Shown: one piece after another, positions 1-53,733 of the stretch | Layout of the letters: each line of letters begins with the position of its first letter | How positions within the stretch are numbered: the stretch's first letter is position 1 | Assembly (NCBI GenBank): GCA_001603075.1 | Contig: LVBB01000153.1 | Coordinates: 1 to 53,733 of the forward strand | Direction of reading: 5' to 3' | DNA length: 53,733 nucleotides | Origin: Phycisphaerales bacterium Planc_01 | GTDB taxonomy: Bacteria > Planctomycetota > Phycisphaerae > Sedimentisphaerales > Anaerobacaceae | Position numbers and translations under genes: made by a program | The notes under the pieces: generated by a model | The model's input: only the letters and a program-made list of their open reading frames with translations | Database searches by the model: none | What the model was told of the DNA's origin: nothing

Positions 1-94
1 CCTGTTTCATCGGCAAAGAGGCTCTGTTTCTATCACCCCACCACTCTCCATGGGACAGTTGCGCCTCTGCGAACCGCAGAGAGCTTCGTGAGCA

Positions 95-123
95 TTGCCG
101 GGACGCAGACGGTCTGTTAGACT
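95..123 (+). promoter_or_regulatory. Candidate promoter for the ABM/ADH pair
   Basis: TTGCCG at 95-100 (4/6 to the -35 consensus) and TAGACT at 118-123 (4/6 to -10) are separated by exactly 17 bases. The predicted start near 130 would leave a leader of about 30 nt before the ATG at 160. A 7-bp hairpin (CTCTGCG/CGCAGAG, 65-81) sits just upstream. Both boxes are imperfect, so this is a motif-based guess. Confidence 0.35.
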
Positions 124-159
124 GGCCGGCTCGATCAGTTCGCCTGAAAGGAGTGGCCT

Positions 160-480
160 ATGGTGATCGTGCACGTACATGTCCGCGTCAAGCCTGAGTG
201 CGTCGAGGCGTTTCGCGCCGCGAGCCTGGAGAACGCCCGCAACAGTGTCAGGGAGCCGGGGATTGCCCGGTTCGACGTCGTCCAGCAGGCCGACGATCCG
301 ACGCGTTTCGTCCTGGTCGAGGTCTATCGGACGCCGGACGACCCGGCCAGGCACAAGGAAACCACCCACTACGCAAAGTGGCGCGACACCGTCGCCGAGA
401 TGATGGCGGAGCCTCGAACCGGGGTCAGGTACACCAATGTCTTCCCGGACGAACGGGGCTGGGACATGAGTGTTTCCTGA
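160..480 (+). CDS. LsrG-like ABM-fold enzyme (putative quinol monooxygenase / isomerase family)
   Basis: A 106-residue protein of the antibiotic biosynthesis monooxygenase (ABM) fold, a small dimeric alpha/beta-barrel that needs no cofactor. The central [10 protein letters not shown] and the following block ending in [12 protein letters not shown] closely match the HKTTPHY and PR regions I know from LsrG, the phospho-autoinducer-2 isomerase. YgiN-type quinol monooxygenases share the fold, so the reaction is not fixed by sequence. The protein is cytosolic and has no signal peptide. The ATG at 160 has a good Shine-Dalgarno (GAAAGGAG, 5 bases after its end plus spacer). The alcohol dehydrogenase gene starts 12 bases after the stop, so the two are probably one operon acting on a common small carbonyl or alcohol substrate. 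Fold assignment is firm, substrate open. Confidence 0.85.
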
Positions 481-492
481 TCGGCCGATGAC

Positions 493-1650
493 ATGAGAAT
501 CGAATTCGCCACCGCCAATCGAATCGTCTTCGGGCCCGGCGTTGCCGCCGAGCTGCCGCAGGTCATCGCGTCGCTGGGCGACAGGCCCTTCGTTCTGACA
601 GGCGGTACGCCCGAGCGTTACGAGCACATCGTCAAACTCCTGACCGAAGCGAACCTCGAACCCATCACCTTTGGCGTCCGAGGCGAGCCAACGACCAAGA
701 CCGCCTCTGCGGCGGCAGCGACCGCCCGAAAGGCCCGGGCCGACGTTGTTGTCGGGATCGGGGGAGGCAGTGCGATCGATGCGGGCAAAGCGGTCGCCGC
801 CATGCTGACCAATGAAGGAAGTATCGAGGACTACCTTGAGGTGGTCGGCCTGGGCAAGACCCTGCGGAATCGCGCGGCCCCGTACATCGCCGTCCCCAGC
901 ACCGCGGGCACCGGCGCCGAGGTCACGCGCAACGCGGTGCTCCTGGTCCGCGAGCACAGGGTCAAGGTCAGCATGCGAAGCCCATTCCTGCTGCCGGAGG
1001 TGGCGCTGGTCGATCCGCTCCTGACACACTCGATGTCGCCGGACGTCACCGCCGCAACGGGACTGGATGCGCTGACCCAACTGATCGAGGCGTTTGTTAC
1101 GAAGAAGGCCAATCCCCTGACCGACGGGATCTGCCGCGAAGGACTGTGCTGCGCCGCGCGCTCCCTCCGTCGCGCGTTCGAGGATGGCGACGACGCAACG
1201 GCGCGCGAAGACATGGCGCTGGCCGCCCTGTTCAGCGGGCTGGCCCTGGCCAACGCCGGCCTGGGGGCGGTGCACGGCTTCGCCGGACCGCTGGGTGGCA
1301 TGATCGAGGCGCCTCACGGTGCGATCTGCGGCAAGCTCCTGCCCCACGTCATGGCAGCGAATGTAAAGGCCCTGCAGGATCGAGCGGCCGGTTCGCCTGT
1401 CCTGGCCCGATTCGACGAAGTCGCTCGGATCGCGACCGGCAACCGTTCCGCCTGCGCGTCGGATGGGGTTGCATGGGTGGAAAACCTCTGCGGCGCCCTC
1501 GCCCTGCCCGGCCTGCGGCGTCATGGCCTGACCGAGGCCGACTTCCCGACCGCCGTCGCCCAGGCGAAGAAGGCCAGCAGCATGAAGGGCAACCCCATCG
1601 AGTTACACGACGACGAGCTGGCCACCATTCTGTCCGCCGCGATGGACTGA
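493..1650 (+). CDS. Iron-containing (group III) alcohol dehydrogenase
   Basis: A 385-residue NAD(P)-dependent dehydrogenase of the Fe-ADH/maleylacetate reductase superfamily. The N-terminal Rossmann-like half carries GIGGGSAIDAGKAVAA (about residues 90-105), the nucleotide pyrophosphate loop, followed by PSTAGTGAEVTRNAVL (about 136-151), the family signature. The C-terminal helical half has the metal-binding block with DALTQLIEAF (about 196) and the histidine-containing HGFAGPLGG and APHGAICG segments (about 260-280). Length is normal for the family. It starts 12 bases after the LsrG-like gene and ends 5 bases before the convergent mutS2 stop, with no room for a terminator between. Substrate cannot be read from sequence. 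A small aldehyde or alcohol linked to the preceding enzyme is likely. Confidence 0.9.
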   Translation: MRIEFATANRIVFGPGVAAELPQVIASLGDRPFVLTGGTPERYEHIVKLLTEANLEPITFGVRGEPTTKTASAAAATARKARADVVVGIGGGSAIDAGKAVAAMLTNEGSIEDYLEVVGLGKTLRNRAAPYIAVPSTAGTGAEVTRNAVLLVREHRVKVSMRSPFLLPEVALVDPLLTHSMSPDVTAATGLDALTQLIEAFVTKKANPLTDGICREGLCCAARSLRRAFEDGDDATAREDMALAALFSGLALANAGLGAVHGFAGPLGGMIEAPHGAICGKLLPHVMAANVKALQDRAAGSPVLARFDEVARIATGNRSACASDGVAWVENLCGALALPGLRRHGLTEADFPTAVAQAKKASSMKGNPIELHDDELATILSAAMD

Positions 1651-1655
1651 CGGCC

Positions 1656-3767
1656 TCAGTATGCCCCCATCTGCTGCTCCGGGCGCCCCACTTCCTCAAA
1701 CGGGACCTCGACCTGCTTGCTCCCGACGAACACGACGAGTGTCTTGCGGTTGCGATGGATGCGATCGACTACCCCCTCGCGCCGGAACGGCAGAACGTAG
1801 ACGCTGTCGCCGCGCCGGAGCGTCTCGATGAACTGGGCCTGCCGAACGGCCAGCGGCGTTTCGGCCGCCAGTTCCAGGATTCGCGCCGTCAGCTCCGAGG
1901 CCTTTCCGCTCCAGGTCTGCGGGGCGTTCTGCATCTCGCCGGCGAAGCGACCCACCAGCTCGCGCACGGCCCGCATCGAACGCTCGATCTCGTGGTCGGC
2001 CTGCTGACGAAGCCGCCGCTCCTGCTCGCGTACCCGGCCGAGCCTCTCACGGACGCGCCGGCGGACCTCCTGCGTCTCGTCGAGCACGCCCTGCGCCTCC
2101 GTCCGTTTGCGCTCGGCGTCCTCCCGAGTCGCCTGGACCTGGTTAATCAGTTCCGAGCTGCCGTCGGATTCCTGCGCAAGCAGCTTCTCTGCCCGTTCGA
2201 GCACCGCTCTGGGCATCCCCAAACGCTGTGCGATGACCAGCGCATTGCTGCTTCCGGGCGTGCCGATCAGCAGGTGGTAGGTCGGGCGCAGCGTTTCCGT
2301 ATCGAACTGCACCGAGGCGTTCTCGGCGCGGGCCGTCGTGTAAGCAAACGTCTTGAGCTGGCCCAGGTGCGAGGTCGCCACCACCTTGCCGCCCCGCTTC
2401 ATCAGACCGTCCAGAATCGACGTGGCCAGAATCGCTCCTTCGATCGGGTCGGTGCCCGCGCCCAGCTCGTCGAGCAGCACCAGCGTTCCATCATTGGTCC
2501 CGGTGAGGATCTTGACGACCTGTCGCATGTGGGCCGAGAAGGTGCTCAGGCTCTGCTGAATGCTCTGCTCGTCGCCGATGTCGGCATAGACCTGCCGGAA
2601 GACCGACAGGCTCGAACCGGCGCGGGCCGGAATGTGCATCCCGCTCTGCGCCATCGCCACCAGCAGACCGATGGTCTTGAGAACCACCGTCTTGCCGCCG
2701 GTATTCGGACCCGTCACCAGCAGCAGATCGAAATCGTCGCCGAGGCGCACGTCGATCGGCACGACCTCGTCCGCCAGCTCCCTGACCTCGACCCCGTTCT
2801 GCCGCGCCGCCCACTGGAGCAGCAGCGGGTGGCGGGCCTGCCGCAGATGCAGCGCCCCGTCGGAGCGAATCTCCGGCGCCGTCATGTCGTACGCGATGCT
2901 GAAGCGCGCCTTGGCATAGGTCAGGTCCACCAGCGCCAGCGTTCGCACGCTGTCGAGGATCGCCTTCTGCTCGTCCAGGACGAGCCGGGTCAAGTGCCAC
3001 AGAATGCGGCCGACCTCCTTCTTCTCCTCGAAGAGCGCGTCCTCCAGTTCGTTGCTCATCTCGACCAACTCGTCCGGCTCGACATACAGCGTCGCACCCG
3101 TATTGGAGCGGTCGAGCACGGTGCCTCGCAGGGCGTGGCGATAGTTGGCCTTGATCGCGACGACGGGCCGGCCGTGCCGCATGAGAAACTTGTCGTTTTC
3201 GAGAGCCCTCCGCAACGCAGCCGAGGCAACGATGTCCGCGAACTTCTCGTGAATCCTCTCGCTGAGCAGCCCAATGGTCCGGCGAATCTCCTTGAGCTTG
3301 TCCGACGCGCTGTCGCGGACGCGCTTGTCGCCGCCGACGCACCGACCCACCTCATCGACCAGGTTCTTGAATTCTCCGAGTTTCTCGCCCATCCCGTACA
3401 GATGGCGACTCTCGGACGGCTCCAGATTGGTCAGGAAGATCCGCAGACGGCCGCTGGCCGCCAGCGTGTCGGCGATTTCCAGCAGTTGCTCGGGCTCGAA
3501 GACGGTCTCCTTCTTGCCGAACTGCTTGAACATCGTCCGAATGTCGCGGAGCCCCGCCATCGGAACGCGCTCGCCCCGATCCAGCACCGCGCGCAGCTCC
3601 GAGGTCTCGGCGATGCGCACCCGGGTCCACCGCGAATCAACCGACGGATACAGCCTCGCCGCCGCATCCCGGCCCAGGTCGCTGGCGGCATAAGAGGCCA
3701 CGAGGATCTTCACGTCCTCGAATTCAAGCACCCTCAATGTATGTTCGTCGATTCTCTTGCCTGCCAT
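1656..3767 (-). CDS. mutS2: MutS2 family ATPase lacking the Smr endonuclease domain
   Basis: A 703-residue MutS2. These proteins act on branched DNA to limit recombination, or on collided ribosomes in Firmicutes. Visible parts are the MutS core/clamp (about 1-330), Walker A TGPNTGGKT (352-360), a Walker B/D-loop LLDELGAGTD (about 431-440), a long charged coiled coil (about 535-600), and a KOW-like end (GDSVYVLPFRREGVVDRI, about 655 on). The usual MutS2 is near 780 residues and ends in an Smr nuclease domain (LDLRG..., H-G-x-G). Here the frame stops right after the KOW-like segment, so the nuclease is missing. The ATG at 3767 is preferred over an upstream ATG at 3797 because conserved sequence begins there and GAGG lies upstream. 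It is convergent with the ADH gene. Confidence 0.95.
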   Translation of the reverse strand: MAGKRIDEHTLRVLEFEDVKILVASYAASDLGRDAAARLYPSVDSRWTRVRIAETSELRAVLDRGERVPMAGLRDIRTMFKQFGKKETVFEPEQLLEIADTLAASGRLRIFLTNLEPSESRHLYGMGEKLGEFKNLVDEVGRCVGGDKRVRDSASDKLKEIRRTIGLLSERIHEKFADIVASAALRRALENDKFLMRHGRPVVAIKANYRHALRGTVLDRSNTGATLYVEPDELVEMSNELEDALFEEKKEVGRILWHLTRLVLDEQKAILDSVRTLALVDLTYAKARFSIAYDMTAPEIRSDGALHLRQARHPLLLQWAARQNGVEVRELADEVVPIDVRLGDDFDLLLVTGPNTGGKTVVLKTIGLLVAMAQSGMHIPARAGSSLSVFRQVYADIGDEQSIQQSLSTFSAHMRQVVKILTGTNDGTLVLLDELGAGTDPIEGAILATSILDGLMKRGGKVVATSHLGQLKTFAYTTARAENASVQFDTETLRPTYHLLIGTPGSSNALVIAQRLGMPRAVLERAEKLLAQESDGSSELINQVQATREDAERKRTEAQGVLDETQEVRRRVRERLGRVREQERRLRQQADHEIERSMRAVRELVGRFAGEMQNAPQTWSGKASELTARILELAAETPLAVRQAQFIETLRRGDSVYVLPFRREGVVDRIHRNRKTLVVFVGSKQVEVPFEEVGRPEQQMGAY

Positions 3768-3850
3768 CGGTCCCGGCCTCGCAGACGCCGGACCCATCCG
3801 GCCCGCGTGCTGCGCATATCATTGCGTTTCACAAACATGCTTCTGCCGCC

Positions 3851-3878
3851 ATTATACGTTGTCTCGCGCCCCAGTACA
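3851..3878 (-). promoter_or_regulatory. Candidate mutS2 promoter
   Basis: On the minus strand a perfect -10 TATAAT occupies 3856-3851. Sixteen bases further upstream is TGTACT (3878-3873), a weak -35. It lies in the 120-bp gap between panE and mutS2 and would give a leader of about 75 nt. The -10 is convincing, the -35 is not. Confidence 0.4.
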
Positions 3879-3887
3879 CCGCCAACG

Positions 3888-4898
3888 TCACAACTTCAGA
3901 CGTGACGCCTCTGGAGCATCCTCCAGAAACTTGATCAAACGATAGACAGCATGATTGTATGGGGTCTCGACGTTCCGTTCGCCGGCCAGGCGGATGACCG
4001 CACCGTTCAGCGCGTCGATCTCGGTGCGCTTTCCGGCCGTGATGTCCTGGAGCATCGACGACTCGTGTGCCGCCGTGTCGGGCACCAGCCGGTCGTAGAA
4101 CACCGCCAGGAACTCCTCCGCCCGCGCCCAATGCGTGGCATATCCGCCGGCGGTCATCGCCTCGAAGACCTCGCACACGATCCGATCCATCAAGTCCCGC
4201 GTCACCGTGTGCTCGGCGAGCACGCCATACGGCACATGGAGAATCGCCCCGAGCGGATTGAGGGCACAGTTATACAGCATCTTGGCCCAGAGGTCCTTCT
4301 CGATCGCATCGGTCGTCTCGCACGGAATGCCGCCTGCGTCGATGGCCCGGCACAGGCGCTCGACCGGCGCGGCATCGACGCCGAAGAGACTTCCGATGTG
4401 AATGCTGTCGGCGTGGACGGTGATCTCGACCTCGTTGGGCCGGGGCCGGCGGAACCCCGTGATCACCCGCGCGTTGAACACGTGCTGGGTGTCGAAATGC
4501 GCGGCAAAGGCCTCCGCGTTGCCCCAGCCGTTCTGAAAGAGCACCAGATGCGCCCGGCCGATGCCGTCACGCCAGGAGGCCAGGTCCTGTGCGGCCGCCG
4601 ACGAGTCGAACGACTTCGTGCAGACCAGGACATAATCGTACGACTCGCCACGGGTCTGGCTCAGCGACGAATGACAGCGGAAGCTGCCTGGGGCGGCATG
4701 CACCCGCCCGAAGATGCCCGTCCGAATCAGGCCATCCTTCTCCAGCGCCGCAACCGTGTGCGGCCGCGCGACCAGATCGACGTCGCTTCCCGAGTGCAGC
4801 AGACAGCTTGCGATGCCGAGACCCACGGCGCCGCCGCCGTAGACGAGCACGCGAAGGCGGCTCTGCGCCGCGTCGTTGGATTGCATCGGGATCGCCAT
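3888..4898 (-). CDS. panE: Ketopantoate reductase family protein (2-dehydropantoate 2-reductase)
   Basis: A 336-residue NADPH-dependent reductase of the ApbA/PanE family, which reduces ketopantoate to pantoate for coenzyme A synthesis. The N-terminal Rossmann motif YGGGAVGLGIAS (about residues 19-30) binds the nucleotide, and VCTKSFD (about 91) is the family KS-type loop. The C-terminal helical domain has KDLWAKMLYNCALNPLGAI (about 203-221), with the catalytic lysine and conserved asparagines, and ends in the GKRTEIDALNGAV helix typical of ApbA_C. Length is slightly above the usual 300. Its start lies 7 bases after the stop of the exonuclease-like gene, so PLD, exonuclease and this gene read as one transcript. 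Paralogues of this family with other substrates are common, so panE is the likely rather than certain identity. Confidence 0.8.
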   Translation of the reverse strand: MAIPMQSNDAAQSRLRVLVYGGGAVGLGIASCLLHSGSDVDLVARPHTVAALEKDGLIRTGIFGRVHAAPGSFRCHSSLSQTRGESYDYVLVCTKSFDSSAAAQDLASWRDGIGRAHLVLFQNGWGNAEAFAAHFDTQHVFNARVITGFRRPRPNEVEITVHADSIHIGSLFGVDAAPVERLCRAIDAGGIPCETTDAIEKDLWAKMLYNCALNPLGAILHVPYGVLAEHTVTRDLMDRIVCEVFEAMTAGGYATHWARAEEFLAVFYDRLVPDTAAHESSMLQDITAGKRTEIDALNGAVIRLAGERNVETPYNHAVYRLIKFLEDAPEASRLKL

Positions 4899-4905
4899 AC
4901 GCCGT

Positions 4906-5463
4906 CTACGCCACCCCCAGCTTGTCCCGCAGGACGTGGAGGTTGACTACGTCCTCCCTGTTATACTCCAGCAGGGTGCGCAGGGCCTGCGTGTTGGCGT
5001 TATTGACGTAGTCCCACCACAGCCGCACCGCCATGAAGCCGTCCACCTCCGTCAGCCGTCGGTCGATGCCCAGCCGGGCCTCCACCACCTTCAGACCCCC
5101 CTTGAGATTCTGTCGCCAGCAGTCGTACATCAGATCGGTGTGCCGAAGGCAGCGTTTCACGTCCAGGCCCAGCCGGCGTTGGATGAACGGCAGATCGAAT
5201 CGGCTGCCGTTGTACGTGTACACCTCGTCGGCCCCCTGCAACAGCGAGAGCACGCCTTCGGCATCGATCCGCTCGCCGACAAGCTGGCCGACCTGAACCT
5301 CGCCGCCCCGCACCCGCGCGACGCCGACGACCGTCAGATCGCAGCGGTCCCAGCTCAGCCCCGTCGTCTCGATGTCGAGATACGCGTAACACTTCAGATG
5401 CGGACGCACGATTTCAGGAGGTCGGCCTGCCCCCGGCCGACAGGATGTCGATGTGTTCGTCAC
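4906..5463 (-). CDS. RNase H-like (DEDD-type) exonuclease domain protein, YprB-like
   Basis: A 185-residue protein with an RNase H-fold 3'-5' exonuclease core of the kind found at the N terminus of YprB. Exo I is YLDIETTGL (about residues 28-36, D and E acids), the Exo II region is VYTYNGSRFDLPFI (about 82-95), and Exo III is EYNREDVVNLHVL (about 165-177, acidic D after RE). It lacks the TPR-like tail of YprB. The start is GTG at 5463, chosen because AAAGGA lies 5-6 bases upstream. This makes the gene overlap the end of the PLD gene by 50 bases. The family is predicted to act on nucleic acid ends. Substrate unknown, cytosolic. Confidence 0.8.
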   Translation of the reverse strand: MTNTSTSCRPGAGRPPEIVRPHLKCYAYLDIETTGLSWDRCDLTVVGVARVRGGEVQVGQLVGERIDAEGVLSLLQGADEVYTYNGSRFDLPFIQRRLGLDVKRCLRHTDLMYDCWRQNLKGGLKVVEARLGIDRRLTEVDGFMAVRLWWDYVNNANTQALRTLLEYNREDVVNLHVLRDKLGVA

Positions 5464-5959
5464 AGAATTCCTTTCTGTCGCATTCGGCGCAGTGGCTGCC
5501 CCGCCAGATCCCGTCGAACTGCTCCATCACCTGGGCGACGATGTCGCCGTCGGTCGTCACGATCCCCGACTCGAAATTCCGCCGTCGCGGGCTCTTGGCG
5601 CCGAGGCCGGCGCCGGTCAGATTGGCGCTGCCCACGTAGGCGAACCGCCCATCGACCACGACGCACTTGAGATGGACCCTCGGACAGAGCATCCGCTCCA
5701 GCCCGCCGATCAGGTTCGGGTAGCGGTCGAAGTCCTTGCGGAATCGCGGCCCCGGCTCCTTGGCGTGGAGAAGGCGAATCTCCACCTTCTTCGCCGCCAG
5801 GTCCGAGAGCACTTCGAGGAACGGTGCCATCCGCCCGCCCTTGTGGACGTACAGGTCCTTCAGATCGGCTGTCGCCAGCCAGAGCTGCCGCCTGGCCCCG
5901 GCAACAGCCGTGCAGATGACCTCTTCATAGATCTGCCTGTCGCTGACGAACCTCAACAT
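5414..5959 (-). CDS. Phospholipase D-like protein with a single HKD motif and a C-terminal cysteine cluster
   Basis: A 181-residue PLD-superfamily protein. One HKD motif is clear: HLKCVVVDGRFAYVGSANLT (about residues 97-116), with H, K and D in register and the downstream GSANLTGAGLG loop. One motif per chain is the arrangement in Nuc-type endonucleases and mitoPLD, which work as dimers. After the PLD core the chain ends in CAECDRKEFCDEH, a CxxCx5C cluster that may bind zinc or iron. The ATG at 5959 begins the conserved sequence. A GTG at 5983 in frame is the alternative. It is first of three same-strand genes and overlaps the exonuclease-like gene. Nuclease rather than lipase activity is inferred from size and partner. 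Confidence 0.8.
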   Translation of the reverse strand: MLRFVSDRQIYEEVICTAVAGARRQLWLATADLKDLYVHKGGRMAPFLEVLSDLAAKKVEIRLLHAKEPGPRFRKDFDRYPNLIGGLERMLCPRVHLKCVVVDGRFAYVGSANLTGAGLGAKSPRRRNFESGIVTTDGDIVAQVMEQFDGIWRGSHCAECDRKEFCDEHIDILSAGGRPTS

Positions 5960-6099
5960 CGCCTCTGAGCCCCCGGCATCCACGCGAATTCCAACACCCC
6001 CAGAGTCTACCCGCTCGCATGGCGGTTGACAACGCCCGGCCCGGAAGGTCTTTGGCTGTCGCCGGCGACGATCACCGGAACACCATCGTCCACCGTTTG

Positions 6100-7053
6100 T
6101 CAGCCGAGATGATCATCGTCGAGAGCGACGACCGGCGGCTTCGATGGACGTGGCAAGACAGACGTCCAGGCGGCAAGCGGGTGGAACTGCCCACAGTCCA
6201 GACAGGGGATGGTCAGATAGGCGGTGCCGCAATGGGGACAGACAGACTGCTCCTGGAACATATCGAAGCGATTTCGGCAGTTGCCGCAAGTCCAGACGGC
6301 GCCCGCCGGCGGTGACGTCCGGCACGCCGGGCAGGAGAACTCGGCATGGCGCGGCACCCTGGCCACACGAACCAGATGCAGCGCATGCCGCAGTCCGCTC
6401 CAGCAGTTCAGAAGAATGAACACTGCGAGAATGCCGAGCCAGAGCGATTGCGTCCAGAGGGCCAACAGGAAGAGTCCCGCGACGCCGATCAGGCCGATCA
6501 CCGTCGCGACGATCAGGCTCCACGCTCGACCGACCACAAACCACAGCAAGGAGCGCAGGATCTGGCCGCCGTCGAGGGGATAGATGGGCAGAAGGTTGAA
6601 GGCCAGCAGGCCGACGTTGATGAACAGGATCGCCTGCACCAGCCGCAATGCATTCGGCGCACGTTCCGCCAGACCGCCGGCTCCCATCGCCGTCGCCAGC
6701 AAAAAGAACACCGGAATGAGGACCACGTTCACGAGCGGTCCGGCGGCGATGCTCCAGAGCGTGGCGCCGGGGCGCTGCGGCGGGTCCACGTATGCAACAC
6801 CTCCCAAGGGCCACAGGACGATGCGGTCGGCACGACCCCCGACCTGCCGGCAGGCCAGCGAATGGCCGAACTCGTGCAGCAGGACGACCGCGAACAACGC
6901 CAGGTATTCCAGCACGTTCCATGTCATGGACGGATAGCGTCCGGCCCGCATGCTGATCCCGTAGTATGCCACGAGGAACCACGACCAGTGCAGGTACAGC
7001 TCGATGCCTGCCAAACGAAACAACCGAATCGATCCCTGGTTCGTTGGTGTCAT
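6100..7053 (-). CDS. Site-2-protease-type M50 membrane metalloprotease with C-terminal zinc ribbons
   Basis: A 317-residue multi-pass membrane protein. It has the zinc-binding HEFGH (about residues 61-65) and the third-ligand motif YPLDGGQ (about 158-164) of intramembrane site-2 proteases, within roughly six hydrophobic segments spanning 20-215. From about residue 235 it leaves the membrane and carries three cysteine pairs (CPAC, CGNC, CPHCG...CLDCG), a double zinc-ribbon not part of the protease fold. Such tails usually bind protein partners or nucleic acid. The start lies 30 bases after the ABC ATPase stop, on the same strand, where a transporter permease gene would be expected. Whether it is co-transcribed with the sugar transporter genes for a reason is unknown. 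Confidence 0.9.
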   Translation of the reverse strand: MTPTNQGSIRLFRLAGIELYLHWSWFLVAYYGISMRAGRYPSMTWNVLEYLALFAVVLLHEFGHSLACRQVGGRADRIVLWPLGGVAYVDPPQRPGATLWSIAAGPLVNVVLIPVFFLLATAMGAGGLAERAPNALRLVQAILFINVGLLAFNLLPIYPLDGGQILRSLLWFVVGRAWSLIVATVIGLIGVAGLFLLALWTQSLWLGILAVFILLNCWSGLRHALHLVRVARVPRHAEFSCPACRTSPPAGAVWTCGNCRNRFDMFQEQSVCPHCGTAYLTIPCLDCGQFHPLAAWTSVLPRPSKPPVVALDDDHLG

Positions 7054-7083
7054 GCCTCTGTTCCCATACCGTGAGGTTGTGTC

Positions 7084-8594
<1,511 letters not shown>

Positions 8595-8595
<1 letters not shown>

Positions 8596-9542
8596 CAGAG
8601 CGTTTCCGCCGTCACCAGATCGACGGGGGTCTCTTTGTCGGCGGGCGTCGCCTTGCCTGCGAGAATGTCCAGAGCGTACTGAATCCCATACAGTGCCAGC
8701 TTGTCGGCGTGCTGGTCCACGGTGCAGAGGATCCTGCCCTCCTTGAGCAGACGCTGGACGGCGGCGATATTGTCGAAGCCGACGACATAGATGGCATCGG
8801 ACTTGCCCGCGTCCCGCAGCGCCGCCACCGCCCCCAGCGCCATGCTGTCGTTGGCGCACAGCAGGGCCTTGAGGTCCGGGTGTTCGTTGATCAGGGCCGA
8901 GGCGATCGGCTGGGCCTTGTCCGTCTCCCAGTATCCGGTCTGCGAAGCCACGATGTTCATGCTGCTGCCGATCATCGCGTCCTCGAACCCCGCCTTGCGC
9001 TGGATCCCGTTGAAGGCGTTGGGGGCCCCTTCGATGATGGCCACCTTGTCGCCCGGATTCAGGCGCGTTGCCAGATACACGCCGGCCAGCTTGGCCCCCT
9101 TGCGATTGTCCGGCCCGACGAATGGGATCTTGATGTTCTTATCCCGGAGCACGTCCTCGTCGAACTTGTTGTCGATATTGACGACAACGATCCCGGCGTC
9201 CATCGCCTTCCTGCAGACCGCCACGAGGGCCTTCGAGTCGGCCGGCGCGATGACGATCGCGTCGACGCCCTGGGCCATCATCAGCTCGACGTACGCGATC
9301 TGCTGGGTGACGTCCGTCTCGTCCTTGATCCCTCGCACTTCAAGGTTGTACTGGTCCTTGTGCTCGGCGTGGTGCGCCCGAGCCCCTTCCTCCATCGTCT
9401 TGAAGAACTCATTGGCCAGCGACTTCATCACAAGAGCAACCGTAGGCCGGTCATCCTTCTTGCGACACCCGCCGCAGGCCACAGCCAGGATCATCATGGC
9501 AACGGCAAGCACCTTCACAATCCATCGGTTCGAATGACTCAT
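8595..9542 (-). CDS. Sugar ABC transporter substrate-binding lipoprotein (RbsB/periplasmic-binding family)
   Basis: A 315-residue solute-binding protein. The N terminus is a lipoprotein signal (hydrophobic VLAVAMMILAVAC, lipobox LAVAC with cysteine near residue 23). The mature chain shows the type I binding-protein pattern: VALVMKSLANEFFKTMEEGA, then a DAIVIAPAD segment, the hinge-region FVGPDNRKGAKLAG, and NDSMALGAVAALRDAG with VVGFDN, all matching the RbsB/LacI-like fold. It would be anchored outside the inner membrane and pass sugar to the transporter. SD AGGAG precedes the ATG at 9542, which lies 9 bases after the ribokinase stop. Ribose is suggested only by ribokinase next door. Related binding proteins take other sugars or autoinducer-2. 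Confidence 0.92.
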
Positions 9543-9551
9543 GGCGTTCTC

Positions 9552-10478
9552 CTATCCGTCCAGTTCCATCGCAGAGCGAAATGCGTCCACTTCCTGTCGG
9601 GTCGGCATCGAGGACTGCGCCCCCATCCGCGTGGTCGATAGCGCCGCCACACGGCCGGCGAACATCGCCGCCTCACGAAGGGATTGTCCCTGTGCCAAAC
9701 CGAGTGCCAGGCTGCCCGTAAAGGCGTCCCCGGCCGCCGTGGCGTCCACCGCCCGCACCGGCACCGCCGGGACGAATTCCCTCGTGGCCCCGTCGGCCAG
9801 CAAGAAGCCCTTGGCCCCCATCGTCACAATCACGGCCCCGACGCCCGACGACAGCAGTCGCTCGGCCGCCAGGGATGCCGTCACCTCGTCGCTCACCTCC
9901 ATCCCGGTCAGGATCTGGGCCTCGGTCTCATTGGGTGTGAGCACCGTCACTTGCTTGAGCAGGTCCGGCCGCAGCTTCTGCGCCGGCGCCGGATCGAGAA
10001 CAAAAGGCACGCCTGCCTCACGGGCCATCTGCGCGGCACATTCCACCGTCTCGACGGGGACCTCCAACTGAGCCACCACCGCACCGGCCGAGGCGATCTC
10101 ACGCTGCGCTCGCCGCACGTCGTCGGGGCTGAGCCGGTTGTTGGCGCCGGGGGCCACAACGATCACGTTGTTTCCCGCCGAGTCGACGGCGATCAACGCC
10201 ACCCCCGAAGCCACTCCCAGCGTCGAGGTCACGTATTCCGTGCGGAGCCCTTCCCTCTCGAAGTTGGCGAGCGAACGCTGACCGAACAGATCATCGCCGA
10301 GACGGGCAACGAAGCAGACCTCCGCGCCAAGCTTGGCCGCCGCGACCGCCTGGTTGGCGCCTTTGCCGCCGGGGACCATGACGAAGTCGCCGCCGAGGAC
10401 CGTTTCGCCGAGCTGAGGGATCCGAGGCGCCTTAACGACGAGGTCCATGTTCGAGCTGCCTACGACAACGATTCTCAC
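9552..10478 (-). CDS. rbsK: Ribokinase
   Basis: A 308-residue PfkB-family carbohydrate kinase that phosphorylates ribose to ribose-5-phosphate in the cytosol. Diagnostic features are SSNMDLV at the N terminus, GGKGANQAVAAAKLG (about residues 38-52), the substrate-side LGDDLFGQ, and the C-terminal ATP/catalytic-base motif DATAAGDAFTG (about 244-254, aspartate as base). Length is typical (about 309). The start is GTG at 10478. It is the first gene of the run ribokinase, binding protein, ATPase, M50 protease, with 9-base and overlapping junctions. The hypothesis that it serves imported ribose is supported by this linkage, although other PfkB substrates cannot be excluded. Confidence 0.9.
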   Translation of the reverse strand: MRIVVVGSSNMDLVVKAPRIPQLGETVLGGDFVMVPGGKGANQAVAAAKLGAEVCFVARLGDDLFGQRSLANFEREGLRTEYVTSTLGVASGVALIAVDSAGNNVIVVAPGANNRLSPDDVRRAQREIASAGAVVAQLEVPVETVECAAQMAREAGVPFVLDPAPAQKLRPDLLKQVTVLTPNETEAQILTGMEVSDEVTASLAAERLLSSGVGAVIVTMGAKGFLLADGATREFVPAVPVRAVDATAAGDAFTGSLALGLAQGQSLREAAMFAGRVAALSTTRMGAQSSMPTRQEVDAFRSAMELDG

Positions 10479-10480
10479 CT

Positions 10481-10490
10481 GTTCGCGAAC
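10481..10490. promoter_or_regulatory. Perfect palindrome just upstream of the ribokinase start
   Basis: GTTCGCGAAC is a perfect 10-bp palindrome with a central CG, two bases upstream of the ribokinase GTG and covering its ribosome-binding region. A central CpG is usual in LacI-family operators, and sugar operons are often controlled by them. No regulator gene is nearby, and a 10-bp palindrome can arise by chance, so this is only a candidate. Confidence 0.25.
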
Positions 10491-10651
10491 GATGTCTTGC
10501 CTCCTGTACCAGGGCGCATCGCACCGAATGCTGTCACAATCGGGGCTCTCTCGGTTTATGGTTTACAGGCCCCTGTCTGCAATCTACGATTGGGTGCAGG
10601 ATGCCATGGTACGTCTGAAACGGAAGGCAGTCAAATGCAAAGGCCCGGCTT

Positions 10652-11365
10652 ATGGATGTGATTCCAGCGATCGACCTGCGGGACGGCAAGGTCGTCCGGC
10701 TGATTCAAGGACAATACGACAGGCAAATCACCTACCGGGACGACCCCGCCGAGCAGGCGCGGCAGTTCCACGCCGACGGCGCGCGGTGGTTGCACATCGT
10801 CGATCTCGACGGCGCCAAGGCGGGCCGGCCGGTCAACACCGCGACCATCGAGGCCATCGCCCGCCTCGACTTGTTGAAGGTCGAAGTCGGCGGCGGCCTG
10901 CGCGATGAGGCCTCGATCGCCCAACTGCTCGACATGGGCGTGACGCGTGTCATCATCGGGACCAAGGCGGTCAGCGACTTCGACTGGTTCAGCCGGATGG
11001 CGGAGAAGTTCGCCGGCCGGATCGTGTTGGGCCTCGATGCCCGAGGCTCGATGGTCGCCACGCACGGCTGGCTCGAAGACAGCAAACAGACCGTCCTCGA
11101 GTTCGCCGCTCGCGCGGACGAATTGCCGCTGGCCGCGATCATCTACACCGACATCGCGAAAGATGGGATGCTGACGGGACCGAACATCGAGCGGACCGAG
11201 GCCCTGGCCCAAGCTGTGAAGACCCCGGTCGTCGCCTCCGGCGGGGTCAAGGAGGTGGACGACATCCGCCGGCTCCACCCCATCGGTGTCTCCGGCGTGA
11301 TCGTCGGCCGCAGCCTCTACGAAGGAACCCTCACCCTCCGAGACGCCATCGCCGCCGCTCGATGA
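10652..11365 (+). CDS. hisA: HisA, ProFAR isomerase of histidine biosynthesis
   Basis: A 237-residue (beta/alpha)8 barrel that catalyses the Amadori rearrangement of ProFAR to PRFAR, the fourth step of histidine synthesis. The catalytic aspartates are visible in PAIDLRDGKVVRL (Asp8) and VLGLDARG (about Asp127). The two phosphate-binding loops appear as VGGGLRD (about 79-85) and VVASGGVKEVDD...GVIVGRSLYEG (about 192 and 216-226). YTDIAKDGMLTGPN (about 166-179) is the family signature. The gene stands alone, with ribokinase divergent on one side and M56 convergent on the other, and no other his gene in the window. AAAGG lies about 9 bases before the ATG. A second start two codons on is possible. 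Confidence 0.95.
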   Translation: MDVIPAIDLRDGKVVRLIQGQYDRQITYRDDPAEQARQFHADGARWLHIVDLDGAKAGRPVNTATIEAIARLDLLKVEVGGGLRDEASIAQLLDMGVTRVIIGTKAVSDFDWFSRMAEKFAGRIVLGLDARGSMVATHGWLEDSKQTVLEFAARADELPLAAIIYTDIAKDGMLTGPNIERTEALAQAVKTPVVASGGVKEVDDIRRLHPIGVSGVIVGRSLYEGTLTLRDAIAAAR

Positions 11366-11420
11366 CGGGTCCACAGCGGCATCGTCTGCACACGTACGAG
11401 GGGTGTGATCATGCTGCACT

Positions 11421-14400
11421 CTATGGCAGGCGCCGAACGCTAAAATCGTCGAATAGGACAGGGGACTTCGCAGCGCTGATCGCTACAGGCCCCTTGGACA
11501 GCCGCGCATCTGTTCTCTCGATCACAAGCTTATCATCCAGATAGCCCCGCAAGTGCTCGCCCCGGACCTCGAATGCCAGCTTGTACCACTTGCCTTGGAC
11601 TAAGGTGCAGGGATTTCTGCCCAAAAGGGCCCCATAGCGCGCGCCTGAGGCATTGCTATAGTTGAATGTGAGCCCCGACGAGCTTGTGGGTGCGGTATAG
11701 ACAGAGAAAATGTAACCATCCAGGCCCTTGATGCCGAAGTTGGAGGGTGTCGCCCGCGCCTGAATCCCCACGAATCCCGGCCCAGGGCCCCCTTCCCTCA
11801 CGCAGACACGGACGGTCACAAGGTAGTTCGCCCAGTCTATTTGCTTGAGGCAGGCACGGGACATTACAAGCATTAACTGACCATTCTCGACCGCGTGAGC
11901 CGGTGGGGGTGATGCCTCGGGGCTCAAAGGCACAATCTGCCAATGCTTGGACAGCCCATTGTCGAAGTTGTCCGAGAAGACAGGACCGGTAATAGGCTCA
12001 GGTTGGCCGGCGGGTTGGGATTCGGATGGGTCTTCTGTAACGGCGGGTGTGGCGGCCTTTGGCTGAGTGGGCGGAATCGCCCCCGCTTCGATTCTCTCCA
12101 CGATGTCGTCCACGGCCACCGCATAGAGCCGCCCTTCGGGCCTCACGGCTGCAAGACCCTCGCACTCATACGCCACGTGCGTGCCGTCCGGCGACCAGGC
12201 ATGGCTCCAAGTGTTCGTGGCCGGACCCATGTCCACTGCCCCTGTTTTCTGCAGGCGACCTCCCTCAACGCGTGCGAACAGAATGTGCCCGCAAGAATTC
12301 CGTGGAGCTCCAGCAAGCTGCTCCCAGCAGGCCAGGGCCAGTCGGCTGCCGTCGGGGCTCCAACCGTGCCATTTCAAACTCTCAATTCCCAGTTCCTTCA
12401 AGTCGGCGATGGGCTCCGCCTTGCCGCCGGACAAGGGCTGACGCACCAGCACGCCGTCTTCCGCAAGGGTCAGCGACTTGCTGTCCGGCGACCATGCCCA
12501 TTTCGGCGTATCTTTCCGGATCACCACCGCGTCTCCACCGACACTTGGGACCACCTTCAACTCCCCGGTGCCCGCGTCCTCGGAGACGAAGGCCAGCATC
12601 TTCCCATCGGGCGACCACGTCAGGTCGCGCTCGATCGCGGCCGTTCGGGTAAGACGGATCGGCGTTCTGCCATCCGTGAAGACGACCCAGATGTCTTCGT
12701 CGTCCGCGGGATCGGCCTTGCAGGCCAATGCCGCCCGCGTGCTGTCGGGCGACCATACCGCAGGCCCCGGGGATGTCATGCGACATAGCGCCGTGGCCGG
12801 TCCGCTCGCCTTATGGTCGGCCACGGACAGAGGGATCAGGTTCAAATCCACCGTGCTCGTGCCGGATTCCCGGGCCGGGGTGAAGAGCAGCCACTTGCTG
12901 TCGGGCGATACGGACAGGAGCGTGGCTTTGGCGGAGACGGCGGGTTGGAGGGTGAACGGAACGGGTATGTCCCCGGAGAAGGAACTCGCGAATAGACCGG
13001 TTTCCCACTGCCGACTGTCTTCCCCCAGCTCGGTGTATGCTTGGTGAAATACTGTCCGTCCATCGGGCGCCCATTGGAAGCCTTCCATCCTGTAATCCGG
13101 CGCGACGTCCACCTCTCTGAGAGCCGCGCCTTCGGCCGACGCGACCCGGACCCCATACGTGAGCTTGGTGCTCCCTTGATAGAAGAAGAGCTTGCTCCGA
13201 TCGGCAGACGGCCCCACGCAGAGCACCGAATTCGTCTCAAGTTCCATCGGCCAGGAAATGAGGTACTCCTGGCCCTCAGGGTATCGCACGAATCCCGCCC
13301 CTTCCCACCGTGGAGCTCCGAACCGCCGTCGCGCTCCGATCAGCCACTGCCCGTCTTGGGACCAACACATTGGGTTCGGCGTCTGCTCGCACAGCATTCG
13401 CGCGGCGCCGTCGTCCCTCGGTTTCACCCAGAATCCTCCGCCGGAGTCCGTCAGGGTCAGGGCAACACACTTTCCATCCGGCGAGGGCAGCCCCGTGGCT
13501 GCGGCGTCCGGGTAACTGACCGGGGCACCGGTCCCCGCGGAGAAGGCGTACTGATGGAACCGGCCTTCCGCGTCGTAGGCCGGAAAGAAGACCGTCTGTG
13601 AGTCCCGCGTCCAGTAGAGGGCTTTCTGTCCGCCCCATCCAGGCGCCAGGCGTCCTCCTCCCAAGTCCAGGAGTCTCTTCGCGGGACCGTCCGGCCGCAG
13701 CGTCTCGGGGGAAACAGGCTGCAGCCAGACCGCGTTTTGTCCGTGGGCGATGTAGCGCCCATTGGGAGACACCGCCACGTTGCTGACATCACCAGGGCGC
13801 TTGGTGTAGCGGAACGTCTCGGTTCCATCGAGCGGGATGACACGCCCCCAAGAGAGCAGGAAACGCGCATCGGGCGACAGGATGAGCTTGTTGACATGCA
13901 GAATCACGTCGTTGGCCCCGGAGAACGTCTGGGCCAGCACGAACTTGAGTCCGGTGTTCGGATCAACAAAGACATCGCCCACCTGCGCAGAAGAAGCTGT
14001 TTCGCTTGCTCTTGCTGTGGCTTCCGCTGAAGGCGTGGACGCCTCCTGGCTGGACCTTTCGCCTCTGGCCATGGGCAGCAGGATGGCCGCGATAAGGAGG
14101 ATTGCGATTGCGCCGAAGACTCCGATTTTCGCTGTTTGGGGTATAGGTCGCGTCAGCATGTGTTTGATCCTCCTTTTCAAGGCTCGTTTCGATTCGGCGA
14201 CGCCGACCAGGCGTAGCCCGAAATCCGCCTTCCAGAACGCCATTTCGCCGATGCTGATGAGCGTGTTGCTGTAATCTCTCGCCTGCCCGCCGAGAGCGAC
14301 GAGGACCGTCTCGTCTACCGCCTCCTCACAGGTCCGGCGGATCATGGCGTTGGCAAGCCACACGAACGGATTGTAGAAGTAGACGACCTGCAGGCACGTC

Positions 14401-15179
14401 TGCACAGCGTTGACCCACAGGTCCGCTCGCTTGATGTGGGCCAGCTCATGGATCAGGGTCGCCTTGAGTCCATCGGGTGAGAGCTTGTCCACGAGCGAAC
14501 CCGGCATCAGGATGGTGGGTCGCAGCAGGCCGCAGACCGCCGGGCTGGACAGGGCCTCCGAGGTTCGCAATTCGACCCGCCCCCGGACTCCGACCTGCCG
14601 GCGGCACGCCTCGAGCATATCGAGCAATGGGCCTTGTGCCGTCGGACCGGCTGCGACAAGCCCCCGGACAAACCGCATCCGCTGGGCGAGCGCAACCGCG
14701 AAGGCGAGTATCCCCACAAGCCAGAACAACAGGCCGATTGCCTTCCAGGTGATCGGGGTCAGATTCACGGCAGCAGGTATCACAGGGCCATCCGGCTCAA
14801 CGACGATTGTGGAAGGCTCCACAGGAGGCATTGCGCCCGATGGCTGAGGAGACGCCGAAAAAGGCAGCCCCGCTGCTTCAAACCGGTCGATATCCACAAA
14901 ATGCTCCGGCACAACGAAGCCGGCAGGTGCACGGTCCGGGACCCAGTATCCGATCCCCGTCGGCAGCGAGAGCGTCGGCGGCAAGATCAGCTTCACCAGC
15001 ACGAGCAGCCAGATGCAATAGCGAAAGACGGCGCGCACCCGCTTGCGCAGCAGCAGGTCGATACCGAAGAGCACGATGACCAGCACCGCCGATTGCAGAA
15101 AGGCCCCGACAGCGTACCGGCCGAATGCGTCGCCGAGGTGATTCAAGCCGTTCACACACTCATTGATGATCGCGACCAT
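11421..15179 (-). CDS. M56 (BlaR1-type) membrane metallopeptidase fused to a WD40/TolB-like propeller and a C-terminal beta-sandwich
   Basis: A 1252-residue membrane protein. N-terminal helices at about 24-46 and 52-70, another at 144-166, then the M56 peptidase core with zinc motif HELAH (244-248), the downstream ECAVDE-like acidic ligand region (EEAVDE, 285-290), and a last helix at about 352-371. Residues 400-1030 hold about eleven SPDG/SPDS-type repeats (for example SPNGRYIAHG, SPDSKWLLFT, SPDGKMLAFV), a beta-propeller placed on the far side of the membrane. The last about 190 residues (from FSDNFDNGLSKHW) look like a LamG/DUF1080-type sandwich. No penicillin-binding sensor domain is present. 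The ATG at 15179 is chosen because GGGAGG lies upstream. A GTG at 15194 would swallow that SD. The stop of blaI is 33 bases upstream. Confidence 0.9.
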   Translation of the reverse strand: MVAIINECVNGLNHLGDAFGRYAVGAFLQSAVLVIVLFGIDLLLRKRVRAVFRYCIWLLVLVKLILPPTLSLPTGIGYWVPDRAPAGFVVPEHFVDIDRFEAAGLPFSASPQPSGAMPPVEPSTIVVEPDGPVIPAAVNLTPITWKAIGLLFWLVGILAFAVALAQRMRFVRGLVAAGPTAQGPLLDMLEACRRQVGVRGRVELRTSEALSSPAVCGLLRPTILMPGSLVDKLSPDGLKATLIHELAHIKRADLWVNAVQTCLQVVYFYNPFVWLANAMIRRTCEEAVDETVLVALGGQARDYSNTLISIGEMAFWKADFGLRLVGVAESKRALKRRIKHMLTRPIPQTAKIGVFGAIAILLIAAILLPMARGERSSQEASTPSAEATARASETASSAQVGDVFVDPNTGLKFVLAQTFSGANDVILHVNKLILSPDARFLLSWGRVIPLDGTETFRYTKRPGDVSNVAVSPNGRYIAHGQNAVWLQPVSPETLRPDGPAKRLLDLGGGRLAPGWGGQKALYWTRDSQTVFFPAYDAEGRFHQYAFSAGTGAPVSYPDAAATGLPSPDGKCVALTLTDSGGGFWVKPRDDGAARMLCEQTPNPMCWSQDGQWLIGARRRFGAPRWEGAGFVRYPEGQEYLISWPMELETNSVLCVGPSADRSKLFFYQGSTKLTYGVRVASAEGAALREVDVAPDYRMEGFQWAPDGRTVFHQAYTELGEDSRQWETGLFASSFSGDIPVPFTLQPAVSAKATLLSVSPDSKWLLFTPARESGTSTVDLNLIPLSVADHKASGPATALCRMTSPGPAVWSPDSTRAALACKADPADDEDIWVVFTDGRTPIRLTRTAAIERDLTWSPDGKMLAFVSEDAGTGELKVVPSVGGDAVVIRKDTPKWAWSPDSKSLTLAEDGVLVRQPLSGGKAEPIADLKELGIESLKWHGWSPDGSRLALACWEQLAGAPRNSCGHILFARVEGGRLQKTGAVDMGPATNTWSHAWSPDGTHVAYECEGLAAVRPEGRLYAVAVDDIVERIEAGAIPPTQPKAATPAVTEDPSESQPAGQPEPITGPVFSDNFDNGLSKHWQIVPLSPEASPPPAHAVENGQLMLVMSRACLKQIDWANYLVTVRVCVREGGPGPGFVGIQARATPSNFGIKGLDGYIFSVYTAPTSSSGLTFNYSNASGARYGALLGRNPCTLVQGKWYKLAFEVRGEHLRGYLDDKLVIERTDARLSKGPVAISAAKSPVLFDDFSVRRLP

Positions 15180-15212
15180 GGGTGGACCTCCCACTTCTGT
15201 GAATCTACAGGG

Positions 15213-15632
15213 TCAATCTTCCCCCTTCTCAGCCTTCTTCACCAGTTCGCGAAGCTCCGCCGCTTCGTCCTTGGAGAGCCCCTCATGCTCGATGAGGAAC
15301 TTCAGCATGGGCGTCATCGCCCCGCCGAAGGCTCGCCCGAGCATCTTGCGGAGCTCACCTCGTCGGGCCTCCACCTCGCTGATGCAGGACCGGAAGAGCT
15401 GGAGGTTGCGAATCCGCTCGATCTCCAGGAAGCCCTTGGCAGCCATGCGATCCATGGTGAGTTTGACTGTCGCGTAGCACCAGTCCTTGGTGGCCGCCAA
15501 CGCCTCCTGGACGGTCCCGGCCGCACAGGGCTCCTTGTCCCAGACAACCCGCATGATCTCCCACTCGGCCTCGGTGAGTTCCGCCACCGTCTTCTTCCGT
15601 CTGCCGGCTCTTGACTGCTTCGATGTACCCAC
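15213..15632 (-). CDS. BlaI/MecI/CopY family transcriptional repressor
   Basis: A 139-residue winged-helix repressor. The family signature reads LTEAEWEIMRVVWDKEPC (about residues 19-36), followed by the recognition helix WCYATVKLTMDRMAAKGFL (about 51-69) and a helical C-terminal dimerisation region with the cleavage-site neighbourhood of MecI-type proteins. In characterised systems the partner BlaR1/MecR1 inactivates the repressor by proteolysis. The M56 gene follows 33 bases downstream, the classical repressor-sensor pair. Start is GTG at 15632 with a strong GGAGG seven bases upstream. A promoter with an embedded palindrome lies immediately upstream, suggesting autoregulation. Target signal is not antibiotic-specific as far as the sequence shows. 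Confidence 0.93.
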   Translation of the reverse strand: MGTSKQSRAGRRKKTVAELTEAEWEIMRVVWDKEPCAAGTVQEALAATKDWCYATVKLTMDRMAAKGFLEIERIRNLQLFRSCISEVEARRGELRKMLGRAFGGAMTPMLKFLIEHEGLSKDEAAELRELVKKAEKGED

Positions 15633-15645
15633 GTATATGCCTCCT

Positions 15646-15690
15646 TATTTGATTTACCATGATAGTATTTGATATAAATCAAAGTCGCAA
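15646..15690 (-). promoter_or_regulatory. blaI-M56 promoter with palindromic operator in the spacer
   Basis: Read on the minus strand: TTGCGA (15690-15685, 4/6 to -35), a 17-base spacer, TACTAT (15667-15662, 4/6 to -10). The spacer contains the palindrome TTTGATATAAATCAAA (15668-15683, 6-bp arms, 4-base centre). TATTTGAT recurs at 15646-15653 and 15666-15673, exactly 20 bp or two helical turns apart, with the second copy overlapping the palindrome. A repressor bound here would block RNA polymerase. It does not match the TACAnnTGTA operator of Gram-positive BlaI/MecI. BlaI binding is an inference from position. Confidence 0.5.
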
Positions 15691-15787
15691 GTGAAAAATC
15701 AACCATTTCTCAAGATATTTGCACACGGCCTGCTGGGGTTCTGCGGCCACGCGAGGGTCGTCTTCCCCGGCTGCCGCACAATCGCGC

Positions 15788-16810
15788 TCATGAGGTCATC
15801 GACGTCGCCCGCGTATAGCACTCGGGGGGCCCGACGGCTGGCTGCATCAGGCCCTTTTCAAAGAGGAACCGGCGGATGTGCGTGCAGAGGTGGCACTTGC
15901 CGGCATACGCCCCCAGAGGCTGGTAGCCAAGCGATTTGGCCTTCTCCAACAGGCCACGGGGCCCTTCTCTGCACAGCAGTCCTACGAATGTGTTTGCCAG
16001 CGGATCGAACTGCCTCCACGTTTCTTCCAGGCACATCTGGTCAACATTGCCCATGACGATCCCGCTGCACGTGCCGCTGAAGACGTTGCCGTAGGGGTCG
16101 ATATGCACGCCTTTGGCGCCCAGGAAATCGCCCAGGCAATTCGCATTCCTGAACGTCTCGACAGGCTTGGATGCAAGCAGGTTGGCCAAGCGGTCGCCCG
16201 CCCGGCCCGTGAAACGGAATGGATGCTCGCGATAGGCTTCTGTGCATTCGCCATCGCTGAGCCTGCCCGACCGGGGCCTGTCAAGGTACTCCTCCCAGCG
16301 AACCAGGACATGGTCCGAGCCAAACACCCGTTTCGCTGCGGAGGCCAGGCGGCGAGCTCGCTCGCCATCCACGTATTCCTGATGAAACGGGTCGGCACTG
16401 ATCTTCAGACGCTGCACGCCGAGATCGAGGAGGGTTTGCAGACGGTCCCAGACGAGTTCTTCGTCCGCCGCCCAGGAGCCGTTGGTCTCGACCAGATCGA
16501 CCGGGCCCAGCTTCTGCCGCTTGCCTTCGGCGAGAATCTCGACGAGATGATCCCAGTAGAGAAACGGTTCGCCTCCGGTCAGATGGATTCTGGCCCCATC
16601 GCCGGACAGGTTCTTCAACGAGCGCCAGGCAGCGACAGCGGTTTCGACGGGCATCAGCCCGCCCTTCTGGGGGGAACAATGGTAATAGCAGAACTCGCAC
16701 GTCGCACTGCACTTGTACGTCAACAGCAACCCGGCCGAACGCCACAGCTTGAACTTCCGCTCATCCCGCGCCAGGCCTCGGTTGTACGCATTGTCCGACA
16801 GATCGAGCAT
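15788..16810 (-). CDS. Radical SAM protein of unassigned reaction
   Basis: A 340-residue radical S-adenosylmethionine enzyme. The [4Fe-4S]-SAM motif is CSATCEFC (cysteines 34, 38, 41), followed by YYHC, then the [10 protein letters not shown] glycine motif (about 77-86) and a later ETNGS strand. The C-terminal third has additional cysteines ([12 protein letters not shown], and GKCHLCTH near the end), an arrangement like the auxiliary-cluster or SPASM tails of peptide-modifying enzymes, but no peptide substrate is nearby. Conserved sequence begins at MLDLSDN (16810), 5 bases after the mnmG stop. The longer frame to 16873 would overlap mnmG. The tight spacing implies co-transcription with mnmG. 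Function not assigned. Confidence 0.85.
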
Positions 16811-16815
16811 GGACG

Positions 16816-18663
16816 TCACGCCGCTCCTTCCCCGGATGCCCTGCGTGCCGAACCGGAGAGCTTCTTCAGCCACACCTGCAGGACCGTGATGTCAGCCGGC
16901 GTGATGCCGCTGATGCGGGAGGCGTGGCCCAGGGTGGCCGGCTCGAAGGCAATGAGCTTCTCTCTGGCCTCGCAGCGCAGGTGCTCCACACCGGCGTAGT
17001 CGAAGTTGGCGGGAATCTTCTTGCTGTCGAGGTCATGCTGCGCGGCCACCAGACGCTGTTGCTTGGCCAGGTAGCCTTCGTACTTGGCATCGACGACAAC
17101 AGCCTCCACAATATGCCGCCCATAGCCGGTGACCTTGATCTCGGGAAGCGCGGCCAATTGTCCGGCCAAATCGCTGTTGGGCCTTCGCAACAGGTCCCAC
17201 AGGCTGCTGCCTTCGCGGCGCGTCGCCTGCAGGTAGGAGCGAAGGCGCTCGATGTCGTCCAGCTTCTTGCGGAACCGGGCGTAACGGACATCGTCAGCCA
17301 AACCAATGGACCGACCGATCTGGGTCAGTCGCCGGTCGGCGTTGTCGGACCGCAGGGCCAACCGGTGCTCGGCGCGCGAGGTGAACATGCGATAGGGTTC
17401 GTCGATCCCCCGCGTCATCAGATCGTCGATCAGAACGCCGATGTACGCGCGATCTCGCCCCAGGACCAGCGGTTCTTCGCCGCGGAGCTTCTTCGTCGCG
17501 TTGATGCCGGCCAGGATGCCTTGCCCCGCCGCCTCTTCGTAGCCGCTGGTTCCGTTGATCTGCCCGGCCAGGAACAGACCGTCGATGCGTTTCGTCTCCA
17601 GACTGGGCTGCAACTGGGTCGGAGGGCAGTAGTCGTATTCGATGGCGTAGGCGTAGTGGACGATCCGCGCACGCTCGGTGCCCGGCATCAGGCGAAGCAT
17701 CTGTTCCTGCACCTCGCGGGGCAGTGACGTGCTGATCCCGTTGCAGTAGATGGTCGTTTGTGCCTCGTCCTCCGGTTCGAGGAACACCTGATGGCGTTGC
17801 TTGTCGGCAAAGCGGAGAATCTTGGTCTCAATGCTTGGGCAATAGCGCGGTCCGGTCGATTGAATCTGGCCCGTGTACAGCGGTGCGCGATCGAGGTTGT
17901 CGCGAATCAACTGGTGCATCCGCTCGTTCGTGTAGGTGATCCAGCAAGGCGTCTGCGCGCGGTCGATCCGGTCCGTCAGAAACGAGAACGGCACGGGCTC
18001 GCTGTCGCCGTGCTGGATTTCGAGCTTGCCGAGATCGCACGTCGCCGCATCGAGCCGCACGGGCGTTCCGGTCTTGAGACGCTGCACTTCGAGGCCCAGC
18101 CGTTCGAGACTGGCCGACAGCTCATCGGCCGCCGGTTCGCCGAGCCGCCCGCCCGGCTGTCGCTCGGTCCCCACGTGCATCAGGCCCCGCAGGAACGTCC
18201 CGGTCGTCAACACCACCGTCGCTGCCGAGAAGACGGCCCCATCGTGACATCGCACGCCTCGGACGCGATTGTGCTCTGTGAGGATTTCCGAGACCATCGC
18301 CTCGACGATCGTCAGGTTGGGCGTCCGTTCCAGCGCAACCCGCATGAACTCCTGGTAGCGGTACTTGTCGGCCTGGGCCCTCGGCGCGCGAACGGCGGGC
18401 CCCTTGGAGCGATTGAGCAGACGGAACTGAATGCCCGTGGCGTCCGTCGCCAGGCCCATGAGGCCACCCAGCGCATCGACCTCGCAGGCGATCTGGCCCT
18501 TGCCGAGTCCGCCGATGGCGGGATTGCAGCTCATCTTGGCGATCGTGTCCCGGCTGAGAGTAATCAGGCCCGTGCGCGCGCCGATCCTGGCGGCGGCGTG
18601 GGCGGCCTCGATACCGGCGTGCCCGGCCCCCACGACGATACAGTCGAGCTCACCGGCTTTCAT
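16816..18663 (-). CDS. mnmG: MnmG (GidA), tRNA uridine 5-carboxymethylaminomethyl modification enzyme
   Basis: A 615-residue FAD-dependent enzyme that, with MnmE, installs the carboxymethylaminomethyl group on wobble U34 of certain tRNAs. FAD-binding [19 protein letters not shown] (about residues 10-28) is followed by [13 protein letters not shown] (45-57), TGTFLRG, PGGRLGE and the TGTPVRLD and FSFLTD blocks. [21 protein letters not shown] (about 367-387) and [15 protein letters not shown] are family signatures. The C-terminal MnmE-binding helices end at about 615. Length is normal. The start at MKAGELDC (18663) is internal to the acpS gene end and overlaps it by 14 bases. No mnmE gene is in the window. 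Confidence 0.97.
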
Positions 18664-19048
18664 GGGAGCGTGCCAGGGCCACAGCCGACGCGATGGCGAA
18701 GTTGGCCGTGTGCGTAATGCTGATACTGATGCGTTCAATCCCCAGTTCACATGCGATCCGCCGGACTTCCCCCGACAGCGTCACCTCGGGCCGGCCCGCC
18801 GGGTCGTTGGTCACCTCGATATCCGTCCAGGCGATTTTGCCCCGCCAGCCCGTGCCTACCAGCTTGAGGATCGCCTCTTTGGCCGCGAATCGCCCGGCGT
18901 AGTTCTCAATCGAGTTGTACCGCCCTCGCGCGCAGGCCTGCTCGGCGGGCGTAAACACCCGGTTGAGGAACCGCTCGCCGTGCCGTTCGAGCATCTCGGC
19001 GATGCGGGGACAGTCCACCAAATCGATACCGTGAGCGATGATATCCAT
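18650..19048 (-). CDS. acpS: Holo-[acyl-carrier-protein] synthase
   Basis: A 132-residue AcpS-type 4'-phosphopantetheinyl transferase, which moves phosphopantetheine from CoA to acyl carrier protein. The magnesium and catalytic residues show as HGIDLVD (Asp8 and neighbours) and RFAAKEAILKLVGTG (about residues 53-67, Glu and Lys), and the C-terminal ISISITHTANFAIA motif closes the fold. Cytosolic, trimeric in known cases. The gene overlaps mnmG by 14 bases and starts 27 bases after the PPIase stop, so acyl-lipid and tRNA functions are probably co-expressed here. The ATG at 19048 has AGAG about 4 bases upstream, a weak ribosome site. A common housekeeping gene with clear identity. Confidence 0.95.
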   Translation of the reverse strand: MDIIAHGIDLVDCPRIAEMLERHGERFLNRVFTPAEQACARGRYNSIENYAGRFAAKEAILKLVGTGWRGKIAWTDIEVTNDPAGRPEVTLSGEVRRIACELGIERISISITHTANFAIASAVALARSHESR

Positions 19049-19075
19049 GATCTCTCGCGAGGAACAAGCCCAGAG

Positions 19076-20323
19076 CTATGGGACGGGCGCCGGCGGGTTG
19101 GCCGCACGGTACAGACGTTCGAGGCAGTCGTTCAGGAACCGATCCGTGTCGGCCAGCGCCATCTGTTCGACGATCTCGGCATCGAGCCGTGCAATCGCCT
19201 CCAGACGCCGGGTTTCCTCGATGTTCGCCTCGACCCGTTCCTGGACCTGCGACATGGGAAGGTAGCCCTTGGGGCGTTTCTCCACCAGCTTCATGATGAA
19301 TGCGTGGCCGGGCACATCGATCGGCCCGGCGATCTGGCCGACCTCGATCTTGGCTGCCGCCGGGGCCAGGGCGCGGTACGGCTCGGCCAGCGATTCCGGA
19401 TCTCTCGCCGGCCAGAGCCCCTCCGATCCCTTAACATAGTGCTCGGCGTATCGGGAGTATTCCTCCGCCAGTTGTCCGAAGTCTTCACCGGCCACGATCC
19501 GGGTTACCAATTCCTCCGCCAGCTTGCGCGCTGCGACAACAGGATCGTCGTCCGGATCGGCCAGTTCGATCTTGCCGGCGGAAATATCGATCAGACGAAA
19601 CTGGACCAGCCCGGGCTGAACGAACGCCTGCTCCTTGATCCGATCGTAGGTGGCCACCAGCTCGCTGTAGGTGATCGGCCGGCTGCGCGCCATCTTCGAC
19701 TCCACCGCATACTGGGCAAGGATCTGCTTCTTCTTGTTTTCCTTGAACGTCGCGCGATTCATGCCCATTTCCTTGAGCGCTTCGTCGGCCTGGGCGTTGT
19801 TGCCGCCATGCTCAATGACGAACCGCCGCAGTTCCTTCTCGACCAGCTTGTCCAACGTATCGTCGATCCGGTCGCCCAGCTGACGTCGGGCCCGCTTGTA
19901 GAGCACGATATTGCTGACGTTGGCGCCGAGTTGCTGACGCACGCGCGGCCGCGCAAGCTCGATGAACTGCTCCAGCGTTGTCGCTTTGGCCACCTCTTCG
20001 AGCCACTGTTTGAACGAGACGTCGGAGGGGCCCGTCCCCGGCGAGATGTTCATGATATCTTCACAGGTGATTCGCTCGCCACTGACGAGGATCTCGTCGG
20101 CCGCTACGGGTTTGGCCGCAAGGGCCATACGCTGAATCTCCTCTTCCGACAAGGCACCCTTGCGAGGCTGGTCACCTCCGCAACCGATGGCCCCCAGCGC
20201 CGCTGCCGCGAGCGCCGCGACGAGAATCAGGCATGCGGTCGACGGACGCCATCGTCCCGGCCGCCATAACGACCGGTCCGGCGTTGGGCCATCGCACCTC
20301 AATGTCATCCTGCTTTTCCGCAT
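19076..20323 (-). CDS. Parvulin-type peptidyl-prolyl isomerase lipoprotein (SurA/PrsA-like)
   Basis: A 415-residue exported protein with a lipoprotein signal: a hydrophobic stretch ending in LGAIGC, preceded by several arginines in the first 25 residues. After a helical chaperone-like N domain (LEEVAKATTLEQFI..., KELRRFVIEHGG..., about 90-215), a parvulin-like domain lies about 230-360, with GEDFGQLAEEYSRYAEHY...GSEGLWPARDPE and GQIAGPIDVPGHAFIMKLVEKRP, the end strand typical of PpiC folds. A tail helix follows. Such proteins fold outer membrane or surface proteins. The active-site histidines usual in PpiC are not evident, so catalysis is unproven. Start at 20323 avoids overlap with the HD gene. 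The acpS gene follows 27 bases downstream. Confidence 0.75.
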   Translation of the reverse strand: MRKSRMTLRCDGPTPDRSLWRPGRWRPSTACLILVAALAAAALGAIGCGGDQPRKGALSEEEIQRMALAAKPVAADEILVSGERITCEDIMNISPGTGPSDVSFKQWLEEVAKATTLEQFIELARPRVRQQLGANVSNIVLYKRARRQLGDRIDDTLDKLVEKELRRFVIEHGGNNAQADEALKEMGMNRATFKENKKKQILAQYAVESKMARSRPITYSELVATYDRIKEQAFVQPGLVQFRLIDISAGKIELADPDDDPVVAARKLAEELVTRIVAGEDFGQLAEEYSRYAEHYVKGSEGLWPARDPESLAEPYRALAPAAAKIEVGQIAGPIDVPGHAFIMKLVEKRPKGYLPMSQVQERVEANIEETRRLEAIARLDAEIVEQMALADTDRFLNDCLERLYRAANPPAPVP

Positions 20324-20366
20324 AACGAAGTTGTCCCCCGATCGCCTGAGAGTATCCGGGCCGCCG

Positions 20367-20957
20367 TCACTGCGGGTCCGGGGCCGCACCTTTCAGGCCG
20401 ATCGCTTCGGCCACTTCCTGCATCGCGGCAATGGCATCCTCGATCAGGGCCGTCAGTTCCACACCCAGCATAGCGGCCCCCTTCTCAATGACCTCGCGGT
20501 TGACGCCGGCGGCAAACGATTTCTCTTTCCATTTCTTTCTGACCGACTTGACGGTCACGTCCATCACGCTCTTGCTCGGACGCACCAGGGCCGTCGCCGC
20601 GACCAGCCCCGTCAGCTCGTCCATCGCATACAGCACCTTCTCCAACTCCGTCTTCGGCTCGACGTCGGTACAGATACCCCAGCCATGGGAAAGCACCGCC
20701 CGGACATATGGCTCGGGCCACCCCTGTTCCCGCAGGATCTCCGCACTCTTGTGGCAGTGCTGCTCGGGGAACTGTTCGTAATCGAGATCGTGAACCAGCC
20801 CGATCAGGCCCCACATCTCTTGGTCCTGGCCCGTCTTGCGGGCCCAATAGCACATCACCGCCTCCACGGACAAGGCGTGCTTGATCAACGCCTCGTTCTG
20901 ATTGTACTGCTTCAACAACCCGAGCGCCGCATCGCGTGTGGGCACCTGTTCGGTCAT
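20367..20957 (-). CDS. HD domain hydrolase-like protein
   Basis: A 196-residue protein of the HDIG-related single HD family. Conserved metal-binding positions are seen as HALSVEAVM (about residue 26), LIGLVHDLDYEQFP (HD, about 50-63), EQHCHKSAEIL (about 64-74) and SHGWG (about 89), followed by EKVLYAMDELTGLVAATALVRP (about 105-126). That last block is typical of HD proteins often annotated as predicted hydrolases, with no defined substrate. The ATG at 20957 has AGGATAGG upstream. Longer frames to 20999 are less likely. It is first in a run with the PPIase (43 bases downstream), acpS, mnmG and the radical SAM gene. Confidence 0.8.
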   Translation of the reverse strand: MTEQVPTRDAALGLLKQYNQNEALIKHALSVEAVMCYWARKTGQDQEMWGLIGLVHDLDYEQFPEQHCHKSAEILREQGWPEPYVRAVLSHGWGICTDVEPKTELEKVLYAMDELTGLVAATALVRPSKSVMDVTVKSVRKKWKEKSFAAGVNREVIEKGAAMLGVELTALIEDAIAAMQEVAEAIGLKGAAPDPQ

Positions 20958-21081
20958 CTTGCCTATCCTGCCAGCAGAATGGGGGTTCCTATCACCCAAG
21001 CAGGCCTCAAGGATACCGACCTCATACGGGTCGATACTCTACCTGCCCAGCGGCGGAAATGCAATCGCGATCTGAGCCAGT

Positions 21082-22338
21082 CTAAGGCTGCCGAAACGAG
21101 ACCCGCTTCGTTTGCTGCTGGCGCGCCAGGTCGACAACCGTCTCCCGGTCGCCCGCGGCAATACGATATCGGCCGTAGAACGCGCGGACTTCGCACCGGC
21201 CCTTGGCGTCCGTCTGTCCCTGCCACGTGGTCCACCACTGCCGGAACACCAGATCGCGATAGGCCTCGGCGGCCGGCGTCGGCGACCAGTCCCGACGGTA
21301 GAGCGACGACGGCGGAATCCAGTTCGCTCCCTCCCAGAATCCCCACATCAAGATCCCTTTGACCGCCGGCTGGGCAAAACAGAGGCGATAGTAATCCACG
21401 ATGGCCCTGGCTTTGGCCTGCTCCTCCTCGTCCGACAGGCGGACATCGCGCTTGTTGTAGTGCTTCGAGCGCTGGCCGGGAAAGTTGAACTCCGTGACGA
21501 CGATGGGCAGGTCGAACTCGGCCAGCCGGGCCAGCGAGCTTTCCAGAACGGCCGGATCGAACGAGTCGCCGTGAAGATGACCCTGCACCCCGATCCCGCC
21601 GATGGGCACACCCTGACCCAGAAGCCCGCGGATGTGCGCGATATAATCGTCCAGCCGCCTGCCCGTCAGGATGTCGTAGTCGTTCAAGAACAGCACCGCA
21701 TCGGGGTCGCCCTGCCGCACCCAGTCCGCCATGTCCCGCGTGATCTGCGGGCCCAGACGCTCTTCGTAATAGTTCGCGTGGATCATCTCGTTGTTCAGAT
21801 CGTATTCGGCAAACCGGCCCCGATAGCGTTTGCCGATGTCCAAGGCTCGGGCCTTGACGACCTCGCGCAACGCGTCGTCATCGAGGGCCTTCTGCCAGGA
21901 CTGGACGCGATTGGGAATCCCCCAGAAGATATTGTGCCCGCGAAGTGGAATCTCATGTTGCTCGGTCCACTCGAGAATCGCATCGACGACGGAGTAGTCC
22001 ACATGTCCCTGACGCGGCTCCATGACATGCCACTTGAGGGCGTTCTCCGTCACGGCGGCGTTGAAATTCTCCAGGAAGACCCGGCGGTATCGGGCCTGAT
22101 CTTCAGGGTCCATCCGCCCGCCAAACGGCTGATTGGCCAGGGCCGCGCCGAACCAGAACTCGTGGCGCAGTTGCTCGATGCGCACCTCGACACCCGGCTC
22201 GGCCTCCACCACCAAGGTGCCCATGCGAACCTTGTGGATCGTCTCATCCAGATCCGATGCCGTCGCCGCCGAGCCGGCGACGCAGCAGCAAGCCAGGACC
22301 AGATGCAGTGCGGAAGAGACTCTGTTGCTCGAATTCAT
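21082..22338 (-). CDS. GH10 endo-1,4-beta-xylanase, secreted
   Basis: A 418-residue glycoside hydrolase family 10 enzyme that cleaves internal xylan bonds with retention. A signal peptide occupies about residues 1-27 (LHLVLACCCVAGSAATAS). The barrel core includes RGHNIFWG (about 133-140, substrate-binding), the acid/base glutamate E184 in YDLNNEMIHANYY, and the nucleophile E283 in VVTEFNFPG. LMWGFWEGANW (about 321-331) is the family tryptophan block. Mutated WDVVNE to YDLNNE is seen in some bacterial relatives. A short beta-rich tail (about 365-418) after the barrel may help anchor substrate. It is 200 bases downstream of the LamG protein stop on the same strand. Export to the periplasm or surface is inferred. 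Confidence 0.93.
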   Translation of the reverse strand: MNSSNRVSSALHLVLACCCVAGSAATASDLDETIHKVRMGTLVVEAEPGVEVRIEQLRHEFWFGAALANQPFGGRMDPEDQARYRRVFLENFNAAVTENALKWHVMEPRQGHVDYSVVDAILEWTEQHEIPLRGHNIFWGIPNRVQSWQKALDDDALREVVKARALDIGKRYRGRFAEYDLNNEMIHANYYEERLGPQITRDMADWVRQGDPDAVLFLNDYDILTGRRLDDYIAHIRGLLGQGVPIGGIGVQGHLHGDSFDPAVLESSLARLAEFDLPIVVTEFNFPGQRSKHYNKRDVRLSDEEEQAKARAIVDYYRLCFAQPAVKGILMWGFWEGANWIPPSSLYRRDWSPTPAAEAYRDLVFRQWWTTWQGQTDAKGRCEVRAFYGRYRIAAGDRETVVDLARQQQTKRVSFRQP

Positions 22339-22442
22339 GCGGGTTCATCCTCCCATTCGTATGTACAGCCGACAGGATTCTGTGCCATCGGCCTAATGTA
22401 TCGGTCCGACAGGCCCGCTGCAACCGCCAACTGACAAACCGA

Positions 22443-22470
22443 GGGCAGGGCGATTTTGCGCGCCCTGCCC
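22443..22470 (-). terminator. Strong hairpin between the LamG and xylanase genes, possible terminator
   Basis: A perfect 10-bp stem GGGCAGGGCG/CGCCCTGCCC (22443-22452 and 22461-22470) with an 8-base loop lies 70-95 bases downstream of the LamG stop, before the xylanase start. The U tract on the minus strand is poor (CGGTTTG), so it may act as a weak terminator, attenuator or mRNA stabiliser, not a strong intrinsic stop. Confidence 0.45.
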
Positions 22471-22538
22471 TTCGATGACAGGCTGCTTCATGCACATGCA
22501 GGGCTTCAGAAGCCGCTGGAGGCTCCCGCATGGACGGA

Positions 22539-25496
22539 TCAGAACGGCTTGTGCATCGGCACGGTCCTTCCCGCCAGCCAGGCAATCTCTTCAACCGACA
22601 GCGCACGGTCGTAGATCCGCACTTCGTCGACGGTGCCGACCCAGAACTCGGCGGCGTCATTGACCTGCCGGCCGATGTGCGCGCGACTCCGGGTCAGATT
22701 CCAGTTCTTGGCGGCCGAGGCGACCTCAATCCCGTCGGCATAGAGCTTCGCCACGTCGCCGTCGTAGGTCAGCCCGATATGATGCCACTCCTCCACCCGC
22801 CAGAAACCGGCGAGCATGATATCGTCGGCGTAGCCGCCACCATAGAGATCGGTCGCGTTCATCCCGATGAACATCGCCGTCCCGGTGCCGGGCGAGCCGT
22901 AAGTGGCGATCCAGCGCCAGCCCGCATCCACGACGCTTGACTTGGCCCATCCGGTCATCGATCGGGCCGATCGCCCGGCCGGCCAGCCGGCCGGGTTGCC
23001 GAAATCGATGTACTGATCGACCCCATTGAGCTGGATGGCCTGACCTTGCATACCGGAAACGTACGTCGGCGCGCCGACCAGCGAGCCGTTGTACCCATGA
23101 CCGGAACTGTCGTTGGCATTGCCGTCCAGGGCATAGCGGGCCACCAGACCGGCCGCGTCCGGCTCGATCGGCGCGATCAACTCGACCGCGTTCGGATACA
23201 GGCGAACGTCGTCGATATACAGCAGTCCCTTCGCGCCGGCGCCCTCGATGCCGATGGTCAACTCGGTGACGCTGCGCAGATTGGCCGCCACGGCGGACAG
23301 GTCGATGTTCCACGGCTGCCACAGCGCCCGAGCGAGGTCGGCCGCGTCGCCGTCGTATGGAACCTTGGTGCCGTTGATCTTCAGGTACAATTGGCCGCTG
23401 TTGCCGGGCCGGCCGCGGAAATACAGCCCCAGGCTCTGCACGCCGTGCCGGGTCCAATCCTGCGCCGAATCGAACGAGCGCACCGCCTCGGAGTAGTTGG
23501 GTGCGAGGGTATTGTCGTACTCCAGAGGCATCGATTGCCTTCCGGCGTGGACGATGGTCCGCTCGGCAAACGGTGTGTCGAAATACCCAACCAGCGAGCC
23601 GGTCCCATTCTCCCAACCGTCGATCCAGGCCTGGAAGATGGCCTCCCCGGCGTCCACGTCGTCCGTATAGCTCTCCATGTCATCGACGACGCCAAAGGCG
23701 GCGGTGGAGAAGCTCCAGACGTCGCCTTCCCATCGGCTCACCGCCTCGGCTTCGTTGACCTCGTCCACTCGCCAGAAGTACGTCGCAGCGTACTGCAGGT
23801 TGTCCGGCGCGACCTGGCTGTCGGAAACCGTTGCCAGCGGCGCCAGAGCATCGGGATTGGCACCGATGTAGACGTCGTGCGCCGCGGCATGACGGCCGGG
23901 ACGCCAACCGAGGACCATGCCCGGATCGACGCCCGTAGCAGCCTCGGTCGGCTGCGGCTGCCTGGCCTGAGCGGGAATGAATGTGAACCGAACCTCGCTG
24001 AGGCCGAACTTGCCCATCGTGCCATAGCCGCTGTTGACGGTCAGACGCACGTACCTGGCCGCGACGCCGCCGAAGTCGATCTCCGTGTTCTGGACATACG
24101 TGGCCTTGGCCGTGCCCCTGGCCAGCTCCACGCCGCCCAGAACGGTCCAATCGACGCCGTCCGTCGAGTACTCGATCGTCGCGTCCTTGATCCCGAAGCC
24201 AAGCAGCAACTCAAACTGGACATTGTAGTTCCAGACCAGCATCTGGTGCAGTTGATGGACGCGGTCGAACTCGTACTGAATCCACAGTGGGTCATCGCCC
24301 GCCGGCGCCAGCCACATATCGGTGCTGTCGGTCGAATGCTGATTGTCCGCGTTCAGACCCGACCCGTTGACCGTGTTCTCCGGCCCGGCGCCGTCTTCGG
24401 ACACACCGTTGCTCGTGGCCGTGACATTCGGCACGACGTATGCAAACGGCTCGGACGTGAAGTGCCAAACCTTGCCCTTGAAGATGGCGTTGCTCGGCGC
24501 CGCGTTCACTTCGTCCACGCGCCAGTAGTAGGTCGTCTCGAAGTCGAGGCGTCCGACGGGATCGTAAGTCGTAGCGCTCTGCGCCTGGCTGACCAGCACC
24601 CCTCTCGGATCCGTCCGGCCGGCGTCGTTGACGTCGTCGAAAACCGTTCCAAGGTAGACATCGTGGGTCGCGGCGAATTGCCCTGCCGTCCAGCTCAGTG
24701 CCGCCTCGCGCGGCACATCGACCGCCTCATGGGCCGGATCGGGATTGCTCGCGATCCGCGGATCGGCGGCCACCTTGAGGTACCAGTTGTTGATCCATTC
24801 ACTGATCACCTCGCCGCGGGGGTCATTGTCCTGGCCGGAGGTCTGGAAGAAGACGCCGATGCGACCGCCGGTCACGGAATTGCGGGCAATCATGGGGTCC
24901 GCCCGGTTGCCGTCGGCGGCGATGGCGAGAATCAACTCCGCATACCAGTCGTTCGTCAGGGCATCGAGGTGGATGGCGCGGTCGGTGGAAAAGTTGGCCA
25001 GCGACGGAGTGTACTTTGCACCGTCGGCGGTCACCGTCACGGGCGTATCGTCATCCCACATTTCCATGCTGGGGATGTCCATGATGTTCGGCAGAGCCGC
25101 GGTGCCGTTGGTGCCGGCGCCGTTGACGACGTAGAAGATCCAGTCGCCGGTGTTGATGATGCAGTTGCCGTCGTCCAGGAACAGCTCGATCAGCGAGCGG
25201 TCGGGCTGCGTATTCCCCGGCGGATAGATCGTGGCCGGGCACTGCCCGCAAAGGATCAGAAGGTCGGGAACGCCGTCTCCCGTGTGCGCCACGACCCAAT
25301 CGGCAAGGGCATCGTGTTCCGTTGCGGTGAACCGCAGGACGGGAACAGACGTCACGTTGTCAACGATTTCCTGTATCTCCCGGTCCGCCGCCGCCTGCGA
25401 CCACCAGTTTGCCTGCGTAGAAATCGCAATCTCCAAGGCCATCGCCGTTGTACTGAAGGCCACTGCGATGGTGCATGCCAACAATAGCTTCTTCAT
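22539..25496 (-). CDS. Large secreted multi-domain protein with LamG jellyroll and discoidin-like domains
   Basis: A 985-residue exported protein. Signal peptide about 1-20 (LLACTIAVAFSTTAMA). The order looks like this: an N domain of unknown type (about 21-250), a Fib-III-like segment ending YYWRVDEVN (about 255-355), an F5/8 discoidin-like module (about 360-505, LWIQYEFD...ARYVRLTVNSGYG), a second Fib-III-like segment (about 510-600), a carbohydrate-binding-like module beginning DDMESYTDD and ending YIDDVRLYPN (about 610-770), and a C-terminal LamG domain (about 785-985, VARYALDGNANDSSGHG...VDEVRIYDRALS). These domains bind sugars or surfaces. No catalytic residues were recognised. SD GGAGG stands seven bases before the ATG. 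The xylanase downstream suggests polysaccharide binding. Confidence 0.85.
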   Translation of the reverse strand: MKKLLLACTIAVAFSTTAMALEIAISTQANWWSQAAADREIQEIVDNVTSVPVLRFTATEHDALADWVVAHTGDGVPDLLILCGQCPATIYPPGNTQPDRSLIELFLDDGNCIINTGDWIFYVVNGAGTNGTAALPNIMDIPSMEMWDDDTPVTVTADGAKYTPSLANFSTDRAIHLDALTNDWYAELILAIAADGNRADPMIARNSVTGGRIGVFFQTSGQDNDPRGEVISEWINNWYLKVAADPRIASNPDPAHEAVDVPREAALSWTAGQFAATHDVYLGTVFDDVNDAGRTDPRGVLVSQAQSATTYDPVGRLDFETTYYWRVDEVNAAPSNAIFKGKVWHFTSEPFAYVVPNVTATSNGVSEDGAGPENTVNGSGLNADNQHSTDSTDMWLAPAGDDPLWIQYEFDRVHQLHQMLVWNYNVQFELLLGFGIKDATIEYSTDGVDWTVLGGVELARGTAKATYVQNTEIDFGGVAARYVRLTVNSGYGTMGKFGLSEVRFTFIPAQARQPQPTEAATGVDPGMVLGWRPGRHAAAHDVYIGANPDALAPLATVSDSQVAPDNLQYAATYFWRVDEVNEAEAVSRWEGDVWSFSTAAFGVVDDMESYTDDVDAGEAIFQAWIDGWENGTGSLVGYFDTPFAERTIVHAGRQSMPLEYDNTLAPNYSEAVRSFDSAQDWTRHGVQSLGLYFRGRPGNSGQLYLKINGTKVPYDGDAADLARALWQPWNIDLSAVAANLRSVTELTIGIEGAGAKGLLYIDDVRLYPNAVELIAPIEPDAAGLVARYALDGNANDSSGHGYNGSLVGAPTYVSGMQGQAIQLNGVDQYIDFGNPAGWPAGRSARSMTGWAKSSVVDAGWRWIATYGSPGTGTAMFIGMNATDLYGGGYADDIMLAGFWRVEEWHHIGLTYDGDVAKLYADGIEVASAAKNWNLTRSRAHIGRQVNDAAEFWVGTVDEVRIYDRALSVEEIAWLAGRTVPMHKPF

Positions 25497-26092
25497 TGCT
25501 TTGCCTCCTACAGCGGAACACCGACAAGAAGACGCCTCTCCGGCAACGCGCCGAGATGCCCTTACTCTACAATCGAGCCAGGCGACACCATCAGATCACT
25601 CCTCCTGATCGCCGTGGACCCATTTGGATTTGTCCTTCACGCGGAGCACCTATGGAACCTGCTGACTCACCTCCTTCCGACGGGAATAAACCATCGCTAT
25701 ATGGGTAGACCTGATCCGAAATGCAGAAAGACATGCACACCCCCCGCTTCAGCTTTTGAATCGAGATACACACCGCGTCAGGACCTCCGTCCGACCACCG
25801 TACCACCCGACCCAATCAGAACCCACGGCAAGGGCCTCGCACACGCCATGCCACGTGAGCCCATACGTCTCAACACCTCACTTATATCAGATCGAACGCC
25901 CCTCTACAACAGGTTTCCGTGTCGAGACCCCAGATGACTCGGACCTCTCCGCTCTACCCAGGCCTCTCACAACATCATTTGCCACAGGGAGTTAGCTTCG
26001 ATCCGCAGGCAATTTCCCAGGTAGACCCTCGAAGTGCTTCTCGCGGATGATTCGTCCTTATCGGACGCCGGTTCGGCCCGCCGATTTCAAGG
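25497..26092 (-). other. 596-bp non-coding region: long G/U-rich leader of the LamG gene
   Basis: No credible gene of normal length was found here. The plus strand is C/A-rich, so the minus-strand transcript is G/U-rich, unlike the flanking genes. On that transcript a full anti-SD complement AAGGAGGTG lies at 25676-25668 with no start codon at the right distance. A second GGAGGAG precedes an ATG at 25591 that opens a nine-codon frame (MVSPGSIVE, stop). The true LamG site (GGAGG) follows at 25507-25503. A 74-codon frame ending at 25591 is also possible but unremarkable. The pattern may be a structured leader or leader-peptide control. Confidence 0.4.
25881..25909 (-). promoter_or_regulatory. 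Candidate promoter for the LamG gene
   Basis: On the minus strand TATAAG (25886-25881, 5/6 to -10) is preceded, with a 17-base spacer, by TTGTAG (25909-25904, 3/6 to -35). A start near 25874 would give a leader of about 378 nt before the LamG ATG, matching the odd composition of this stretch. Confidence 0.35.
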
Positions 26093-27220
26093 CTATTTGT
26101 AGGTGCGGCCGAGATATCCGACGATGGCCTGCTTGACCTCCAGCGGGTCGATCAGGCCCATGTGGCGGTAGATGATCTGCCCGCCGGGCTTGACCAGCAA
26201 CGTGTAGGGAATCGCCCCGAGCCAGTCCTTGTCCACCGCCTCGATGAACGCGTAGACGTCGTCGGCGGCATAATGGTGGTTCTGAAACGATGCCTGTTTG
26301 TCTTTGAGGAAGGAGAGTGCCTCGTCCGCCCGGCTGGCCGGATCGACGCTCAGGCCGATCATCTCGAACGGCCGCCCTCGATACATCCGATTGATCGTGA
26401 CGAACTCGGGAAACTCGATCACACAAGGGCCGCAGGCGGTGGACCAGACGTTGATCAGCCGCAGCTTGTTCGTGTCGTTCTTGACGAGGTCCTTGATGCC
26501 GTTGAGATCGATCGCCTCCAGGCTGACGGGCTCCTTGGCCCATGCGGCGAAGGCCTTCTCGACCGAATCGCGTTTGTCGGACCACTTGACCGAGCAGCCA
26601 AAGGTCCGCGTCGTCTCCACCGGGACGGGCTTACCGGCCAGCAGCGCCTCGACGGCATTTCGCGTATCGTGGGACTTTGCCTCTTTGGGGTTCCGCTCGT
26701 TCTCGTCGATCCGGCCGACGAAACGAAGGCGGCGGTCGCCGTCGAAGACGAACACGTGCGGCGTGGCCACCGGACCATACGCCTTCGAGACCTTCTGCGT
26801 CTCGCCGTCGTACAGATAGGGGAAGTTGAACCCCTTGTGTTTGGCCCGGATCTTCATCTCCTCAAAGGAATCGTTCAGATCGGAGTACCCCAGTTCATCC
26901 AGCCGGACCGCCTTCGGGTCGTTCGGCGAGATCGCCACCAAGGCCACCCCCTTGTCCTTGTAGTCGTCGGCCAGCTTGATGAGTCGGTCCTCATACGCCT
27001 GGGCGGTAGGACAATGATTGGTGGTGAAGACGATGACGAGAATCTTAGCCCCGGCGTAATCGGACAACCTGTGGACCTTGCCGTCGACACCCGGAAGGGC
27101 GAAATCCGGCGCCTTGGCCCCGATGGCCAGCGTCTTGACCTCCTCCGCACCCCACGTCGGAACGGCGACAAATGCGAAAACGACAGACAACAGGATGAAT
27201 CTGGACGCGAGCCTGTTCAT
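26093..27220 (-). CDS. Secreted tandem thioredoxin-fold protein (redoxin + TlpA-like)
   Basis: A 375-residue exported protein with signal peptide about 1-24 (FILLSVVFAFVAVPTWGA). The first thioredoxin-fold domain (about 26-210) is AhpC/TSA or redoxin-like: APDFALPGVDGKVHRL, then TTNHCPTAQAYEDR, where the single active-site cysteine is followed by PTA, not a second cysteine. The second (about 230-375) resembles TlpA, with NVWSTACGPCVIEFPEF (CGPC, dithiol redox centre) and a cis-proline region IPYTLLVKP. Such planctomycete proteins are thought to act in periplasmic redox or cytochrome/protein disulfide maintenance. SD AGGAG stands upstream of ATG 27220. An earlier in-frame ATG at 27322 lies in the promoter area and is less likely. 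Confidence 0.85.
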   Translation of the reverse strand: MNRLASRFILLSVVFAFVAVPTWGAEEVKTLAIGAKAPDFALPGVDGKVHRLSDYAGAKILVIVFTTNHCPTAQAYEDRLIKLADDYKDKGVALVAISPNDPKAVRLDELGYSDLNDSFEEMKIRAKHKGFNFPYLYDGETQKVSKAYGPVATPHVFVFDGDRRLRFVGRIDENERNPKEAKSHDTRNAVEALLAGKPVPVETTRTFGCSVKWSDKRDSVEKAFAAWAKEPVSLEAIDLNGIKDLVKNDTNKLRLINVWSTACGPCVIEFPEFVTINRMYRGRPFEMIGLSVDPASRADEALSFLKDKQASFQNHHYAADDVYAFIEAVDKDWLGAIPYTLLVKPGGQIIYRHMGLIDPLEVKQAIVGYLGRTYK

Positions 27221-27275
27221 CGGTCTTCTCCTGACAAGCAAGGGCGAAAGCAGCCTTCCAAACCAACGTCGCCCC

Positions 27276-27281
27276 ATTATA
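27276..27281 (-). promoter_or_regulatory. Candidate -10 element for the redoxin gene
   Basis: A perfect TATAAT on the minus strand (27281-27276) lies about 55 bases upstream of the ATG at 27220. No -35 with good match is visible at 16-18 bases. Expected start near 27269, leader about 48 nt. Confidence 0.4.
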
Positions 27282-27374
27282 CCCGTCTTTGACCCTAATG
27301 GTTCAGAACTTCTTGTCTGCACGTAAACGCGTGGATTGAGAACCCGCCGTACCCGCCTGTGCCATTGCTCTTGT

Positions 27375-27480
27375 CTTTGTCACCCCGAGCGAAAAGAAGT
27401 GGAGTCGAGGGGTCTGGCCATAGGCCACACGCGCGTCCTATTCGCAACCAGATTCCTCGACGGTGCTCGGAATGACAAAG
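27375..27480. repeat. 106-bp imperfect inverted-repeat element
   Basis: Left end CTTTGTCACCCCGAGC (27375-27390) and right end GCTCGGAATGACAAAG (27465-27480) are inverted copies matching at 14 of 16 positions. Just inside, GTCGAGGGGTCT and the complement of AGATTCCTCGAC match at 10 of 12. Ends of the TCATTCCGAGC type are familiar from dispersed intergenic palindromes in many bacteria. It lies between the redoxin and prepilin-like genes and contains no frame of note. Mobility by a transposase supplied elsewhere is speculative. Confidence 0.6.
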
Positions 27481-27487
27481 TCGTCGC

Positions 27488-28069
27488 TCAGCGAGTCGCC
27501 TCAGAAGAGCCCGACACACTCGCTAACTCGCCCTCCGGAATCTCGCCATCGGCCCATTTCAGTTCGCCCAACTCATCGGCCTTGACAAAGCGGACACCGC
27601 CATCGACGAAGAGTATGCTGCACCCCCGCCCCCTATGGTTCTCCGTCGTCAGCAATTCACACCCTCCGAATTGATTCCAGCCGAGCGAACTCTCGAACAA
27701 CAGCACAACATCCCCCGCGCTGTCCGGATCGGCGTCCGGATTCATCGCATAATTGCTCGGCCCCACTTTCGTCGCCGGACAGCGAAAGACGCTAACGTCA
27801 ATGTCGCCACCACCGACAAGAAGGTCACACCACTGCTCTGGAGGCGGATATCGCCTTTCGTGGTTGTCTGCATACTGCCAGAGGGACATGCCAAGTTGCT
27901 TGAGATTCTTTATGCAGGTCAGTCTTCTGGAGTCGTCACCCGGCGGGTGCATAAACAGCGGTCCGACAACAGCGAGCAGCACCGCAATCACAAGGTAGAT
28001 CACAAAGATACGTACCAAGAGAGGACCTCTGAACAGCGGCCGTGGCTCTCTCGTCGTCGCCTCACTCAT
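27488..28069 (-). CDS. Membrane-anchored prepilin-like protein with H-x-DG ending
   Basis: A 193-residue protein with one hydrophobic helix near the N terminus (about 16-38, VRIFVIYLVIAVLLAVVGPLF) and an extracytoplasmic part resembling the DUF1559/prepilin-like proteins abundant in planctomycetes. CIKNLKQLGMSLWQYADNHERRYPPP is their conserved helix, and NHRGRGCSILFVDGGVRFV is the C-terminal H-x(9,10)-DG block, here with 10 residues between H and DG. It lacks the canonical prepilin cleavage motif (GFTLIE), so it may be a derived member. Start ATG 28069 overlaps the mfd stop (ATGA), with GGAGG before it, indicating translational coupling to mfd. Role unknown. Confidence 0.75.
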   Translation of the reverse strand: MSEATTREPRPLFRGPLLVRIFVIYLVIAVLLAVVGPLFMHPPGDDSRRLTCIKNLKQLGMSLWQYADNHERRYPPPEQWCDLLVGGGDIDVSVFRCPATKVGPSNYAMNPDADPDSAGDVVLLFESSLGWNQFGGCELLTTENHRGRGCSILFVDGGVRFVKADELGELKWADGEIPEGELASVSGSSEATR

Positions 28070-31000
28070 TGCGCCTCCTGCTTTAGCATCCTTCCCAGGA
28101 TGGTGACGAGGGTTTGGGGCTCGAAATAGTTGGGGGGCAGGCGGAGGTAGACGGTCTTGGGGTCGGCGATGCGGACGGTGCCTTTGACGCTGGCGAAGAG
28201 GGCGTTGGCCTTCTCGCCGGGGTCCGCTCGGAACGAGAAGACCAGGTCGCCTGCTTTCAATGGATTGGGCTGGGAGGCGACGATACTGCGGATGTCCCAC
28301 CTGGCCGCCGCGATGCGCAGCTCCGCCAGGTCGAGCAGGGCCTTGGTCTCCTCAGGCGTCGGGCCATAGACGTCGGCCAGCTCGGCCCGGATCTGATCGA
28401 GGTCGGCCGGCGTCCGGGCGACGGCAATCTTGCGGTAGACATCCATGCGGTGGCGGTCGATAGGGATGTAGTTCTTGGGAATCACGGCCGAGAAGCCCAG
28501 GTCGAGGTTGGCGGTCGGTCCGCCTATGGCGGACCCGACCTTCTCGTTTCTCAGCTCGCGCACCGCCTGCGCCAGCATGTCGCAGTACATCTGGTAGCCA
28601 ACCATTTGGATGTGGCCTGACTGCTCAGGCCCGAGGATGTTGCCGGCGCCGCGAATCTCCAGGTCGCGCAGCGCGATGCGAAAGCCCGCGCCGAGGTGCG
28701 AGTATTCCTCGATGGCCTTGAGCCTCTTGGCCGCGATCGGCGCGATAGGCCGGCTGTTCGGAAGCAGCATATAGGCGTAGGCGCGGTGCTTGTACCGCCC
28801 GACGCGGCCGCGAAGCTGGTGCATCTCGGCCAATCCAAACCGGTCGGCGTCGTTGATAAAGATCGTATTGGCGTTGGGGATGTCCAGGCCCGACTCGATG
28901 ATCGTCGTGCAGACCAGCACATCGGTCCGGCCCAGCACGAAGTTGACCATCGCGTCTTCCAGCTCGCGCTTGCTCATCTGCCCGTGTGCGATGTCGAGCC
29001 GCGCATCGGGAGCCAGCTTCTGGACCTCCATCGCCTTGGCCTGGATTGACTGGACGCGGTTGTGCAGGAAGAAGACCTGGCCCTGGCGGTTCAGCTCGCG
29101 ATAGATCGCCTTGCGGATCAGCTCGGGATGGTAGGCGGCCACCTGCGTGACGATGCTGCGCCGGTCCAGCGGCGCCGTCGTCAGCGAGCTGATGTCGCGC
29201 AGGCCCAGCAGCGCCATGTGCAGCGTGCGCGGGATCGGCGTGGCGGTCATCGTCAGGATGTCCACGTTGACCCGCATTCGCTTGAGGCGTTCCTTGTGCT
29301 CGACACCGAACCGCTGCTCCTCGTCGATAATCAGCAGTCCCAGGTCCTTGAAGCCGACGTCGCCGCTGAGCAGCCGGTGCGTGCCGATCAGAATATCCAC
29401 CTTCCCGGCCCGCGCGCGGGCGACGATGTCCTTGGCCTGCTTGGGCGTCTTGAAGCGGTTAAGGACCTCGACCACAACGGGGAAGTCCGCGAACCGCTCG
29501 GCAAACGTCCGCGTGTGCTGGACCGACAGCACCGTCGTCGGCACGAGCACCGCCACCTGCTTGCCCGTTTCGACCGCCTTGAAGGCGGCCCGCATCGCCA
29601 GCTCGGTCTTGCCGTAGCCGACGTCGCCGCACAGCAGCCGGTCCATCGCCACCGGCTCCTGCATGTCGGCCTTGATCTCGCCGGCGGCGGTGATCTGGTC
29701 GGGCGTCTCCTGATAGGGGAACGACTCCTCGAACTCCATCTGCCAGTTCGAATCGGCGCCGTAGGCGATGCCGCCCAGGGCCTGACGTTTCGCCTGGATT
29801 TCGAGCAGCTCGGCGGCCAGGTCGCGAACGGACTGCGCGACCTTCTCCTTCTGCTTCTGCCAGCGTTTCGAGCCAATCTTGCTAAGCGTCGGACGTTTCG
29901 GGCTGGTGCCGATGTACTTCTGCACCAGGGCGATGTTGGCGACCGCGACCTGGATCTTGACCTTGTCGGCGTATTCGATCGTCAGGTACTCGGCCTTGCC
30001 CGCCTTCTCCTCGACGGTCTCAGTGCCGAGGTACTTGCCGATCCCGTGGGAGGCGTGGACGACGAAGTCGCCCGGCTGCAAATCGGCCAGCGTATCAACC
30101 GGGGCCATCGCGCGGACGGGCCGCTGCCGCCGGCGAAGCGCATACTGGCCGAACAATTCGTGATGGCTGACCACGATCGTGTGGAGCGATTCGACGACGA
30201 AGCCCTGATGGACGTAGCCCGGCAGAAGCTCGAAATTGCGGGGCACCTCGCCGTCGATCTCCTTGACGATCTCGCCGACGCGGTGCATCTCGGCCGGGCT
30301 CTCGCAATAGAGCTGGATGTGGTGACCCTCTTTGGATCGCTGGATCAGCTCTTCGAGGGCCGCCTTGTGTCCGGCCCAGAGCGAGGTGGCCTTGCGTTCG
30401 AACTGCTGGACGCTCCTGACGCCCAGCCGAAGAGAGCCATCGGTCGAAGCGCCGGCAAACCGGCAGACGTGCAACTGCGCCAGGCGCGAGAGCGACTGGT
30501 GAATATCCGGCCAGGAATAGAGGCGGCCGCCGTCCTCGACGCGGGTCAGATAGACCTTGGCGACCTCCTCGACGTCCAACGGCTCTTCACAAACGACGAT
30601 GGCCTCCTCCGGCAGGATGTTCGTGAACAGCTCCCGCTGATCGGCCGTCGCGCCGGCCGTCGCCGCCACGATGCCCAGACTGGCGATCTCGTGCGTAGAC
30701 CGCTGCGTGTCGAGGTCGATCTCGCGGATGCTCTCGATCGTGTCGCCGAAAAACTCGATGCGTATGGCCTGCGAACCGATTGCGGGTGGTGGATTGGGGA
30801 TTGCAGATTTGCCACTCTGGCGTGAATCCGCCATCTGCAATCCGCCATCAGCAGTCCGTGAGATGAGGGGGGCGTAGATATCGACGATGCCGCCCCGCCG
30901 CGCAAACTGGCCCGGCAAGTCCACGGCATCGACCCGCTCGAAGCTGTTGTTGACCAGCCACTCGACGACCTGCTCCGGATCGACGGCGGCATCAGCCTTC

Positions 31001-31422
31001 AGATGCAGCGACCCGGCCTCCAGGGCCGCCGGCTTGGCCACCGGCTGGCACAACGCCTGCACCGGCGCGACAACCAGGCCGCCTCGGCGAAGGGCGTTGT
31101 CGCTGCCGGTCATCAGCGAGACGATCCGCAGCCGTTCGGCGCGGGTCTCGTCGGTGGCGTCGGCCAGTTCCTCCTCGCCTTCCCAGGCCGGCAGCAACTC
31201 GACCCGTCCGGCCTCGAACGTCCGCAGATCGTCCACCGCCCGGTCGGCGTCATCGACGTGGGGACAGATGTAAAGAACCGGACGATTCCGCGTCCGGGCG
31301 ACATGAGCGGCCAGCAGGCGCGCAAAGGAACCCCATGTCCCCTCGACCTGAACGGCCCCCTTCGGGACCGCCCCCAGCCGGGAGATCGCCTGCGAAACCA
31401 CCTTGTCCCGCGACAAATCCAT
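28066..31422 (-). CDS. mfd: Mfd, transcription-repair coupling factor
   Basis: A 1118-residue ATP-dependent translocase that removes stalled RNA polymerase and recruits UvrA. An N-terminal UvrB-homology region (about 1-290) contains GTWGSFARLLAAH and GGIVDIYAP. The RNAP-interaction domain has GDFVVHASHGIGKYLG (about 455). The RecG-like motor has Walker A LLCGDVGYGKTELA (about 605), DEEQ box LLIIDEEQRFGVEHKERLK (about 705) and MTATPIPRTLHMALLG. TRCF C-terminal domain follows. In the UvrB-like region, about 35 residues (ISRTADGG...IGSQA, about 190-225) interrupt the usual sequence, and correspond to a palindromic repeat. The ATG at 31422 has no Shine-Dalgarno, since repeat DNA abuts it. A prepilin-like gene overlaps its stop. 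Confidence 0.96.
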   Translation of the reverse strand: MDLSRDKVVSQAISRLGAVPKGAVQVEGTWGSFARLLAAHVARTRNRPVLYICPHVDDADRAVDDLRTFEAGRVELLPAWEGEEELADATDETRAERLRIVSLMTGSDNALRRGGLVVAPVQALCQPVAKPAALEAGSLHLKADAAVDPEQVVEWLVNNSFERVDAVDLPGQFARRGGIVDIYAPLISRTADGGLQMADSRQSGKSAIPNPPPAIGSQAIRIEFFGDTIESIREIDLDTQRSTHEIASLGIVAATAGATADQRELFTNILPEEAIVVCEEPLDVEEVAKVYLTRVEDGGRLYSWPDIHQSLSRLAQLHVCRFAGASTDGSLRLGVRSVQQFERKATSLWAGHKAALEELIQRSKEGHHIQLYCESPAEMHRVGEIVKEIDGEVPRNFELLPGYVHQGFVVESLHTIVVSHHELFGQYALRRRQRPVRAMAPVDTLADLQPGDFVVHASHGIGKYLGTETVEEKAGKAEYLTIEYADKVKIQVAVANIALVQKYIGTSPKRPTLSKIGSKRWQKQKEKVAQSVRDLAAELLEIQAKRQALGGIAYGADSNWQMEFEESFPYQETPDQITAAGEIKADMQEPVAMDRLLCGDVGYGKTELAMRAAFKAVETGKQVAVLVPTTVLSVQHTRTFAERFADFPVVVEVLNRFKTPKQAKDIVARARAGKVDILIGTHRLLSGDVGFKDLGLLIIDEEQRFGVEHKERLKRMRVNVDILTMTATPIPRTLHMALLGLRDISSLTTAPLDRRSIVTQVAAYHPELIRKAIYRELNRQGQVFFLHNRVQSIQAKAMEVQKLAPDARLDIAHGQMSKRELEDAMVNFVLGRTDVLVCTTIIESGLDIPNANTIFINDADRFGLAEMHQLRGRVGRYKHRAYAYMLLPNSRPIAPIAAKRLKAIEEYSHLGAGFRIALRDLEIRGAGNILGPEQSGHIQMVGYQMYCDMLAQAVRELRNEKVGSAIGGPTANLDLGFSAVIPKNYIPIDRHRMDVYRKIAVARTPADLDQIRAELADVYGPTPEETKALLDLAELRIAAARWDIRSIVASQPNPLKAGDLVFSFRADPGEKANALFASVKGTVRIADPKTVYLRLPPNYFEPQTLVTILGRMLKQEAQ
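30798..30843. repeat. Palindromic repeat inserted in frame within mfd
   Basis: GGATTGCAGAT (30798-30808) and ATCTGCAATCC (30833-30843) are perfect 11-bp inverted arms around a 24-base centre containing CCACTCTGGCG. The sequence encodes the extra residues in the UvrB-like part of Mfd without breaking the frame. Further GATT/AATCC fragments flank it, so the whole insert may be about 100 bp. It recalls dispersed intergenic palindromes. Relationship to the element at 31424-31545 is suggested by the shared CCACTC core and arm style but is not proven. Confidence 0.6.
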
Positions 31423-31423
31423 G

Positions 31424-31545
31424 ACAAAATCAAAAACCAAAGATCAAAAGTCAAAACTCCAAGTCAAAATTCAAGAAGTATCGCCGAAGGCGATTCCACT
31501 CCGCCGCAGGCGGATTGATCTTTGCCTTTTGATTTTTGATTTTGT
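31424..31545. repeat. Terminal-inverted-repeat element between tkt and mfd
   Basis: ACAAAATCAAAAACCAAA (31424-31441) and TTTGATTTTTGATTTTGT (31528-31545) are inverted 18-bp ends differing at one position. The interior has two tight hairpins, CGCC-GAA-GGCG (31482-31492) and TCCGCC-GCA-GGCGGA (31500-31514). It is AT-rich against the surrounding GC-rich DNA, fills nearly all the gap between tkt and mfd, and runs up to the base before the mfd start codon. Probably a non-autonomous repeat. Confidence 0.65.
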
Positions 31546-31573
31546 TCGAATTTCGGTCCTCGTACTCGCCAGG

Positions 31574-33604
31574 TCAGCTTTCCTCGGCCTTGAGCCTTTT
31601 GACGAGGTCTCGGGCGGCGTTCGCGACGTTCTCCGGCGTGATGCCAAACTCCTTGAAGCAGACTTTGCCGGGCGCCGAGGCGCCGAACCCCGTCATGCCG
31701 ATGAAAACCCCGTCGTCGCCGAGCCACTTGCGCCAACCCATCTCGATGCCGGCCTCGACGGCCACACGGGCCTTAACATCGCGCGGGATCACCGAATTCT
31801 TGTACTTGTCGTCCTGCTTGTCGAAGAGCTTCCAGCACGGCATGCTCACGACCTGGGGGGACAGGCCGTCAGCTTCGAGCATTTTGGCTGCTTCGAGCGC
31901 AACCGCGATTTCCGAACCGGTCGCCAGCAGGACCACATCGGGCTTGCCCCGGCTGGTGAGGATGTAGGCGCCGCGGCTGATGTTGGAGGCCGAAGCAAAC
32001 TTGCGTTGATCGATCACGGGCACGCCCTGCCGCGTCAGCAGCAGCGCGACCGGGCCGTCCCGGTGCTCCAAGGCGTACTTCCACGCATGGGCGGTCTCGT
32101 TGGCGTCGGCCGGGCGGAAGACGAGAAGATTGGGAATCGCCCGCAACGCCGCGAAGTGCTCCACCGGCTGGTGCGTCGGCCCGTCCTCACCGATCCCAAT
32201 GCTGTCGTGCGTCCAGACATAAATCGACGGATACTTCGACAGGGCCGCCACGCGAACGGCGCCCCGCATGTAGTCGGAGAAGACCATGAACGTGCCGCCG
32301 TAAGCTCGCAGCAGACCCGAGAGGTTGATCCCGTTGAGGATCGCGCCCATGGCGTGCTCGCGCACCCCGTAGCGGATGTAGCGGCCGCCGGGCGAGTCCT
32401 TCTGGAAGTCCTCGGCCCCTTTGAACTGCGTGTTGTTCGAGGGCGTCAGGTCGGCCGAGCCGCCCAGCACCAGCGGCATCTGCGGCATCAGGGCGCTGAG
32501 GACCTGGCCCGAGGCCTGCCGCGTGGCAATCGGCTTGCTCACGTCAAACGTCGGCAGGAGCGAATCGATCTTGACGGGCAGCTTCCCTTCGGCGGCGTTG
32601 CGGAAGGCCTTCGCCAGATCGGGGTATTCCTTCTCATACGATGCGAACAGCGCGTTCCACTCGGCCTCGGCCTCCTTGCCCCGCTCGACGGCCTGACGCG
32701 TGTGGGCGACGACCTCATCGGGAACGTGGAAGCTCTTATCGGGATCCCAGCCGAACCGCTCCTTCATCAGCCGGATCTCCTCCTCGCCAAGGGGCGAGCC
32801 GTGCGCGTCGGCGGTGTCCTGCATGTTCGGCGACCCGTAGGCGATGTGTGTGCGCAACTTGATGATCGACGGCCGCTGCACCTCGCTCTTGGCGTTGATC
32901 AGGGCCTTCTCAAACCGTTTCATGTCGTTGCCGTCGCCGCCGACTTCCTGCACGTACCAGCCGTAGGCCTCATAGCGCTTGGCACGGTCCTCGGTGAAAG
33001 ACAACTCAGTGGGACCGTCGATGGAGATATGATTGTCGTCGTAGATCACGACGAGATTGTCCAGGCCCAGGTGCCCAGCCAGCGAGCTGGCCTCGCCGCT
33101 GACGCCCTCTTCGAGGTCGCCGTCCCCGGCGAAAGCGTAGACCCTGTAATCCACGATCGGAAAGCCTTCGCGATTGAAGTGGTTCGCGAGATACTTCTGG
33201 GCGATGGCCATACCCACGGCGTTGGAGATGCCCTGGCCCAGCGGGCCGGTTGTCGCCTCGATGCCCAGCGACGGATCGTACTCCGGGTGTCCCGGCGTCT
33301 TGCTGCCCCACTGGCGGAAGCTCTTCAGATCGTCGAGACTCATGTCGTAGCCGGTCAGGTACAGCAGCGAATAGAGCAGCATGCTCCCGTGGCCGCCGGA
33401 GAGGACGAAACGGTCGCGGTTGTGCCAGAGCGGATTGGCCGGGCTGTACTTCAGGTGACGCGTCCAGAGCACGTAGGCCGCCGGCGCCATGCCGATCGGC
33501 ATCCCGGGATGGCCCGACTTGGCCTTCTGCACCCCGTCGGCGGACAGAAAACGGATCGTATCGACGCACAATTCATCAAGTTTCGACAAACCCGGATGAC
33601 TCAT
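31574..33604 (-). CDS. tkt: Transketolase
   Basis: A 676-residue thiamine-diphosphate enzyme of the pentose phosphate and Calvin pathways that moves two-carbon ketol units. Pyrimidine-binding and catalytic features include SGHPGMPIG (about residues 30-38), GPLGQGISNAVGMA, and the ThDP/Mg signature GDGDLEEGVSGEASSLAGHLGL... with DDNHISID (about 155-190). The pyrimidine domain has YGVREHAMGAILNGI (about 405) with its conserved glutamate, and HDSIGIGEDGPTHQPVEH (about 460-478). Typical length. Start ATG at 33604 has GGGAAG upstream. A frame continues further upstream to 34036 but overlaps the divergent gene and lacks homology. The TIR element lies between its stop and the mfd start. Confidence 0.97.
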   Translation of the reverse strand: MSHPGLSKLDELCVDTIRFLSADGVQKAKSGHPGMPIGMAPAAYVLWTRHLKYSPANPLWHNRDRFVLSGGHGSMLLYSLLYLTGYDMSLDDLKSFRQWGSKTPGHPEYDPSLGIEATTGPLGQGISNAVGMAIAQKYLANHFNREGFPIVDYRVYAFAGDGDLEEGVSGEASSLAGHLGLDNLVVIYDDNHISIDGPTELSFTEDRAKRYEAYGWYVQEVGGDGNDMKRFEKALINAKSEVQRPSIIKLRTHIAYGSPNMQDTADAHGSPLGEEEIRLMKERFGWDPDKSFHVPDEVVAHTRQAVERGKEAEAEWNALFASYEKEYPDLAKAFRNAAEGKLPVKIDSLLPTFDVSKPIATRQASGQVLSALMPQMPLVLGGSADLTPSNNTQFKGAEDFQKDSPGGRYIRYGVREHAMGAILNGINLSGLLRAYGGTFMVFSDYMRGAVRVAALSKYPSIYVWTHDSIGIGEDGPTHQPVEHFAALRAIPNLLVFRPADANETAHAWKYALEHRDGPVALLLTRQGVPVIDQRKFASASNISRGAYILTSRGKPDVVLLATGSEIAVALEAAKMLEADGLSPQVVSMPCWKLFDKQDDKYKNSVIPRDVKARVAVEAGIEMGWRKWLGDDGVFIGMTGFGASAPGKVCFKEFGITPENVANAARDLVKRLKAEES

Positions 33605-33772
33605 CACAATCTTCCCGTAACAAAGAGTTAGCGTTGCACCTGCTGTCGAGGAAACGAATTCCCAGAGCATACCAGCGGCCATCGACGCTGGCAAGGGCTT
33701 TCCTGATTCCCCGCCCGCCATCGGCCATGGGCGGGCCCGGCAGATTGGCGGACTGGAAGGACCCGAATTGCT

Positions 33773-33802
33773 TTGCCGGAAGACGGCGGGCTCCGGTATA
33801 AT
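33773..33802 (+). promoter_or_regulatory. Candidate promoter for the TIGR03546-like fusion gene
   Basis: A perfect -10 TATAAT (33797-33802) with TTGCCG (33773-33778, 4/6) 18 bases upstream. Expected start near 33809, leader about 60 nt to the ATG at 33869. It lies in the 264-bp divergent gap with tkt, which otherwise shows nothing notable. Confidence 0.45.
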
Positions 33803-33868
33803 CAGCCGGATTATGGGCTCATTGTTACGGGGGTAAGAATAACCAATCGATTGCAGGGAGGCCGAACG

Positions 33869-35722
33869 ATGCTTCTTCCCGGGTTCATCAAGAAACTGCT
33901 GGCTGTGTTTCGGGGCAGCGTGGCCCCGCCGCTGATCCTGTTGTCGGTCATGATCGGGTTCTGGGTCGGTCTGATGCCGGGCTGGTCGGGCCTGCATACC
34001 GCACTGGTGGTCGTCGTGCTCGTTCTCAACGTTCACCTGGGTCTGTTCCTGCTATCGCTGGGCATCGGCAAAGCGGCGGCCCTGGCAGCGGCGCCGCTGT
34101 TGTACCACGTCGGCATCTACGTTCAGGACCATCATTCGGGCATTCTCAAGGCACTGTCGTCGATCCCGGTGATCGGCATGACGGATTTCAGCCGGTATGC
34201 CCTGGCCGGAGCGCTGGTGATCGGCCCGGTGGTCGGGGCGATTGCAGGTCTGGCACTGGCCTTTACGGTGATCAACTTCCGCCGGATGATGCTCAAGGCC
34301 GATGAGAAGTCGGAGAAATTTCGCACCTACTACTCCAAGACCTGGGTCCGGATCCTGGACCGCCTCCTGATCGGCAAACGGGCCAAAGACGTCAAGAGCA
34401 TGTTCGTCAAGACCCGTTACATCCGCAAGGCGGGCGTCGTGCTGGCGATCATCGTGGTCGGCGCGTTTTTCGCGGCGGCACACTTCCTCCAGAACACCAC
34501 CGTCAAGAACTACGCCACGCAGACCCTGACGCGAGCGAATGGGGCCGAGGTGAACCTGGGCAGCCTGGGAATCTCGCTGCTGGGGGGCAGCGTCTCGGCC
34601 GAGGGCCTGCAGGTTACCAACGCGCAGGAGCCCACGCAGAACCAGGTGGCGGTCGAGAAGATGGCCGCCAGCGCCAGCATCTACGACCTTTTGCTCGGTC
34701 GCCTCGTGATGGAGAACGTCGAGGTCTCGGGCATGCAGTTCCATCAGCCCAGACAAACGCCGGGCGAGGTGCTTGAAGTCCCAGGGGCGGTGGAAGAACC
34801 CTTCGACCCGAACGGCTACGCCGTGGACGCCAACGACATCGCCAAGCTCGAGAAGTACGCCAAGGACGCCAAGAAACTCAAGGAGCAACTGGAGCAACTC
34901 CGCAAGTGGCTGCCACAGGGCAAGGACCAGGCTCCGGTCGATGCGACGGGGCCCCCCGACTCCTATCTGAAATACCTTCAGGCGAAGGCGGCCACCAGTC
35001 CGACCGTCACCATGCTCGCCAAACGCATCCTGGCAGACAAGGTGGAACTGCCGAGCGAGCTGTTTGGCAGCAGCGCCATCCTCCTGACGAACCTGAGTGA
35101 TGCACCGGAGGCGCTCGGCGAGCCGATCACGCTGGAGCTGACCTCGCACGAGACCCCGGCCGCCCTGAAGACGCAGGTGGACTACTCGACCGGGACGCCT
35201 CAAGTCACAGGCACGTTCGAGGGCTTCGATCTGAGCAAGATCCAGGCCGGACTCGGCGAGGACTCGGGCATCGCATTTGACTCCGGCGCCGCCTCGGGCT
35301 CCTTCGCGGGACAACTGACCAAGGAACTCGTCGACCTGACCATCAAGGTGGACCTGAAGGACCTCAAGGCCAAGGGACAGGGCAAAGGCCTCCTCGGGCT
35401 CGGGGCCGAGCAGACCTCGGAGGTCCTGGCCGTTATGAGCGAATTGAGCACGACGATCCGCGTCGTCGGCCCGATCACATCACCGCGTCTGGTCTTCGAC
35501 ACGAAGGGGCTGGGCGAGGAATTCAAACAGGCCCTCGTCAAGGCCGGCAAGGACCGCCTCCAGAAAGAGATCGACAGCAAGCTCCAGGAGCAGCTCGGCG
35601 ACAAGCTGGGCGACAAGGTGCCGGATCAGTTAAGGGACGCTGTCAAAACGCCCGGCAAGAGCCTCGTCGAGGGTCTCGGCGGCCTGCTCGGCGGCAAGAA
35701 AGAAGAAGACAAGCCGAAATAG
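33869..35722 (+). CDS. Membrane protein: TIGR03546 (DUF2062-like) domain fused to a TIGR03545/AsmA-like region
   Basis: A 617-residue protein. Residues about 1-160 are several membrane helices (VAPPLILLSVMIGFWVGLMPG, ALVVVVLVLNVHLGLFLLSLG, ALAGALVIGPVVGAIAGLALAF) with the DUF2062-like pattern. A further helix at about 188-206 (AGVVLAIIVVGAFFAAAHFLQ) precedes an exported part with AsmA-like strands (NLGSLGISLLGGSVSAEGLQV, about 225-245; ENVEVSGMQFHQP), a charged coiled region near 320-350 and a C-terminal lysine-rich tail. In other bacteria I recall TIGR03546 and TIGR03545 as adjacent separate genes. Here they appear as one chain. AsmA-like proteins are implicated in lipid transport or envelope assembly. 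ATG at 33869 chosen by GGGAGG. A strong terminator follows. Confidence 0.75.
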   Translation: MLLPGFIKKLLAVFRGSVAPPLILLSVMIGFWVGLMPGWSGLHTALVVVVLVLNVHLGLFLLSLGIGKAAALAAAPLLYHVGIYVQDHHSGILKALSSIPVIGMTDFSRYALAGALVIGPVVGAIAGLALAFTVINFRRMMLKADEKSEKFRTYYSKTWVRILDRLLIGKRAKDVKSMFVKTRYIRKAGVVLAIIVVGAFFAAAHFLQNTTVKNYATQTLTRANGAEVNLGSLGISLLGGSVSAEGLQVTNAQEPTQNQVAVEKMAASASIYDLLLGRLVMENVEVSGMQFHQPRQTPGEVLEVPGAVEEPFDPNGYAVDANDIAKLEKYAKDAKKLKEQLEQLRKWLPQGKDQAPVDATGPPDSYLKYLQAKAATSPTVTMLAKRILADKVELPSELFGSSAILLTNLSDAPEALGEPITLELTSHETPAALKTQVDYSTGTPQVTGTFEGFDLSKIQAGLGEDSGIAFDSGAASGSFAGQLTKELVDLTIKVDLKDLKAKGQGKGLLGLGAEQTSEVLAVMSELSTTIRVVGPITSPRLVFDTKGLGEEFKQALVKAGKDRLQKEIDSKLQEQLGDKLGDKVPDQLRDAVKTPGKSLVEGLGGLLGGKKEEDKPK

Positions 35723-35747
35723 GTCCCTGCGGCATTGAGGAAGAAAA

Positions 35748-35782
35748 ACAGCTCCTGCCGGTCCAGAAGCGGGAGCTGTTTT
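35748..35782 (+). terminator. Intrinsic terminator after the fusion membrane protein
   Basis: Stem ACAGCTCCTGC (35748-35758) pairs with GCGGGAGCTGT (35769-35779), 11 bp with one T-G wobble, 10-base loop, then TTTT. It lies 26 bases after the stop at 35722 and marks the end of the transcript on the plus strand. Confidence 0.8.
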
Positions 35783-35994
35783 ATGAAAGGGAAGTTTCTT
35801 TCACGGGTCCATATCGGCCGTCCGGCCGACCTGCTTTACCACAGAAACGGTCCGGATGAGAGGGAAGTTGCCTGTGGGCCTTTCGGCGCAGCCGCGCGGT
35901 TGCCGATGGCAGCATGGGCCTTCTGGAGAGGGTATCCAATCGTGGTCGTGTCGAGAGCACCAGGGTGACCGACCGCTGGCCTGTGGGGTCAAGC

Positions 35995-36549
35995 TCAACG
36001 ATGGTTGGCCGTGCCGACGGAATCGGAGCGGGCCCGTTGATCGAAATCACCCGATCGCCCCAGCATTTGGCCGAGAGATCGGTTCAATTGGCGAATGTGA
36101 CGGTCTTCCTCGGCGATCATGGCGTCGATCATGCGGCGAGCGGCCGGATCGCAGGCAAACTCCTTGAGGCCGCGGTAGAAGATCCACACCGCTTCGGCCC
36201 TTCGGAGGGCATCGCGAACGATCTGCGTCGCATCTTCATAGCCGGCAAGCCCATTTTGGGAACCACAGCCGGGACCAAACCACGGCAGGCTTGCCATCAC
36301 GTGCGGATTGGACCGAACGTAGTTGTCCGGATCGAACGTGCCGAATTCCCCCGTTCTATCAGAGTATTCCTGTCGCAGACGGATCCAGGCACGCTCGTGC
36401 TTGACCCGCCAGGAGGCAAGATCATAGCAGAGGTCTCGTCGCCTCGCGTCGGCGAACTGCCCGGCCGCCCTCAGATAGAACTTCGCTGCTTTGTGTTCGA
36501 TCTCCTCAGCGATTCGGAGAATCTCGAAGACGTTGAACTGCGTATCCAC
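35995..36549 (-). CDS. Ferritin-like (rubrerythrin-type) di-iron protein
   Basis: A 184-residue helical protein with the two paired carboxylate/histidine motifs of ferritin-like diiron proteins: EEIEHKAAKFYLRAAGQF (about residues 14-31, ExxH pair start), KHERAWIRL (about 50-58), RRAEAVWIFYRGLKEF (about 115-131), and IAEEDRHIRQL (about 143-153, ExxH-type end). Rubrerythrin-type members handle peroxide or iron. The central proline/glycine-rich stretch (PWFGPGCGSQNGLAG) replaces the usual rubredoxin domain, so no rubredoxin is attached. Cytosolic. It ends the minus-strand run that began with the polyphosphate genes. Link to that island is by position only. Confidence 0.75.
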   Translation of the reverse strand: MDTQFNVFEILRIAEEIEHKAAKFYLRAAGQFADARRRDLCYDLASWRVKHERAWIRLRQEYSDRTGEFGTFDPDNYVRSNPHVMASLPWFGPGCGSQNGLAGYEDATQIVRDALRRAEAVWIFYRGLKEFACDPAARRMIDAMIAEEDRHIRQLNRSLGQMLGRSGDFDQRARSDSVGTANHR

Positions 36550-36752
36550 GTTGCTTGCTCCCGCAGGGCGTCGTTCGACCCTGCAAAAGGCCTTGTTTCG
36601 GGGGGTCCCTCCCCATCCGAAGGGATCGGACCGCTCTGTGGATACTACGGGGGGATTGCTAAACGAGCGTTAGCGTCCTGTTAGTTCTCGGCAAAGTCGC
36701 GATGGTCCGGTCCAACGGCGTTGAGCCGCCACCCGAGAGCCGATGCGGTCCA

Positions 36753-37133
36753 CTACGCCCCAGGACGATTGCTGCACATGGCGTTGAGCGAACTGACCTC
36801 CGCCGGTCGCAGACCAAGCGGAGTATCGAATTCGATGCCTACGGCGCACAACCCGGCCGCAGTTCGCTCGACCCGGCGTACCTCGCCCGTGCGCGTGATG
36901 CTGACCGTGGCCGTCGGATCGTCGCCTTCGAACCGCGGGATGCTGAAGCGGACCGTCAGATGCTGGCCTTCGCGCGGGCACTCCTTGCCGGGCTCGCAGC
37001 TAAACCCGATCCCCCCGCTGGAGACATCGATCATCAGCCCCTGAGACAGCGTCTCGGTGAAGTCCTCGCTGAACCAGACCGGCCATTGGTACCCCAGTCG
37101 CTTCTCCTGTCGGCGTTCGTTGTGCTCATCCAT
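36753..37133 (-). CDS. PilZ domain protein
   Basis: A 126-residue single-domain protein with the c-di-GMP-binding PilZ pattern: RRQEKRLGYQ (RxxxR-type, about residues 7-16) and IDVSSGGIGFSCE ([DN]xSxxG, about 35-47), followed by the beta-barrel with RVERTAAGLCAVGIEF. PilZ proteins bind cyclic di-GMP and switch motility, secretion or polysaccharide output. Start ATG 37133 has GGAG nine bases upstream. TTG or ATG codons 5' are alternatives. It lies between the small zinc-type protein and the ferritin-like gene. No diguanylate cyclase is in the window. Confidence 0.85.
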   Translation of the reverse strand: MDEHNERRQEKRLGYQWPVWFSEDFTETLSQGLMIDVSSGGIGFSCEPGKECPREGQHLTVRFSIPRFEGDDPTATVSITRTGEVRRVERTAAGLCAVGIEFDTPLGLRPAEVSSLNAMCSNRPGA

Positions 37134-37321
37134 TCGTTGCATCTCCAAGTAGGTCGCGGTTCAGCCGTAGCATCGACCGATTGGCACGCCAACTTGACTG
37201 CGGAACCGCCGGCGCGGAGTCAGACAGGCCGATCCCGCGATATTTCCGCCCGGCCGGAATGCTTGCGGGTAGAAAATGATCCCTTGGGGGAAGAAGGGAG
37301 GCGATACGCCCTATAACACGA

Positions 37322-37480
37322 TCAGAGTCTGGTGGGTTTGCAGAGGCATTTGGCCCTGGCGGCAGCCCGGCCACATCTCTTGCATGCATATCTGGCGCCG
37401 CGCAGCAACTCCTTGTACGCCTCCGGATCCTCCTTGTGGAGGCCTTTCTTGACAAGCGTGCAGAGTTTCTTGGCGGCCAT
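37322..37480 (-). CDS. 52-residue putative zinc-binding protein
   Basis: A short gene with coding signs: ATG at 37480, GGGGAGG just upstream (spacing short, three to four bases), and a clean frame to TGA at 37322. The product begins MAAKKLCTLVKKGLHKED and has a lysine-rich basic N half, then CKRCGRAAARAKCLCKP. Cysteine spacing CxxC-x8-CxC suggests a zinc site. Basic and cysteine-rich small proteins of this look occur in several bacteria. I recall similar proteins ending in KCGR...LCKP, but I cannot name a family. It lies 122 bases downstream of ppk1 and before pilZ, in the same direction, so it may belong to the polyphosphate transcript. Binding to nucleic acid or polyphosphate is possible. 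Confidence 0.7.
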   Translation of the reverse strand: MAAKKLCTLVKKGLHKEDPEAYKELLRGARYACKRCGRAAARAKCLCKPTRL

Positions 37481-37602
37481 ACGCCTCCCCGGTCAACATC
37501 GTTCGATCCCCACCGCGATCGCGTGCGAAATACACAACAGGACCATACGAATCCACGAGCCACCGGTTCCGGAAAAAGGAGATCACCGAAGCGGACAGTG
37601 CG

Positions 37603-39747
37603 TCACTTCGGCCGCATCAGAGGCCGAAACGGACGGCTCGCGTGCTCCGCTGATCGCGCCGCGACCACGGCGTCACGATGGAATATCTCCTGCGCTCGGA
37701 CGGCACGTCCCTTGCGCACGACGCGACGGTAGTGCCCATCGTCCAGCAGCTCCCAGGCCTTGACATTGTCTCTGAAGAACGTCTTGAGAATGCCGACGAG
37801 GCGCCGCCGGATCCGTGCGTCCCGAACGGGAAACAGCAGTTCGAGCCGCCGGTCGAGATTCCGTCTCATCCAGTCGGCACTGCTGAGATAGACCTCCTCG
37901 TGGCCTCCGTTGGCGAAATACAGAATCCGGGCGTGCTCGAGATATCGGTCCACGATCGAGCGGACGGCGATCCGCTCGGAGAGCCCATGGACGCCGGGCC
38001 GCAGGCAACAGACTCCTCGAACATTGAGCTGGACGTCCACACCCGCACGGCTCGCCTCGTACAGCGCCTGACAGATGCCCTTGTCTTCGAGGGAGTTGAT
38101 CTTGGCCATAATCAGGCCCGGCCGATCCGGCGTCGAGACCTGGATCTCGCGTTCGATCAGTTCGGTCAGTCTCGTGCGAAGGTCCGTGGGCGCGATGACC
38201 AGTTGCTGCCATTCGACCGCCTCGGAGAGCCCGGTGAGCAGATTGAAGAACGCCGCAACGTCCGAGGCCAGTTCGTCGTCGCAGGTCATCAGCCCGATAT
38301 CGGAGTAGAGCCTGGCCGTCCGATCGTTGTAGTTGCCCGTGCCCAGATGGACGTACCGGCGAATGCGGGCCGCCTCACGACGGATCACAAGAAGGGCCTT
38401 GGCATGGGTCTTGAGCCCGGCAATGCCGTAGATCACGTGACACCCCGCATCCTCCAACTGCCGGGCCCAGTTGACGTTCTTGGCCTCATCGAAGCGCGCC
38501 TTCAGCTCCACCAAAACGGTGACCTCCTTGCCGTTCTCCGCCGCCCGGGCCAGGGCACGGACGACAGGCGACTGTCCGCTGGTCCGGTAGAGAGTCTGCT
38601 TGATCGCCAGGACAGCCGGGTCCTCCGCCGCCATCTGCACGAGCTCGACAACCGGATCGAATCGCTCGTAGGGATGAAACAGCATCACGTCACGTTCCTG
38701 GATCGCCGGCCAGAGTTCCTCGGCGCCGATCAGGTCCGCCGGCTCCTGCGGGGGCCATTCGCCGGCGCAGAGGTCCTGCACCGGCGGGATGTCGATCAAC
38801 TGCATCAGGGCCCGTGCATCGAGCAGACCGTCGATCTCGTACACGTCGTGATGCAGCAGCCGCAGCGTCGAAGTGAGCCACTGCCGGACGCGAGGATTAG
38901 GCCGGGCGCTGATCTCCAGGCGGATCACGCCCCGATGCTTTCGTGCGTGCACCGCATCCTGAACCGTGCTGAGCAGGTCGGCCGCCTCGTCCTCCTGGAT
39001 CGACACATCGGCATCGCGCGTGATGCGGAAGACCGCCGCCTCGCTGACCCGGCATCCGCCGAACATCGCGCGAGCATTGTCGATGATGATCTCCTCCAAA
39101 GGCGCGACGTAAACGCCCTTCTCGGCCGGGATGTTCACGAACCGCGGCAGCGAGACGGGAACGGGGACCACCACCAGCTTCTGCGGCGACGGTTCGCTTC
39201 GCGACGTGCAGACCAGCAGCGCTACGAACAGTTGCAGCCCCGGCAGCAGCGGGCACGGATCGAGGTCCTCCACCGCCAGCGGCGTCAATACCGCCAGCAT
39301 CTCGCTTGCGAAGAAGCGGGCGAGAAACTGACGCTGTTTGGCCGTCCACTCGTCCCGTCGCACCAGGTGGAAATCGTGCGCCTCCAGTTCTTTGAATGCC
39401 TCGGTGACGGCGGCCGTCTGCTGGGCCACCATCTCCTGGACCTTGCCGCTGATGAAGAACAACTGCTGGGCGGGCGTCAGACCGCTGGCGTCCTTCTTCC
39501 GCACGCCGGCCGCCTTCTGCTGCTTGAGGCCGGCCACGCGAATCATGAAGAATTCGTCAAGATTGGAGCTGACGATCGACAGAAACTTCAGCCGTTCGCC
39601 CAGCGGCACGGCCCGGCTGCGCCCTTCCTGGAGGACCCGGTCGTTGAACTCGAGCCAGCTCAACTCGCGATTGATGAACCACTCCGCCGATTTCAGATCG
39701 TTCTTCTTTGCCATAGCACTCGCAAGCATTTCGTTGGGGCCGTTCAC
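37603..39747 (-). CDS. ppk1: Polyphosphate kinase 1
   Basis: A 714-residue PPK1 that polymerises ATP gamma-phosphate into polyphosphate and can run in reverse. N domain: RELSWLEFNDRVL (about residues 27-39) and RLKFLSIVSSNLDEFFMIRV (53-72). Middle domain: HPYERFDPVVELV. First catalytic-histidine motif GLKTHAKALLVIRRE (about 446-460). Nucleotide-binding/metal block TGNYNDRTARLYSDIGLMT (about 470-488). The second conserved histidine region is LEHARILYFANGG (about 608-620). Length is near the usual 690-720. The GTG at 39747 forms a GTGA overlap with the ppx stop, implying coupling. ATG at 39714 is the alternative start. It is the last enzyme gene of the polyphosphate cluster. Confidence 0.96.
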   Translation of the reverse strand: MNGPNEMLASAMAKKNDLKSAEWFINRELSWLEFNDRVLQEGRSRAVPLGERLKFLSIVSSNLDEFFMIRVAGLKQQKAAGVRKKDASGLTPAQQLFFISGKVQEMVAQQTAAVTEAFKELEAHDFHLVRRDEWTAKQRQFLARFFASEMLAVLTPLAVEDLDPCPLLPGLQLFVALLVCTSRSEPSPQKLVVVPVPVSLPRFVNIPAEKGVYVAPLEEIIIDNARAMFGGCRVSEAAVFRITRDADVSIQEDEAADLLSTVQDAVHARKHRGVIRLEISARPNPRVRQWLTSTLRLLHHDVYEIDGLLDARALMQLIDIPPVQDLCAGEWPPQEPADLIGAEELWPAIQERDVMLFHPYERFDPVVELVQMAAEDPAVLAIKQTLYRTSGQSPVVRALARAAENGKEVTVLVELKARFDEAKNVNWARQLEDAGCHVIYGIAGLKTHAKALLVIRREAARIRRYVHLGTGNYNDRTARLYSDIGLMTCDDELASDVAAFFNLLTGLSEAVEWQQLVIAPTDLRTRLTELIEREIQVSTPDRPGLIMAKINSLEDKGICQALYEASRAGVDVQLNVRGVCCLRPGVHGLSERIAVRSIVDRYLEHARILYFANGGHEEVYLSSADWMRRNLDRRLELLFPVRDARIRRRLVGILKTFFRDNVKAWELLDDGHYRRVVRKGRAVRAQEIFHRDAVVAARSAEHASRPFRPLMRPK

Positions 39748-41315
39748 GGCCGGATCGCTTCCTCCAGCCGCACGTCCAGACCATAGATATCCAGCATCAT
39801 GTCCGCCACGTCGGCGATCGCCCTGCGTTCGAGCGTGAAATCACCGCCGGCCTTGACGGAAACGACCAGGCCGTTGCCGTCGATACGGGACTCGAGCGTC
39901 TGGATCTGCTGCGTCCGGCTGCTGTCCAGCGACTCGGCGATCCGCAACAGCGCCGCCAGCTTGTTCACGATCATCCGACGCTCGCGCGGCAGAGAAATGT
40001 AGTCCAGGTGCGAAGGTTTCGGCCGGCTGCGACGATGATAGCGCGCCACGTTGGCCACCACGGCCAATTCGTCCTGGGTCAGTCCGACGATCTCCGAGTT
40101 GACGATCAGGTAGAAGCTATGCTTGTGATGGGCCCGGCTGGCCACGAAGGTCCCGATCTCATGCAGGATGGCGGCCACCTCCAGCAGGAGCCGGTGACGC
40201 TCGCCCAGTCGGTGCTCGCCGGTCAGTTGATCGAACAGTTGCACCGCCAGGGAGCGCGTCTGCTCGGCGTGCGCCACGTCCACCTGGTATTTCTCCGCGA
40301 TGCCCTGGGCCGACTGGATGATCTCCCGATACGCCGCGTCGTCCTTGGTGCCCGCCGCGTCGCGCGCCAACGCCAGGAGCAGGCCGTCACGCATCGACAC
40401 ATCCGTTACGATCATCCGCTTGGCCCGCGTCGCCTCCAGCAGGACCTGGTAGACCAGCAGGGCCGGCGTGATCGTCTCGGCATCCGTATAGGGCAACTGA
40501 TACGAGCGCGCCAGCTCATCGGCCGTCAGGGGCCGGCAGCGATCGAGCAGCTCGCTCAAGGCCTCGGCCGACACCGCTTCGAGACGGTCGGCGCCCAGAG
40601 GCCTGCCGACCTGGGCCGCCGCCCATCGCGCATCGCCACCGACGGCAATGAAGGTCTGCACACTCTTGAGCGGCAGCAGACTGCGAAAGGCCGAGATCGC
40701 GCTGGCAACCTGCCCCTGAATCAGACGAGCGGCCTGGCCGGCCCGCTCCCCCGTCGTCGCCAGCACCTCCTGCATGCGGACCGAGCCGGTGGGAAGGCTC
40801 TGCGACGCCGTGATCTCCCCCCGACTGAGCAGGTTCAGCACGGTGCTGCCGCCCCCGACCTCCACCACCAGGGCCTTGCCTCGTCCGAGCAGCTTCTCGC
40901 CCACCGCTTCGCGCACCGCCGAGACGGTGAGCCGCCCTTCTTCGGTCACGCTGATGATCGAGACTTCCAGTCCGGCGGCCATCAGGACACGGTCGACGAA
41001 GGTGTCGCCGTTGGCAGCCTCGCGCACGGCGCTGGTCGCCACCGCACGGACGCGATGGACTCCGTACGTGTTCAGGACGTGACGGTAATCCCGCAGAATC
41101 CCCACGGCGCTGCGCAGGGTCTCGGCGCGGATCTGACCGCTGCGGAACACGTCCTGCCCGAGACGCACGGCCCGACGGAGCCGCTCGAGGATCTCGACCC
41201 GGCCGTCAGGCAACACCTGCCCGATCATCATGCGAATGGAATTGGAGCCGATGTCGATGACTGCCATGATCTCGGCCGCACCGGGCGCCTTCGATCTGTC
41301 ATCTGTCGTCGCCAT
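39744..41315 (-). CDS. ppx: Ppx/GppA-family phosphatase with C-terminal HD-type domain
   Basis: A 523-residue ASKHA-fold exopolyphosphatase or pppGpp phosphatase. Phosphate 1: AVIDIGSNSIRMMIG (about residues 18-32). Catalytic-glutamate region: SVTEEGRLTVSAV (about 131-143). Phosphate 2: VVEVGGGSTVL (about 158-168, E replaces the usual D before GGG). Then TFIAVGGDARWAA. The C-terminal helical domain (about 310-500) has ILHEIGTFV, HHKHSFYLIVNS and ARYHRR. This is the Ppx-type HD module where HD has become HE, as usual in the family. Ppx and PPK overlap by GTGA. ATG at 41315 has AGCAGG upstream. Whether polyphosphate or pppGpp is the main substrate cannot be read. Confidence 0.93.
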   Translation of the reverse strand: MATTDDRSKAPGAAEIMAVIDIGSNSIRMMIGQVLPDGRVEILERLRRAVRLGQDVFRSGQIRAETLRSAVGILRDYRHVLNTYGVHRVRAVATSAVREAANGDTFVDRVLMAAGLEVSIISVTEEGRLTVSAVREAVGEKLLGRGKALVVEVGGGSTVLNLLSRGEITASQSLPTGSVRMQEVLATTGERAGQAARLIQGQVASAISAFRSLLPLKSVQTFIAVGGDARWAAAQVGRPLGADRLEAVSAEALSELLDRCRPLTADELARSYQLPYTDAETITPALLVYQVLLEATRAKRMIVTDVSMRDGLLLALARDAAGTKDDAAYREIIQSAQGIAEKYQVDVAHAEQTRSLAVQLFDQLTGEHRLGERHRLLLEVAAILHEIGTFVASRAHHKHSFYLIVNSEIVGLTQDELAVVANVARYHRRSRPKPSHLDYISLPRERRMIVNKLAALLRIAESLDSSRTQQIQTLESRIDGNGLVVSVKAGGDFTLERRAIADVADMMLDIYGLDVRLEEAIRP

Positions 41316-41354
41316 AATCAACCTGCTCGATCCGCGCCACAACTCGAAATGGCG

Positions 41355-42728
41355 TCATCCCTGCCTGCCGGCCACCTTCAACTCCAGAAGCCGTCCGAAG
41401 GCTTCGCTGAACAGATCCGCCTTCTTGGCCGCTGCGGCCAGTTCCGCGTCGGCCGGACCTCGCACGTCGCAGGTCATGACAACCCGGCAATCCGACGCCT
41501 GGCACACGATGCCTCGCACAACGCGGTTGTGGCTGCGGTCAAGTCCGTCGGCCACCCGGAGAATGCCCGCCAGCACCCGGACGCAACGCTGTTCGGCGTC
41601 GCTGAGGTTCCCGTAGTACTTGTGCCGCACATCCGGCAGCGCCTTGCGGTGGTACCGGGCGATCAGCGCGATCATCTGACGCTCCGACCGCCGAAACGGA
41701 AGCCTGGGATCGGACACGATCAGCTTCATCGCCGTCTTGTGGTGCCCCTGGGGGCCTTCCACCCAGCCGATGTCATGCAGCAGTGCCGCACAGTGAAGCC
41801 GGAATCGCTCCTCGGGACCCATCTGATGGACCTCTTTGAGGGCGTCGAAGATCTCCAGGGCCAGCTTCGTCACCTGATGGGTGTGTTCGCGCTCGTATTG
41901 ACAGTCACTGGCCAGGACCAGGACGGCCTCCAGACGTTTGTCGGACCGCTCGTCCCCGCCGGTCCCGGCCAATACGTCGTCCTGAAGCTGGTCGAGGCTC
42001 TTGCCTTTGCGGAAGACGTCGATGAACTCGCCCGGCAACCCTGCGGCGTGAACGGCCCGGGCCACCCGGTCGATATCGTAAGGGACACGACGGTGCCCCA
42101 CCTTCAGATTCTCGCCGGAGAACTCCAGCACCGCATACGAGGCCCGCCAGTCGCCGGCTTCCGGCCGCCCCACACTGCCCGGGTTGACGAACCACACATC
42201 GTCGATATGGCGGACGAACGGCTCGTGCGAATGCCCACAGACCACGACGTCTGCCTGGGCGAACCGGGCCAGCTCGCCGAAACGCTGTCGGGACGTATCG
42301 GAGTTCAGCAGCTCATCGATCGAGGCCGGACTGCCGTGGACCAGCAGCACGTCGAGTCCGCCGACCATGCGGCGGGCCTGCTCCGGCAGTGACGTGAGAA
42401 AGTCCCGGCCGGCGGCATCGAGATGCGCATCGTTCCACTGGAACGCGATATACTTGGCCGGAGGCTTCTTGCGCTTCCACTTGTCCCGCTTGCGCGCGAA
42501 ATCGAGGACTTTTCGATCGTAGTTGCCCACAATATTGACCTTCGCCACCTCGCGAAGCCGTCCGAGGACCTCGTTCGGGAACGGCCCATACCCCAGCATG
42601 TCTCCGAGGTTCCATATCTCGGCGACCTCGCGGTGCGCCGCATCGTCGAGAACGGCCTCCAGCGCGGGCAGATTGCCGTGGACGTCACTGAGCAGAGCTA
42701 TCGTTTTCGATCTCTTCTTCCGTGCCAT
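41355..42728 (-). CDS. Calcineurin-type metallophosphoesterase fused to an HD domain
   Basis: A 457-residue protein. Residues about 1-225 are a YfcE/MJ0936-type phosphoesterase: LLSDVHGNLPALEAVL (about 11-26, D and H metal ligands), WNLGDMLGYGPFPNEV, VGNYDRKV (GNxD), LVHGSP and VVCGHSHEPFV with VNPGSVGRPE. Residues about 255-457 are an HD domain: YEREHTHQV (about 281), CAALLHDIGWVEG (about 312-324), HHKTAMKLIVSDPRLPFRRSER (start about 328) and IALIARYHRKALP (about 352-364). The same motifs recur in the stand-alone HD gene and, with HE, in Ppx. It overlaps the CHAD gene by 44 bases at its start. Diesterase or nucleotide/polyphosphate hydrolysis is inferred. Confidence 0.88.
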   Translation of the reverse strand: MARKKRSKTIALLSDVHGNLPALEAVLDDAAHREVAEIWNLGDMLGYGPFPNEVLGRLREVAKVNIVGNYDRKVLDFARKRDKWKRKKPPAKYIAFQWNDAHLDAAGRDFLTSLPEQARRMVGGLDVLLVHGSPASIDELLNSDTSRQRFGELARFAQADVVVCGHSHEPFVRHIDDVWFVNPGSVGRPEAGDWRASYAVLEFSGENLKVGHRRVPYDIDRVARAVHAAGLPGEFIDVFRKGKSLDQLQDDVLAGTGGDERSDKRLEAVLVLASDCQYEREHTHQVTKLALEIFDALKEVHQMGPEERFRLHCAALLHDIGWVEGPQGHHKTAMKLIVSDPRLPFRRSERQMIALIARYHRKALPDVRHKYYGNLSDAEQRCVRVLAGILRVADGLDRSHNRVVRGIVCQASDCRVVMTCDVRGPADAELAAAAKKADLFSEAFGRLLELKVAGRQG

Positions 42729-43770
42729 GGATCGGCTCGTCCTGTGTAGCGGGATGGGGTTGCGGCGCGATCTCTACGTATGTTTCCAGCATCGTCTCCA
42801 GGTCGCTCCAGAACCGCTCGTCGTCGAGGCGCCGCCAGCACTCGACGAGTTCCGCAAAGACCTGTCGGCGGTGGTTCGCCCGCTCGGTCCGAATGAATTC
42901 GAGTCCGGGTTGCAGGAACCGATGGAACGGCCGGGCCTGCCCGAAATACTCGATGGTCCGGTCCCGTTCCCGCTCCATAAACGTTCCCAGATTCGTTACC
43001 CAGACGTCGCAATCGTGAATGTCGCCCAGAAGCGATTGCAGCGTCTTGACGGTCTTGATCGCGCCGGCAAGCAACCCGTCGAACGCCGGAATGCAGACCT
43101 CCATCGTATACCGCAGCTTCTTGGCGGCGATTCGGACCCGATGGTGGCCGGCGGCATCGTCCGGATCGTCCAGCACCGGCGCCGTCGTCAATAGATCGCG
43201 CTGGCGCCGCAGGATGTGTGCGGCCGCCCGCGCGAAGACCACAGGACTCTGCAAGGGCACGCTCTGCGTCCGCAGCAGGAAGCGGGCCCTTTCGATCTCG
43301 CCGTGCATCTCGGCCAGCAGGTCGCCCTTGTTCAGCGCATCCAGGGTCTCGACGGCCTCGGGTTGGGCGGCCAGGCGGTCCTGGCGAAGCCGCAGCAACA
43401 GTCGCTCGATCCCAGGGCGATGCGTTCGGTCCTTCTCCTCCAGGCCGGCCAGAAAGCCTTCCACGAACGCGATGTGCACGTCCAGGTCCCGCGCCGGGCC
43501 CAGGCCCCGCGTCAGCCCCCGGAGTCGCTTGCGCCACCGGCCCACCTTCTTCGCATCGAAGCAGTCGGCGAACATCCCCAGCGCAACGCGCAGCCGTCGC
43601 GACGCCACCCGTGCCTGGTGCACCGGCTCGATGTCCTCGTTTCGCCGGACGCCGGCCATCTGGGTCACCAGGGCGTCGAGCTGCCCGCTCAGATACTGAC
43701 AGGCCACGAGCCGACAGCTTGAATCGGCCGTCGTCACAGCAGCTTTGCGATGTTCCCGGTCTTCATCCAT
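42685..43770 (-). CDS. CHAD domain protein
   Basis: A 361-residue all-helical CHAD (conserved histidine alpha-helical) protein. Repeat 1 has VHQARVASRRLRVALGMF (about residues 51-68) and RRLRGLTRGLGPARDLDVHI (about 80-99). Repeat 2 has HHRVRIAAKKLRYTMEVCI (about 211-230) and LQSLLGDIHDCDVWV (about 246-260). The rows of basic residues plus conserved histidines form the polyphosphate-binding groove known for this family, and CHAD proteins associate with polyphosphate granules. An acidic C-terminal tail (GTEEEIENDSSAQ) is present. No CYTH domain is fused. ATG 43770 was chosen over an in-frame TTG at 43794. Gene overlaps the phosphoesterase-HD gene and lies 27 bases after the guanylate-kinase-like stop. 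Confidence 0.92.
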   Translation of the reverse strand: MDEDREHRKAAVTTADSSCRLVACQYLSGQLDALVTQMAGVRRNEDIEPVHQARVASRRLRVALGMFADCFDAKKVGRWRKRLRGLTRGLGPARDLDVHIAFVEGFLAGLEEKDRTHRPGIERLLLRLRQDRLAAQPEAVETLDALNKGDLLAEMHGEIERARFLLRTQSVPLQSPVVFARAAAHILRRQRDLLTTAPVLDDPDDAAGHHRVRIAAKKLRYTMEVCIPAFDGLLAGAIKTVKTLQSLLGDIHDCDVWVTNLGTFMERERDRTIEYFGQARPFHRFLQPGLEFIRTERANHRRQVFAELVECWRRLDDERFWSDLETMLETYVEIAPQPHPATQDEPIHGTEEEIENDSSAQ

Positions 43771-43797
43771 CGGTTCCAGCACCGTCCCGTCCAAGCA

Positions 43798-44538
43798 TCA
43801 GCCGATGAGGTCCTGCCCCCATGTCTCGACCCCGTCCGGCCGGTGGCCTTCCAGCAGGGCGGCAAACACCTGTATCGCCCTGCGCGCGTCGCCGATGGGG
43901 TGGTAGAATGCATCCCAGTTCTCGCTGTCTTCGCCGTCGTGGCAGGCGATGACGTGGTCGAACTGCCAGGCTTGCTGCATCTCGCCATAGGCGCTTTCGG
44001 CCCGGATCTCGATGTTCTCCAGATCTTTCTGCGAGAGAATCCCCTTCTGCCGCTTCGTGCGTCGCAGGAGCTTTCGCCGCATGACATCGGTGATGAACTC
44101 GGGCAGACACACGCTCGGGACGCGCCCTTTCAGCTCGATGATTTCCTCGCCTGTCAAGGGTGACAGGAAGACGCTCAGAGACGCGATGTCGTGCGCCCGA
44201 ACGAACTCGATCAACCCCGACCCAATGAACGGGTTGCCTTCGAAGAAGACATCGGACGCTGCCAACCTGCGTTTTAGGTTCCGGGTGTCCATCGCCTGCA
44301 AATCGTTTCGGACCGCAAAGACACGAAAGTGCGGCTGCTCGCGAAGGGCTTCAATCTCGTTGCGGCGGCGGAAATGGTAATCGATCCCGTCCACCTCGCC
44401 CGGACGCGGCGCACGGCTGTCGTACAGCACGAACCTGCTCAGCCGGCCGGCAATGTTCGGGTAGAATTTCTTCAACGCCGCATAGAGCGGCCCCTTGCCC
44501 ACACAGGATGGCCCCGAAAGAATGACCAGACGTCCCAC
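43798..44538 (-). CDS. Guanylate-kinase-like protein with altered P-loop
   Basis: A 246-residue P-loop protein of the guanylate kinase fold. The N terminus LVILSGPSCVGKGPLYAALKK corresponds to the usual GPSGVGKGT, but has C for G and P in place of the threonine/serine that binds magnesium. The nucleotide-binding block VLYDSRAPRPGEVDGIDYHF (about residues 37-56) matches the guanylate kinase TTRxPRPGExxGxDYxF, and FFEGNPFIGSGLIEF follows. The lid (RRKLLRRTKRQKG) is basic, and about 40 extra residues extend the C terminus. GTG start at 44538 is supported by the frame only. Catalysis may be lost or changed. It could use a different phosphate donor or be a binding protein. Position between HD and CHAD genes suggests a polyphosphate-linked role. 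Confidence 0.8.
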   Translation of the reverse strand: MGRLVILSGPSCVGKGPLYAALKKFYPNIAGRLSRFVLYDSRAPRPGEVDGIDYHFRRRNEIEALREQPHFRVFAVRNDLQAMDTRNLKRRLAASDVFFEGNPFIGSGLIEFVRAHDIASLSVFLSPLTGEEIIELKGRVPSVCLPEFITDVMRRKLLRRTKRQKGILSQKDLENIEIRAESAYGEMQQAWQFDHVIACHDGEDSENWDAFYHPIGDARRAIQVFAALLEGHRPDGVETWGQDLIG

Positions 44539-44571
44539 GGCGGTCTCTCAACAGCTTCTCGATTGCGTTAC

Positions 44572-45225
44572 CTACCTCGCAGCAGCATAGGCCGGGGCCG
44601 CTTTGGAATCAAGGCCCAAATCGAGATGCGCCGGAACGATCTCGACACCGACGACGACATCGCGACCGAACGTGCGGCCGAACAGATCGGCCTTTCTCAG
44701 CACCTTCCTGAGGCTCACGGTGTCCCGGCTGAGCGCCCGCAACAGGACACATCGCGGGCGAATCTGGCAGAATACGTCGTCCACCAGCCCCGAGCGTCCC
44801 TCGTCCAGTCCGTCGGCCAGGCGCAATAGTGACGCCAGCTTCGCCACATAGAGCTGCGATTCGGCGTCGAGGTCGCGGAAGTAGGCGTGGTCCCCCTCCG
44901 GCAGCGAACCGCGGTGGTAGCGGGCTACCAAGGCGATGATGACCCGCTCCTCCGCTCTGAACGGCAATGAGGCCGAACGGAGGATGATATCGCGGGCCGT
45001 CTTGTGATGGTCCTTGGGGTCTTGGGATTTGCCGATGTCGTGGAGCAAGGCAGCCGCCCGCAGCCAGATCCGTTCGGTGTTGCCCATCCCATGCAAGGGC
45101 GCAAGCTGATCGAACAGCCGCAAGGCAAGCCGGCTGACTCGAAACGCGTGCCCCATGTCGAACGGGCAGGATCTGCCGAGTTCGACGACGCTGTCGGTGA
45201 TGTCTGCGATCTTCAAAGCAACCAT
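44572..45225 (-). CDS. Stand-alone HD domain hydrolase related to the Ppx/GppA C-terminal module
   Basis: A 217-residue single-domain HD protein, closely similar to the C-terminal half of the phosphoesterase-HD protein encoded 2 kb downstream. Shared motifs in order: FDMGHAFRVSRLALRLFDQL (about residues 22-41), RAAALLHDIGKSQDP (about 57-71, intact HD), HHKTARDIILRSASLPFRAEER (about 74-95), IALVARYHRGSLP (about 97-109), and LASLLRLADGLDEGR (about 129-143). This is the domain type that ends Ppx/GppA proteins. It begins the minus-strand polyphosphate cluster, 33 bases before the guanylate-kinase-like gene, and is divergent from ppk2 across a 240-bp gap. Intact metal ligands suggest phosphohydrolase activity. 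Substrate unknown. Confidence 0.85.
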   Translation of the reverse strand: MVALKIADITDSVVELGRSCPFDMGHAFRVSRLALRLFDQLAPLHGMGNTERIWLRAAALLHDIGKSQDPKDHHKTARDIILRSASLPFRAEERVIIALVARYHRGSLPEGDHAYFRDLDAESQLYVAKLASLLRLADGLDEGRSGLVDDVFCQIRPRCVLLRALSRDTVSLRKVLRKADLFGRTFGRDVVVGVEIVPAHLDLGLDSKAAPAYAAAR

Positions 45226-45366
45226 CCAATCGGCCCTGGGTCAGTTTCTCTTTTCCTACTACTTATCGGTCGAGCGGTCCGAATGCCTTGACCCTGCTTT
45301 TCGATCCGTCTATTGGAATGTACCGCGATGGCGCTTGCGCAAGGTTAGGAGGAAGTTAGTTTTCTG

Positions 45367-45396
45367 TTATGAGCCGTTCGGGCCTCGACGTATAAT
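45367..45396 (+). promoter_or_regulatory. Candidate ppk2 promoter
   Basis: A perfect -10 TATAAT at 45391-45396 with a weak TTATGA (45367-45372) 18 bases upstream. Expected start near 45403, leader about 64 nt to the ATG at 45467. No PhoB-box-like direct repeat (CTGTCAT type) was seen in the 240-bp divergent gap. Confidence 0.4.
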
Positions 45397-45466
45397 CCGG
45401 GTGGTGTAAGAAGGCCCGCCGAACGCGACGGCTCCAACACGATGTGGTCCGCCTGGAGATGCAGAC

Positions 45467-46276
45467 ATGAAGTTCAGCGAGCGATTCCGAGTCGAACCGG
45501 GCCAGAAGATCACATTGGCCAGGCGGGACCCCGACGATACGGCCCGTCTGCCCGACAAGAAGGCGGCCCACAAGCGGATGAAGCAGAACCTCAAGCGGCT
45601 CTCCGAACTGCAATATCTGCTGTATGCCGAGAACAAGCGTTCCGTGTTGATCGTCCTCCAGGCCATGGACGCCGGCGGCAAGGACGGGACCATTCGGCGC
45701 GTGATGGGGCCGCTGAACCCGCAGAGCTGCAAGGTCATCTCCTTCAAGACGCCCAACGAAGAGGAACTGGCCCACGATTTTCTCTGGCGCATCCATCGCG
45801 TCGCGCCCCGCAAAGGGGAGATTCGGATCTTCAATCGCTCGCATTACGAGGACGTGCTGATCGTACGCGTGCACAGCCTGGTCCCGAAATCCGTCTGGTC
45901 CAAGCGATACGATCAGATCAACGCGTTCGAGCATATCCTGGCCGAGAACGACACGCATATCCTGAAGTTCTACCTGCACATCAGCAAGGACGAGCAATAC
46001 CAGCGCCTGAAGGCCCGACTCGACGACCCGACCAAGCACTGGAAGGCCAGTCAAGCCGATTTCGACGAGAGGAAGTACTGGCCCGACTACACCAGGGCCT
46101 ACGAAGAGGCCCTGAGCAGGTGCAGCACGAACCATGCGCCGTGGTTCATCATTCCCGCCAACAAGAAGTGGTTCCGCAACTTCGCCATCTCGCAAATCCT
46201 CGTCGAGCATCTGTCGAAGCTGCGGATGAAATTCCCCAAGCCGACCGCCGACCTGTCGAAGATTGCGCTGGAGTAG
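45467..46276 (+). CDS. ppk2: Polyphosphate kinase 2 family protein (polyphosphate:nucleotide phosphotransferase)
   Basis: A 269-residue PPK2, which transfers phosphate from polyphosphate to nucleoside mono- or diphosphates. Walker A VLQAMDAGGKDGTIRRVMG (about residues 63-81) and Walker B-like RIFNRSHYEDVLIVRVH (about 120-136) are clear. The lid region follows (ISKDEQYQRLKARLDDP...KHWKASQADFDER). W(F/Y)IIPANKKWFRN near 227-238 is the PPK2 C-terminal signature. Length matches the short class I/III enzymes. SD GGAG stands eight bases before the ATG. It is divergent from the HD gene and is followed 24 bases later by a lipoprotein gene. Direction (nucleotide formation or polymer synthesis) cannot be told from sequence. 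Confidence 0.94.
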   Translation: MKFSERFRVEPGQKITLARRDPDDTARLPDKKAAHKRMKQNLKRLSELQYLLYAENKRSVLIVLQAMDAGGKDGTIRRVMGPLNPQSCKVISFKTPNEEELAHDFLWRIHRVAPRKGEIRIFNRSHYEDVLIVRVHSLVPKSVWSKRYDQINAFEHILAENDTHILKFYLHISKDEQYQRLKARLDDPTKHWKASQADFDERKYWPDYTRAYEEALSRCSTNHAPWFIIPANKKWFRNFAISQILVEHLSKLRMKFPKPTADLSKIALE

Positions 46277-46300
46277 CCAAACGTGGGAAAGGGATTCGCC

Positions 46301-46930
46301 ATGATCAGAACTCTTGCCGGGCTTGCCTTGGTCGCCCTGGCCGCTGCGGGATGCAGCCCGAGCTACCGCGTGGAGTTCAACGGCTACAGTGAGCTGACCG
46401 AGCCGATCTCCCGACAGGCCCCCATTCATGTTGCGACCGATCCCAACGCAGAGAACCTCATCTTCCAGAGGCAGATCCTGGCCAAGGCCGAGCGGCTCCT
46501 CCAGGGCGAGGGCTACACCCTCGCGGAGAGCCCGGAGAAGGCGACCTATGAGATCGTCTTCCGCGTGGGCACGACGACGCAGGATGTGGTGGACCGCCGC
46601 CCGACGCCGGAGATGCGGGCGGGCTTTCTGTACGGGGGATACAGTCGAGGTTTCGGCTTCGGCCATACGGCCTATGCGCCTTACTATGACACGCTGTACA
46701 GCCAGTGGCTCGTCCTGCGGTTGCTCAGGAATGACCGTCAGACACAGCAGAAACAACTCGTCTGGGTCGGCGAGGCGACGATACGTACCGACCGGCCCAC
46801 GCTTCGACAGGCCGTCGATTATCTGCTCGTCGCCTGTATCGAACACCTGGGCGCCGACACGAGGCAGCAGATCACCGTCCGGATCCAAGGCAACGACCCT
46901 CGCGTGCTGGACATCGCCGCTGAACCGTAG
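46301..46930 (+). CDS. DUF4136-like lipoprotein
   Basis: A 209-residue exported protein. A lipoprotein signal (TLAGLALVALAAAGC) ends with a cysteine at about residue 18 in a good lipobox (LAAAGC). The mature part has a YRVEFNGYS strand and an N-terminal segment with PIHVATDPNAENLIFQRQ, resembling DUF4136 lipoproteins of unknown function. A glycine/tyrosine-rich patch (YGGYSRGFGFGHTAYAPYY, about 110-128) is in the middle, and LGADTRQQITVRIQG is near the end. ATG 46301 has GGGAAAGGG upstream. The in-frame GTG at 46283 contains that SD and is less likely. It starts 24 bases after ppk2, so probably co-transcribed, but a link to polyphosphate is not shown. Confidence 0.65.
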   Translation: MIRTLAGLALVALAAAGCSPSYRVEFNGYSELTEPISRQAPIHVATDPNAENLIFQRQILAKAERLLQGEGYTLAESPEKATYEIVFRVGTTTQDVVDRRPTPEMRAGFLYGGYSRGFGFGHTAYAPYYDTLYSQWLVLRLLRNDRQTQQKQLVWVGEATIRTDRPTLRQAVDYLLVACIEHLGADTRQQITVRIQGNDPRVLDIAAEP

Positions 46931-46945
46931 CATGGATCGGAATGC

Positions 46946-48241
46946 ATGACGTCACGGCCGGAGGAAACCAACCACAATATGGACAGCGAGATCTGTATCC
47001 TCGGGGCCGGACCGGCCGGATTGATGGCGGCGATCTGCGCCGCACGCGAGCGCCCCGGCGTCACCGTCGTCGAAGCGAGCCCGTCGGCCGGACGAAAGCT
47101 CCTGGTCACCGGAGGCGGACGCTGCAATCTCACGCACGATGCCACCATCGACGAGTTCGTTCGCGCGTTCGGCGAGGCGGGCCGGTTCCTTCGCCACAGC
47201 CTCCACGAGATGTCACCGACTGACGTCCGCACGTTCTTCCACGATCACGGCCTGCTCACGACGGTCGAGGCCGACGGCTGCGTCTTCCCTGCGGATGGCC
47301 GCGCGGTCGATGTGCGGGAAGTCCTCCTGACCGAAGCCGAGCGGGCCGGAGTAAGACTGCGATGCGGAAGCCCTGCGATCGGAGTCGCTCTGGAAGAGAA
47401 CGCTTTCGCTGTCGCCACGGCCCGGCACGTCGTCCGGGCAAAGCGACTGATCGTGGCCACGGGAGGCGTCTCCTGGCCGCAGACCGGCTCGACCGGCGAC
47501 GGCTACCGGTTCGCCGCGGCCTTGGGCCATACCGTCGTGGCCCCGAAGGCAGCCCTGGTGCCCTTGATAACGCAGCAGAAATGGCCGGGCAGCCTGGCGG
47601 GCGTCGCGGTCCGGGATGTGCGCATCTACGCCAAGTGCAGCCCGCGGAAGATCGCCTCCGTCGGCGCGATCGTCTTCACGCAGGACGGCCTCGGCGGGCC
47701 CGCCGCACAGGACATCAGCCGTCTGCTCGCCGACGAACTTGCCGATGGAAGAAGCGACATCGGCCTGTGCATCGACCTGCTCCCGCAGACCCCATTGCCT
47801 GAACTGGATGGGCAACTTCAACAGAGACTGTCGGCCCATGCCCGAAAGACCATCTCGAACGTCCTGGCCGAACTCGTCCCGAGACGACTGGCCGCGACGC
47901 TCTGCACGCTGGCCGGGTGCGACGGCGAGACCCAGGCCGGCCAGGTCAGCAAGGAGACGCGCAGGGCGATTGCCGCACTTCTCAAGGCCCTGCCGGTGAA
48001 TGTCACGGGCACACGGCCCATCGCAGAGGCCACCGTAACGCGCGGCGGCGTGGACCGACGGCAGATCGACCCCAAGACCATGGCATCGAAGGTCTGCACG
48101 GGCCTGTACTTCGCCGGCGAGCTCATCGATGCCGAAGGCCCCTGCGGCGGGTACAACCTGCAGATGTGCTTTTCCACTGGGGCCCTGGCCGGGCGCTCGG
48201 CGGCCCGCTCGCTCAGCAACAAGTCCCCGTCCACAGCGTAA
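46946..48241 (+). CDS. HI0933/YhiN-family NAD(P)/FAD-dependent oxidoreductase
   Basis: A 431-residue flavoprotein. FAD-binding ICILGAGPAGLMAAICAARE (starts about residue 16), SAGRKLLVTGGGRCNLTHD (about 48-66) and LIVATGGVSWPQTGSTGDGYRFA (about 168-190) are the signatures of the HI0933/BaiN-like family. Near the C terminus, AEATVTRGGVDRRQIDPKTMASK...GLYFAGELIDAEGPCGGYNLQ carries the conserved end of these proteins. Cytosolic. No physiological reaction is firmly assigned to most members. Start at 46946 is accepted, with ATG 46979 (MDSEICILG) as alternative, since a GGAGG lies upstream of the second but somewhat far. Convergent with the M48 gene, 17 bases apart. Confidence 0.9.
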   Translation: MTSRPEETNHNMDSEICILGAGPAGLMAAICAARERPGVTVVEASPSAGRKLLVTGGGRCNLTHDATIDEFVRAFGEAGRFLRHSLHEMSPTDVRTFFHDHGLLTTVEADGCVFPADGRAVDVREVLLTEAERAGVRLRCGSPAIGVALEENAFAVATARHVVRAKRLIVATGGVSWPQTGSTGDGYRFAAALGHTVVAPKAALVPLITQQKWPGSLAGVAVRDVRIYAKCSPRKIASVGAIVFTQDGLGGPAAQDISRLLADELADGRSDIGLCIDLLPQTPLPELDGQLQQRLSAHARKTISNVLAELVPRRLAATLCTLAGCDGETQAGQVSKETRRAIAALLKALPVNVTGTRPIAEATVTRGGVDRRQIDPKTMASKVCTGLYFAGELIDAEGPCGGYNLQMCFSTGALAGRSAARSLSNKSPSTA

Positions 48242-48258
48242 ACGTCAGAGCCGCGTCG

Positions 48259-49074
48259 TCAACTGGCGGGTCTGTAGTACTCCATCGCCTCGGGGACGAG
48301 CGCCTTGAGATTGCGGATTCGAGTCGAATCGGCCGGGTGCGTGCTGAGGAACTCCGGGGTCTGCTCGCCGCTCTTCATCCCCGCCATCCGCTCCCAGAAC
48401 GCCGCCGCCGCGGCCGGATCGTAGCCCGCCATCGCCATGAAGATCAGACCCAGGCGGTCCGCCTCGTTCTCGTGCAGTCGGCTGAACGGAAGCAATACAC
48501 CCACCTGCGAGCCCATGCCATACGACGTCATAAACAGGCTCTTCGTCGTCTCAGGTTGTTCCCTCAGCGCGACCGACAACGCCATCCCTCCCATCTCGAC
48601 GATCAGGCTCTGCGTCATCCGCTCGGCCCCATGCTTGGCGAAGATGTGGGCGATCTCGTGGCCGACGACCACCGCCAGGCCCGCCTCGTCCTGCGTCACG
48701 GGCAGAATGCCCGTATAGACGACAACCTTGCCGCCCGGCATGGCAAAAGCGTTGACCGCGTTGTCCTCAACGAGATTGAACTCCCACTTGTAGCCCTCGA
48801 ACGGGTCCTTCGCCAGATTCATGCGGGCGTACTCGTCCACGGCCTTGACGATCCGCTCGCCCACGCGCTGGACCATCGCGTTCTTCTGGCCGTCCGTACT
48901 GACCTTGTTCTCGGAGATGAACTGGGCATATTGCTGAACGCTCAGCGAATTGATGATCGAGTCGGGCACAAGGTTGAACTGCCGCCGGCCCGTAATCCCT
49001 ACCTCTGCGCAACCAGCCACCAGAGACATCCATCCGATCACCAGAGTCAACAGCCATCTGTTCGCCACATTCAT
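48259..49074 (-). CDS. M48-family metalloprotease lipoprotein (LoiP/BepA-like)
   Basis: A 271-residue exported zinc protease. The lipoprotein signal WLLTLVIGWMSLVAGC ends with cysteine at about residue 22. The mature chain starts with GITGRRQFNLVPDS, typical of M48C lipoproteins. The zinc motif is VVVGHEIAHIFAKHGAERM (HEIAH, about 138-142). The third-ligand region is HENEADRLGLIFMAMAGYDP (about 201-220), and STHPADSTRIRNL is the C-terminal signature. Members process outer membrane proteins or quality control in the envelope. SD GGAG precedes the ATG at 49074. Stop is 17 bases from the convergent flavoprotein gene. Confidence 0.93.
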   Translation of the reverse strand: MNVANRWLLTLVIGWMSLVAGCAEVGITGRRQFNLVPDSIINSLSVQQYAQFISENKVSTDGQKNAMVQRVGERIVKAVDEYARMNLAKDPFEGYKWEFNLVEDNAVNAFAMPGGKVVVYTGILPVTQDEAGLAVVVGHEIAHIFAKHGAERMTQSLIVEMGGMALSVALREQPETTKSLFMTSYGMGSQVGVLLPFSRLHENEADRLGLIFMAMAGYDPAAAAAFWERMAGMKSGEQTPEFLSTHPADSTRIRNLKALVPEAMEYYRPAS

Positions 49075-49220
49075 GGACGTTCTCCTTTCGTCCTCAAGGT
49101 ACAGTCGTCGCGGCCGTCGGCCGCCCTACTTGACACATCCTGCACCATTAGGCCGTCGTCATCGCCCACACGCAAACCTTTTTTCCCGCTCGGTGCGAGC
49201 CGGCATCGGTCCGGGTCGGA

Positions 49221-49260
49221 CAGAAAAAGAGCCGGAGGCAGCGAGAACACCGCCTCCGGC
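49221..49260 (-). terminator. Intrinsic terminator of the sugar-processing operon
   Basis: A perfect 9-bp stem GCCGGAGGC/GCCTCCGGC (49231-49239 and 49252-49260) with 12-base loop, followed on the minus strand by TCTTTTTCTG. It lies 24 bases after the stop of the sugar isomerase gene and before the M48 gene. Confidence 0.85.
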
Positions 49261-49283
49261 CTGTTTCCTGTCAAGTCCAATGA

Positions 49284-50099
49284 CTACGGCCAGAAGTTGC
49301 GCAGGTAGCCGATACTCCTGTTGGCAATGGTCTCGGGGTCGGGGTCATACTTGAAGACCTCGACCGAGAGCCACTGGTCCCAGCCAACCTCGGCGATCGC
49401 CTCGGCGATGGGGGCATAATCGACCTCGCCCATGCCGGGACCATAGAGGTTGGCATCGTTGACGTGGAAATGGCCGATCTCGTCGGCCGTCACCGAGCGG
49501 ATGACATCGGGCACCGGCTTGCTCTCCGAGCACATCGCCTTGACGTCGAGATGGATCTTCAGGCTCGGATGGTTCACCTGGCGAACCATCTTCATTCCTT
49601 CATCGACCGTATTGATGAAGTCCGTCTCCGCAGGCGACAGCGGCTCCAAACAGATCGTCAGGCCGAAATCACCTGCCTTATCGAGCACGGAGCCAAGCAG
49701 GTCGGCCGCACGTTGCCACGCGCCGCTGTACGTCTGACCCGCGACGAGGCTTCTCTGCTTGGGCGAGCCGAGCACGAGGACCTTTCCGCCGAGATCGCTG
49801 CACAGATCGAGCAGAGCGCGGAGGTAATCCCGCGTGCGCGTCCAGGTCGCCTCGTCCGGCGTGGTCATGTGCAGGCCCGTCGGCCCGGCGAACAGCCAGT
49901 GCAGCCCCACGCATTCGAGCCCGTGGTCTTCGATCACCCGCCGGGTCTCTTTGCGTTGCGATGCACTGACCTCAGTCGCCGACGGCGCCAACGTGAACGG
50001 CGCGATCTCCAGACCATGATAGCCCAGCCGCCGCGCGATCTTGGCCACCTCGGCCATCGGCCGGCCTTCAAACATCTCGTTGCACAACGCGAACCGCAT
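49284..50099 (-). CDS. Sugar phosphate isomerase/epimerase (xylose isomerase-like TIM barrel)
   Basis: A 271-residue AP_endonuc_2-type TIM barrel. Metal-binding residues are visible in ICLEPLSPAETD (E, about residue 150), KIHLDVKAMCSE (D, about 185), GHFHVNDANLYGPGMGEVDY (H, about 210) and LSVEVFKYDPDPE (E, about 242). The N terminus RFALCNEMFEGRPMAEVAKIARRLGY is typical of the family. No signal peptide, so cytosolic, unlike the two upstream proteins. It overlaps the Gfo/Idh/MocA stop by TGATG, which implies coupled translation and related substrate. Such proteins isomerise or epimerise sugars or inositols. Exact substrate unknown. An intrinsic terminator follows the stop. Confidence 0.9.
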   Translation of the reverse strand: MRFALCNEMFEGRPMAEVAKIARRLGYHGLEIAPFTLAPSATEVSASQRKETRRVIEDHGLECVGLHWLFAGPTGLHMTTPDEATWTRTRDYLRALLDLCSDLGGKVLVLGSPKQRSLVAGQTYSGAWQRAADLLGSVLDKAGDFGLTICLEPLSPAETDFINTVDEGMKMVRQVNHPSLKIHLDVKAMCSESKPVPDVIRSVTADEIGHFHVNDANLYGPGMGEVDYAPIAEAIAEVGWDQWLSVEVFKYDPDPETIANRSIGYLRNFWP

Positions 50100-51574
50100 C
50101 AGACGTTCTCCGGAACGACGAACGGCTCACGGTAGTTGCGCTTCAGGAACATGTTGGCCAGCTCACTGTGTTCGCCGACGTACTGCTCTTTGTCCGCGTC
50201 CATCGTCAGCATCGGCCCGATGGTGATGGGCTCTTTCTCCAGGTCCACCTCGTTGGCAGCCAGGTGTTCGAGCATCCGGTTGAACGAGTCCATCATTTCC
50301 GCGTTGTCGCCGATGGTCGCCTTGATCTCCTCGGGTGTCGCCTTCTTGCCCAGGCGATGGGAGGTATTGGCCATGTGGCACAGGGCGGCCGACAGGTGTC
50401 CGATCTCGATGTCGCCGTTGAGGTCGCTGACCTTGCGGCTGCGAACCGCTTTGATGAAGTTCTCGTGGTGTCCGGCGCCGCCGCGACCGGTGAACTGCTT
50501 GATCCGGTTGCCGTCGTTGTCAAAGACCCAGCCGCCGCCGTCATCGCAGGGGAAGTAGCCGCCTTCGCACTGCACGCAGTCGCCCACGCGCGTGCCACGG
50601 AAATGATCCATCGCGCGGTCATTTTTCTTGCGGGGCAGTCCGCGGACCTCGAAGATCAGCGGGGCCGGCTTGTAATCGAAGTAGGCGATCTGCGTGTTGG
50701 CGGTCTCGCCGACGTCGTCGGTCTCGCCCATGCCGAAGCGGCCGCCGATGCTGAAGGCGTGTCGCGGAAGCCCCGGATCGCCCAGCGCCCAGCGAGCGAT
50801 GTCCATCTCGTGCGGACCCTGGTTGCCGATGTCGCCGTTGCCGGTGTTCCACATCCAGTGCCAGACATAATGGAATTGGCTGCGGTGCAGCGGGACCATG
50901 TCGGCCGGACCACACCACTGGTTGTAGTCCACGGTGGCCGGAATCGGCGCCGGGCCGTTCGTGCCCGGAACGATCCCGTTGGTACCGGGGCCCCGTCCCT
51001 TGTAGCAGAACCCGCGAACCCACTTGATCTTGCCGATGTGACCTTCCTTGATCCACTCGAATGCGGCCGGATGCGCCTCGGACGAGCGCTTCTGCATCCC
51101 GATCTGCACGATGCGCTTGTACTTGCGGGCTGCTTCGACCATCTTGCGGCCTTCCCAGATGCAGTAGCTGGCCGGCTTCTCGATGTACACGTCTTTGCCC
51201 GCCTGGCAGGCCCACACCGTCACCAGCGCGTGCCAGTGATTGGGCGTCGCCGAAGTGATGACGTCGATGTCCTTGTCTTCGAGCAGCTTGCGGACGTCGG
51301 TATAGGTCCGCAGCTTGTACCCTTCCTTCTCCTCGAACGCCTTGGCCTTGCCCTCCATCTGCCGGGTATCGGCGTCGCAGATGGCCACCAGCTTGGCGCC
51401 TTCGCAGCCGTGAAAGTACCGCATGTGGCCTCCGCCCTGGCCGCCGACCCCGACGACGGCCACGCGGATCTGGTCGTTGGCGCCGAGCACGCGCGAGTGC
51501 GGGGCCGCCAGCGCCAGGCCCACTCCGGCGGCCACCGAGCTCTTGATGAAGTCGCGACGTGTTACACTACCCAT
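50099..51574 (-). CDS. Tat-exported Gfo/Idh/MocA family oxidoreductase
   Basis: A 491-residue oxidoreductase with twin-arginine signal TRRDFIKSSVAAGVGLALAAP (about residues 5-25). The Rossmann motif VAVVGVGGQGGGHMRYF (about 38-54) and the EKP catalytic motif DVYIEKPASYCIWEGRKM (about 128-145) define the Gfo/Idh/MocA family. The long C-terminal domain has QFHYVWHWMWNTGNGDIGNQGPHEMDIARW (about 225-254), the pattern of glycosidase-like or dehydrogenase members of planctomycetes. Substrate sugar unknown. The protein is predicted to be exported folded with NAD(P). SD AAAGGAG stands before ATG 51574. It lies 66 bases after the fusion protein stop and overlaps the isomerase gene by TGATG. Confidence 0.95.
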   Translation of the reverse strand: MGSVTRRDFIKSSVAAGVGLALAAPHSRVLGANDQIRVAVVGVGGQGGGHMRYFHGCEGAKLVAICDADTRQMEGKAKAFEEKEGYKLRTYTDVRKLLEDKDIDVITSATPNHWHALVTVWACQAGKDVYIEKPASYCIWEGRKMVEAARKYKRIVQIGMQKRSSEAHPAAFEWIKEGHIGKIKWVRGFCYKGRGPGTNGIVPGTNGPAPIPATVDYNQWCGPADMVPLHRSQFHYVWHWMWNTGNGDIGNQGPHEMDIARWALGDPGLPRHAFSIGGRFGMGETDDVGETANTQIAYFDYKPAPLIFEVRGLPRKKNDRAMDHFRGTRVGDCVQCEGGYFPCDDGGGWVFDNDGNRIKQFTGRGGAGHHENFIKAVRSRKVSDLNGDIEIGHLSAALCHMANTSHRLGKKATPEEIKATIGDNAEMMDSFNRMLEHLAANEVDLEKEPITIGPMLTMDADKEQYVGEHSELANMFLKRNYREPFVVPENV

Positions 51575-51640
51575 AATGGCTCCTTTCGTCTAAAGGTCTG
51601 CACTCGAATGCGATTGCATTCGTCTGTCTTTCGTCTTGCC

Positions 51641-53422
51641 TCAGGAGGCGTATTCGCGATAACGCTCGGCCACCTTGCCTTCGACCTCATTGCCTTTGTG
51701 GAAGTAGAATCGCCACTTGAAAGTGACGCTCTCACCGGCCGGGACGACCAGATTTCCGGTGCCGGCCGGCTTCCTTTCGAAGTCGTGAATGCCGAAGGGA
51801 TTGGCCGCAAACAGCCCGTAGTCCCGCACGTGCCACCACGTCGGATGGCGCGGGTTGCCCGGATGGTCGAAGATCGCCACGCCCACCACTTCGCCGTTTA
51901 CGGGCCCATAGTAGTCGCACCAGGCGGCCCGCTTGCCCCACGTGTCGCCCTCCCGTACGCCTTCGCTGTTGACGATGTGGCCCTGGCCCACTGGGCCTTT
52001 CAGACGCATCGTCGGCGCCAGGCGGATGGCCATGGTCCCTTCCTTGGTGTCGCCGAAGACCAGTTCGCCGTGCGAGGCGTGGATCGTGACTTCGAAGTCC
52101 AGGATTCGTGCATCCGGCCCGCCGGAGAAGCGGTGCCGGCGGGTGTCGGTGCAGATGGTCCGGCCGTCCGGGGCGATCCAGTTGTTCTGTGACGTGATGA
52201 CGCCGACCTGCGGCCCCGAGCTGATCTCGACGAACTTGTCGTGGACGATCCGCCCGCGGGTGTCGCCGTCGGCCCAGAAGTCCACGCCATTGACGTCGCC
52301 GTGCGTGAACCAGAGCGACTTGTGGTGCGGATGGTCCCGGGCCTCGTCGGGCTTCTCGGCCATCGGCCAATGGCGAATCACCGCCGCGCCCGTCGGCCCC
52401 ATCACCGGATAGAAATAGGGTCGCGGCTTGGCGGTGTGGCAGTACTCCGTGAACGGCTTGCCGTCGATCTCGACCGTGACTCTGTCGCTGTGCGGCGTGA
52501 CCTTTACTCCGCTGCCGGACCGCGTTCCGCCCGACTGGGCCTTGGCGACCATCTGCGCGAAGACCGCCTTCTGCGCCGCCAGCGCCGCCACGCGGTCGTC
52601 GGGCCGCGTCCGCGCCTCCAGCAGGACCCAGCCGTCGTAGTCCGTCCCCACCATCAGGTCGATCAGCTCCTGATAGGGATAGTCGTTCATGTCCAGCTCG
52701 CGGACGTGCGCGGTGGCACCGAAGAAAGGCCGGACGAGATGGAAATTGTACGTCAGCCCTTCGCCTTCGAGGTCCTGGCCATTGCAGTTCCAGCAGACCT
52801 TCACGTTGGGGTGGTCGGTGGCGTCCATGATCGCCTTGATCACCGGCAGCGGCGAGCAACTACCGTGGACTTCGAGCCGGATCTCCTGCCCGTGCGCCGC
52901 ACCGAACGCGCCCAGTTCGTTGAGCGATTTGCCGATCTGCTCGATCGTCTTCTCGTACGGGACGCCCTTTGGCAGATCGTTCGGCTTGACCTTGACGCCC
53001 GAGCCGCCGCAGTCGGCCGAAAGCACGACGTACTCCTTGGCGCCCTCGATCTCCTTCTGCAAGCGGTCGCGCTCGGGATAATGAAACGCGAAGTTGGTCC
53101 CGAGCCCGACCAGCGTCACGCCGCTGTCGTCGAATCGCCTCTTGACCTCGGCTCGCTCGTCCTTGCTGAGATTCGATTCGACCCCGTGCGCGTGCTGGGT
53201 CCGGAGCTCGACGCCGAGAACGCCGGTCTTGCGGCAGTTGGCGATCAGCGCCGGCAACGGCCAGTCATCCCCCCAAAGGTACGTGACCAGGCCGAATTTC
53301 ATCTTCGCCCCCGGTGTCGCCAAGACCAGGGCCCGGCCCACCGGACCGAGGGCGACCAGACCGGCTCCCAGCGACATCGAACGGGTGAGAAACTCGCGGC
53401 GTGTGGTGTGATATTCGCTCAT
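51641..53422 (-). CDS. Fusion of a TIM-barrel sugar isomerase domain and a DUF6807 (PmoA-type) domain, Tat-exported
   Basis: A 593-residue protein with twin-arginine signal TTRREFLTRSMSLGAGLVALG (about residues 5-25). Residues about 40-290 form a sugar phosphate isomerase/epimerase-type barrel (KFGLVTYLWGDDWPLPALIANC, then IRLEVHGSC and WNCNGQDLEGEGLTYNF). Residues about 310-593 are DUF6807, once annotated PmoA: HPHHKSLWFTHGDVNGVDFW, WIAPDGRTICTD, RHPTWWHVRDYGLFAANPFG and SVTFKWRFYFHKG. The name PmoA does not mean methane monooxygenase. ATG 53422 has AAAGGGG upstream. The frame continues to 53566, but that part is leader. First gene of the operon with the oxidoreductase and isomerase, so a sugar or glycoside reaction chain is likely. 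Confidence 0.88.
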   Translation of the reverse strand: MSEYHTTRREFLTRSMSLGAGLVALGPVGRALVLATPGAKMKFGLVTYLWGDDWPLPALIANCRKTGVLGVELRTQHAHGVESNLSKDERAEVKRRFDDSGVTLVGLGTNFAFHYPERDRLQKEIEGAKEYVVLSADCGGSGVKVKPNDLPKGVPYEKTIEQIGKSLNELGAFGAAHGQEIRLEVHGSCSPLPVIKAIMDATDHPNVKVCWNCNGQDLEGEGLTYNFHLVRPFFGATAHVRELDMNDYPYQELIDLMVGTDYDGWVLLEARTRPDDRVAALAAQKAVFAQMVAKAQSGGTRSGSGVKVTPHSDRVTVEIDGKPFTEYCHTAKPRPYFYPVMGPTGAAVIRHWPMAEKPDEARDHPHHKSLWFTHGDVNGVDFWADGDTRGRIVHDKFVEISSGPQVGVITSQNNWIAPDGRTICTDTRRHRFSGGPDARILDFEVTIHASHGELVFGDTKEGTMAIRLAPTMRLKGPVGQGHIVNSEGVREGDTWGKRAAWCDYYGPVNGEVVGVAIFDHPGNPRHPTWWHVRDYGLFAANPFGIHDFERKPAGTGNLVVPAGESVTFKWRFYFHKGNEVEGKVAERYREYAS

Positions 53423-53733
53423 GGTTACGCCCCTTTGGAATCGTCGTGATGGACGTCGAAGGACAACACCGCTCCAGCGAAGCTCCTGCGATTCGTCGTA
53501 TCCGCGACAGGGACACCCACCGTGCGACGCTCGGGGTATGGGGCCGGAGCGGCCCCTTGCAGCCACGCGACCTGTCCCGGCAGGCGTCCACCCACAAAAC
53601 TGGATTATCGTCCCCCCCGACCGTCCCTGTCAACCCCTTTTGCCCCTGAGTCATCTCCCAGTTTTGGCCAAAGAGTTCGTGCTTCAAGCGGCGCAAGAGA
53701 TACTGGCAGGTGGGGAGAGGGCAGGTTTGCATG
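53423..53733 (-). other. 311-bp region: leader of the operon and window edge
   Basis: No gene is supported here. It holds the promoter at 53604-53633 and its leader, which contains a 6-bp GC hairpin (GGGGCC/GGCCCC, 53540-53556). An open frame reaching the right edge has no recognisable protein features, and beyond 53634 I see nothing notable. Confidence 0.5.
53604..53633 (-). promoter_or_regulatory. Promoter of the sugar-processing operon
   Basis: On the minus strand, consensus TTGACA (53633-53628) and GATAAT (53609-53604, 5/6 to -10) are 18 bases apart. A start near 53597 gives a leader of about 175 nt to the ATG at 53422. It is the best promoter match in the window. Confidence 0.6.

Follow-up and report, generated by a model that had tools for sequence, protein, structure and literature searches.

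Rickettsia palindromic elements (RPEs) comprise several families that are inserted in frame in protein genes (PMC10969869, PMC3733652), and as told in these two accounts an RPE is about 150 bp long and carries a conserved peptide. REPs have been described within replication and repair genes, including uvrA, uvrB, recB, dnaE and others (Di Nocera 2013, PMC3733652); the same article describes different REPs at about one site in the recB of two Xanthomonas species, and GTAG repeats in the Planctomycetes-Verrucomicrobia group, while the word mfd is absent from its main text. At the level of titles and abstract openings, no published report of such repeats in Mfd was found. The element described here lies within mfd in the window, which is the whole stretch of 53,733 nucleotides that was analysed, contig C153 of a 5.65 Mb draft genome of 162 contigs (G000). 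Its features, and those of the gene around it, are as follows.

28066-31440, minus strand: mfd (transcription-repair coupling factor), 1124 codons from TTG
30766-30870, minus strand: hypervariable loop of Mfd domain D2, 35 residues PLISRTADGGLQMADSRQSGKSAIPNPPPAIGSQA, flanked by RRGGIVDIYA and IRIEFFGD
30777-30857: palindromic element of 81 nt, equal to 27 codons, with five GGATTGC-like heptamers on each side of an 11-nt spacer, the second five inverted
30777-30811, plus strand: arm 1, CGATTGC GGGTGGT GGATTGG GGATTGC AGATTTG
30798-30808, plus strand: perfect 11-bp arm GGATTGCAGAT, exact, in the core of the 81-nt element
30812-30822: spacer of 11 nt, CCACTCTGGCG
30823-30857, minus strand: arm 2 (reverse complement), GGACTGC TGATGGC GGATTGC AGATGGC GGATTCA
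30833-30843, minus strand: perfect 11-bp arm GGATTGCAGAT, inverted, exact, in the core of the 81-nt element

The mfd open reading frame (31440-28066, minus strand) matches six Pfam families, among them UvrB_inter, CarD_TRCF_RID and TRCF, and the ATG at 31422 (MDLSRDK, kept in relatives) appears a likelier start than the upstream TTG. The exact 11-bp arms and the in-frame reading of a palindromic repeat, both reported in the preliminary description of this DNA, are borne out: the mfd frame is kept across all 81 nt. The ten heptamers match the GGATTGC unit at 55 of 70 positions, and 15 nt lie between the innermost GGATT and AATCC, as against the 11-nt spacer of the heptamer layout. A stop codon is present on the opposite strand of this worn element, where a plus-strand ORF (29062-30825) ends inside it, and none is present in the mfd frame. 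The termini are CGATTGC and GCAGTCC, with no GTAG/CGTC tag at either end, and an Rfam scan of the window at the gathering score gave no matches. A second palindrome of heptamer type, built of AAAATCA units that contain a stop codon on one strand, is found at 31424-31545 of the window, between mfd and transketolase and just upstream of the likely mfd start; its 31-nt arms are 81% complementary and are separated by 60 nt.

Like an RPE, the mfd element is palindromic and in frame in an ORF. It differs from RPEs, from which it is set apart by their description, in that it consists of 81 nt of heptamers and that the peptides encoded by its copies differ from one another; moreover, a single protein loop here holds many unrelated families across genomes. 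Unlike the GTAG/CGTC REPs it is tagless and heptamer-built, and we do not class it as a REP, although it behaves like one; the GTAGGGGCA repeats found in the Mfd loop of two relatives (G005 and G003) do look like such REPs. The heptameric STRRs of cyanobacteria are degenerate tandem heptamers and are mostly intergenic, one reportedly being the subject of a study inside an RNA gene. The mfd element is also made of degenerate tandem heptamers, but its arrays face each other as inverted arms across a short spacer, within a reading frame. A MITE would have terminal inverted repeats and a target-site duplication. The mfd element has inverted arms; no empty site was found in the genus, since the loops of G001, G002, G003 and G005 are all filled with other sequence, and the boundaries and any target duplication are thus unreadable.

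The 11-bp palindrome by itself is not clearly in excess over chance, as the window holds four perfect 11-bp arm pairs with a spacer of 3-60 nt, compared with a mean of 1.6 over 60 simulated windows, 7% of which reach four. What stands out is the full layout of five heptamers, 11 nt and five inverted heptamers at 30777-30857. In a pre-filtered scan of the window and 400 kb of G000, one place besides the shifted readings of the element scored at least 42 for this layout (score 43), and it lies in another heptamer array. Over the element the mfd coding strand folds better as RNA than 200 of 200 shuffles (z -3.0), and better as DNA than 195 of 200.

The strict heptamer pattern RGATKNNRGATKNNRGATT has five matches at four loci in G000, with none for the reversed control: the two arms in mfd, one intergenic locus and two loci in genes. 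The same pattern has no copy in 400 kb of G000, which indicates that the heptamer family is rare in this genome; it has 41 matches in G004 and 43 in G029 (overlaps counted apart), again with a control of zero. Counts from several genomes farther away carry little meaning, the reversed control matching as often there as the pattern itself. A DNA search of G000 with the mfd element gave weak partial matches only, which pointed to the two genic copies. One is in an AAA_15 ATPase (L357), where the in-frame insert reads IGDSGWRIPDGGLDAAPQSAIPSPNSEIGQ, and the other in a LigD_N-type protein, where it reads GGFQMADWDLDSNRPSAI. The LigD_N insert is missing from 19 of 19 other aligned loci, a different repeat-like insert being present nearby in G002; the ATPase insert is partly common to G001 (GGLDAAPKSAIPNPNSEIAQ), with a different stretch preceding it there, and G005 differs. 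The same ATPase has a second site reading PVGATHASPPPGTK, which is REP-like and exceeds that of most aligned relatives by three residues. Four exact copies of the 11-mer lie outside mfd in G000, two of them (L032, L033) within heptamer runs, while the other two (L031, L034) look like chance.

Twenty further heptamer loci were read in G001, G002, G004, G005 and G029, and two of these are in genes with coding flanks on both sides. Such flanks were required because a codon-usage gene caller, in both of two versions, called the antisense of transketolase a gene, and L370 and L376 were for this reason not counted. Lnt of G029 (L365) reads IRLRISDCGLRIGAAALIRNLKSAIRNP in frame and a DUF748 protein of G002 (L377) reads NPQSPIHNPQSA. 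Most other copies have either a single arm or inverted arms whose innermost GGATT and AATCC are 13-15 nt apart (farther in L366). A further stretch of the G029 Lnt, SSVKSQVSSGDSELQTSTLTLQT, is repeat-like as well. Contig C16 of G000 has two inverted pairs GTAGGATGGGCTT.AGCCCATGC of the GTAG-REP type, one inside a called gene at 37221-37276 (L090) and one in an intergenic position at 286599-286661 (L103), by rough gene calls.

Seven and three being coprime, each strand of an array of perfect GGATTGC units gives one repeating heptapeptide whichever frame is read, GLRIADC on one strand and AIRNPQS on the other, and neither strand contains a stop. This openness of GGATTGC is helpful and not special, for 8264 of the 16384 possible heptamers, about half, are likewise open on both strands.

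An order-wide search found an Mfd match in 121 of 148 genomes, and 60 of the matches lacking a locus were retrieved for the loop set; the 31 relatives with titles are planctomycete metagenome-assembled genomes (Phycisphaerae, Phycisphaerales, Sedimentisphaerales or unspecified). In total 97 distinct loops were read by a loop pattern, with lengths from 6 to 73 residues. The 'about 35 extra residues' first attributed to the insert are too many: 35 is the length of the whole loop, of which the repeat forms 27 codons. Loops that do not fit the pattern stand outside the 97 (L011 and its copy L127, L030, L163, L176, L182, L189, L195, L202 and L203), of which those of L011 and L030, read apart, have 20 and 19 residues. 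The Mfd loci L025, L063, L066, L069 and L074 and the mfd fragment of G004 are without the loop region, and G098/G149 and G029/G150 are likely duplicate records.

The position of the insertion is the same in the relatives read. The GGATTGC insert is absent from them, except that L049 (G122) has similar heptamers in this loop, in a run on one side only. The earlier suggestions of a comparison with the Mfd of relatives and of a search for other copies thus both gave an answer: the insert is not a feature common to the relatives, and the heptamer repeat occurs elsewhere in its genome, between genes and within them. When the loop is left out, the N-terminal parts of Mfd from G000, G005 and G001 are 94.8-95.5% identical in pairs, and the three loops carry three different repeats. 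That of G000 is the GGATTGC palindrome; a repeat GTAGGGGCAGGCCCC...GGGGTTGCCCCTAC is present in G003, with its first base changed in G005 and in a worn form in G002; and the loop of G001 contains CGTAGGGCGAGC...GACCTACG. Farther away there are GCACGGGC palindromes (L026, L051, L052), palindromes of the ATTCCCGC..GCGGGAATGAC type (L016, L021, L147), other heptamers (L019, L048, L055, L056, L122) and three long, unclassified palindromes (L130, L150, L151); GTAG-type REPs are among the repeats that occupy the loop in relatives.

A loop was counted as repeat-bearing if it contained any of five motifs, or if comparison with 500 shuffles gave p <=0.01 for an inverted repeat or for lag-7 periodicity. 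By this measure a repeat signature is present in 18 of 24 loops of at least 24 residues (and missing in 6), in 3 of 45 loops of 19-23 residues and in none of 28 shorter ones, where the five motifs were picked after the loops had been seen and 7 of the 18 long-loop positives rest on motifs alone. With the shuffle tests alone the figures are 11 of 24, 1 of 45 and 0 of 28.

Three of the loop families besides the heptamer were counted genome-wide, with the reversed pattern as control. At one mismatch, pattern and control counts for GTAGGGGCAGGCCCC are 15 and 0 in G005, 16 and 3 in G003, 68 and 1 in G029, 4 and 1 in G000, and 2 and 1 in G002. At one mismatch CACGGGCNNNATGCCCGTGC has 61 matches in G036, 57 in G098, 39 in G122, 21 in G150 and one each in G000 and G005, and at two mismatches ATTCCCGCNTNCGCGGGAATGAC has 118 in G014, 58 in G020, 30 in G018, 25 in G010, 10 in G065 and none in G000 and G005, the control being zero throughout for both. 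The mfd copies of G002, G003, G005, G098, G014 and G065 are among the places listed for these three families.

The element could also have grown where it stands, by heptamer slippage and template switching in a loop of low constraint, with nothing having moved in. In keeping with this, a lag scan of 400 kb of G000 found three arrays at lag 7, one each at lags 14 and 21, and one at lag 12 (in a gene), so that lag-7 arrays are, multiples of 7 aside, the only kind enriched; and the loops of L048, L055, L056 and L122 contain plain heptamer runs of sequence other than GGATTGC. (A gapless inverted-repeat scan of the same 400 kb found few elements and is no census, its threshold missing the mfd element itself.) However, the GGATTGC unit, the inverted arms and, for the most part, the 13-15 nt spacer recur at unrelated sites, which is not expected from different starting sequences, and an inverted arm is not made by slippage alone. 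We consider growth in place unlikely, and arrival of a dispersed repeat the far better account.

Whether the loop is special was judged against other proteins. UvrB, which has the homologous domain, gives a single unbroken match of 1944-1956 bp in 52 of 61 genomes and partial matches in the others, and among 30 aligned UvrB sequences no site varies by more than two residues except a C-terminal one after residue 673 (0-22). Among the 14 window ORFs of at least 140 aa, aligned at 50% identity or more to retrieved stretches of G001, G002, G003 or G005, mfd alone has an internal loop filled with repeats; a doubtful ORF at 25488-25934 has a 41-residue gap near its end relative to G005. The alignment of 32 Mfd proteins divides the D2 loop in two, and the larger piece has a standard deviation of length of 7.3; for the loop after residue 113 the value is 7.7. 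The D2 loop is therefore not the sole permissive loop of Mfd. Repeat-like peptides (VDSCFRGNDKG, CHSERSEES..CAQGDK and GEGVSPLLGGQGQDALAT) were seen in Mfd after residue 113 in L055 and L019 and after residue 480 in L052.

ValS was dropped as an insert-free control, for it has inserts of its own. The ValS set comprised 44 loci, 30 from the first search and 14 chosen for broken matches, with one masked and one cut off at the site. In G005, G029, G032, G012, G015 and G025 (L343-L348) an in-frame insert of 220-249 residues lies at one identical site. The G005 insert contains a Y1_Tnp domain (PF01797, E 8e-8, above the cut-off), and the remaining five inserts are 57-74% identical to that of G005. 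An NHVH motif and a terminal peptide of GQDA or GRDA type occur in each of the six, and these peptides suggest the label of a REP-associated transposase. The insert is absent in G000-G004, the rest of the genus, the ValS of G005 being 92% identical to that of G000. Its third codon positions change far more than its second (0.45 vs 0.11, for example), a pattern as for a protein that would be under selection. A profile of the six embedded domains had no match in about 450 kb of G000, although other RAYT subclasses may escape it. Titles and abstract openings gave no published report of a transposase inside ValS.

These observations bear on the reading that the loop DNA is a true insertion target of a REP-associated or other transposase, and that recurrence reflects targeting and not tolerance. 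In various genomes the same loop is occupied by at least four families that have dispersed copies, and the Y1-type domains in ValS share one site in six genomes, as targeting would have it. On the other hand, the repeats have no common end or target sequence by eye, several are without a GTAG tag, and other Mfd loops (after residues 113 and 480) have received repeat-like inserts as well; the clean UvrB of 52 of 61 genomes also speaks against targeting, although plain constraint fits it equally. Targeting is in our judgement quite doubtful. A bolder reading, to which we give about the same small weight, is that the D2 tip loop is a landing pad kept refilled since inserts tune UvrA recruitment, that transposases in frame in ValS, an essential gene, spread repeats from within, with a way of life like that of inteins, and that short palindromic repeats are a regular source of new protein sequence in these planctomycetes.

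In E. coli Mfd the insertion site corresponds to the few residues that lie between 172 and 179. The N-terminal part of Mfd (345 residues) was modelled from 32 sequences with a pTM of 0.80, and the model matches E. coli Mfd (2eyq, Z 25.8) and domain D2 in structure 4dfc, the UvrA/TRCF complex (85 aligned, rmsd 1.6, Z 12.7). Its only segment of at least three residues with pLDDT below 50 is 192-215, between the strands 186-191 and 218-225, and the repeat-coded stretch is thus modelled as the disordered tip of a beta-hairpin in the UvrA-binding domain D2. Residues R176, R221, F224 and F225, which flank the loop, are invariant in 32 of 32 sequences, and the E. coli counterparts R165, R181 and F185 presumably contact UvrA. 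A conserved, lineage-specific functional insert of Mfd that is palindromic in looks only would share its position among the relatives, as is the case, but it is scarcely credible for a stretch that is 6-73 residues long, has unrelated sequence beside Mfd parts that are about 95% identical, and has low model confidence.

We therefore hold it very probable that a dispersed palindromic repeat, made of inverted arrays of GGATTGC-type heptamers, came into the hairpin-tip loop of Mfd domain D2 in this species and became part of the reading frame. The structure of the element, its in-frame reading, its lineage-specific presence, its other copies and the unrelated repeats in the loops of relatives are all observed. 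At one permissive loop, separate lineages have each exonised repeats of their own, and this is a variant of the in-frame insertion of REPs and Rickettsia elements and not a unique event. The preliminary description was right in that the mfd frame runs through the repeat, but not in taking it for an isolated oddity, as other repeats occupy the loop, other genes have such inserts, and REPs and RPEs are in print. Its term 'essential-type' for the repair factor was overstated, mfd being dispensable in E. coli.

The element would persist since the loop tolerates almost any sequence, since 81 nt is divisible by three, and since the unit is poor in stops. The resulting protein, as predicted from sequence, would have a disordered surface loop that lies next to the UvrA-binding face and outside it, most likely of little consequence. 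Such tolerance may also let different repeats succeed one another at the site. Candidate routes for the movement of the heptamer element are a transposase, or slippage together with template switching.

Many repeat insertions can here be set against one another within a single protein loop, for which the paralogue UvrB serves as a clean control. With existing genomes it can be tested whether the in-frame insertion of repeats is filtered by loop tolerance only, and why repair genes so often figure among intragenic REPs. The finding is also a warning that proteins predicted from such genomes carry repeat-derived peptides, such as those like NPQSAIRNPQ, GQDARAT and SRLRGND.
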